Assembly (NCBI GenBank): GCA_024644435.1 | Contig: JAHEKZ010000010.1 | Coordinates: 1 to 33,795 of the forward strand | Source of the DNA: Actinomycetes bacterium | Lineage (GTDB): Bacteria; Actinomycetota; Actinomycetes; JAHEKZ01 | Length of the DNA: 33,795 nucleotides | Reading direction: 5' to 3' | Shown here: positions 1 through 33,795 of the stretch, one piece after another | Layout: the number at the start of each line of letters is the position of its first letter | Position numbering within the stretch: position 1 is the first letter of the stretch | The notes under the pieces: generated by a model | Told to the model about the DNA's origin: nothing | Seen by the model: only the letters and a program-made list of their open reading frames with translations | The model's database searches: none | Translations under genes and position numbers: made by a program

Positions 1-263
1 ACATCCGAGCCATCCGCCAACAGCTCGGCCACGGTTCCGTAGTTGAACTCCGAGGTGAAGTAGCTCTCCTCGAACTCCGCCATCAGTCGCATGTCGCTCT
101 TGACCGCGGCGTCGGTGGCCAGCGAACGCTGGTTCAGGAAGATCGGTACTGCGATGGCCGCCAGAATGCCGATGATGATGATGACGACGAGCAGCTCGAT
201 CAACGTGAAGCCTGCGTCCGCGGGTTCAGCCCGCCCCGGATCTCGATTCTCTTGTCCTTCCAT
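1..263 (-). CDS. Type IV pilin-like protein 2 (3' end cut by window edge)
   Basis: The first 87 codons of a prepilin; the rest lies beyond base 1. The N-terminus has an 18-residue leader ending in Ala-Gly, followed by FTLIELLVV. This is the class III signal cleaved by prepilin peptidase between Gly18 and Phe19, with the conserved Glu at mature position 5. A hydrophobic helix (about residues 19-42) and IFLNQR follow, as in pilin 1 upstream. After the helix the sequence diverges, so this is a second, different subunit, perhaps a minor pilin. ATG at 263 is chosen because a GGAGG lies a few bases upstream. It follows pilin 1 after about 120 bases containing a strong hairpin and no obvious promoter of its own, so it is probably transcribed by readthrough. 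Family assignment is firm; major versus minor role is unknown. Confidence 0.88.
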   Translation of the reverse strand, partial: MEGQENRDPGRAEPADAGFTLIELLVVIIIIGILAAIAVPIFLNQRSLATDAAVKSDMRLMAEFEESYFTSEFNYGTVAELLADGSD

Positions 264-317
264 TCCCCCTCCGCCTCTCTTCGGAGTCAGGCGCCGATGC
301 ACCTAACGGAGAGTGGG

Positions 318-352
318 GTGAGGCCCGGGTCGATGATCGACCCGGGCCTCAC
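318..352 (-). terminator. Strong hairpin between the two pilin genes
   Basis: A near-perfect palindrome: GTGAGGCCCGGGTCG pairs with CGACCCGGGCCTCAC across a 5-base loop. It lies 33 bases past the pilin-1 stop and 55 bases before the pilin-2 start. No T-run follows on either strand, so it is not a canonical intrinsic terminator. U-less hairpins are common at actinobacterial gene ends. It may act as a partial terminator or 3' stabiliser that makes pilin 1 more abundant than pilin 2; that role is inference. Confidence 0.6.
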
Positions 353-384
353 GTCCACTACTGGGTAGTGCTGGTCGACTAGAC

Positions 385-810
385 CTAGCAGCCACCGAGG
401 ACGAGGCCGCCCCCAGCGCTGTCGTAGCCCCAGTCGTTGTCCACCTTGATGTTGGTCGCGTTGACGCAGTACGACTGCCCATCAGCGGCCAGCGTGTAGT
501 CCATGACGGTCTCGACGTCAGAAACCTGAACGTCCGTTCCGTCAACGTCCACCGGGTCACCGGCGGCCGCCTGGGTGACGTCCACCTCAGCCGGGTACTC
601 CTGTGCATCGGTGAAGTAGGTCTCCAGCTGGTTGGCGGTGGTGCGGAGGTCAGACTTGATGCCCGACTCCGTAGCCTTCGCGCGCTGGTTCAGGAAGACC
701 GGAATTGCGATGGCGGCAAGAATGCCGATGATGATGATGACGACCAGGAGCTCGATGAGGGTGAAGCCACCCTCGTGCTCTTCCTGGGCCTTGCGGATGC
801 GAGCGAGCAT
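385..810 (-). CDS. pilA: Type IV prepilin (probable major pilin)
   Basis: Probable main structural subunit of the pilus, 141 residues. A 15-residue basic leader ends in Gly-Gly, then FTLIELLVV begins the mature protein. Prepilin peptidase should cut after Gly15, and Glu20 is the conserved Glu at mature position 5. A hydrophobic alpha-1 helix runs to about residue 40 and ends in FLNQRAKATES. The globular part carries Cys115 and a C-terminal Cys141, which could form the disulfide-bounded D-loop typical of type IVa pilins. The open frame extends upstream to 918, but ATG at 810 gives a normal leader and has an AAAGGG-rich stretch upstream; the extension would overlap the leader RNA. Its roughly 165-base leader contains a putative c-di-GMP riboswitch. 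It lies downstream of pilC and precedes the second pilin. Confidence 0.93.
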   Translation of the reverse strand: MLARIRKAQEEHEGGFTLIELLVVIIIIGILAAIAIPVFLNQRAKATESGIKSDLRTTANQLETYFTDAQEYPAEVDVTQAAAGDPVDVDGTDVQVSDVETVMDYTLAADGQSYCVNATNIKVDNDWGYDSAGGGLVLGGC

Positions 811-899
811 CTGTTTTCCCTTTCCCACTGTGCGATGAGCCGTGCGGCGCTCGCCCTTGGGTGATCCTCGACGGACGTGGTCCGCCGGGAAATCAGCCG

Positions 900-966
900 A
901 GGTAGCTGGGCTGACCACGAGGGTCCCCTTGCTTTGCGACCCTGCCTTGCGGCAGGTGTGCCTTTT
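900..966 (-). promoter_or_regulatory. Putative c-di-GMP-I (GEMM-I) riboswitch aptamer in the pilin leader
   Basis: Read on the minus strand, the pilin-1 leader shows the GEMM-I parts in order. AGGCACA is followed by stem P2 (CCTGCC, GNRA-class loop GCAA, GGCAGG; 956-941), then GTCGCAAAGC (940-931), which matches the family signature GACGCAAAGC. Stem P3 follows: GGGGACC (928-922) pairs with GGTC and CCC (916-908) around a bulged AG, ending CAGCCCAGCTACC. Family knowledge: GEMM-I aptamers bind c-di-GMP and often precede pilin and motility genes. Weak points are an unclear closing stem P1 (one C-A mismatch in the best pairing), CACA where CAAA is usual, and a short P3 without an obvious tetraloop receptor. 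The 3' arm of P3 can also pair with 898-893, giving a competing fold. Confidence 0.66.
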
Positions 967-980
967 CTGGCCGGTTGGCT

Positions 981-1007
981 CTTTACGGGTAGTGCTTCGA
1001 CCCCTGA
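981..1007 (-). promoter_or_regulatory. Possible FliA/WhiG-like promoter for pilin 1
   Basis: Minus-strand TCAGG (1007-1003), 14 bases, then CCGTAAAG (988-981). This is a weak match to the FliA-type pattern seen more clearly before pilB, pilT and the roadblock gene. A start point near 974 would put the riboswitch aptamer at the very 5' end of the transcript, which supports the placement. It also lies just past the pilC stop, as expected for a separately promoted pilin. Confidence 0.4.
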
Positions 1008-1037
1008 GGGGACGATCTTTAGCGCGACACCGATCTG

Positions 1038-2261
1038 TTACTCCTGGATCAGGTCGAACACCTTGAAGATCGGCATGTACATGGCGATGATCATGGCGCC
1101 GACGATGCCACCGAGGAAGGCGATCATCAGGGGCTCGATCAGCGAGGTGAGGGCCTCGGTCGTCGCTTCGACTTCTTGGTCGTAGAACTCCGAGATCTTG
1201 TGCAGCATCTCGTCCATCTGTCCGGTGTCCTCACCGACCGACATCATCTGCACCACCATCGGTGGAAAGACCGCGTGCTGCGCCAGTGGCGCCGTCAGCG
1301 ACTCGCCGTTCCGCACACTCTCCTGGACGTCGCGCACCGCCCTGGCGACCACGACGTTGCCGGAGGTGTCGGCCACGATGTCGAGGCTCTGCAGGATGGG
1401 CACACCGGCGTGCAGCATCGTGCCGAAGTTTCGGGTGAACCGACTCAGGGCGATCTTCTGCATCAGCGGACCGAAGACCGGCATCTTGAGCTTGAGCGGG
1501 TCGATGACGTTCGCGACCTGTTCCTTGTGCTTCACCTTGCGCCAGATGACCGTGAAGGCGATGAAGCCTATGACCATGAACGGGAAACCGACCTTGACGA
1601 CCTCGCTCAGAATGACCAAGATCCGGGTCGGCAGCGGTAGCGGGGCACCCAAGCCTTCGAACATCTTGGCGAAGACCGGCACGATGAAGAGCAGCATGCC
1701 GGTGACAGCCAGGATCGCCATCACAAACACCACCACGGGGTACGTCATGGCGCTCTTGATCTTGCCCTTGAGCTTGACCTCGGCCTCGTAGTTCTCGGCG
1801 ATCTGCAGCAGAACGCCATCAAGGAACCCGCCGACCTCACCCGCGCGCACCATGTTGACCATGAGCGGCGGGAACACGCTGGGATGCTGTGCCAACGATC
1901 CAGAGAGCGGGTTACCGGTCTCGACGTCATTGCGTACCTGGGCCAGCACCTCCGCGAGCTTCTTGTTCGGTGTCTGCTCGGACAGGATGTTGAGGGCTCG
2001 GAGAAGCGAGAGCCCGGAGTTGATCATGGTCGCGAACTGGCGCGACATGACGGCCAGGTCCTTGAGCTTCACCTTCCCGCCGAATCCGGGGATGCTCAGC
2101 TCTTTCTTCATACCGCCGCCGGCCTGCGAGATGCTCACCGTGGCATAGCCCATGCTGGTGAGCTTCTGCGCCACCGCAGCCTGAGACTCGGCATCGATCG
2201 TGCCCGAGACGATCTTGCCTGTCTTGTCGCGGACCTGGTACTGGAAGGTCGTGTTTCCCAT
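1038..2261 (-). CDS. pilC: Type IV pilus inner-membrane platform protein PilC (GspF family)
   Basis: Membrane platform that couples the cytoplasmic PilB and PilT ATPases to pilin insertion and removal. The 407 residues match the usual length. Two tandem GspF (T2SSF) repeats are visible: about residues 71-195, beginning LAVMSRQFATMINSGLSLL, and about 272-395, beginning LSRFTRNFGTMLHAGVPIL. Each is followed by a membrane segment (about 172-197 and 375-396), with another near 222-240. The paired motifs VRAGEVGG and SVGEDTGQ are typical. The frame is open to 2321, but ATG at 2261 is preferred because GGGAG lies about 9 bases upstream and the extension would overlap the end of pilT. The gap after pilT is 14 bases, so the two are surely co-transcribed. 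Confidence 0.95.
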   Translation of the reverse strand: MGNTTFQYQVRDKTGKIVSGTIDAESQAAVAQKLTSMGYATVSISQAGGGMKKELSIPGFGGKVKLKDLAVMSRQFATMINSGLSLLRALNILSEQTPNKKLAEVLAQVRNDVETGNPLSGSLAQHPSVFPPLMVNMVRAGEVGGFLDGVLLQIAENYEAEVKLKGKIKSAMTYPVVVFVMAILAVTGMLLFIVPVFAKMFEGLGAPLPLPTRILVILSEVVKVGFPFMVIGFIAFTVIWRKVKHKEQVANVIDPLKLKMPVFGPLMQKIALSRFTRNFGTMLHAGVPILQSLDIVADTSGNVVVARAVRDVQESVRNGESLTAPLAQHAVFPPMVVQMMSVGEDTGQMDEMLHKISEFYDQEVEATTEALTSLIEPLMIAFLGGIVGAMIIAMYMPIFKVFDLIQE

Positions 2262-2275
2262 CAGTGACGCTCCCG

Positions 2276-3892
2276 TCAGCCTCGGCCGGTAAGCCGGTTG
2301 AAGTCTTCGATGTGGTGGCACTTCTCGACGCCGGTCTCGTACGTGATCCGACCCTTGTTCACAAGATCAGCCAGATGCTGGTCCATGGTTTGCATGCCGA
2401 ACTTCGACCCGGCCTGCATCGCGCTGTAGATCTGGTGGGTCTTGCCCTCACGGATCAGGTTTCGGATAGCCGGAGTGGCCACGAGGATCTCGCAGGCAAC
2501 GACTCGACCCTTGCCGTCAGTCGTTCGAGCCAGCGTCTGACACACCACACCCTGCAGCGACTGCGCGAGCTGCGCCCGTACCTGCTGCTGCTGATGCGGC
2601 GGAAAGACGTCGATCATGCGGTCGATCGTCTGAGCCGCGTCCTGGGTGTGGAGCGTGGCATACACGAGGTGACCGGTCTCAGCAGCGGTGAGTGCCACCC
2701 CGATCGTCTCGAGGTCACGCATTTCACCGACGAGGATGATGTCGGGGTCCTGACGCAGCACGTGCTTCAACGCGTTCTTGAACGACTTGGTGTCTTCGCC
2801 GACCTCGCGCTGGTTGACCAGGCTCAGCTGGTGTCGGTGCAAGAACTCGATCGGGTCCTCACACGTCATGATGTGCTCTTTACGCTGGCGGTTCGCCAGG
2901 TCGAGCAGTGACGCCAGGGTGGTCGACTTCCCAGAACCGGTGGGGCCGGTGACGAGCACGAAGCCACGCGGCAGCGCCGCGAAGTTCGCCACCTGGTTCG
3001 GGACCCCCAGGTCTTCGAGCTTCTTGATCTCGAAGGGAATGATACGGAAGGCGGCTCCGACGGAGTCCCGTTGCCGGTACATGTTCACGCGGAAGCGCGC
3101 ACGTCCGGGGACCGAGTAGGCGAAGTCGAGCTCCAGCTCTTCTTCGAAGATCTCTCGCTGGCGCTGGGTGATGGCCGCGTACATGACCCGCTGGATCACC
3201 GGCGGCGTCAGGACGGGATACTCGTCCATCTGCGCCAGCTCACCGTTGATCCGGATTGCGGGACGGGCGCCTGCCGTGATGTGCAGGTCGGAGGCTCCCC
3301 GTCCGAGCATCACGAGCAGCAGGTCGACAAGAACGATCTCGTCACCCGCCAGACTCGGTTCGGTGGTGACGCGTGTGTACGCCTCTTCGCTGGCCTCGGT
3401 CTCGGCCAGCTCCACCATCACCTCTGGCTCGGCGTACTCGGTGACGTACTCCGGCTCAGCGGCTGCCGGCTCAGGTGTGGCTGCGTACTCGTCCACCATC
3501 TCAGGCGCTGCAGTGTTCTCGACCTCTTCTGGAGCTGCCTGCTGGTCATGGAAGGCCTGGTAGTCGAAGCTTTGGGTGGGTTCGGGCTCGCTCTCGACAT
3601 CGACGGTCGCGGCCTCCTCGGCAGCGATCGTGAGCGACATCGGCAGGCTGGAGGAGGCGGGAGACACGGACTCCTCGGGCGCGAGCAGCGAGCCGGAGTC
3701 GTAGGTGGTGGGGTCAAACTCCGATGCGGCCGGCTCGTGGACAGGCTGTTCCGTCGGCTGGTCATCCGGCTCGGAGGTGGGCGCGGTCGAGGTGGTGACC
3801 GGCGCGAAGAAGCCCATGTCGGCTCCGGCTTGCCCCTCATCGGGGCGTGAGTCGTCCCCTTGCGGCGCACCGCTGAACTCGGTGGTCTCCAC
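2276..3892 (-). CDS. pilT: Pilus retraction ATPase PilT with long acidic N-terminal extension
   Basis: Hexameric ATPase that drives pilus retraction. From about residue 187 the protein is a standard PilT: LVDLLLVMLGRGASDLHIT, Walker A GPTGSGKST (316-324), Asp box around TCEDPIEF, Walker B DIILVGEMRD (384-393), and the PilT-specific AIRNLIREGK (475-484) needed for retraction in studied homologues. The family is normally about 345-370 residues; this one has 538. The extra 185 N-terminal residues are rich in Glu, Pro, Ala and Thr, with no recognisable fold and probably disordered. The start is GTG at 3892, with AAGGAGG 9 bases upstream. A FliA-like promoter lies about 65 bases upstream, and a small hairpin (3927-3942) lies in the leader. 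The order pilB-pilT-pilC matches T4P operons. Confidence 0.95.
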   Translation of the reverse strand: METTEFSGAPQGDDSRPDEGQAGADMGFFAPVTTSTAPTSEPDDQPTEQPVHEPAASEFDPTTYDSGSLLAPEESVSPASSSLPMSLTIAAEEAATVDVESEPEPTQSFDYQAFHDQQAAPEEVENTAAPEMVDEYAATPEPAAAEPEYVTEYAEPEVMVELAETEASEEAYTRVTTEPSLAGDEIVLVDLLLVMLGRGASDLHITAGARPAIRINGELAQMDEYPVLTPPVIQRVMYAAITQRQREIFEEELELDFAYSVPGRARFRVNMYRQRDSVGAAFRIIPFEIKKLEDLGVPNQVANFAALPRGFVLVTGPTGSGKSTTLASLLDLANRQRKEHIMTCEDPIEFLHRHQLSLVNQREVGEDTKSFKNALKHVLRQDPDIILVGEMRDLETIGVALTAAETGHLVYATLHTQDAAQTIDRMIDVFPPHQQQQVRAQLAQSLQGVVCQTLARTTDGKGRVVACEILVATPAIRNLIREGKTHQIYSAMQAGSKFGMQTMDQHLADLVNKGRITYETGVEKCHHIEDFNRLTGRG

Positions 3893-3956
3893 GTTGACGT
3901 GCCTCCTTGGGCGTTACACCACGGACACCACCGGCGGGTGGTACCCCTGTAGCGGT

Positions 3957-3984
3957 CTTTCGGCCAGTAGGGGTCACCCCTTGA
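3957..3984 (-). promoter_or_regulatory. FliA/WhiG-like promoter upstream of pilT
   Basis: Minus-strand TCAAG (3984-3980), 15 bases, then GCCGAAAG (3964-3957), close to the sigma-28 pattern TCAAG/TAAAG-N14..16-GCCGATAA. The -10 element differs at one base from GCCGATAG. Its position in the pilB-pilT gap gives a leader of about 55-60 bases. The gene also has an excellent ribosome site. Inferred from the pattern only. Confidence 0.52.
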
Positions 3985-4029
3985 GCCGAGTCACGCAGAA
4001 CTAGTCATTCGGCCGTCCCGGACGATGAC

Positions 4030-5697
4030 CTAGACGACCACTCGGAGGATTTCGTCCATGGTCGTGACGCCGCTGGCCACCTTCAACATGCCGTCGTCTC
4101 GCAGCGTGCGCATGCCTTCGTCCCGGGCGGTCTCAGAGATCACCGTCGCCGATGCGCGTTCGACGGCGTGCCGCTCTACCGCCTCGCTCACCGCCATGAC
4201 CTCGTGAAGCGCCAGACGACCCCGGTAGCCAGTCTTCGAACAGGCGCTGCAGCCGACCGCCCGGTACAGCGTGGGGAGCTGCTGGCCATCGACCCAGGGG
4301 AATCGTGCCTGCACCAGCGAATCCGGGGTCGGCTCGTACGCCTCTTTGCACTTGCTGCACAACCGTCGAGCAAGCCGCTGGGCAAGCACGCAGTCGAGGG
4401 CCGAGCCCACGAGGAACGGTTCCAAGCCCATCTCGGTCAATCGGGTGACTGCTGACGGCGCGTCGTTGGTGTGCAGCGTCGACAGCACCAGGTGCCCGGT
4501 GAGGGATGCCTCCACCGCGATCTGGGCGGTCTCGTGGTCGCGGATCTCACCGATGAGCACGATGTCGGGGTCGCATCGCAGGATCGAGCGCAGCGCCGCA
4601 GCGAAGGTCAGCCCCGCTTTGGAGTTTGTCTGCACCTGGTTGATGCCCGGCAGCCGGTACTCGACCGGGTCCTCGACCGTGATCACGTTTACCTCGGGGC
4701 GCGCGATCTGGTTCAACGTGGCGTAGAGCGTGGTCGACTTACCCGAACCCGTGGGGCCGGTCACCAGGATCATGCCGTAGGGCTTGGAGAAGCTCTTGGC
4801 GTACGTGTCGCGGTTGAACTCGGAGAAGCCAAGGTCGGACAGCTCCATCTGGGCATTGGAGTTGTCCAGGATTCGCATGACGACCTTCTCGCCCCACACG
4901 GTCGGGAGGGTCGCCACACGGAGGTCGATCTTCTTGCCCTGGTGGTTGACCGACAGCCGTCCATCTTGCGGGATGCGCCGCTCGGCGATGTTGATGTCGG
5001 CCATGATCTTCAGTCGGCTGATCACGCCGGACTGGATGTTCTTGGGTGACTTCATGACGTCGTGCAGCACACCGTCGATCCGGTACCGCACAACAAGTGC
5101 ATGCTCACCTGGCTCAAGGTGGATGTCAGAGGCCCGGTCCTGAATCGCCTGTGTGATCAGGAGGTTGACGAACTTGACGATCGGGGCGTCCTCGACCACC
5201 TCCCTCAAGTTGGAGAGGTCCTCCTCGTCGTCGGCGCTGTCCATGACAGCGGACAGGTCGTCGAGGTCGGAGTCAGCACGGAAGTAGCGGTCGATCGCGC
5301 CCAGCACATCCGCCCTGGTTGCTACGACCGGACGGACCTCCAGACCGGTGATCGACCGGATGTCGTCGATCGCGAAGACGTTCGCCGGGTCGGCCATGGC
5401 CAGCAACAGCTTGCCGTCGTCATCGATGCGCAGAGGAAGAGCGGAGTGCTTGCGACAGATGGCCCCCGACACCCGGGCGATGATGCTGCCGTCTACCGGG
5501 TACTCGCCCAGGTCGACGAACTCCAGCCCGATCTGCTGCGCCAGTGCGGCCACCAGCTGTGACTCGGTGAGTACGCCTTGGTCGACCAGAACGCGACCCA
5601 GGGCCTTGCCCTGCTCCTTGTGCTCGCGGAAGGCAGCAAAGAGCTGGTCCTCAGTGACCAGCCCATCCTGCAACAGGATGTCGCCTAGCTGCTTCAC
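4030..5697 (-). CDS. pilB: Pilus assembly ATPase PilB (GspE family) with MshEN domain
   Basis: Hexameric ATPase that powers pilus extension, 555 residues. The N-terminal 140 residues form an MshEN domain. Two tandem LGxxL-x3-G-x6-L repeats are visible at about 4-27 and 33-55; the second (LGRVLVDQG...LVAALAQQ) fits the c-di-GMP-binding consensus fully, while the first ends in His instead of Gln. The catalytic core has Walker A GPTGSGKST (314-322), the Asp box (ITVEDPVEYRLPGINQVQ), Walker B DIVLIGEIRD (378-387), and a four-Cys zinc motif (Cys447, 450, 483, 486) typical of PilB/GspE. GTG at 5697 is preferred over the in-frame GTG at 5712, because TGGAGGG sits at correct spacing only for the former. 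A FliA-like promoter lies about 65-90 bases upstream. Confidence 0.95.
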   Translation of the reverse strand: MKQLGDILLQDGLVTEDQLFAAFREHKEQGKALGRVLVDQGVLTESQLVAALAQQIGLEFVDLGEYPVDGSIIARVSGAICRKHSALPLRIDDDGKLLLAMADPANVFAIDDIRSITGLEVRPVVATRADVLGAIDRYFRADSDLDDLSAVMDSADDEEDLSNLREVVEDAPIVKFVNLLITQAIQDRASDIHLEPGEHALVVRYRIDGVLHDVMKSPKNIQSGVISRLKIMADINIAERRIPQDGRLSVNHQGKKIDLRVATLPTVWGEKVVMRILDNSNAQMELSDLGFSEFNRDTYAKSFSKPYGMILVTGPTGSGKSTTLYATLNQIARPEVNVITVEDPVEYRLPGINQVQTNSKAGLTFAAALRSILRCDPDIVLIGEIRDHETAQIAVEASLTGHLVLSTLHTNDAPSAVTRLTEMGLEPFLVGSALDCVLAQRLARRLCSKCKEAYEPTPDSLVQARFPWVDGQQLPTLYRAVGCSACSKTGYRGRLALHEVMAVSEAVERHAVERASATVISETARDEGMRTLRDDGMLKVASGVTTMDEILRVVV

Positions 5698-5762
5698 GCC
5701 AACGCCCTCCACCTACGGATGCCCCGAGGGGATCGTTCCCGCCGGCACCGATGTCTTGCACT

Positions 5763-5789
5763 AGATCGGCCTGTGTGGGCCTGGCTTGA
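5763..5789 (-). promoter_or_regulatory. FliA/WhiG-like promoter upstream of pilB
   Basis: Minus-strand TCAAG (5789-5785), exactly 14 bases, then GCCGATCT (5770-5763). This is the best match in the window to a sigma-28 family promoter (TCAAG-N14-GCCGATAW). It lies in the non-coding stretch before pilB and would give a leader of roughly 60 bases. Pattern-based inference; the sigma gene is not in the window. Confidence 0.6.
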
Positions 5790-5813
5790 GCGACGCGGGG
5801 GGGCTGACAAGGC

Positions 5814-6044
5814 TCAGACACCCACCAATGTCCGGGCGACGGCACGGAAGGCCGTCACTCGTGGGTCCTCGGCTGCCAGCTCGTGCCCCGAGCCGTCCGC
5901 AAAGCCCAGATGGACGCCGCTGCCGGCTCCTACGGAACGGCGCGGAGCCTCAGGAGCAGCTGGGAGCCGGGGTGGTGCCGTTCGACCCGCCGCATGGCGC
6001 CCTCGGGGAGCCATCGGCTGCGTGCGGCGTGCGAGCCAGCGCAT
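5814..6044 (-). CDS. Small hypothetical ORF between the GTPase and pilB genes
   Basis: A 76-residue reading frame in the 348-base gap (5713-6060) between the GTPase and pilB. The start is ATG with AGGAG 5 bases upstream, 17 bases past the GTPase stop, and the stop lies just before the pilB promoter, so the layout is that of a real small gene. The first half is Arg/Pro/Ala-rich and unremarkable. The second half (VHLGFADGSGHELAAEDPRV onward) looks protein-like and uses G/C-ending codons. No domain, signal peptide or membrane segment is recognised. It could be a genuine small partner, the remnant of a larger gene, or a chance frame in GC-rich DNA. Confidence 0.4.
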   Translation of the reverse strand: MRWLARRTQPMAPRGRHAAGRTAPPRLPAAPEAPRRSVGAGSGVHLGFADGSGHELAAEDPRVTAFRAVARTLVGV

Positions 6045-6060
6045 ATCAGCTCCTGGCGCG

Positions 6061-6636
6061 TCAGACGCCGGCTTTGACGGTCTCGACCTCGTCCAGCACC
6101 GAGTAGAGCAGTGCCAGCAGGACTGCCTTCACCGATTCCTTGTCAGTCGCGTCGCACGGGACGAGGGGAACGTTGGCGTCGATGCCCAGTGTCTGTCGGA
6201 TCCGTGCTTCCTCGACCTCGTCGACGCCAGTCGTCCGGTTCAGCGCGACGACGAAGGGCACGCGGGCCATACGTCGGAAGGCCTCGAGGATTCCGACCGC
6301 CTCAGCCAACGAGTCGGGACGGTTGGCATCGAGCAGCAGGACGTAGCCCAGCATGCCCTCGCCGAGGATCTCCCACATGAAGTCGAATCGCTCCTGCCCG
6401 GGGGTACCGAACAGGTAGAGGACGAGCTCGCGGTCGATGGTGATCCGGCCAAAGTCCATGGCGACGGTCGTCTCGTTCTTCCGCGACTTGGTGCTGTCGG
6501 AGATGCCACGCTCCGTCGAGAGCACCGTGATCTCGCTGATGGTGCGGATCAAGGTGGTCTTTCCGGCAGCGAACGGGCCGGTGATCACGACCTTGACCGC
6601 CTGACCGCCATGCCGACGACGTTGTTTGGTTGCCAT
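6061..6636 (-). CDS. Small Ras-like GTPase (MglA / CvnD-type)
   Basis: A 191-residue P-loop GTPase of the family found in actinobacterial conservons (CvnD), related to MglA. Visible motifs: G1 GPFAAGKTT (20-28), a switch-I Thr in NETTVAMDFGR (54-64), G3 FGTPGQERF (76-84, with Gly in place of the usual Asp, as I recall for Cvn-type proteins), G4 NRTT (133-136) and G5 PCDAT (160-164). G4 lacks the Asp of NKxD that normally reads guanine. MglA-type GTPases work with Roadblock-fold regulators, and a Roadblock gene lies two genes upstream. The start ATG is one base after the stop of the DUF4388 gene, implying translational coupling. A role in switching or placing the pilus machine is inferred from the neighbours. 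Confidence 0.88.
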   Translation of the reverse strand: MATKQRRRHGGQAVKVVITGPFAAGKTTLIRTISEITVLSTERGISDSTKSRKNETTVAMDFGRITIDRELVLYLFGTPGQERFDFMWEILGEGMLGYVLLLDANRPDSLAEAVGILEAFRRMARVPFVVALNRTTGVDEVEEARIRQTLGIDANVPLVPCDATDKESVKAVLLALLYSVLDEVETVKAGV

Positions 6637-6637
6637 G

Positions 6638-7918
6638 TCAGAGCCCCCGGACGCCGGCGATGAGTCGCAGCATCAGGCTGCGGTTGACGGTTGGATCACG
6701 TTCGATGGCACCCTCGCCAGCAGGTGCGGCCGCAGTGGCCACTCCCGCCATGCCGCCCGCTCCCCCGGTGCCCCCAGATGTCAGGCCTCCCGAGACTGCT
6801 GGCGCTGCCTGTGGTGCGGCCGCCGGTGAGGCGGCGCCGGCTGGTGGGGCGAACCCCGGAGCACGGACCGGTTCGGGGTGATCGACGTCGCGCTTGGGCA
6901 GGAAGGGCTCGGGACGAGGCGGAACCACGTCGTCCGGGGCATGGGCACCCGGCAAGTGCCCCGCCGAAGCTGCCGCAGCAGCAGGCGCGCTGGGCACCCC
7001 GGCCGGTGCACCCATGGGGGCGTCAGGTGCAGCCGGAGGCAGCTGCCCACCGGCGCTGGCTGGGATCGTGGCGTCCGGGACCACCGCGCCCGGCACGGCG
7101 CCGGGCGGTCCGGCGATGCCGCTACTGGCGGGCTCGGGAGCGGCTGCCTCAACCTGCCTCTGCTCCAACGGTGACAGCAGCTGATGACGCCGCCTCACCA
7201 AGGAGACGTGGTCAAGGCTCTCTTCGTCCTTCAGTACGAGCAGGCCGCGCTGGATCAGCGTGGCCAGGGTAGAAACGACGCTGTACTGACCGGCCCCCGA
7301 GACGTCCACCAGATCGCCGACGGACCGAACACCGTCGATCAGCGACAGGAGCGCCCAGGCGTCGGGGTCGACGGTGGTGTCCTCCGGAAGGACCACAGGC
7401 ATCGTGAGAACGACGTCAGGGCTGGGAATCATCCGCGACAACGACTCCCAGGCGTCACAACGTCCCGTGGCCTCACCGACGATCTGCTCAGCAGCGACGG
7501 CGAGTCCGACGTCGTCGGGGTTCTCATCTCCCATCCCGAACGAGAAGTCGCCGTTGGGCCAGCGGAGGAGATCAAAGACTGCATCTATCGCCTGCTCCAT
7601 CGCGAGCCGCTGAACGAGGGCCCCGTCGGCGGCACCTGCCTCGAGCAGGGCGCGCGCCACACCGGCGCCGTCGGTGGCTGCCCGTTCGACTGCCCTCCGC
7701 AGCGCGGAGTCATCGGCGGCACCCAGGCCGACAATGCGGCGAGCCAGCGCCTGTCTTTCCAGGTCTGACACCGCACCGGTGACCGCACCGCCGGAGAAGT
7801 AGACGACGCCAGAGACCTGACCGTTGGTCAGGTGAAGTCCCCCGGACTTCTTCGTCAGGCTCAGGAGCTGGAAGACGTCCGGAAGACTGAAGGCGTCGAG
7901 CGAACCTTCGAGCTTCAC
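6638..7918 (-). CDS. DUF4388 (PATAN) domain protein with Pro/Ala-rich linker
   Basis: A 426-residue protein of unknown biochemical role. Residues 1 to about 110 are a DUF4388/PATAN domain (MKLEGSLDAFSLPDVFQLLS, then GLHLTNGQVSGVVYFSGGAV), a family found in bacterial signalling and motility proteins, including response-regulator fusions. Residues of about 185-240 look like a winged-helix segment (WALLSLIDGVRSVGDLVD ... LIQRGLLVL). Residues of about 255-405 are a low-complexity Pro/Ala/Gly linker. The final 19 residues (DPTVNRSLMLRLIAGVRGL) form a predicted amphipathic helix that could be a docking peptide. The start is GTG at 7918; the ribosome site is weak (AAGGA about 12 bases away). The gene sits between the Roadblock and GTPase genes, so an adaptor in that switch is likely. 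Confidence 0.82.
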   Translation of the reverse strand: MKLEGSLDAFSLPDVFQLLSLTKKSGGLHLTNGQVSGVVYFSGGAVTGAVSDLERQALARRIVGLGAADDSALRRAVERAATDGAGVARALLEAGAADGALVQRLAMEQAIDAVFDLLRWPNGDFSFGMGDENPDDVGLAVAAEQIVGEATGRCDAWESLSRMIPSPDVVLTMPVVLPEDTTVDPDAWALLSLIDGVRSVGDLVDVSGAGQYSVVSTLATLIQRGLLVLKDEESLDHVSLVRRRHQLLSPLEQRQVEAAAPEPASSGIAGPPGAVPGAVVPDATIPASAGGQLPPAAPDAPMGAPAGVPSAPAAAAASAGHLPGAHAPDDVVPPRPEPFLPKRDVDHPEPVRAPGFAPPAGAASPAAAPQAAPAVSGGLTSGGTGGAGGMAGVATAAAPAGEGAIERDPTVNRSLMLRLIAGVRGL

Positions 7919-7974
7919 GTCGGGTCACGATCCTTCGTGGACAGGGGCGGGCACGGACGGGGGCAGGAGGCCGA

Positions 7975-8712
7975 TCAGGACCAGGAGCTGCCGTCGGACG
8001 CGACCACGGCGGGCCGACGATCGTCTGGCTGGACAGGAGCCGCGTGGGCGTATCGGTCGCCCGACGAGTTCTGGTCGTTATCGGGACGCTCGGCGTCCTG
8101 GACAACCGGTACCTGGGGGGTAGCGGGCTGCTGGACCGGCTCAGGCTGGACTTGCTGGGCAGCCGGCTGGGCCGGCTGGACGGGCTGGACGGGCTCAGGC
8201 TGCTGAGACTGGTACTGGACGGGCTCCTGCATCTGCGGCTGCTGCGCGACCGGGGCAGGGGCTGGCTCGGCGGCGACCGGGACCAACGGGGGTAGCGGCT
8301 CCAGCTCGACGCGCAGGGAGGTTCCGACGGCCGCGGCCGCCTGCTTGACCTCGTACAGCATCAGACCGACCTTGGCACCGACCCGACCGACCGCGACGAG
8401 GACTGCCTCGTCGTCGGCGCTGACCAGGAAGACGGTGCCGTTGTCACCCTCGACGTAGACCTGCGACAGGTCGCCGCGTCCCAGTCCTTGAGCGGCGCGT
8501 TCACCGAGCGACAGCAGGGCGGCCGACATCGCTGCCACGCGGTCCTCGTCCATGCCAGGAGGCAGGGCAGACGCCATCGGCAGCCCATCGAAAGACACGA
8601 CGGACGCAGCCTCGACATCGGGAACCTGGCGCAGGAGCGCGCCCAGGATCTGGTCGAGCTGAAGCGAGCGTCCTGCGGCACCGCTAAGTGCGGCGGCGTA
8701 GGGATCTGACAT
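7975..8712 (-). CDS. Roadblock/LC7 domain protein (MglB / CvnB-like)
   Basis: A 245-residue protein. A Roadblock/LC7 domain occupies about residues 15-125: QLDQILGALLRQVPDVEAAS, then VVSFDGLPMASALPPGMDED, with the central helix AAMSAALLSLGERAAQGL and the strand TVFLVSADDEAVLVAVG. Such domains dimerise and regulate Ras-like GTPases; MglB is the GAP for MglA, and CvnB plays a related role in conservons. From about residue 135 the protein is a Gln/Pro/Val-rich tail, probably disordered. The frame extends upstream to 8868 inside aroE, but ATG at 8712 has AGAGGTG at good spacing and gives a normal domain start. A FliA-like promoter precedes it, making it the likely first gene of the pilus transcription unit. 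Confidence 0.9.
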   Translation of the reverse strand: MSDPYAAALSGAAGRSLQLDQILGALLRQVPDVEAASVVSFDGLPMASALPPGMDEDRVAAMSAALLSLGERAAQGLGRGDLSQVYVEGDNGTVFLVSADDEAVLVAVGRVGAKVGLMLYEVKQAAAAVGTSLRVELEPLPPLVPVAAEPAPAPVAQQPQMQEPVQYQSQQPEPVQPVQPAQPAAQQVQPEPVQQPATPQVPVVQDAERPDNDQNSSGDRYAHAAPVQPDDRRPAVVASDGSSWS

Positions 8713-8742
8713 GGTGCACCTCTCGCGATCGAACCGCGTCGC

Positions 8743-8768
8743 CGATCGGAGCGCCGACCGGACCTTAA
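8743..8768 (-). promoter_or_regulatory. FliA/WhiG-like promoter upstream of the roadblock gene
   Basis: Minus-strand TTAAG (8768-8764), then CCGATC after 14 bases (8749-8744), in the 73-base gap after aroE. The start point would be about 24 bases before the ATG, leaving room for just the ribosome site. It shares its layout with the elements before pilB and pilT. Inferred from the pattern. Confidence 0.48.
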
Positions 8769-8785
8769 GGGGTGCTTCGGCTGCG

Positions 8786-9649
8786 TTACTGCTCCTCTTG
8801 AGCGATATCCGGTGAAGCGGGCGTCCGGCTCGCGTCATCGGCCGCGCGAGCGGCCAGGGCCGCCTCACCTGCCGCCTGCAGCACCTCGACCGCAGGCCGA
8901 CGACCGCACATCAGCTCGACTTGCTCAACCGCCTGCCGGACGAGGAGCTCAAGGCCCCCGACGACCGCGCCCCCGGCCGACGTCCACCCCGACGCCAGCG
9001 GGGTGGGCCACGGGTCGTAGATGACATCGATCAGCACCCCCGGGTGGGCGGGCGCCCAGGCGGCGGACGCCGCTGATGCCGGCACCGTGCTGATCACGAC
9101 GTCCGCGGTCAGCTCGGCAGCGCCGATCGGCCACGCCCCCACCGCAGCCACCAGGCCGCATGAGGCCGCAAGGTCGGTGAGCTCGGCCGCCGCCTGCGCA
9201 CGCCGCGCCCGCACCTCGACGCGGGTCGCTCCGCTGGCCGTGATCGCCATGACCGCTGAACGGGCTGTCGCTCCGGCGCCCAGGACCGTGACCGTTCGAG
9301 CACCACTGGGGATGAGCTGTTGGAGCCCGGTGATGTCGGTGTTGTGCCCCACCCGGCGTCCGCCGGTCAACACCACCGTGTTCACCGCCCTCACCCGACC
9401 AGCCACATCATCGACCTCATCGAGCAGCCCGATCACCGTCTCTTTCAGCGGCATCGTGAGGGAGAGCCCGGCCCACTCCGGGCCCAGCCGGTCGAGGAAC
9501 GCCTCCAGGTTCTGCGGAGGCACGTCGACGGCCTCATACGCCCAGTCCATTCCGAGTGACGCATAGGCCGCCCGATGGAGGACGGGTGAGAGCGAATGCG
9601 CGATCGGATGCCCCAGCACCGCGGCCCGCCGCCCGGAGGTCGCGATCAC
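8786..9649 (-). CDS. aroE: Shikimate dehydrogenase
   Basis: Reduces 3-dehydroshikimate to shikimate with NADPH in aromatic amino-acid synthesis; 287 residues. The substrate domain shows GHPIAHSLSPVLH (13-25), SLTMPLKE with the catalytic Lys69, and GHNTD with Asp105. The nucleotide-binding loop is GAGATARSA (124-132). The SLTMPLKE form, where enterobacteria have NVTxPxK, is as I recall from other actinobacterial AroE. GTG start at 9649 overlaps the mltG stop by 4 bases (GTGA). Transcription probably continues from mltG, while the pilus genes downstream start from their own promoter. Confidence 0.95.
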   Translation of the reverse strand: MIATSGRRAAVLGHPIAHSLSPVLHRAAYASLGMDWAYEAVDVPPQNLEAFLDRLGPEWAGLSLTMPLKETVIGLLDEVDDVAGRVRAVNTVVLTGGRRVGHNTDITGLQQLIPSGARTVTVLGAGATARSAVMAITASGATRVEVRARRAQAAAELTDLAASCGLVAAVGAWPIGAAELTADVVISTVPASAASAAWAPAHPGVLIDVIYDPWPTPLASGWTSAGGAVVGGLELLVRQAVEQVELMCGRRPAVEVLQAAGEAALAARAADDASRTPASPDIAQEEQ

Positions 9650-10731
9650 GGCACCTGGCTGTAGAACTCGTCCTTGAACCGGAGGAACTCGTCGTAGTCA
9701 GCGGTGAACTGGGTCTCGTCGCTGCCAGGTGCGACCGCGACGAAGTAGAGCCAGTCGCCCTCAGGCGGAGAGATAGCAGCAGTCATGGCGGCCTCTCCTG
9801 GTGAGTTGATCGGGCCGGGGGGCAGACCCACGTTGACGTAGGTGTTGTACGGCGAGTCGACGGCCAGCTGGTCGTTCTCCAGCGTCAGGTCGTCGATGCC
9901 GAGCGCGTAGTTGATCGTGGAGTCAAAGCCCAACGTCATTCCTAGATCGAGCCGGTTGGCAACCACCCGGGACGCCTTTCCGAAATCTCGCTCTGCGACC
10001 TCCGCCTGCACCAGACTGGCGATCGTCAGAGCCTCGCGCGGGGTGTACCCAGCTGCAGCCGCACCGTCGACGAGACCGACGTCAGCAGCAGCCTGCTTGT
10101 AGCGATCCACCATGGCGCGAAGCATCTGCTGCGCCGTCACGTTGGGGTCGAACTCATACGTGGCGGGAAAGAGGAACCCCTCAGCGCTGCCGTTCGCGTA
10201 GGCGGGGAGCCCCAGGCTGCGCGGCTTGCCCAGTGCGCGCTCGAACTGACGTCGCGGGATCTCGCTCGCCTCCGCCAACCGGTTGACGGTGTCGTCCTGC
10301 CGCAGTCCCTCCGGGATCGCCACGTCGATCTGGACCCGCGACGTCGGGTCGAGGAGGCGATCGAGCGCCCCTTGCGCTGACATCTGGAGCAGCATGGTGA
10401 AGAAGCCCGGCTGAATGCCCAGCGCCCGGTCGTCTGACACCGCGACGTCGACGAAGGCCTGAGCACTGGCAACGACGTCGGCGTCCGCAAGAGTGGCGCC
10501 AATGACGGCTGATGAATCGCCCGGTTGGACCTCGATCACGACTTCGCCCTGTCCCGGTCCCGGGTAGTCGTCGGCTGACGAGAATGAGCCCAGCCAACGA
10601 ATCCCCACCGCAGCGCCGCCGAACAGGAGCCCCAGCAGCACCACCACAACCAGCGCCGGATGGGCCATCCGCCGACGCGTGTGGCCGGGCGGACGTTGGT
10701 CCGCGTCAGGACGTGTCGTCGGAGCCGTCAC
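9646..10731 (-). CDS. mltG: Endolytic murein transglycosylase MltG (YceG family)
   Basis: Membrane-bound lytic transglycosylase that cleaves nascent glycan strands and is thought to set their length; 361 residues. A cytoplasmic tail (1-23) leads into one transmembrane helix (about 25-44), then the extracellular YceG domain. The catalytic Glu is probably Glu244 in ASLVQAEVAERDF, followed by the family motifs ASRVVANRL, FDSTINYAL, SPYNTYVNVGLPPGPINSPG and AAISP. GTG start at 10731 overlaps the ruvX stop by 4 bases. The order alaS-ruvX-mltG-aroE is standard for actinobacteria. Confidence 0.95.
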   Translation of the reverse strand: MTAPTTRPDADQRPPGHTRRRMAHPALVVVVLLGLLFGGAAVGIRWLGSFSSADDYPGPGQGEVVIEVQPGDSSAVIGATLADADVVASAQAFVDVAVSDDRALGIQPGFFTMLLQMSAQGALDRLLDPTSRVQIDVAIPEGLRQDDTVNRLAEASEIPRRQFERALGKPRSLGLPAYANGSAEGFLFPATYEFDPNVTAQQMLRAMVDRYKQAAADVGLVDGAAAAGYTPREALTIASLVQAEVAERDFGKASRVVANRLDLGMTLGFDSTINYALGIDDLTLENDQLAVDSPYNTYVNVGLPPGPINSPGEAAMTAAISPPEGDWLYFVAVAPGSDETQFTADYDEFLRFKDEFYSQVP

Positions 10732-11225
10732 AGCTGATCTCCTCCCTCGCGGTCAACGCGTTCCCCGAGCCCACCGTCCAGCACGTTGCCACAGACATGG
10801 CCACCGGCCGCTCGCGCGTCCAGCACTCCCTGCAGCAGAGCTGCAGCCGCCGCCTGGTCGACGACGCGCCGAGCCGAGCGAGCGCTGTGGCCCCCCGCCT
10901 GCAGCGCCGCCCCAGCAGCCACGCTGGTCAGTCGCTCGTCGACCAGATAGATCGGAACCTCGAGTGACTTCGCCAGGTCTTCCGCGTACGACCGCGCCGA
11001 CCGCGCCGATGTTCCCTCGGCGCCCGACAGCGAGAGGGGCAGACCAACCACGACCCCGACGGCCGCGCGCTCGCGGACGATCTCAACGACGCCAGTGATC
11101 GCATTCTCCTTGGTCAGGGTCGCCACCGGGGAGGCCAAAATCTCACCCTGGTCGCAGGCAGCCACGCCGGTGCGTACCGACCCAGGGTCGACGGCCACCC
11201 ACACTCCTCCACGGATCCACGTCAT
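10728..11225 (-). CDS. ruvX: RuvX/YqgF family putative pre-16S rRNA nuclease
   Basis: A 165-residue RNase H-fold protein of the YqgF family, implicated in 16S rRNA 5'-end maturation and possibly in Holliday-junction processing. The first strand carries VWVAVDPGSVRTGVA with the metal-binding Asp; GVVVGLPLSLSG and YLVDERLTSVAA supply further family motifs. The frame opens at GTG 11252 inside alaS, but ATG at 11225, 7 bases past the alaS stop, gives a normal N-terminus. The C-terminal tail of about 25 residues is Gly-rich. Tight linkage to alaS and mltG supports the call. Confidence 0.92.
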   Translation of the reverse strand: MTWIRGGVWVAVDPGSVRTGVAACDQGEILASPVATLTKENAITGVVEIVRERAAVGVVVGLPLSLSGAEGTSARSARSYAEDLAKSLEVPIYLVDERLTSVAAGAALQAGGHSARSARRVVDQAAAAALLQGVLDARAAGGHVCGNVLDGGLGERVDREGGDQL

Positions 11226-11232
11226 CGGAGAG

Positions 11233-13896
11233 CTACCCCTCGAGTGACGCACGGGCAGCTGTGAGCGCGGCGGTCACCCCGCTGGGGTCACTACCCCCAC
11301 CTTGGGCCACATCGGCCTTGCCGCCGCCCCTTCCCTGGATCGACGGCAGCGCAGCCGCGAGAACGTCTCGCGCCGTCAGCCCGGCGGCCTGCCCGGTGTC
11401 GTTGACCGCTGACACCGCCGCCACCTTTCCATCGGTGACCGACATCACCAGCACTACGACGGCTCGTTCCTGGCCGGCCTTGGCCCGGGTGGCAAGGGCC
11501 AGGTCGCGTAGGGCCCCGCCGTCGAGCCCATCTGGCGCCGCGAACGCGTACAGATCGGCGTCACCGACGCGTTCGGACGCCGTGGTCACCTCTGACAGGT
11601 CGGCGGCGAGCTGGGCCCGACGTGCGGCAGCAATCTCTTTCTCCGCCTCTCGCAGACGTTGGACCAGGGTCGCGACCCGGTCGGGCAGATCGGCGGCCGG
11701 AACCTTCAACTGCTCGGTCAGCATGGAAACCAAGGTGTGCTCGCGGGCCAGGAAGCGATAGGCGTCGAGGCCGACGAGCGCCTCGATGCGCCGGACCCCG
11801 GCCCCGATGCTCGACTCACCCATGAGCTTGATGACGCCGAGCTGCCCTGTGCGGTGAGCGTGCGTACCGCCGCACAGCTCGCGCGCCCAGTCGCCGACGC
11901 TCACGACACGGACGGTGTCGCCGTACTTCTCACCGAAGAGGGCCATGGCCCCCGACGACCGTGCCTGGTCGATCGGCATGACCTCGGCAGTGACCGCGAG
12001 GTCGTCGATCAGGACCTCGTTCACCTTCTGCTCGACATCGGCGAGCACGGAGACCGGCACCGCCCCCGCGTTCGGGAAGTCGAACCGGAATCGGCCTGGC
12101 GCGTTCTCGGAACCGGCCTGCGTGGCGGTGTCGCCCACCAGCTCACGCATGGCCTTGTGCACCATGTGGGTCGCAGTGTGCGCACGGCTGATCGCGCGAC
12201 GACGCTCGACGTCGATGCTGCCGACCACCGCCAGACCGGTCTCGGCCGATCCCTCGACGACCCGTCCCCGATGCACGATCAGGCCCTCAACGGGCTGCTG
12301 GACGTCGTCGATCTCGATGAGTGCACCGTTGGCGAGTCGGACCGTTCCCCCGTCTGCCAGCTGGCCGCCGCCCTCGGCATAGAACGGTGTGCGGTCGAGC
12401 ACCACCTCGACCTCGGTGCCTGAATCCGCTGACGGGACGACAGCTCCGGCGGCCAGGATCCCGCGTAGCACTCCCTCGCTCTCGAGCTCGGTGTAGCCGG
12501 TGAAGTCAGACCGCCCGGCGACGTCGGCCAGGGCGCGGTACGAGGCGCCGTCGACATGACCGGACTTCTTCGCCTTCGCGTCTGCCTTGGCACGGTCACG
12601 TTGCTGCGCCATCAGGCGACGGAAACCCTCCTCGTCGACAGCGAGCCCCTGCTCGTTGGCCATCTCGAGCGTGAGGGCGATCGGGAAGCCGTAGGTGTCG
12701 TGCAGCCGGAATGCCGTGTCGCCGCCAACCGTTCGGACACCGGCGGCCTTCAGCTCGGTCGCCGCGAGATCGAAGATCTGGGTGCCGGTCCGAAGCGTCT
12801 GCGCGAAAGCCGCCTCTTCGGCCTCGGCCACCGTGTAGATCCGGCTGCGCTCGATCTCGAGCTCGGGGTATGCCGGGCCCATCGCCTCGATGGCCGACGC
12901 GGTCAGCTCACGGATCGTGGCATCGGCCGACCCGAGCAGTCTCATGCTGCGGATCACTCGCCGCATGATGCGTCGTAGCACGTAGCCGCGACCTTCGTTG
13001 CCTGGCACGACCTGGTCACCGATGAGCATCAGGGCCGTGCGGGTGTGGTCGGCCACCACCCTGAACCTGACGTCGTCCTCGGGGTCTGCACCGTACTTGC
13101 GGCCCGTCAGGTCGGCAGCGCGGTCGATGATGGCCCGCATGGTGTCGATCTCGTAGATGTTGTCGACGCCCTGCAGAAGTGCAGCCATGCGCTCGAGCCC
13201 CATACCGGTGTCAATGTTTTTCGCGGGCAGGTCACCGACGATGTCAAAATCGTCTTTGCGCCTCACCTCGCTCAGCTCGGACTGCATGAAGACCAGGTTC
13301 CACACCTCGAGGAAACGCTCTTCGTCGACGATCGGGCCACCATCGCTGCCGTACGCGGCACCTCGGTCGTAGTAGATCTCTGAGCAAGGGCCACCGGGGC
13401 CGGGGACACCCATATGCCAGTAGTTGTCGTTGAGCCCGCGTCGCTGAATGCGGTCGGTCGGGATACCGACATCACGGTGCCAGATCTCAGCGGCCTCGTC
13501 GTCGTCGTCGTAGACCGTCACCCACAGACGGTCCTCAGCGAATCCGAAGCCACCGTCGCCGGTGGAGTTGGTCAGGAGCTCCCACGCCAGCGGGATCGCG
13601 CCTTCCTTGAAGTAGTCGCCGAACGAGAAGTTGCCCGCCATCTGGAAGAACGAGCCGTGCCGCGTCGTCTTGCCGACCTCATCGATATCGAGGGTGCGTA
13701 CACACTTCTGCACGCTCGTGGCCCGTGGGTACGGCGGTGTCTGCTCCCCCAGAAAGAACGGTTTGAACGGCACCATCCCCGCATTGACCAGCAGCAGCGT
13801 CGGGTCGGCCAGGGGTAGCGGAGCCGACGGTACGACCGTGTGACCCCGCGTCTCGAAGAAGCGCAAGAACCTGCTGCGGATCTCTGCGGACTCCAT
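11233..13896 (-). CDS. alaS: Alanyl-tRNA synthetase
   Basis: Charges tRNA-Ala and edits mischarged Ser/Gly; 887 residues, the usual full length. The class II catalytic core is seen in SFFQMAGNFSFGDYFKEGAI and GRGYVLRRIMRR. The editing domain has HTATHMVHKAM (first HxxxH zinc site) and CGGTHAHRTGQLG. The C-terminal DHHA1 region ends with GRGGGKADVAQGGG. ATG at 13896 is chosen over the open frame up to 13947, because GAGGAG lies 9 bases upstream and MESAEIRSRFLRFFETRGH is the typical AlaRS start. The gap to rarA is 68 bases. Confidence 0.97.
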   Translation of the reverse strand: MESAEIRSRFLRFFETRGHTVVPSAPLPLADPTLLLVNAGMVPFKPFFLGEQTPPYPRATSVQKCVRTLDIDEVGKTTRHGSFFQMAGNFSFGDYFKEGAIPLAWELLTNSTGDGGFGFAEDRLWVTVYDDDDEAAEIWHRDVGIPTDRIQRRGLNDNYWHMGVPGPGGPCSEIYYDRGAAYGSDGGPIVDEERFLEVWNLVFMQSELSEVRRKDDFDIVGDLPAKNIDTGMGLERMAALLQGVDNIYEIDTMRAIIDRAADLTGRKYGADPEDDVRFRVVADHTRTALMLIGDQVVPGNEGRGYVLRRIMRRVIRSMRLLGSADATIRELTASAIEAMGPAYPELEIERSRIYTVAEAEEAAFAQTLRTGTQIFDLAATELKAAGVRTVGGDTAFRLHDTYGFPIALTLEMANEQGLAVDEEGFRRLMAQQRDRAKADAKAKKSGHVDGASYRALADVAGRSDFTGYTELESEGVLRGILAAGAVVPSADSGTEVEVVLDRTPFYAEGGGQLADGGTVRLANGALIEIDDVQQPVEGLIVHRGRVVEGSAETGLAVVGSIDVERRRAISRAHTATHMVHKAMRELVGDTATQAGSENAPGRFRFDFPNAGAVPVSVLADVEQKVNEVLIDDLAVTAEVMPIDQARSSGAMALFGEKYGDTVRVVSVGDWARELCGGTHAHRTGQLGVIKLMGESSIGAGVRRIEALVGLDAYRFLAREHTLVSMLTEQLKVPAADLPDRVATLVQRLREAEKEIAAARRAQLAADLSEVTTASERVGDADLYAFAAPDGLDGGALRDLALATRAKAGQERAVVVLVMSVTDGKVAAVSAVNDTGQAAGLTARDVLAAALPSIQGRGGGKADVAQGGGSDPSGVTAALTAARASLEG

Positions 13897-13964
13897 GCGG
13901 GGCGGCTCCTCGGGGCGGGCTGGGGATCGAACCGTCAGCCTACCCAAGAGTCGGTCTGGCCCCG

Positions 13965-15338
13965 TTACTCCCGCGCCCGGTCGGCTTCCATGTCACCATC
14001 GTCGCCATCACTGTCTTCGCCGGCGAGAATGGGGCGGATCCGCTGCAGTCGCGCCGTCACGGTCTGCTCGAAACCGTGTGACGTCGGTCGGTAGTACTGG
14101 CGGCCCTGCACCGCGTCCGGCGCGTACTGCTGAGGCAGCACCCCTCGCGCATCGTCGTGTGGATACCGGTACCCCTCGACGCCGAGACCCTTTGCTCCCG
14201 GATAGTGGCCGTCGCGCAGGTGGGTGGGCACTCCGCCGATCCGGCCAGCCCTGATGTCGGCCAGTGCCTCGTCGATCGCCACCACGACCGCATTCGACTT
14301 GGGGGCGGTGGCGAGGTGAATCACCGCCTGGGCCAGCGGGATCCGCGCCTCGGGCAAGCCCACGAAGGCGGACGCCTCCAGAGCGGCGACGGCGGTCTGC
14401 AACGCCGAGGGGTCGGCCATGCCGATGTCTTCGCTGGCGTGGATCACGAGCCGTCTGGCGATGAACCGTGGATCCTCACCTGCCTCGATCATGCGCGCCA
14501 GGTAGTGCAGAGCGGCGTCGACGTCGCTGCCCCGAATGCTCTTGATCAGGGCGCTGGTGACGTCGTAGTGCTGGTCACCGTCGCGGTCGTAGCGCACCGC
14601 CGCCTTGTCGACCGCACGGGCGACGTCGTCGGCTGTGATCTGCGTGGGGTGCTCGTCGACCAACGGTCCCGCGGTGGCTGCCGCGGCGTCGAGCACGGTC
14701 AACGCTTTGCGGGCGTCTCCGGCAGCCAGCCGGACGATGGCAGAGACCGCTTCGTCGTCGATGGTGACGGCGTCGGCGAGGCCGCGCTCGTCGCTCACGG
14801 CCCGCCTGACCAACACCTCGAGCGCTTCGTTCTCGAGGGGGTGCAACGTGACCAGCAGCGAGCGCGACAGCAGCGGCGACACGATGGCGAAGTGCGGGTT
14901 CTCGGTCGTGGCGGCGATGAGTACCACCCACCCGTTCTCGACGGCCGGCAACAACGCGTCCTGCTGCGTCTTGCTGAACCGGTGCACCTCGTCGACGAAC
15001 AGAACGGTCTCGGACTCTCCCATGCCGAGACGTCGTCGCGCCTCGTCGACCACCTGCCGAACGTCCTTGACGCCGGCGGTAACTGCCGACAGCTGAGCGA
15101 ATCGACGACCGGTTGCCTGGCTCACGAGGTGGGCGATGGTCGTCTTGCCTGTGCCAGGGGGGCCGAAGAGAATCAGCGACACCACCCGGTCGTCGCCCTC
15201 GATCAGCCGCCGCAGCGGTGAGCGCTGCGCCAGCAGGTGCTCCTGGCCCACGAGCTCGTCAATGCTGCGGGGCCGCATCCGAGCGGCCAGCGGGCCGCCC
15301 CCGCGGTCCTCGGCAGCAGACTCGAAGAGATCGGTCAC
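13965..15338 (-). CDS. rarA: Replication-associated AAA+ ATPase RarA (MgsA)
   Basis: Clamp-loader-like AAA+ protein acting at stalled replication forks; 457 residues. The N-terminus has [20 protein letters not shown], then Walker [10 protein letters not shown] (59-67) and Walker [19 protein letters not shown] carries sensor 1, and [12 protein letters not shown] follows. The C-terminal tetramerisation region shows [32 protein letters not shown] and YRYPHD, all diagnostic of RarA. The acidic tail is short. GTG start overlaps the aspS stop by 4 bases. Confidence 0.95.
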
Positions 15339-17092
15339 GCCGAGGTCGGCTCCTCGTCTGTCGCAACCTCTGGCTCGGCATCGACGCCGGCCTCCGCGCG
15401 CTGTGCTGCGGTGATCGGGGTTGGCGCCCCGGTCAGGGGGTCGCCGCCCGAGGCGGTCTTCGGGAAGGCGATCACGTCACGGATGGAGGAGGCGCCGGCG
15501 AGCAACGCGACCAGGCGGTCGAGACCGAAGGCGATCCCTCCGTGCGGAGGAGGGCCGTAGCGCAGCGCCTCGAGGAGGAAGCCGAACTTGCCCTCGGCAT
15601 CTTCACGGGACAGCCCCAGCACGTCGAAGGCGCGCTGCTGCACATCGGTGCGGTGGATACGGATCGAGCCACCACCGATCTCGTTGCCGTTCAGCACCAT
15701 GTCGTACGCGTACCCCAAGGCGTCCCCCGGTGCGAGGTCGAAAGCGTCCTGCCACTCGCCATTGGGTGCAGTGAAGGGGTGGTGGACCGACGTCCAGCCC
15801 CCGTCGCCGTCCGGCTCGAAGAGCGGTGCGTCGACAACCCAGAGGAAGGCCCAGGCGCTCTCGTCGATCAGGTCGCAGCGACGACCGATCTCGAGCCGGG
15901 CGGCTCCGAGCAGCTCCAGTGATGCACGCCGGTCTCCGGCAGCGAAGAAGATCGCATCGCCGGCAGCGGCACCCACGGCGTCGGCCAGTCCGGAGCGCTC
16001 GACGTCCGAGAGGTTCTTCGCGACCGGGCCACCGAGCTCGCCATCAGCTCCGACCAACACGTAGGCAAGACCTCGGGCGCCGCGTGCCTTGGCCCAGTCC
16101 TGCCAGCCGTCGAGCTGCTTGCGGGTCTGGCCTGCTCCGCCCGGCATGACCACGGCCCCGACGTGCGGAGCCTGGAAGACCCGAAACGTCGTGTCGGCGA
16201 AGTAGTGAGTGACGTCGACCAGCTCGTTGGTGAAGCGGATGTCGGGCTTGTCGCTGCCGTATCTGCTCATGGCGTCGGCGTAGGTGAGCTGTGGCAGCGG
16301 CTGCGGAATCTGGTAGCCGTGAATCTCGCGCCAGAGTCGGGTGACAACGGCCTCGCCCACGGCCATCACGTCGCTCTGGTCGACGAACGACATCTCGATG
16401 TCGAGCTGGGTGAACTCCGGCTGCCGATCGGCCCGGAAGTCCTCATCACGAAAACAGCGCACAACCTGGTAGTACCGCTCCATGCCCGCCACCATGAGCA
16501 GCTGCTTGAACAGCTGCGGCGACTGGGGCAACGCGTACCAGTGGCCCGGTTGCAGGCGGACCGGCACCAGGAAGTCACGCGCACCCTCAGGGGTGGACCT
16601 GGTGAGGTAAGGCGTCTCGATCTCGAGGAACCGCTCCTCGTCCATGACCGACCGGATCACCTTGGTCGCCGTCGCCCGCAACCGAAGCGCCCGCCCCGGC
16701 CCCTCGCGACGAAGGTCGAGGTAGCGGTGGCGTAGACGAGCGTCCTCACCGACCGAGAGGTGCTCGTCGATCGGGAACGGGAGCGGGTCGCTGGTGCTCA
16801 GGATCTCGATCTCGGTGGCCAGCACCTCGATGTCGCCGGTGGGCAGATCGGGGTTCTCGTTGCCGGCCGGGCGTTTGGCGACCTCGCCGACCACCTTGAG
16901 GCAGTACTCCGAGCGGAGCTCGTCGGCGATGGCGGCATCGCGGATGACCACCTGGACGACTCCGGATGCGTCGCGCAGGTCGATGAAGGCCACGCCGCCG
17001 TGGTCGCGTCTGCGGGCGACCCACCCCGCGAGCACGACCTCGAGGTGGTCGTCGTGGGCACGGAGGGTGCCGGCCTCATGGGTACGGATCAC
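15335..17092 (-). CDS. aspS: Aspartyl-tRNA synthetase, probably non-discriminating
   Basis: Class IIb synthetase of bacterial type with a GAD insertion; 585 residues. The OB-fold anticodon domain contains [19 protein letters not shown], the catalytic part has [27 protein letters not shown] and [19 protein letters not shown], and the end has [16 protein letters not shown]. His31 and Gly77 sit where the E. coli discriminating enzyme has Leu and Lys. His and Gly there mark enzymes that also charge tRNA-Asn, later amidated by GatCAB. The alignment was done by eye. GTG start overlaps the hisS stop by 4 bases. Confidence 0.96.
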
Positions 17093-18471
17093 GAGGTGAA
17101 CTCCTCTTGCTGCGGGTCGCGTGGGTCAGTGGCCTGGCCGGAGTCCATGGTGACGGTAGGCCGCAGGTCGGACGCCGGTGGGTTCCACGTCGTGGGGTCG
17201 GCGTCCACCTGGTCACCTGAGCGGATGTCCTTGACCGAGTGCCCATCGGCGGACGCGAACCAGACGAACGGAATTCCACGGCGGTCGGCGTGCCGGATCT
17301 GCTTCCCGAACTTGGCGGCCTGCGGTGCCACCTCGGTGCTGATTCCCCTGGATCGCAGCTGGTCGGCCACCGCATCGGACGCAGCCCGCTCACTCTCGTC
17401 GCCGACGGCGACGAGCACGCAGCTGGGGACCGTGCGTGATGCCTGCAGATGGCCGGCGGCCAGGAGTGGCACCACGAGGCGCGACACACCCAGCGAGATT
17501 CCGATACCGGGGAAGGTCGCTCGACCATCGGTCGCCAGCGAGTCGTAGCGACCGCCGGAGCAGATCGAGCCGAGCGACTCGAAGCCGGCCAGCTCGGTCT
17601 CGAAGACCGTCCCGGTGTAGTAGTCGAGTCCTCTGGCGATCTTGAGGTCGGCCGCGACGGCCCCAGGCCGACGCGCCTCAGCCGCGGTGACGACCGCCAT
17701 GAGCTCGTCGAGTCCTTGGTCGAGCAGGGGGTGCTGCACGCCCAACCCGCGTAAGCGGTCGGCCACCGAGCCATCGGATCCGGAGATCTGGGCCATCTGG
17801 AGGCAGACGTCAGCCCGGTCTGAGTCGACGCCTGCTTCGTCGATCAGCAGCGTCCGGACGCGGTCACTGCCCACCTTGTCGAGCTTGTCGAGTGCCCGGA
17901 GGCCCGCCTCATGGTCGGCTGCTCCGACCCCCCGGAAGAAGCCTTCGACGAGCTTCCGGTTGTTGACCTTGATGATCGCCGGTGGAATCGGAAGGGCGGC
18001 AAACACCTCGGCCATGACGAGCGCGATCTCGACCTCGTGGTGGAAGGCCAACGTGTCGCGCCCAATGATGTCGATGTCGGCCTGCGTGAACTCGCGGTAG
18101 CGACCCTCTTGCGGGCGTTCACCGCGCCACACCTTCTGGATCTGGTACCGGCGGAAGGGGAAGTCCAGGTGACCCGCGTTCTGCAGGACGTAACGTGCCA
18201 ACGGAACGGTGAGGTCGAAGTGGAGCCCCAGCTGGTCAGCCTGGCTCGGCTGGTCCGCGTCCGAGGCGTGCAGCCGGCGTAGGACGTACACCTCTTTGTC
18301 GATCTCGCCCTTCCGGAGAAGCTGCTCAAGCGGTTCGACGGAACGGGTCTCGAGCGAGGCGAACCCGTGCAGCTCGAAGATCTCACGGACGGTGTCAAGG
18401 ATCTGCTGTTCCACGATGCGCTGCCCCGGAAGAAACTCTGGGAAGCCGGAGAGCGGTGCGATCTTGGCCAT
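17089..18471 (-). CDS. hisS: Histidyl-tRNA synthetase
   Basis: Class II synthetase for tRNA-His; 460 residues. Motif 2 lies in [21 protein letters not shown], histidine motif A in [16 protein letters not shown], and [13 protein letters not shown] precedes motif 3 ([11 protein letters not shown]). The C-terminal anticodon domain includes [17 protein letters not shown]. The last 30 residues are an extra hydrophilic tail. ATG at 18471 lies 5 bases after the stop of the hydrolase gene, and the end overlaps aspS, so the three form one unit. Confidence 0.96.
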
Positions 18472-18476
18472 GGTTC

Positions 18477-19217
18477 CTACAGTCCCCTCGTCGGGGCACT
18501 GAGTGCCGACCCGGCTGGCTCATCGTCGCGTGCGGATGCGAGGAACGGGTTGGACGCCCGCTCGAGGCCCACGGTCGTGGCACCACCGTGCCCAGGAAGC
18601 ACCAGGGTGTCGTCGGCCAGGGGCAGCACCTTCTCGCGCAGCGAGTGGAGCATCTGCTCGTGGGAACCGCCGGGGAGATCGGTTCGGCCGATCGAGCCGG
18701 CGAAGAGGACGTCACCGCTGAGCACCGTCTGGCTCGGCGTGGCGGCGAGACCGCTGACGGCGTCGGGTGAGCCAGGCATGCGAAACATCACCGACCCAGG
18801 GGTGTGTCCGGGGGCGTGGTCGACCGTGATCTCGAGCCCGGCGATCGACATCACGGCACCGTCGTTGAGCAGCTCGACGTCATCGGGTTCCTGCCATTGC
18901 AGGCGCCCCCCGAACATCTGCTCTGACTCGCGCCCCATGCCCTTCATCGGGTCGACCAACAGCTCGCGGTCATCGGGGTGGATGTACGCCGGGATTCCAC
19001 GTGACCCGGCGACGGGCACGACAGAGAAGGTGTGGTCGAGGTGACCGTGGGTCAGAAGTACCGCTACGGGCCGGAGTCGGTGCTCACGCAGCAGCTCGTC
19101 CACTCCCGGCACGACCTCCATGCCGGGATCGACCACAACACACTCCTGGCCCGCTCCCGGGGCGACCACGTAGACGTTGGTGCCGAACACGGCCGAGGGA
19201 AAGCCGGCGACGAGCAC
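18477..19217 (-). CDS. Metallo-beta-lactamase-fold hydrolase (glyoxalase II-like)
   Basis: A 246-residue zinc hydrolase with the THGHLDH metal motif (57-62), DHAPGHTPGS with the third His, and LSGDVLFAGSIGRTDLPGGS with the bridging Asp. The sequence fits the hydroxyacylglutathione-hydrolase-like group, but the actual thioester substrate is unknown; actinobacteria usually lack glutathione. The frame opens at 19319, but GTG at 19217 is preferred: AGAGGAAG lies at the right distance, and LVAGFPSAVFGTNVYVVAP is the standard N-terminus. Three 10-base tandem repeats occupy its leader. Linkage to hisS is common in actinobacteria. Confidence 0.88.
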   Translation of the reverse strand: MLVAGFPSAVFGTNVYVVAPGAGQECVVVDPGMEVVPGVDELLREHRLRPVAVLLTHGHLDHTFSVVPVAGSRGIPAYIHPDDRELLVDPMKGMGRESEQMFGGRLQWQEPDDVELLNDGAVMSIAGLEITVDHAPGHTPGSVMFRMPGSPDAVSGLAATPSQTVLSGDVLFAGSIGRTDLPGGSHEQMLHSLREKVLPLADDTLVLPGHGGATTVGLERASNPFLASARDDEPAGSALSAPTRGL

Positions 19218-19250
19218 GGGACTTCCTCTCGGGGCGACGGGTAGCGACGG

Positions 19251-19280
19251 CCTGCAGCGACCTCCAGTGACCTGCAGTGA
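19251..19280 (-). repeat. Three 10-base tandem repeats in the hydrolase leader
   Basis: On the plus strand the units are CCTGCAGCGA, CCTCCAGTGA and CCTGCAGTGA, back to back. They lie between the putative promoter (19306-19333) and the start codon of the hydrolase. A 10-base period is close to one helical turn, so a protein-binding site is possible; slippage-generated sequence is equally possible. Confidence 0.7.
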
Positions 19281-19305
19281 CGCCGCGGTGGGCGGCAGCC
19301 CGGCA

Positions 19306-19333
19306 ACTCTATCGGTCACCCTGCCACCATCAA
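19306..19333 (-). promoter_or_regulatory. Possible housekeeping promoter for the hydrolase-hisS-aspS unit
   Basis: Minus-strand TTGATG (19333-19328), 16 bases, then TAGAGT (19311-19306). This resembles a group-1 sigma promoter at acceptable spacing. It sits in the 211-base divergent region between the hydrolase and cyclophilin genes. I could not pick a convincing promoter for the plus-strand direction there. Confidence 0.4.
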
Positions 19334-19428
19334 CTGCGCTCCTTACCTACACTGGTGCGTCGCACGGTCAGCACCCGCCTGGCCTGCTGCCCGTAGAGGG
19401 CCGAGCGCGGGTCGAGAAGGGTTCGTCG

Positions 19429-20190
19429 GTGGCCACACAGCAGCAGCGCAAGGCGAAGGCCCGTGCACGGCACGAGGCCTACGTCGAGCGACAGCAGTCC
19501 AGAGCTCACACCCGCAGGCAACGACGGATGATCGGTGCTGCGGTGGCCGGTGTTGCCCTCGTGCTGGCCGGAGGGTGGTTCCTGTGGTGGTCCACGTCGG
19601 GCGACGAGGCGTCGACGACGGCCAGCGACAGCACCGACGACTACACGTACTCCAAGGCAGCGAACACCCTGCCCAAGGGGGCTCCGGCCGAGCTGGTGCT
19701 CGACACCGATCGCGGACCCATCACCATCGCACTCGATACGAAGAAGGCACCCAAGAACTCCAACTCGCTGGCATTTCTCGCCGGCCAGGGCTACTTCGAC
19801 GACACCACGTGCCACCGGCTCACAACCGAGGGGATCTTCGTCCTTCAGTGCGGTGACCGGACCGGCACCGGTTCGGGAAACCCCGGCTACACGACCGTCG
19901 ACGAGAACCTTCCGAAGGCCGACGGCACTGGAATCGCGACCTACCCGCGCGGCAGCGTCGCGATGGCCGAACCAGCTGGCGGCCAGGCGGGAAGCCAGTT
20001 CTTCCTCGTGTACAAGGACACCGCTTTGCCGCCTGACTACACGATCGTCGGTCAGATCACCGACGGGCTCGATGTCGTGCAGGCCGTGGCCGCCGCCGGT
20101 GTCGCACCCGACGCCCCTTCGCCCGGTGACGGCCCGCCGGCCGAGCCGATCACCATCACGGCAGCCCGCGTCCAGCAGGAGGGCTCATGA
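19429..20190 (+). CDS. Membrane-anchored cyclophilin-type peptidyl-prolyl isomerase
   Basis: Prolyl isomerase probably acting outside the membrane; 253 residues. A basic cytoplasmic N-terminus (about 1-34, rich in Arg, Lys and Gln) is followed by one membrane helix (about 35-54, MIGAAVAGVALVLAGGWFLWW). A Ser/Thr-rich spacer leads to the cyclophilin domain (about 85-250). The domain is divergent: CHRLTTEGIFVLQCGD stands where FHRxxxxFxxQxGD is usual, keeping the catalytic Arg, and GSQFFLVY is intact. GTG at 19429 is chosen for GAGAAGG upstream and the typical basic start. The stop overlaps the DUF349 start (ATGA). Actinobacteria often place this gene near rel and hisS. Confidence 0.9.
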   Translation: MATQQQRKAKARARHEAYVERQQSRAHTRRQRRMIGAAVAGVALVLAGGWFLWWSTSGDEASTTASDSTDDYTYSKAANTLPKGAPAELVLDTDRGPITIALDTKKAPKNSNSLAFLAGQGYFDDTTCHRLTTEGIFVLQCGDRTGTGSGNPGYTTVDENLPKADGTGIATYPRGSVAMAEPAGGQAGSQFFLVYKDTALPPDYTIVGQITDGLDVVQAVAAAGVAPDAPSPGDGPPAEPITITAARVQQEGS

Positions 20191-21611
20191 CGGACGACAG
20201 CGCTCCGACACCGGAGCCGACACCAGGACCGACACCAGAGCAGACACCAGAGCAGACACCAGAGACGATCCCGGGATCGACACCCGAACCGGCCCCAGCC
20301 CCAGCCCCAGCCCCTCCGGGTCCTGCACCCAAGCCTGCCCCCCCACCCGGGGTCGCCGCCGCTCCAGCAGCTGGTCGCTCTCAGCCCTGGGGCCGGGTCG
20401 ACGAGGCCGGTGGGGTGTACGTACGGACTCCCGACGGGCCGGCCGACGAGGTGAAGGTCGGCGAGTGGCTCGCGGGTGACCCGGCTGACGGCGTCCGCTT
20501 CTATGAGCGCAAGTACGCGTCGCTGGCGGTCGAGATCGACCTGCTCGAGCACCGCCTCGGTGAAGCCGGGCTGGCCACCGACGAGGCGATGGCCCTGATC
20601 GGCAAGCTCCGTGACCAGGTCGACCGTCCGCACTGCGTCGGCGACCTGGCCGCGCTGCGGGCCCGCCTCGACGGTCTCGTCGCCAACGTCGACGCGGAAC
20701 GCGAAGCCCGAAAGGCCGACCGGGCGGCCGCCCGTGAACAGGCTCGCGCTGCCCGAGAGTCCCTTGTCACGGAGGCGGAGAAGCTGGCCGAGAGCACCAG
20801 GTGGAAGGCCTCAGGCGACCGGTTCCGCGCCATTGTCGAGGAGTGGCGCGCCGCTCCACACGCCGAACGCAGCTACGAGCAAGAGCTGTGGAAACGCCTT
20901 AGTCATGCCAGGAGCACCTTCGAGAAGCGCCGGCGGGCGTGGTTCGCCGCACGCGACGCCGAGCGCGCCGATGCCGTCACGGTGAAGGAGAAGATCGTCA
21001 AGGAGGCTGCGGCCCTGGCACCCAGCAAGGACTGGGGTCCCACCTCGGCCGCCTTCCGGTCGCTGATGCAGCGATGGAAGGACGCCGGGCCGGCCAGCCG
21101 CGAAGCCGAACAAGAGCTGTGGACACAGTTCAAGGCTGCGCAGGACACCTTCTTCGGTGCCCGCTCAGCGGTCTTCGACGAGCGGGATGCAGAGCAGCAG
21201 CAGAATCTGGCTCAGAAGCAGCAGCTGGCCGACGAGGCCGAGAAGCTCTTGCCCATCACCGACCTGGCCGCAGCTCGCGATGCCCTGCGCAGCATCCAGG
21301 ATCGGTGGTCGCAGATCGGTCATGTTCCACGCGCCGACAAGCCGGGCATCGAGCGACGCCTTCAGCAGGTGGAGCAGTCGCTGCGCGCAGCCGACGATGC
21401 GCGGTGGAAGCGCACCAACCCGGAGGCTCGTGCCCGGGCATCGGCCACGGTCGAACAGCTCACCGTGTCGATCACCAAGCTCGAGAAGGAACGCGACGCT
21501 GCCACTGCCGCGGGCAAGCAACGTGCTGTCGATGAGGCGGAGGCGGCCATCGTCGCCCGTCGTGAATGGCTCGCACAGGCCGAGGCCACCCTGGCGGAGT
21601 TCAGCGAGTAG
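20187..21611 (+). CDS. DUF349 repeat protein with Pro-rich N-terminus
   Basis: A 474-residue, largely helical cytoplasmic protein of unknown function. Residues 1 to about 65 are low-complexity Thr/Pro/Glu/Ala sequence encoded by 12-base DNA repeats. Then comes a conserved opening (WGRVDEAGGVYVRTPDG) and at least three DUF349 repeats, recognisable by W-containing helices (STRWKASGDRFRAIVEEWRA, KDWGPTSAAFRSLMQRWKDA, LRSIQDRWSQIG). The end is a coiled coil. DUF349 proteins are widespread next to rel in actinobacteria, but no activity is established. ATG overlaps the cyclophilin stop, so the two are co-translated. Its stop faces the rel stop with 6 bases between. Confidence 0.88.
   Translation: MTDDSAPTPEPTPGPTPEQTPEQTPETIPGSTPEPAPAPAPAPPGPAPKPAPPPGVAAAPAAGRSQPWGRVDEAGGVYVRTPDGPADEVKVGEWLAGDPADGVRFYERKYASLAVEIDLLEHRLGEAGLATDEAMALIGKLRDQVDRPHCVGDLAALRARLDGLVANVDAEREARKADRAAAREQARAARESLVTEAEKLAESTRWKASGDRFRAIVEEWRAAPHAERSYEQELWKRLSHARSTFEKRRRAWFAARDAERADAVTVKEKIVKEAAALAPSKDWGPTSAAFRSLMQRWKDAGPASREAEQELWTQFKAAQDTFFGARSAVFDERDAEQQQNLAQKQQLADEAEKLLPITDLAAARDALRSIQDRWSQIGHVPRADKPGIERRLQQVEQSLRAADDARWKRTNPEARARASATVEQLTVSITKLEKERDAATAAGKQRAVDEAEAAIVARREWLAQAEATLAEFSE
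20207..20290 (+). repeat. 12-base tandem repeats encoding Thr-Pro-rich tetrapeptides
   Basis: Seven imperfect 12-base units based on GACACCAGAGCA, encoding TPEP/TPEQ-like tetrapeptides. They run into 6-base CCAGCC repeats to about 20316. They lie in frame inside the DUF349 gene, so copy number can change without a frameshift. Confidence 0.85.
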
Positions 21612-21617
21612 CCCGTG

Positions 21618-23903
21618 TTACGCGTTGGTCAGCCGGTAGGCGTCAAAGACGCCCTCGATACCTCTGACCGCGTTCAGCACGTGGCCCAGGTGCCGGGTGT
21701 CACCCATCTCGAAGCTGAACCGCGAGATCGCCACCCGGTCGCGAGTGGTCGTGACTGAGGCACTCAGGATGTTCACGTGCTGGTCGGACAGCACCCGAGT
21801 GACGTCGGAGAGCAGTCGCGCGCGGTCGAGAGCCTCTACCTGGATCGAGACGAGGAAGACGCTCGATGCCGTCGGGGCCCACTCGACGTCGACGAAGCGC
21901 GACTCCGGCAGGGCTGTGACGTTGACGCAGTTGCTGCGGTGCACGGAGACGCCCCGGGCCCGAGTGACGAAACCGACGATTGCGTCGCCCGGTACCGGGG
22001 TGCAACACCTGGCGAGCTTCACCCACACGTCGTCGACGCCCTTCACCACGACGCCCGGGTCTTCGCCTGTACGAACGCGTGCGGGCTTGGTGGCCACGGT
22101 GGCCTCGGCGATGTCTTCGGTGGCCCCTTCTTCGCCACCGAGGACGGCAACCAGCCGACGCAGCACGGTCTGCGCACTGATGTGGCCCTCACCGACGGCT
22201 GCGTACAGCGCCTCGATGTCCTTGAGCTTGAGATCGGCCGTCACCGACAGCAGTGCGGGTCCGCTGAGAACCCGTTGCATCGGCATGCCCTGCTTGCGCA
22301 TCGCCCTGGTGATGGCGTCCTTGCCGAGGTCGATCGCCTCTTCGCGACGCTCCTTGGAGAACCAGGCCCTGATCTTGTTTCGGGCGCGTGGAGACTTGAC
22401 GAACCCGAGCCAGTCCTGGCTGGGCCCGGCTCCCTCCGCTTTCGACGTGATGACCTCGATCACGTCGCCGTTCTCGAGCACCGAGTCGAGCGGGACGAGC
22501 CGGCCGTTGACCCGTGCGCCGACCGTTCGATGCCCCACCTCGGTATGCACCGCGTAGGCGAAGTCGACCGGCGTCGCACCGGTGACGAGCGCAACGACGT
22601 CACCTTTGGGCGTGAAGACAAAGACCTCGGTGCCGCTGATCTCGAAGCGGAGCGAGTCGAGGAACTCGCCGGGGTCGCTTGTCTCCTGCTGCCAGTCGAG
22701 CAGCTGGCGCAGCCAGGCCATGTCGTCCTGCGCCGTCGAGCCGGCGCCGGTCTCTTTGTACTTCCAGTGTGCGGCGACGCCGTACTCGGCTCTTCGGTGC
22801 ATGGCATGAGTGCGAATCTGCAGCTCGACAGGTTTGCCCTCGGGGCCGATCACCGTGGTGTGCAGCGACTGGTACATGTTGAACTTGGGCATGGCGATGT
22901 AGTCCTTGAACCTGCCCGGTACCGGGTTCCATCGAGCGTGGATCACACCGAGAGCTGCGTAGCAGTCGCGTACCGAGTCGACGAGCACGCGCAGACCGAC
23001 CAGGTCGTAGATGTCTCCGAAGTCACGCCCGCGCACGATCATCTTCTGGTAGACGCTGTAGTAGTGCTTCGGACGTCCCGTGACAGTCCCGTCGATCCGT
23101 GCCTCGCCCAACGCCTGGTCGACGTCGTCGATCACGTCAGAGAGGAACTGGTCACGGCTGGGCGCCCGGCGCTCCACCAGGCTCACGATCTCTTCGTAGA
23201 CCTTGGGGTAGAGCGTGGCGAACGAGAGGTCTTCCAGCTCCCACTTGATGGCGTTCATGCCGAGCCGGTGGGCGAGCGGTGCGTAGATCTCCAGAGTCTC
23301 GCGCGCCTTCGACTGCTGCTTGGCTTCGGGCAGGAACTGCAGCGTGCGCATGTTGTGCAGTCGGTCGCAGAGCTTGATGACCAGAACGCGGATGTCGCGA
23401 GCCATGGCCACGACCATCTTGCGGGTGGTCTCGGCCTGGGCTGCCTGGCCGTACTTGACCTTGTCGAGCTTGGTGACGCCGTCGACCAGAAGCGCTATCT
23501 CATCCCCGAAGTCGTCTCGCAGCTGCTCGAGTGAGTAGTCGGTGTCTTCCACCGTGTCGTGCAGCAGTCCGGCACACAGGGTGGGCGGGGTCATTCCCAA
23601 GTTGGCCAGGATCTGCGTCACGGCCAACGGGTGGGTGATGTACGCCTCGCCACTACGCCGTAGCTGTGTCTGGTGCTTGTCCTTGGCCACCTCGTACGCG
23701 CGCTCGATGAGCTTCAGGTCGGCCTTGGGGTGGGCCACCCGCACCGAACGAAAGACCGGTTCGAGCTCTGGGTAGCTGGTGCGGTGACCGCCCCCGAACC
23801 GAGCGAGGGCCGCGCGGACACGGGTCTGGGGCTGCTCGGGGCCGGGCACCGTGGCACGCTCAGTACGTACTACGCCCCGTGTCGCCTCGTCGGTCACCCT
23901 CAC
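21618..23903 (-). CDS. rel: Bifunctional (p)ppGpp synthetase/hydrolase Rel
   Basis: Makes and degrades the stringent-response alarmone; 761 residues. The HD hydrolase domain has [13 protein letters not shown] and HDTVEDT (His115, Asp116), both intact. The synthetase domain has [13 protein letters not shown] (276-288) and the RFKD motif (331-334); RxKD is the mark of bifunctional Rel rather than synthetase-only RelA. A TGS domain ([27 protein letters not shown]), a Cys-containing segment ([15 protein letters not shown]) and a C-terminal ACT domain follow. The start is either GTG 23903 or the in-frame GTG 23897; neither has a clear ribosome site. Confidence 0.95.
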
Positions 23904-24016
23904 CCGCCCGTCGTTCCCGCACTGCCGAGGCCCTCACCCTACCGGCGAACAGGGCAATCCTCATCCGCGCTCATCCGCGCTGACCCACGGTCATGCGCAC
24001 TGCGGTTGCCGATGGC

Positions 24017-25132
24017 TCAGCGTTTGCTCTTCGGCTTGCGACGCGGCTGATTGCGGGGCCCGCGTCCGGACGCCTTGGCGGCCGAGGGTGATGCACCTGC
24101 CACCACATCCTCACCATCGCCCTCGGTCGCCGCGGCACCCTTCGACGCCTCGCGCCCACCCGACCGTCGAGCGTTGACGCGCTTGGCCAGGGCCTGCATG
24201 GCCGGCTCGCGCTCCTTGAGCTGGGCCAGGACGGGAGTAGCGATGAAGATCGACGAGTACGTTCCCACGGCGATGCCGACAAACAGGGCGAGAGCAAGGT
24301 CTTTCAACGTTCCGGCCCCGAGCACGTAGGCACCCACGAAAAGGAGGCTGGCCACCGGCAGCAGGCCGACAACAGAGGTGTTGATAGAGCGCACCAGGGT
24401 CTGGTTGACCGCCAGGTTGGCCGCTTCGCTGTAGGTCATGCGACTGGTCGCCTGAACACCTCTGGTGTTCTCTTTCACCTTGTCGAAGACGACGACGGTG
24501 TCGTACAGCGAGTAGCCGAGGATCGTGAGCACACCGATCACGGTGGCCGGGGTCACCTCGAACCCACTCAGCGAGTAGATCCCCACCGTGATGAAGACGT
24601 CGTGGAAGAGCGCCACCAGCGCGGCGATCGCCATGCGCCATTCGAACGTGATCGAGAGGTAGAACACGATGAGGACGAGGAAGACCACCAATCCGGTGAG
24701 TGCCTTCTTGGTGATCTGCTCACCCCAGGAGGGCCCGATCACCTGTGTCGACACGTCGGCCAGCGGGACGCCACACGCCTCGGCAAGTGCTGTGCTCACC
24801 GCTCCGGTCTCAGCCGGAGTGAGGTCGACGGTCTGCACGCGAACCTGCCGGCCGCTCGAGCCGTTCAGCTCGGTGACGATGGGAACGCCGTCGGGCACCT
24901 CAGCCGCAGCGGCGTCGCGAGCCGCACTGATCTCGCAGTCGTCGCTCGGAACGCTGAAGACTGCTCCACCGGAGAACTCGACGCCGAAGGTCAACCCATT
25001 GATCGCCAAGGAGCCGAGCGCAACCACGAGCATGCCCGCCGAGAGCATGTACCACTGCCTGCGCCGTCCGACGAAGTCGAACGAGACGTCACCCCGGTAG
25101 AGACCTGACGTGAACGTGTTGAGACGACTCAT
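24017..25132 (-). CDS. secF: Protein translocase subunit SecF
   Basis: Partner of SecD in the proton-driven completion of Sec export; 371 residues, with six membrane helices expected. The first is at about 30-50, followed by the family motif LTFGVEFSGGAVF. The C-terminal bundle includes FEWRMAIAALVALFHDVFITVG, TVIGVLTILGYSLYDTVVVFDKVKEN and NQTLVRSINTS. The last 60 residues are a Lys/Arg-rich cytoplasmic tail. ATG lies 1 base after the secD stop. Unlike Streptomyces, no apt gene separates secF from rel. Confidence 0.97.
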   Translation of the reverse strand: MSRLNTFTSGLYRGDVSFDFVGRRRQWYMLSAGMLVVALGSLAINGLTFGVEFSGGAVFSVPSDDCEISAARDAAAAEVPDGVPIVTELNGSSGRQVRVQTVDLTPAETGAVSTALAEACGVPLADVSTQVIGPSWGEQITKKALTGLVVFLVLIVFYLSITFEWRMAIAALVALFHDVFITVGIYSLSGFEVTPATVIGVLTILGYSLYDTVVVFDKVKENTRGVQATSRMTYSEAANLAVNQTLVRSINTSVVGLLPVASLLFVGAYVLGAGTLKDLALALFVGIAVGTYSSIFIATPVLAQLKEREPAMQALAKRVNARRSGGREASKGAAATEGDGEDVVAGASPSAAKASGRGPRNQPRRKPKSKR

Positions 25133-25133
25133 C

Positions 25134-26867
25134 TCAGGCCTCCTTCACTGTGCGACGCCCAGCGGATGCCGGACGATCTGATGCGGGCCTCACGCTCTTG
25201 GCCCCTAGACGTTCTGGAGAGAGCCCCGACCACCTGCTGCCGCTGTTGAAGAACTTCGTCCGTGCAAGCAGGGTGACGAGCGGCTTGGTGAACAAGAAGA
25301 CGACGAGCAGGTCGATCAGCGTCGTGAGTCCGAGCGTGAAGGCGAACCCGCGCACCCCACCGACCGACAACACCCACAGAACGACAGCCGCGATCAACGA
25401 GATGAAGTCGGCAGCAATGATCGTGCGCCGGGCGCGGACCCAGCCGGCCTCCAGGGCGGCGCGGAGCGACCGCCCTTCGCGCACCTCGTCTCGTATTCGC
25501 TCGAAGTACACAATGAACGAGTCAGCTGTGATGCCGATTGCCACGATGAGCCCGGCCACACCAGCGAGGGTGAGGGTGAAGTTGAGTGTCTCGCCCAGGA
25601 TGACGACGGAAGCGTACGTGAACAGACCAGCGATCAGCAGGCTGGCCACCGCGACCAGGGCGAGGGCCCGGTAGTAGAAGAGCAGGTACAGCACGACCAG
25701 GACGAGCCCGAGTGCGCCGGCGATCAGACCGGCGTGCAGCTGGTCGGAACCCAGGGTTGGCGAGATCGTGTTGCGCTCTCCGATGGTGAACGTCAGGGGA
25801 AGCGCACCGAACTTCAGCACGTTGGCGAGGTCGGATGCCTCTTCCTGCGTGAACTGGCCGGTGATCTGCGCCTGACCGCCAGGAATCGCCTCGTTGACGC
25901 CCGGTGCGGAGACCACGATGCCATCGAGCACGATCGCGAAGCGGTTGCCCGGGGAGTCCGCTGGCTGGGCCGCCATCTCCGCGGTGATCTTGCCGAATGA
26001 CTTGGTGCCGTCGCTGTTGAAGTCGAGGCTGACGATCCATCCGGCGGTGTTCTGCGAAAGGTTCGCCTGCGCACTGTCGACGTCGGAGCCTGGAACAGCC
26101 ACTGGCGCCAGCAGGAACTTCTCAGCGCCGTTGCGGTCGCACGCGATCGCGGCGTCGGCGTCGGCGAACTGCGCCCCGACGCTGAGCTGCTCCGGATCCG
26201 AGCAGTCGAGCTGGTTGTAGGCCTGCTGTAGCTCGGGGGTCACGTCCGGACTGCCGGCCAGGACAGGAGCCGGCGTTGGCCCCGGCGTGTCAGTCGCCGA
26301 CGGGGATGGCGTGGCCGACTCGGCCTGGGTGCTGTCGTTCTTGCCAGCCCGGGCCGCGGCCTTGGCACTTGCACCCACCCGCGGCACGAGGGCGCCGTTG
26401 CCTCCGCCGTTGTTCTTGTCCTTCTTCGACTGCGAGTCTGTGGGGCTCGGCGATGGCGTCGGAGTTGCGGGAAGGTTCGGCTGTGCGTCCAGAACCGGAC
26501 GGAAGCCCAGCTGCGCGGTCTGCCCCAGCTGCTCGACCAGCTTGTCCTCGGTCAGGCCCGGCACCGACACCACGATGACCGCCTGGTCGCCGCGTCCCTG
26601 CGGGGCGACCTCGGCCTCTGCGACACCGGCCCCGTTCACGCGGGCCGAGATGATCTCGACCGCCTGCTTGATGGAGTCGTCGGTGATCGTCCCTACTTCA
26701 CCTGGCGCAGGCGCCGGGACCAAGGTGACGGTGGTTCCCCCCTGCAGGTCGAGACCGAGCTTTGGCTTGGTGGCGCCTTGGAACGCCATCCACCCGCCCA
26801 TCGCGATGGCGAGGACCAGGAGCACCAACAGGGCGCGCCCGGGCCGTCCAGTGCTGGGAGTTGCCAC
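25134..26867 (-). CDS. secD: Protein translocase subunit SecD
   Basis: Large subunit of the SecDF export motor; 577 residues. A first membrane helix (about 10-30) precedes LGLDLQGGTTVTL. The extracellular P1 domain is interrupted by a low-complexity Ser/Thr/Pro/Ala/Lys linker (about 135-220), as in many actinobacterial SecD. The C-terminal five helices include AGLIAGALGLVLVVLYLLFYYR, GITADSFIVYFERIRDEVREG and TLIDLLVVFLFTKPLV. The frame opens at 26918, but GTG at 26867 has a perfect GGAGG 7 bases upstream. The gap to yajC is 123 bases. Confidence 0.96.
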   Translation of the reverse strand: MATPSTGRPGRALLVLLVLAIAMGGWMAFQGATKPKLGLDLQGGTTVTLVPAPAPGEVGTITDDSIKQAVEIISARVNGAGVAEAEVAPQGRGDQAVIVVSVPGLTEDKLVEQLGQTAQLGFRPVLDAQPNLPATPTPSPSPTDSQSKKDKNNGGGNGALVPRVGASAKAAARAGKNDSTQAESATPSPSATDTPGPTPAPVLAGSPDVTPELQQAYNQLDCSDPEQLSVGAQFADADAAIACDRNGAEKFLLAPVAVPGSDVDSAQANLSQNTAGWIVSLDFNSDGTKSFGKITAEMAAQPADSPGNRFAIVLDGIVVSAPGVNEAIPGGQAQITGQFTQEEASDLANVLKFGALPLTFTIGERNTISPTLGSDQLHAGLIAGALGLVLVVLYLLFYYRALALVAVASLLIAGLFTYASVVILGETLNFTLTLAGVAGLIVAIGITADSFIVYFERIRDEVREGRSLRAALEAGWVRARRTIIAADFISLIAAVVLWVLSVGGVRGFAFTLGLTTLIDLLVVFLFTKPLVTLLARTKFFNSGSRWSGLSPERLGAKSVRPASDRPASAGRRTVKEA

Positions 26868-26990
26868 GTCAGTCCTCCGGCTCAGTTCTGCAGACGAGGG
26901 ACCGCAGGCGGCCCCCACCTGAGTGCCGCAGACGACGCGACCTCAGCACCGGAAGTATCCCCGACGTCGGGCCGGCCTCTGGCCCCAGGG

Positions 26991-27263
26991 TCACTCGGGG
27001 GCCGGCGTGTCGTCGATGACGCGTCCGATTGCCCGTCGATCGAACCTCAGCTCGACCCCTGGTGCGACCAGCAGCGTGACCTCCGTGTCCTGCAGGTCTG
27101 CGATGGTGCCGAAGAGGCCACTCGTCGTGACGACGTCTGACCCCACCCGCAGACTGGCCGCGACCATGGCGGCCTCTTGCGACCGGCGCTGCTGCCCCCG
27201 AACCAGCAACCAGACGCCGATGAGGGGCAGCGCCAGGATCGCCAGGACCAGTACGTCACTCAT
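26991..27263 (-). CDS. yajC: Preprotein translocase subunit YajC
   Basis: A small membrane protein associated with SecDF; 90 residues. One N-terminal helix (about 4-22, VLVLAILALPLIGVWLLV) is followed by GQQRRSQEA, then the YajC core (LRVGSDVVTTSGLFGTIADLQDTEVTLLVAPGVELRFDRRAIGRVI). The position between ruvB and secD is conserved in actinobacteria. ATG is preceded by GGAG. It is 18 bases from the ruvB stop. Confidence 0.94.
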   Translation of the reverse strand: MSDVLVLAILALPLIGVWLLVRGQQRRSQEAAMVAASLRVGSDVVTTSGLFGTIADLQDTEVTLLVAPGVELRFDRRAIGRVIDDTPAPE

Positions 27264-27281
27264 CGGGTTCTCCGCTCCCTG

Positions 27282-28358
27282 TTACTCAGCCGAACCGTCA
27301 TCTTCGGTGGGATCGAAGAGTGACGCGTGCGCGGCGCCAGCAGTGGGCTGGGGCACCCCGAGATGTTCCCATGCCGCCGGGGTTGCGATCCGACCGCGCG
27401 GGGTCCTGGCCAGCAGACCGGCTCGGACCAGGTAGGGCTCGGCGACCTCTTCGACCGTCTCACGTTCTTCACCGACGGCCACCGCGAGAGTGCTCAGCCC
27501 CACGGGGCCTCCCCCGAACTTGCGCACGAGGGCCTCGAGCACCGACCGGTCGAGCCGGTCCAGCCCCATGTCGTCGACGTCGTAGATCGCCAGAGCGGCC
27601 TTAGCCGTCGCCTCGTCGACCACTCCGTCGCCGCGGACCTCGGAGAAGTCACGAACACGCCGCAGCAGCCGGTTGGCGACACGGGGCGTCCCACGTGACC
27701 GCCCCGCGATCTCGGTCGCGCCCCCCGGTTTGAGCGTGACCTCGAGCAGCTCGGCCGACCTGACCAGGATCGAGGTGAGCTCGGCCGGGTCGTAGAAGTC
27801 GAGGTGGGCGGTGAAGCCGAACCGGTCTCGGAGTGGACCTGGCAGCAGTCCGGCCCGGGTGGTCGCCCCCACCAGGGTGAAGGGCGGCAGGTCGAGCGGG
27901 ATCGCCGTGGCCCCTGGCCCTTTGCCGACAACGACGTCGACCCGGAAGTCCTCCATCGCCAGATAGAGCATTTCTTCGGCGGGGCGGGCCATCCGGTGGA
28001 TCTCGTCGAGGAAGAGCACCTCGCCCTCGGTCAGGGACGACAGGACCGCCGCCAGGTCGCCGGCGTGCTGGATCGCGGGGCCGCTGGAGATCCGGAGCGG
28101 CTGGTTGATCTCAGCGGCAATGATCATGGCCAGGGTGGTCTTGCCCAGCCCGGGTGGGCCAGAGAGCAGCACGTGGTCGGGCGCGGCGCCACGACCCGAT
28201 GCAGCAGACAGAACAAGGCCCAGCTGCTCGCGCACCCGGATCTGCCCCACGAACTCCGCCAAGTGTCTGGGCCGCAAGGCCGCGTCGATCGCCCCCTCGT
28301 CCAGGTGGACGGTCGGGTCGACCAGGTCGCCACCGGACGACGTGTCGTCAGCACTCAT
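27282..28358 (-). CDS. ruvB: Holliday-junction branch-migration helicase RuvB
   Basis: AAA+ motor that drives branch migration with RuvA; 358 residues. Visible: [13 protein letters not shown], Walker [10 protein letters not shown], Walker B LFLDEIHR, sensor region [14 protein letters not shown] with the probable Arg finger, and the C-terminal winged helix ending in [20 protein letters not shown] overlaps the ruvA stop (ATGA), giving a coupled ruvC-ruvA-ruvB operon. It is likely SOS-regulated through the LexA box upstream of ruvC. Confidence 0.97.
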
Positions 28359-28993
28359 CGACCAGTCACCGCGCTTCCCATCGACTGGAGTGCCGATCGC
28401 AGCAGCACGGCGATCTCGGTATCGGGCGCGTCTTCACCGAACTCCTGTGCGACCGCTGTCACGGCCGCGTCGGCGTCGCGCTGGCCCCACCCGAGGCCGA
28501 CCAGGGCAGCGTGCACCTGCACCTGCCAGCTCGCCGCCATGGCCTGACCGGTCGGAGCTGAGGTCGCAGCGAATGGTGTCGTGCCGATGGATGGCGCGCC
28601 GAGCTTGTCCTTCAGCTCGAGTACAAGACGCTGAGCACCTTTCTTACCGACCCCGGGCACCTGGGTCAGCGCAGCGAGGTCCTCGGACGCGACGATCTGT
28701 CGGAGGGCATCGGGACGCAGGGTCGCCAACATCGCCTGGGCCAGCCGCGGCCCCACACCACTGACCGTCTGCAGCACCTCGAACACCGCGCGTTCATCGG
28801 CGTCGACGAAGCCGTACAGCGTGAGGGAGTCCTCACGGACGACGAGCGAGGTGTGCACTGTCGCCTCGTCACCCCGGCGCAGCACCGAGACCGCCTGCGG
28901 CGTGCACTGGACCGCCAGGCCCAGACCCCCCACTTCGATGACCACGACGTCAGACCCGACATCGAGCACCTGACCCCGAACCGAGGCAATCAC
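28355..28993 (-). CDS. ruvA: Holliday-junction binding protein RuvA
   Basis: Tetrameric DNA-junction-binding partner of RuvB; 212 residues. An OB-fold N-terminus ([20 protein letters not shown]), two helix-hairpin-helix motifs ([13 protein letters not shown] and [12 protein letters not shown]) and the C-terminal RuvB-binding domain ([17 protein letters not shown]) are seen. The frame is open to 29092, but GTG at 28993, overlapping the ruvC stop by 4 bases (GTGA), gives the normal length and N-terminus. Confidence 0.96.
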
Positions 28994-29541
28994 CGGGTAC
29001 CACCGACCACGCCTGATGACGCGCGAGCTCGCGACGCGGCTGCGACCGCGTCCAACAGCTTTGTCTGCGCCGTTCCTCGCCAGACGTGACATATCGCCAG
29101 TGCCAGCGCATCGGCGGCGTCCGCCGGCTTGGGCACCTCGGACAGCCCGAGAAGTCTGACCACCATGACCCCGACCTGCGCCTTGTCGGCCCGCCCGTTA
29201 CCGGTGACCGATGCCTTGACCTCACTGGGGGTGTGGAGTGCGACTGGCAGGCCCCGCCGGGCGGCGGCCACCAGGACGACTCCGCTGACCTGCGCCACCC
29301 CCATGACCGTGCGGACATTGTGCTGACTGAACACGCGCTCGACGGCTACGGCGTCCGGCTGGGTCGCGTCGAGCACCTGTTCGAGCGCTTGCTCGATCGC
29401 CAGGAGGCGCCGCTCGAGCGGCTCGTCCTTGGACGACCTGGCCACCGAGACGTCCACCATGGACAGCCGGCGCCCAGGAGCGCCATCGACCACGCCGAAC
29501 CCACACCGGGTGAGACCGGGGTCTACGCCGAGCACCCGCAC
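28990..29541 (-). CDS. ruvC: Holliday-junction resolvase RuvC
   Basis: Endonuclease that resolves Holliday junctions; 183 residues. The acidic active site is visible: [17 protein letters not shown] (Asp), [14 protein letters not shown] (Glu) and [14 protein letters not shown] (paired Asp). The frame opens at 29646, but GTG at 29541 has AGGAGG at 6-7 bases and gives the standard start. A LexA-type box lies 48 bases upstream. Confidence 0.96.
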
Positions 29542-29588
29542 CTCACACCTCCTGCTGGTGGGCCGATGGCGAACGCTCCCCGACGGGA

Positions 29589-29604
29589 CCGAACACCTGT
29601 TCGA
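29589..29604 (-). promoter_or_regulatory. LexA (SOS) box upstream of ruvC
   Basis: Minus-strand TCGAACAGGTGTTCGG, matching TCGAAC-N4-GTTCGA in 11 of 12 conserved positions. It lies 48 bases before the ruvC start. SOS control of ruvCAB is established in mycobacteria and many other bacteria, which supports the call. Confidence 0.75.
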
Positions 29605-29716
29605 CCAAACGCTACCTGGGGCTGAGTCCGGTTCGCGGGGCGACACGCTGCCACCGGCGACGCGGGAGACTCACCAGGCGCCGGCGACGCCCCGGGCGCG
29701 GGTCGTCCACACAACC

Positions 29717-29745
29717 TTGCCGTTGTCCTGCCCATGACCTATAAT
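29717..29745 (+). promoter_or_regulatory. Strong sigma-70-type promoter of the DUF222/HNH gene
   Basis: TTGCCG (29717-29722), exactly 17 bases, then a perfect TATAAT (29740-29745). The last base of the -10 element is the first base of the LexA box. The leader to the GTG at 29914 would be about 160 bases, with nothing else recognised in it. Confidence 0.75.
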
Positions 29746-29760
29746 CGAACATACGTTCGA
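29745..29760 (+). promoter_or_regulatory. Perfect LexA (SOS) box in front of the DUF222/HNH gene
   Basis: TCGAACATACGTTCGA is a perfect TCGAAC-N4-GTTCGA palindrome. It abuts the TATAAT element and would cover the start point, so LexA binding should block transcription directly. It is 204 bases from ruvC and probably serves the plus-strand gene; ruvC has its own box. Confidence 0.85.
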
Positions 29761-29913
29761 CGCCGTGATCGATACCCGGAGAGCACGCCACCGGCACCGA
29801 GGACCCACGCAGGGTTCTTGCAGAGATGCCCTGGCACCACGACACAGCAGACGCACGGCACATCCGCCCATCCCCTGGTGGCAACACCACCAGAACCGTG
29901 TCGTGGAGGCCTC

Positions 29914-31185
29914 GTGCTGCCTGTGCCGCTCATTCCGTCGGTCGTCGCCGATGCCCGAGCTGGCGTGCGCTCCCTGGCCGAAGAGGCTCGATCGGGTTCA
30001 GTGGTCAGCTCCGAGGAACGCGCCGCCTGGTTGGTGGGGCTTCGCCAGATCGTCGATGCCGCCGAGGTTGCGTTCACCACCGTCCTGGCCGACTTCGACG
30101 CCGCTGGCGACGGCGAGATGCTCCATGCGGCTTCGTCCACCCAGGCCTGGCTCAGGGGTGCGCTCGGACTGGCCGCGGGAGATGCCGCCGAACGAGTCCG
30201 CATCGCCAGAGCCAGTCGCGGCGTGCTCCGTGAGCCACTGCAGCGCCTGTCATTCGACAAGACAAAGGTGATCGCCCGAGCCGCTCGCACCCTTCCCCCC
30301 TCACACCACGACGATGCCGTCGCCACGCTCACCGAGATCGGTGAGTGGGCCGGGGTCGAAGACCTCCGCTCGGCAGCCCGGCATCTCAAGAGCGTGGTCG
30401 ACCCTGATGGGTCGCTCCGCCAAGCCGAGGTCGACTTCGATCGGCGCTGGCTCACCATCGCGCCCATGCTCGACGGGATGCACTCGGTCGAGGGAGTGCT
30501 CGACGCCGAGTCGGCCGGACTGTTGACCAGTGCCCTCGCGCCCTATTGCGTACCCGGCGGCCCTGACGATCTGCGCACGGCCGCGCAGCGTCGCGCCGAC
30601 GGTCTGACCGAGATCGTCGCCACCGCAGTCAAGTGCGAAGACCTCCCCACGCTCTCGGGCGCGACGACTGCACTGCAGGTCCAGGTCTCGCTGGACACCC
30701 TGGTCGGTACGAGTCTCGACCCGGCGCAGCTGGTCTCCTCGATGGGCACCTCACCGTCCTGGATCACCGACCCGGCGCTCACCAGGCTCACCTGCGACGC
30801 CTCGGTTCGCCGAGTTGTGCTCGACCCGTCCGGGGTTCCGATCGAGCTCGGCCGCAAGGTCAGGCTCTTCACGGGGCCGCAGCGTCTCGCCCTGGCCGCC
30901 CGTGACACCGCGTGCCGCTTTCCTGGCTGCGACCGGCCGGCCAAGCACACCGACGCCCACCACGTGACGTCATGGCGAGAGGGCGGACCGACCACCGTGG
31001 CCAACGGCCTGCTGCTCTGCCGTCACCATCACCGACAGGTCCATGAAGGCGGTTGGAGCATCCATCCGGATCGCCCCGGGCAAGGCTCCAACGGCACCGT
31101 CACGTTTGTCGGCCCTGCTGGGCAGCGTCTGTCCAGTCCCCTGCCCACCTTGCGCCACACGGTGCGCGCCGGGCCAGCCGGGTGA
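29914..31185 (+). CDS. DUF222 / HNH endonuclease domain protein (13E12 repeat family)
   Basis: A 423-residue protein of the actinobacterial 13E12 family. A helical DUF222 region fills about residues 20-300. A C-terminal HNH nuclease follows: RDTACRFPGCDRPAKHTDAHHV, then NGLLLCRHHHRQVHEGGW, with the Cys, His and Asn expected for an active metal site. The function is unproven; the families are multi-copy in actinobacterial genomes and some mycobacterial members are induced by DNA damage. The frame is open from 29734, but GTG at 29914 is preferred: GGAGG lies just upstream, and an earlier start would overlap the promoter. It interrupts the usual yebC-ruvC neighbourhood on the opposite strand. 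Confidence 0.9.
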   Translation: MLPVPLIPSVVADARAGVRSLAEEARSGSVVSSEERAAWLVGLRQIVDAAEVAFTTVLADFDAAGDGEMLHAASSTQAWLRGALGLAAGDAAERVRIARASRGVLREPLQRLSFDKTKVIARAARTLPPSHHDDAVATLTEIGEWAGVEDLRSAARHLKSVVDPDGSLRQAEVDFDRRWLTIAPMLDGMHSVEGVLDAESAGLLTSALAPYCVPGGPDDLRTAAQRRADGLTEIVATAVKCEDLPTLSGATTALQVQVSLDTLVGTSLDPAQLVSSMGTSPSWITDPALTRLTCDASVRRVVLDPSGVPIELGRKVRLFTGPQRLALAARDTACRFPGCDRPAKHTDAHHVTSWREGGPTTVANGLLLCRHHHRQVHEGGWSIHPDRPGQGSNGTVTFVGPAGQRLSSPLPTLRHTVRAGPAG

Positions 31186-31206
31186 CGGCGCCACCGGGCC
31201 CACACC

Positions 31207-31262
31207 CGTCAGGCCACTGCCGTCAGGCCACTGCCGTCAGGCCGCTGCCGTCTGGCCGCTGC
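31207..31262. repeat. Four 14-base tandem repeats between convergent genes
   Basis: Units CGTCAGGCCACTGC (twice), CGTCAGGCCGCTGC and CGTCTGGCCGCTGC stand directly end to end. A degenerate fifth copy runs to about 31275. They occupy the 130-base gap between the converging DUF222/HNH and yebC genes. They do not form a good hairpin and no terminator is evident there. Confidence 0.88.
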
Positions 31263-31315
31263 CGTCTGCCACGACGGATTCTCGCCAGCACCTGCGTCCC
31301 GCACCCTGCCGAGTG

Positions 31316-32065
31316 CTAGCCGACCTTCTCCATGACCTCGTCGGACACGTCGAAGTTCGCCCAGACGTTCTGGACATCGTCGGAGTCGTCGAGCGCCTCG
31401 AGCAGTCGGAAGACCTTCCCTGCTCCGACCTCGTCGAGCGGTACAGACACGCTCGGAATGAACGACGCCTCCGCAGACTCGTAGTCGATACCGGCATCCT
31501 GGAGCGCGGTGCGCACCGCGACCAGATCGGTTGGCTCACTGACGACTTCGAACGTGTCTCCGAGGTCGTTGACCTCTTCGGCGCCGGCGTCCAGCACCGC
31601 GGCGAGCACGTCGTCCTCGGAGTGGCCCTCTTTCGCGACGAGCACGATGCCCTTGCGAGTGAAGAGATAGGAGACCGAGCCGGGGTCGGCCATCGAGCCT
31701 CCGTTGCGCGTCATCGCCACCCGCACCTCTGACGCGGCGCGGTTGCGGTTGTCGGTCAGGCACTCGATGAGGACAGCAACTCCGCTGGGCCCGTACCCCT
31801 CGTACATGATCGTCTGCCAGTCCGCGCCACCGGCTTCGGCACCTGATCCCCGCTTGACCGCGCGGTCGATGTTGTCGTTGGGAACCGACGTCTTCTTCGC
31901 CTTCTGGATGGCGTCGTAGAGCGTGGGGTTTCCCGCCACATCACCGCCACCGGTGCGCGCCGCGACCTCAATGTTCTTGATCAGCTTGGCGAAGAGCTTG
32001 CCTCGTCGCGCATCAACGACGGCCTTCTTGTGCTTGGTGGTGGCCCATTTGGAATGGCCAGACAT
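31316..32065 (-). CDS. yebC: YebC/PmpR family protein (transcription or translation regulator)
   Basis: A 249-residue protein of a near-universal family. It begins [23 protein letters not shown], the family hallmark, followed by [52 protein letters not shown] and a C-terminal segment with [14 protein letters not shown]. Family members have been described as DNA-binding regulators and, more recently, as translation factors easing stalling at proline stretches. ATG at 32065 has GAGGAG upstream. It follows pdxT by 30 bases; in actinobacteria it usually precedes ruvC. Confidence 0.95.
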
Positions 32066-32095
32066 GTCGGACTCCTCGACGTGCTGCGATCGGCC

Positions 32096-32746
32096 TCAGC
32101 CGGCGTCGCGGACCATGGCCACGAAGTACTCGTGGATCCGGTGGTCGCCGGTGAGCTCGGGGTGGAACGAGGTGGCCAGCAGGCTCCCCTGTCGGACGGC
32201 GACGATCCTACCGGCGGGCCCAGCGTGCTCCGGGTCGGACTCGACGCGTCCGAGCACGTCGACCCCTGGACCGACCGAGTCGACCCAGGGTGCCCGGATG
32301 AACACCGCCTTCACCGGCGGGCCGTCGAGCTGGTCCATGGCGATGTCCGCCTCGAACGAGTCGATCTGTCGCCCGAAAGCGTTGCGGCGGACCACCATGT
32401 CGATGCCACCGATTGTCTGCTGATCGGGGCGGCCACCCTCGAGCCGATCGGCGAGCATGATCATTCCTGCGCACGAGCCATACATCGGCAGTCCCGCGGC
32501 CCGAGCAGTGCGCAAAGGCTCGATCACGCCGAAATCGACGGCCAGCTTGCTCATCGTGGTCGACTCTCCGCCGGGAATCACCAGCGCGTCGATGTCAGCC
32601 AGGTCTCCGGCCGTGCGCACTCGACGGGTACGAGCGCCACATGCGCTCAGGACCTTCTGGTGCTCGCGTACATCGCCCTGGAGAGCCAGGACGCCGATCA
32701 GCGGCTGGGCGGCGGACGAGTCAGCGGTGGAGGCCGCCGTCACCAT
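32096..32746 (-). CDS. pdxT: Pyridoxal 5'-phosphate synthase glutaminase subunit PdxT
   Basis: Class I glutaminase that feeds ammonia to PdxS for vitamin B6 synthesis; 216 residues. [12 protein letters not shown] opens the fold, [11 protein letters not shown] forms the oxyanion region, [11 protein letters not shown] holds the nucleophilic Cys, and SFHPEL supplies the His and Glu of the triad. The start is ATG 32746 or the adjacent in-frame GTG 32743; either overlaps the pdxS stop, so the subunits are translationally coupled. The first 15 residues are an extra hydrophilic leader. Confidence 0.96.
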
Positions 32747-33669
32747 CCTCGACCGGCGTAGCGCTCGGACTCCGGCAATGTGTCGATGTTGATCCCGACC
32801 ATCGCCTCGCCAAGCCCTCGGGACACCTTGGCGATGACATCGGGGTTGTCGTAATGCAGGGTCGCCTGCACGATGGCGTTGGCTCGCTTGGCCGGGTCAC
32901 CGGACTTGAAGATGCCCGAACCCACGAAGACTCCCTCGGCGCCGAGCTGCATCATCATGGCGGCGTCCGCCGGCGTGGCCAGCCCCCCGGCCGTGAACAT
33001 GACGACCGGAAGCTTGCCTGAGTCGTGCACCTCACGAACCAGCTCGTAAGGGGCTCCGAGCTCTTTGGCGGTGTTGAACAGCTCTTCCTCGCCGAGTCCC
33101 TGAATGCGGCGGATGTCTCCGAGCATCTGACGCATGTGCCGGGTGGCCTCGACCACGTTGCCCGTCCCGGCTTCACCCTTGGACCGAATCATCGCCGCGC
33201 CTTCGGCGATCCGCCGGAGAGCCTCACCGAGGTTGGTGGCTCCGCAGACGAAGGGAACAGTGAACTTCCACTTGTCGATGTGCAGCTTCTCGTCGGCCGG
33301 CGTGAGGACCTCGGACTCGTCGACGTAGTCGACGCCGAGCGACTGCAGCACCTGAGCCTCGACGAAGTGCCCGATACGCGCCTTGGCCATGACCGGGATC
33401 GATACCGCCTCGATGATGCCGTCGATCATGTCCGGGTCGGACATACGGGCGACACCGCCGTCCTTACGAATGTCGGCCGGCACCCGCTCGAGTGCCATGA
33501 CCGCGACGGCCCCGGCGTCCTCTGCAACCTTTGCCTGCTCGGCGGTGACGACGTCCATGATCACCCCGCCCTTGAGCATCTCGGCCATGCCTCGCTTGAC
33601 GCGGGAGGTGCCGATCATGGGGGCGCTCTCGGCGTTCGTCGACTCGTTGGCGGCGGTGTTCGGGGACAC
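32740..33669 (-). CDS. pdxS: Pyridoxal 5'-phosphate synthase lyase subunit PdxS
   Basis: Forms PLP from ribose 5-phosphate, glyceraldehyde 3-phosphate and ammonia; 309 residues. The TIM-barrel motifs are intact: [33 protein letters not shown] with the substrate-binding Lys, and [16 protein letters not shown] with the second Lys. [25 protein letters not shown] closes the phosphate site. The frame opens at GTG 33681, but GTG at 33669 is preferred because TGAGG lies at the correct distance only for it. It is the first gene of pdxS-pdxT-yebC. I could not assign its promoter with confidence. Confidence 0.96.
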
Positions 33670-33766
33670 GGAGGACCTCACTCAGGCTGTGTATGGGACG
33701 CGCTCCGGGGCGAGCCCCGGGTCGGCGGTTCCTCACCATCGTACGGGGCGGACGCCCGTCCTGCCT

Positions 33767-33795
33767 GGGTGGTTCAGGGCCGGGTGGTTCAGGGC
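33767..33795. repeat. 15-base tandem repeat running off the window end
   Basis: GGGTGGTTCAGGGCC is followed directly by a second copy lacking only its last base at the window edge. It lies about 100 bases upstream of pdxS. The full extent of the array is not visible. Confidence 0.7.

Follow-up and report, generated by a model that had tools for sequence, protein, structure and literature searches.

Does the leader of an actinobacterial type IV pilin gene carry a c-di-GMP riboswitch, and, if so, at how many steps does c-di-GMP act on the gene? This question is raised by the minus strand of a 33,795-nucleotide stretch of DNA from an Actinomycetes bacterium (hereafter, the window), in which an open reading frame at 385..810 encodes a protein of 141 amino acids. 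Its translation shows a class III signal peptide (EGGFTLIELLVV), and MLARIRKAQEEHEGGFTLIELLVV together with a Pfam N_methyl match (31.3 bits; cut-off, 21.2) marks the product as a type IV pilin.

A cmscan search of the whole window gave one match at gathering level, namely to RF01051, the c-di-GMP-I (GEMM-I) family, at 972-898 on the minus strand, with 53.5 bits (E 6.5e-8) against a gathering score of 35 bits. The alignment spans model positions 1-87 of 87 and is hence full length, and the match is the sole one in the 2.53 Mb genome. The 3' end of the aptamer lies 87 nt from the pilin ATG.

The core of the aptamer consists of GGCACACC, then P2, then GCAAAGC, and P3 contains a bulged AG (GUCAGCCC); the GCAAAGC after P2 and the AG bulge are both sited where the first-pass annotation of this DNA had put them. 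P2 is formed by 956-951 with 946-941, with a GCAA loop of the GNRA type, and P1 by 972-967 with 901-895, with one bulge. When 32 pilin leaders were aligned, P2 and P3 were 97.6% paired and showed strong covariation. The strands of P1 were conserved as GGCC(A)AG with CU(C)GGCC (or GGCCAG/CU(C)GGCU), with one base bulged or mismatched. In a species-swap test the native P1 pairs were not better than the swapped ones because P1 hardly varies. Covariation was thus found in P2 and P3, and P1 is conserved and too invariant to covary. The first-pass annotation had also described P1 as weak and the P3 receptor as missing. P1 is in fact a conserved helix that lies partly beyond the annotated 900-966, and there is no sign of a lost tertiary contact because the AG bulge of P3 is retained and the P2 loop is GNRA.

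The nucleotides that determine ligand specificity were all canonical, namely G962, A935, and C902, which we take to correspond to G20, A47, and C92 of the Vibrio riboswitch Vc2. Furthermore, ten GGDEF domains are encoded in the genome; therefore, c-di-GMP is plausibly made in the cell. The gathering-level Rfam match on the minus strand, the canonical contact nucleotides, and the covariation and conservation in 32 leaders bear out the original proposal of a GEMM-I riboswitch leading an actinobacterial type IV pilin. Judged by its sequence, the aptamer is a canonical, ordinary member of the known c-di-GMP-I family and a predicted c-di-GMP binder, differing from the family in that the present group reads CACACC where the family has CAAACC. 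It is very improbable that it is instead a variant for another ligand, of the c-di-GMP-I-GGC or the cGAMP type. Among all the matches listed for 500-1500, RF03167 (c-di-GMP-I-GGC) outscores RF01051 in bits (57.0 vs. 53.5), but this score, at 970-897, is below its own cut-off of 59, and GCAAAGC in the window has A in place of the diagnostic G of the RF03167 core GCGAAGC. The cGAMP riboswitches carry A at a position that is G in the window. With a standard full-length match to RF01051 and RF03167 below its cut-off, the divergent subclass that had been considered at first finds no support.

Upstream of the aptamer, we observed the motif TAAAG-N17-CGAA at 996..1021 on the minus strand, which is a predicted sigma-28/WhiG-type promoter of the pilin gene. 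In consensus, the leaders read TMAAG and CGA separated by 16-17 nt, and the motif starts 43-74 nt (mostly 49-56) ahead of the aptamer. Of 39 non-redundant pilin leaders, 37 contained it, compared with a mean of 1.0 and a maximum of 5 in dinucleotide shuffles, counts that ignore shared ancestry and rest on a pattern drawn up after inspection of pilin leaders. The boxes of flagellar/WhiG promoters have been described as TAAA and GCCGATAA (PMC8325347); compared with these boxes at flagellar spacing, TAAAG-N17-CGAA is a partial match, and TMAAG-N16-17-CGA resembles a flagellar/WhiG promoter. A strict form of the pattern was found in 16/26 pilin leaders and 8/26 leaders of other genes in the same class. 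Before c-di-GMP-I aptamers, it was found at 18/27 loci in other classes of the phylum, some of them closely related to one another, and at 0/53 loci in other phyla.

When both strands of the window were scanned, the strict pattern occurred four times, at 1021, 3984, 5789, and 8801, always on the minus strand and always preceding genes of the pilus cluster; the expected number was 0.64, and four sites were reached in 0 of 200 simulations. Upstream of the pilin and on the same strand, Pfam identified pilC (T2SSF; 1038..2321), a PilT-like T2SSE ATPase gene (2276..3892; predicted WhiG-type promoter, 3984-3959), and pilB with an MshEN domain (4030..5712; predicted WhiG-type promoter, 5789-5765). 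Given the gap of 228 nt between pilC and the pilin gene on the same strand, the riboswitch might alternatively be part of a polycistronic pilBTC-pilin transcript and tune pilin relative to the machinery, the upstream motif then being no promoter. This reading gains from the genome-wide frequency of the strict pattern, which occurs 86 times, compared with 26 times for a reversed control, so that lone matches elsewhere carry little weight. We nevertheless consider it unlikely, since the motif is conserved at a near-constant distance from the aptamer, all the window sites are ahead of pilus-cluster genes, and the Rubrobacter pilus cluster contains WhiG-type promoters with mapped start sites (PMC8325347).

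In a relative of the same genus, three further prepilin-like genes are located downstream of the pilin gene, the point at which the contig of the window stops. Genes for a Ras-like GTPase, a DUF4388 protein, and a Roadblock/LC7 protein adjoin pilB (6061-8868), with the WhiG-type site at 8801, and this segment resembles a pilus-associated polarity module of the MglA/MglB type. The MshEN domain of PilB was considered as a third c-di-GMP input and rejected because its contact residues are lost; where two intact RLGxx..Q motifs are required, the first reads QLG...H and the second ALG...Q, with both Arg residues and one Gln missing.

A single protein of the genome matches the FliA/WhiG sigma family (284.9 bits), and the RsiG of the genome is of the twin-motif type, having two intact c-di-GMP motifs (E-S-R-Q-D; full motif, E-X3-S-X2-R-X3-Q-X3-D). 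With WhiG and an RsiG bearing the c-di-GMP motif, the genome is predicted to possess the WhiG-RsiG-c-di-GMP switch. Another RsiG-like protein, in which one motif is intact, was also observed (L199:2428-2955; contig 3 of G000). RsiG was found in 144/155 genomes with the riboswitch and in 104/242 without it in the sample of the phylum, and in 24/25 and 27/54, respectively, in the nearer sample, counts that are inflated by shared ancestry. In Rubrobacter, RsiG binds WhiG together with c-di-GMP, and the authors regard WhiG-RsiG as the sole sigma/anti-sigma complex known to be a target of this messenger (PMC8325347). The present genome resembles Rubrobacter in combining WhiG and RsiG with a pilus cluster that has WhiG-type promoters, here predicted ones, and differs in its twin-motif RsiG; riboswitches are unmentioned in the Rubrobacter paper.

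The leader also contains a long-range pairing outside the aptamer, here termed P0, which together with the predicted WhiG-type promoter immediately upstream sets this leader apart from the RF01051 family. It was proposed unprompted by RNAalifold and joins GAGCC(GC) (977..981, minus strand, for GAGCC), close to where the mRNA is predicted to begin, with (GC)GGCTC located 23-38 nt upstream of the ATG (837..841, minus strand, for GGCTC). In the pair counts, P0 was 90.1% paired and slid copies reached 31-45%; shuffles attained the covariation score of P0 in 2 of 500 cases. The species-swap test gave p values of 5e-5 for all leaders, 0.0005 when two hand-anchored leaders were removed, and 0.009 for distinct combinations. 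A linker segment able to pair with the 3' strand of P0 over 6-10 bp is present in approximately half of the leaders; P0 and this competing segment possibly form a two-state platform. The leader of the window has a P0 of 5 bp only and no clear competitor segment. The minus strand of the leader showed no intrinsic terminator, and in modelling of a partial set of 19 leaders the accessibility of the Shine-Dalgarno sequence was essentially unchanged between P1 formed and P1 forbidden. The RNA step may possibly operate via termination by Rho, via the stability of the mRNA, or via ribosome standby. Many relatives have a GUCC...GGAC hairpin across the Shine-Dalgarno sequence, which was left out of the model because it is absent in the genus of the window. 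CCUCG/CGAGG was noted by eye as a candidate anti-P1 pairing.

Taken together, with a riboswitch in the 5' untranslated region and a predicted WhiG-type promoter of the pilin's own, we predict that c-di-GMP probably gates the pilin twice, by WhiG/RsiG at initiation and by the canonical riboswitch in the leader. The parts of this model that were observed are the aptamer, the promoter motif, the covariation of P0, and proteins of the WhiG, RsiG, and GGDEF kinds; binding of c-di-GMP by the leader, dependence of the promoter on WhiG, and the role of P0 as the switch are predictions. At initiation, RsiG with bound c-di-GMP would sequester WhiG, as is known in Streptomyces and Rubrobacter. After initiation, the leader aptamer would bind c-di-GMP and P1 would be stabilised, which may shift the leader between P0 and the competing helices and alter pilin output.

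For the sign of the RNA step, we slightly favour OFF when c-di-GMP is high, an outcome that would strengthen the RsiG lock. Riboswitches for c-di-GMP of either sign are known, and we regard it as possible, though not probable, that the same parts turn the pilin ON at high c-di-GMP. WhiG transcripts made at low c-di-GMP would then be poorly used until the signal rises, resulting in a pulse or in a response to intermediate c-di-GMP only. A precedent is provided by Clostridioides difficile, in which a c-di-GMP riboswitch ahead of type IV pilus genes reportedly controls them (Bordeleau 2015, cited in PMC6916266). The ON sign, however, runs counter to the direction of the RsiG lock, and neither a terminator in the leader scan nor Shine-Dalgarno sequestration in the 19 modelled leaders was found to favour it. 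The Clostridioides riboswitch, which is of class II, has another structure and belongs to another phylum.

The arrangement on which the proposed double gating of the pilin rests is widespread, a feature that was absent from the first-pass annotation, as were the WhiG-type promoter and P0. The rarity in Actinobacteria that it had implied did not hold: the family was found in 155/397 sampled genomes of the phylum and 40/297 of the class, and 29 of the 56 loci fetched at class level precede a pilin of the same type. When named genomes were scanned with the core pattern, metagenome-assembled genomes (MAGs) of Frankiales, Nocardioidaceae, Micrococcales, and Mycobacteriales had matches before such pilins, and many other phyla had matches before genes of other kinds. 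The recurrence of the aptamer with the promoter across the phylum suggests, at the level of sequence, that one signal controls a gene twice.

Several other loci were observed. At eleven of them, c-di-GMP-I aptamers precede secreted CAP/SCP-like proteins, in many cases with a WhiG-type motif upstream, and those of the same class as the window have the core GCAAAGG, not GCAAAGC. Three loci (L003, L005, and L047) have aptamers ahead of small secreted TasA/CalY-like proteins, followed in L003 and L005 by a signal-peptidase-like gene; these are possible biofilm-matrix operons. In Lysobacter tabacisoli, two c-di-GMP-I cores with a spacing of 124 nt (L153:6912-7067) represent a tandem riboswitch candidate. 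In another genome of the window's genus, a weaker c-di-GMP-I match (38.2 bits) precedes the gene of a secreted protein resembling sulfatases and not that of a pilin. Two public MAG contigs titled Bifidobacterium breve share the pilin leader with the actinobacterium acAMD-2, and their titles are probably wrong.

The aptamer family was already known; the coupling to the promoter and P0 are apparently new. We found no publication linking WhiG-RsiG with c-di-GMP riboswitches in the open-licence literature, a scope that gives no proof of novelty. As a tentative extension, somewhat doubtful at present, c-di-GMP-I riboswitches may lie systematically on WhiG-driven transcripts throughout Actinomycetota, with the RNA step yielding a response beyond that of RsiG alone via the P0/competitor platform. 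If this is true, the WhiG regulon, including pilins, secreted CAP-domain proteins, and others, would be read twice by c-di-GMP; the RNA step would add what RsiG alone cannot give (pulsed output, band-pass behaviour, or rapid shut-off), and the two-state platform would be previously undescribed. If the target mRNAs of WhiG-RsiG also carry c-di-GMP riboswitches, one messenger would act on one gene at two successive steps, and such double gating would bear on pilus control in a phylum in which little is known about pilus regulation.

Follow-up and report, generated by a model that had tools for sequence, protein, structure and literature searches.

The type IV pilus extension ATPase encoded in the window (the whole stretch of 33,795 nucleotides analysed here, from an Actinomycetes bacterium) begins with one MshEN domain whose two motifs depart from the canonical arginines, and the pilin gene of the same cluster is preceded by a c-di-GMP-I riboswitch. 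We consider it fairly probable that this variant domain binds c-di-GMP and favours extension, with the riboswitch separately gating the pilin. A second c-di-GMP input on the same pilus, as put forward in the original prediction, is a sound hypothesis because the MshEN contacts are mostly kept, GGDEF and EAL domains are encoded in the genome and the riboswitch lies in the same cluster; what did not hold was the picture of a complete second motif.

The pilus gene cluster

The reading frame originally predicted for the motor gene, including its strand and GTG start (Table 1), holds. GTG or ATG is found at the start codon in 46 of 49 aligned loci, GGAGG stands upstream of it in the window, and codon conservation across the 49 loci ruled out an alternative GTG start at 5712. 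The product matches TIGR02538 over nearly the full length of the model (2-562 of 564) with 651.3 bits, narrowly missing the equivalog cut-off of 675.65 bits. The gene order is pilB, then pilT, pilC, the riboswitch and the pilin gene; pilT, pilC and a type IV pilin thus stand beside pilB, the surroundings by which the PilB of a type IVa pilus is recognised.

Table 1. Features of the pilus gene cluster and of the PilB N-terminus (window coordinates)
Feature	Position	Strand	Evidence or remark
pilin gene (GGFTLIELL)	385..810	-	PF07963 31.2 bits; start = conserved MLAR ATG
c-di-GMP-I riboswitch aptamer, pilin gene leader	898..972	-	RF01051 53.5 bits, model 1-87 of 87
pilC, platform protein	1038..2261	-	PF00482; NF052607 427.1 bits, below its cut-off of 700
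pilT, retraction ATPase	2276..3892	-	TIGR01420 483.8 bits, cut-off 319.1, match from residue 188
pilB-like type IV pilus extension ATPase, 555 aa	4030..5697	-	GTG start at 5697; PF00437 470.8 bits
MshEN C-terminal subdomain (Pfam PF05157 match)	5272..5529	-	residues 57-142
MshEN N-terminal subdomain, residues 1-55, predicted c-di-GMP site	5533..5697	-	NF053729 and AlphaFold helices
motif II, residues 32-55, ALGRVLVDQGVLTESQLVAALAQQ	5533..5604	-	off consensus at position 1 (A) only
motif I, residues 3-26, QLGDILLQDGLVTEDQLFAAFREH	5620..5691	-	off consensus at positions 1 (Q), 21 (F) and 24 (H)

The PilT frame carries an N-terminal extension of approximately 187 residues (3332-3892, minus strand), acidic and of low complexity by eye, and many of the related PilT ORFs are likewise long. 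A second, partial pilin-like ORF (1-264, minus strand) runs past the window end. The genome holds 10 GGDEF and 6 EAL matches and one other MshEN protein, an ATPase on contig C80 (L064:6243-8036). This ATPase has R at the start and Q at the end of motif I, a motif II without the final Gln and a longer linker; the five adjoining ORFs scanned included no pilus genes.

The variant MshEN domain and its probable ligand

Residues 1-142 of PilB make up an MshEN domain, as had been predicted for its N-terminus. NF053729, the NCBIfam model of the 53-residue c-di-GMP motif (cut-off 38 bits), is matched from end to end (residues 3-55, model 1-53; 60.9-63.7 bits, E = 7.5e-17), and phmmer comparison of the N-terminus with MshE (5HTL) gives E = 1.4e-16, which places the repeats far above chance. 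The two predicted LGxxL-x3-G repeats are indeed present (L4 G5...G12 and L33 G34...G41), within 24-residue motifs joined by a 5-residue linker. They are one MshEN domain with two half-sites, not two c-di-GMP sites, and the separate affinity once suggested for each repeat finds no support, since each repeat of MshEN holds half of one c-di-GMP (PMC5013675). The HMM search proposed along with the prediction was run with PF05157 and does give a match, but at residues 57-142, outside the ligand motif, and would therefore not test that motif.

The MshEN consensus is RLGxx[LVI][LVI]xxG[LVI][LVI]xxxxLxxxLxxQ, with Arg at position 1 (PMC5013675), and an extended consensus admits R/K/L there (PMC11731258). 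None of these is found at position 1 of either motif in PilB, which has Gln3 and Ala32 instead. The statement that the second repeat fits the consensus completely was thus wrong, Ala32 lying outside even R/K/L. The first repeat does end in His as described (His26), yet that account was incomplete, for Gln3 and Phe23 (position 21) also depart; Gln at position 24 is present in motif II only (Gln55). Leu-Gly at positions 2-3 is present in both motifs (L4 G5 and L33 G34), and in the leucine triads (positions 2, 17 and 21) L19 with L33 and L4 with L48 and L52 are kept, motif I position 21 being Phe23. In terms of MshE, equivalents of Leu10, Gly11, Leu54, Leu58 and Gln61 are present (L4, G5, L48, L52 and Q55), and those of Arg9, Leu29, Gln32 and Arg38 are absent, with Q3, F23, H26 and A32 in their place. 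Outside the motifs, D103 aligns to D266 of PilF GSPII-B, which contacts a guanine (PMC11731258), and is found in every one of the 44 aligned members of the clade described below.

Vibrio cholerae MshE (5HTL; PMC5013675), likewise a pilus extension ATPase, has the same plan of two 24-residue motifs, a 5-residue linker and one N-terminal site, but each of its motifs starts with Arg and ends with Gln (positions 1 and 24), where PilB here has Q/A and H/Q. Thermus thermophilus PilF, unlike PilB here, carries three GSPII domains in one protein (PMC11731258). Two of them, GSPII-B (6 nM) and GSPII-C (similar to MshE), bind without Arg at every position 1, tolerating K and L there and, in one motif of GSPII-C, P; motif II of GSPII-B has LGR as in the window PilB, but both GSPII-B motifs retain Gln at position 24 (PMC11731258). 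GSPII-A (PDB 9G1W; PMC12002112) resembles PilB here in that its motif II has a small residue (Ser) at position 1 and its motif I has His at position 24 (PMC12002112; PMC11731258). It is, however, a non-binder whose motif II carries Ala at position 3 and Arg at position 24 and whose helix 1 is extended (PMC12002112), whereas the window PilB has Gly and Gln at these positions and no helix 1 extension. In the literature consulted, we found no published test of an MshEN domain that has Gln at position 1 of motif I.

The AlphaFold model (44 sequences; mean pLDDT 91.7, pTM 0.82) has helices at 4-10, 16-29, 33-39 and 45-55 and shows the four-helix N-subdomain plus C-subdomain that define the MshEN fold. 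Its best structural match is c-di-GMP-bound MshE 5HTL (Z 17.3, rmsd 3.8 over 138 residues), followed by bound GSPII-B crystal structures (Z 16.2-16.6); the Xanthomonas PilB N-domain in complex with PilZ reaches Z 14.2, XpsE Z 13.0 and the non-binding GSPII-A Z 10.5 with rmsd 6.4. Such likeness of a modelled fold to bound MshE falls short of showing binding. In the model helix 1 starts at L4, and as just two residues precede motif I in the protein there would be no extra helix turn to unwind; an extra helix 1 turn hinders c-di-GMP binding in GSPII-A (PMC12002112) and must unwind in GSPII-B (PMC11731258).

Judged from its sequence, the variant site is likely to bind c-di-GMP. Binding would be expected to be weaker than in a domain with both glutamines, but real, because one of two glutamines is lost and His would still be able to donate a hydrogen bond. 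In GSPII-B the motif I change of Gln to Glu (Q190E) lowers the affinity 158-fold to 950 nM with binding remaining, Q218E gives 460 nM, and the two together give no binding (PMC11731258). The NF053729 score of the window PilB is similar to those of proteins with measured binding (GSPII-B 61.1, GSPII-C 59.2 and M. xanthus PilB 59.9 bits), although the non-binder GSPII-A also passes with 52.5 bits. Conservation of the pocket in the clade, set against its loss from the other PilBs of the class, likewise speaks for binding. An N-terminal cut helped repaired GSPII-A to bind (PMC12002112), and the natural start of the window PilB resembles this cut. When S39 was restored in the repaired construct binding was lost (PMC12002112), and Ala32 may therefore matter here. 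The ATP hydrolysis rates of Clostridium perfringens PilB2 are unchanged by c-di-GMP (review PMC11656802), so that motor control by the messenger is not automatic.

Conservation among PilBs of the class

The sample comprised 296 genomes of the class, with PF05157 in 92 and RF01051 in 40 of them. PilBs from the fetched loci were sorted by phmmer score to the window PilB into 50 close PilBs (group A, 20 family codes), 21 more distant PilBs from 19 genomes (group B) and 21 paralogues (group C). With a threshold of E 1e-9, approximately the model cut-off, the ligand motif model matched all 44 group A PilBs tested, none of the 21 in B and 19 of the 21 in C. As the 21 B PilBs have the PF05157 domain and lack the ligand motif, a match to PF05157 says little on the motif, and a PilB can do without the pocket. 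In the tree of the ATPase part, clade A lies on one side of a branch with support 74, and the loss of the motif in B fits one change on that tree.

Within clade A, L19, L33, G34, L52 and Q55, the last being motif II position 24, are invariant in 50/50, L4, R35 and L48 are found in 49/50 and G5 in 45/50. Position 1 of motif I is Gln in 48 and Arg in none of the 50, and the residue before it is Lys or Arg in 44; position 1 of motif II is Ser or Ala in 46 and Arg in one, preceded by Arg or Lys in 49. Motif I position 21 is mostly Tyr, Phe or Val, and position 24 is His in 28 PilBs, Gln in 20, Phe in one and a gap in one. The contact positions vary less than the remaining positions between residues 2 and 55 (mean entropy 0.51 vs 1.08, p = 0.012, relatedness of the rows being ignored).

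GGDEF was found in all 50 clade A genomes and in 16 of the 19 B genomes. We considered whether pocket retention follows GGDEF. The motif is missing from the three B genomes in which GGDEF is absent, but equally from the 16 in which it is present, and retention therefore does not simply follow c-di-GMP. The variant also occurs outside the class, in a MAG titled Nitriliruptorales (L142) with Gln and Ser at the two position 1 sites, while relatives in other phyla often have K or R there. The cultured relatives Cellulomonas phragmiteti (L141) and Demequina sp. (L143) have A-type motifs, and no RF01051 was found within 8 kb in either. Taken at the level of sequence, the MshEN domain of PilB is a lineage-specific actinobacterial variant of a known sensor domain.

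The pilin riboswitch and proposed control in two layers

The riboswitch candidate on the pilin mRNA was borne out by a match to RF01051 of 53.5 bits, against a gathering score of 35. This aptamer is the sole RF01051 site found in its genome, the pilin start lies 87 nt downstream, and its pairs are preserved through compensatory changes. It has G at the place which we take to be G20 of Vc2, presumably marking it as of c-di-GMP rather than cGAMP type. The leaders between aptamer and pilin are 44-88 nt long, with no U run above 3 in 28 of 29 and a run of 5 in the other, and GGCUCA and Shine-Dalgarno elements are conserved in 23 aligned leaders (window leader 808-897, minus strand). The lack of long U runs together with these conserved elements suggests that the riboswitch controls translation.

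Among the 56 RF01051 sites, 29 stand before a pilin, recognised by our own sequence pattern, 26 do not and one could not be judged. A clade A PilB is encoded in 28 of the 29 genomes with a pilin riboswitch; in the remaining one (G060, 78% complete) no MshEN was found. None of the 19 B genomes has RF01051 before a pilin, G069 having it elsewhere. Conversely, the pilin riboswitch is present in 28 of the 38 assessable clade A genomes and absent from 10 that keep the motor motif, the other 12 being left out of the count as their loci are broken by contig ends. As to the proposed check whether orthologues with the riboswitch also keep the MshEN consensus, the pairing recurs in these 28 genomes, but a link between the last Gln of motif I and the riboswitch is not supported. 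Clade PilBs accompanied by a riboswitch have His there in 17 cases and Gln in 10, the others His in 5 and Gln in 4 (Fisher p 0.71), and the independent pairs on starred branches, four in number, are too few; the idea that the riboswitch predicts Gln at this position was therefore rejected.

In the explanation that we favour, c-di-GMP would be held by the two repeats of the single N-terminal domain, with the stacking Arg at position 1 replaced by Gln in motif I and by Ala or Ser in motif II and a basic residue one place earlier (K2 and K/R31). Binding would favour pilus extension as in MshE, the riboswitch would separately gate pilin production, and one messenger would so govern the supply of subunits as well as the activity of the motor. 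Dual control is possible, given the MshEN motor, the riboswitch and the GGDEF and EAL domains in the genome. That actinobacterial type IVa-like pili are controlled from one gene cluster in two layers answering to different c-di-GMP levels is a tentative extension, to which we give somewhat less than an even chance; it would combine the conserved Gln and Ala/Ser in place of arginines, the basic residue one place upstream and an N-terminus that ends at the pocket.

The motor domain could instead be a degenerate, non-binding MshEN, kept for hexamer architecture or for docking to the inner-membrane platform, with c-di-GMP acting via the riboswitch only. We regard this as unlikely, if far from negligible. 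His26 and the small residue at motif II position 1 are as in GSPII-A, Arg at position 1 is nearly absent from the clade (0/50 in motif I, 1/50 in motif II), and position 24 of motif I changes between His and Gln 8 times on the clade A tree and does not follow the riboswitch. Nevertheless, L33, G34, L52 and Q55 are invariant in 50/50, the whole motif scores with binders, the AlphaFold model fits bound forms better than GSPII-A, and where GSPII-A has A41 and R62 (motif II positions 3 and 24) the canonical G34 and Q55 are found here. A pocket for another ligand or a protein partner, such as a different cyclic dinucleotide or, as for Xanthomonas PilB, a PilZ-like protein, would explain why it is conserved but altered (Gln3 in 48/50, Ala/Ser32 in 46/50); MshE binds cGAMP weakly (PMC5013675), and the Xanthomonas PilB/PilZ complex is among the structural matches. 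With the backbone-contact glycines and most of the guanine-holding leucine triads kept, we consider this very improbable.

It may also be asked whether the pairing of riboswitch and MshEN motor is a coincidence of descent, the two having been inherited together in an old gene cluster with just one of them functional in this species. On the tree the clade makes up one side of a single branch (support 74) and is confounded with the riboswitch, which disqualifies their association as strong proof, and their co-occurrence may be one event. The 10 of 38 clade genomes that keep the motor motif without a pilin riboswitch point the same way. The riboswitch label, however, needs 7 changes on the clade A tree and is nevertheless present in 28/38, and compensatory changes preserve the aptamer pairs, so that mere descent appears rather unlikely to us.

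Each layer of the favoured dual control has a known counterpart. The riboswitch of Clostridioides difficile pilA1 (PMC6200980) acts on the major pilin and is of class II, whereas the one here is of class I; in Clostridium perfringens PilB2 it is the N-domain of the extension ATPase that binds c-di-GMP (review PMC11656802). In the literature consulted, each is reported as one layer only, in different organisms, and that review discusses PilB binding in other species apart from the C. difficile riboswitch, as an example of its own, while here both layers lie in one cluster. In the literature searched, no paper was found on the combination of riboswitch and MshEN motor in Actinobacteria, and nothing was recognised on c-di-GMP-I riboswitches of actinobacterial pilins, which does not establish absence in print; by a 2019 review (PMC6916266) the studied actinobacterial type IV pili are of Tad type. 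If the favoured explanation is true, one messenger would control the subunit and the motor of a single pilus, in a layered switch with thresholds directly comparable in one organism, and MshEN would have another way to hold c-di-GMP without two stacking arginines.

Several of the 26 RF01051 sites not before a pilin (loci L016-L137) precede secreted proteins that are CAP-domain-like by eye. Directly upstream of pilB (6061-8712, minus strand) lie genes for an MglA-like small GTPase, a DUF4388 protein and a Roadblock/LC7 protein, possibly a polarity or motor-control module. An MglA homologue was found at most about 3 kb upstream in 24 of the 49 loci compared, several of which are too short in sequence.
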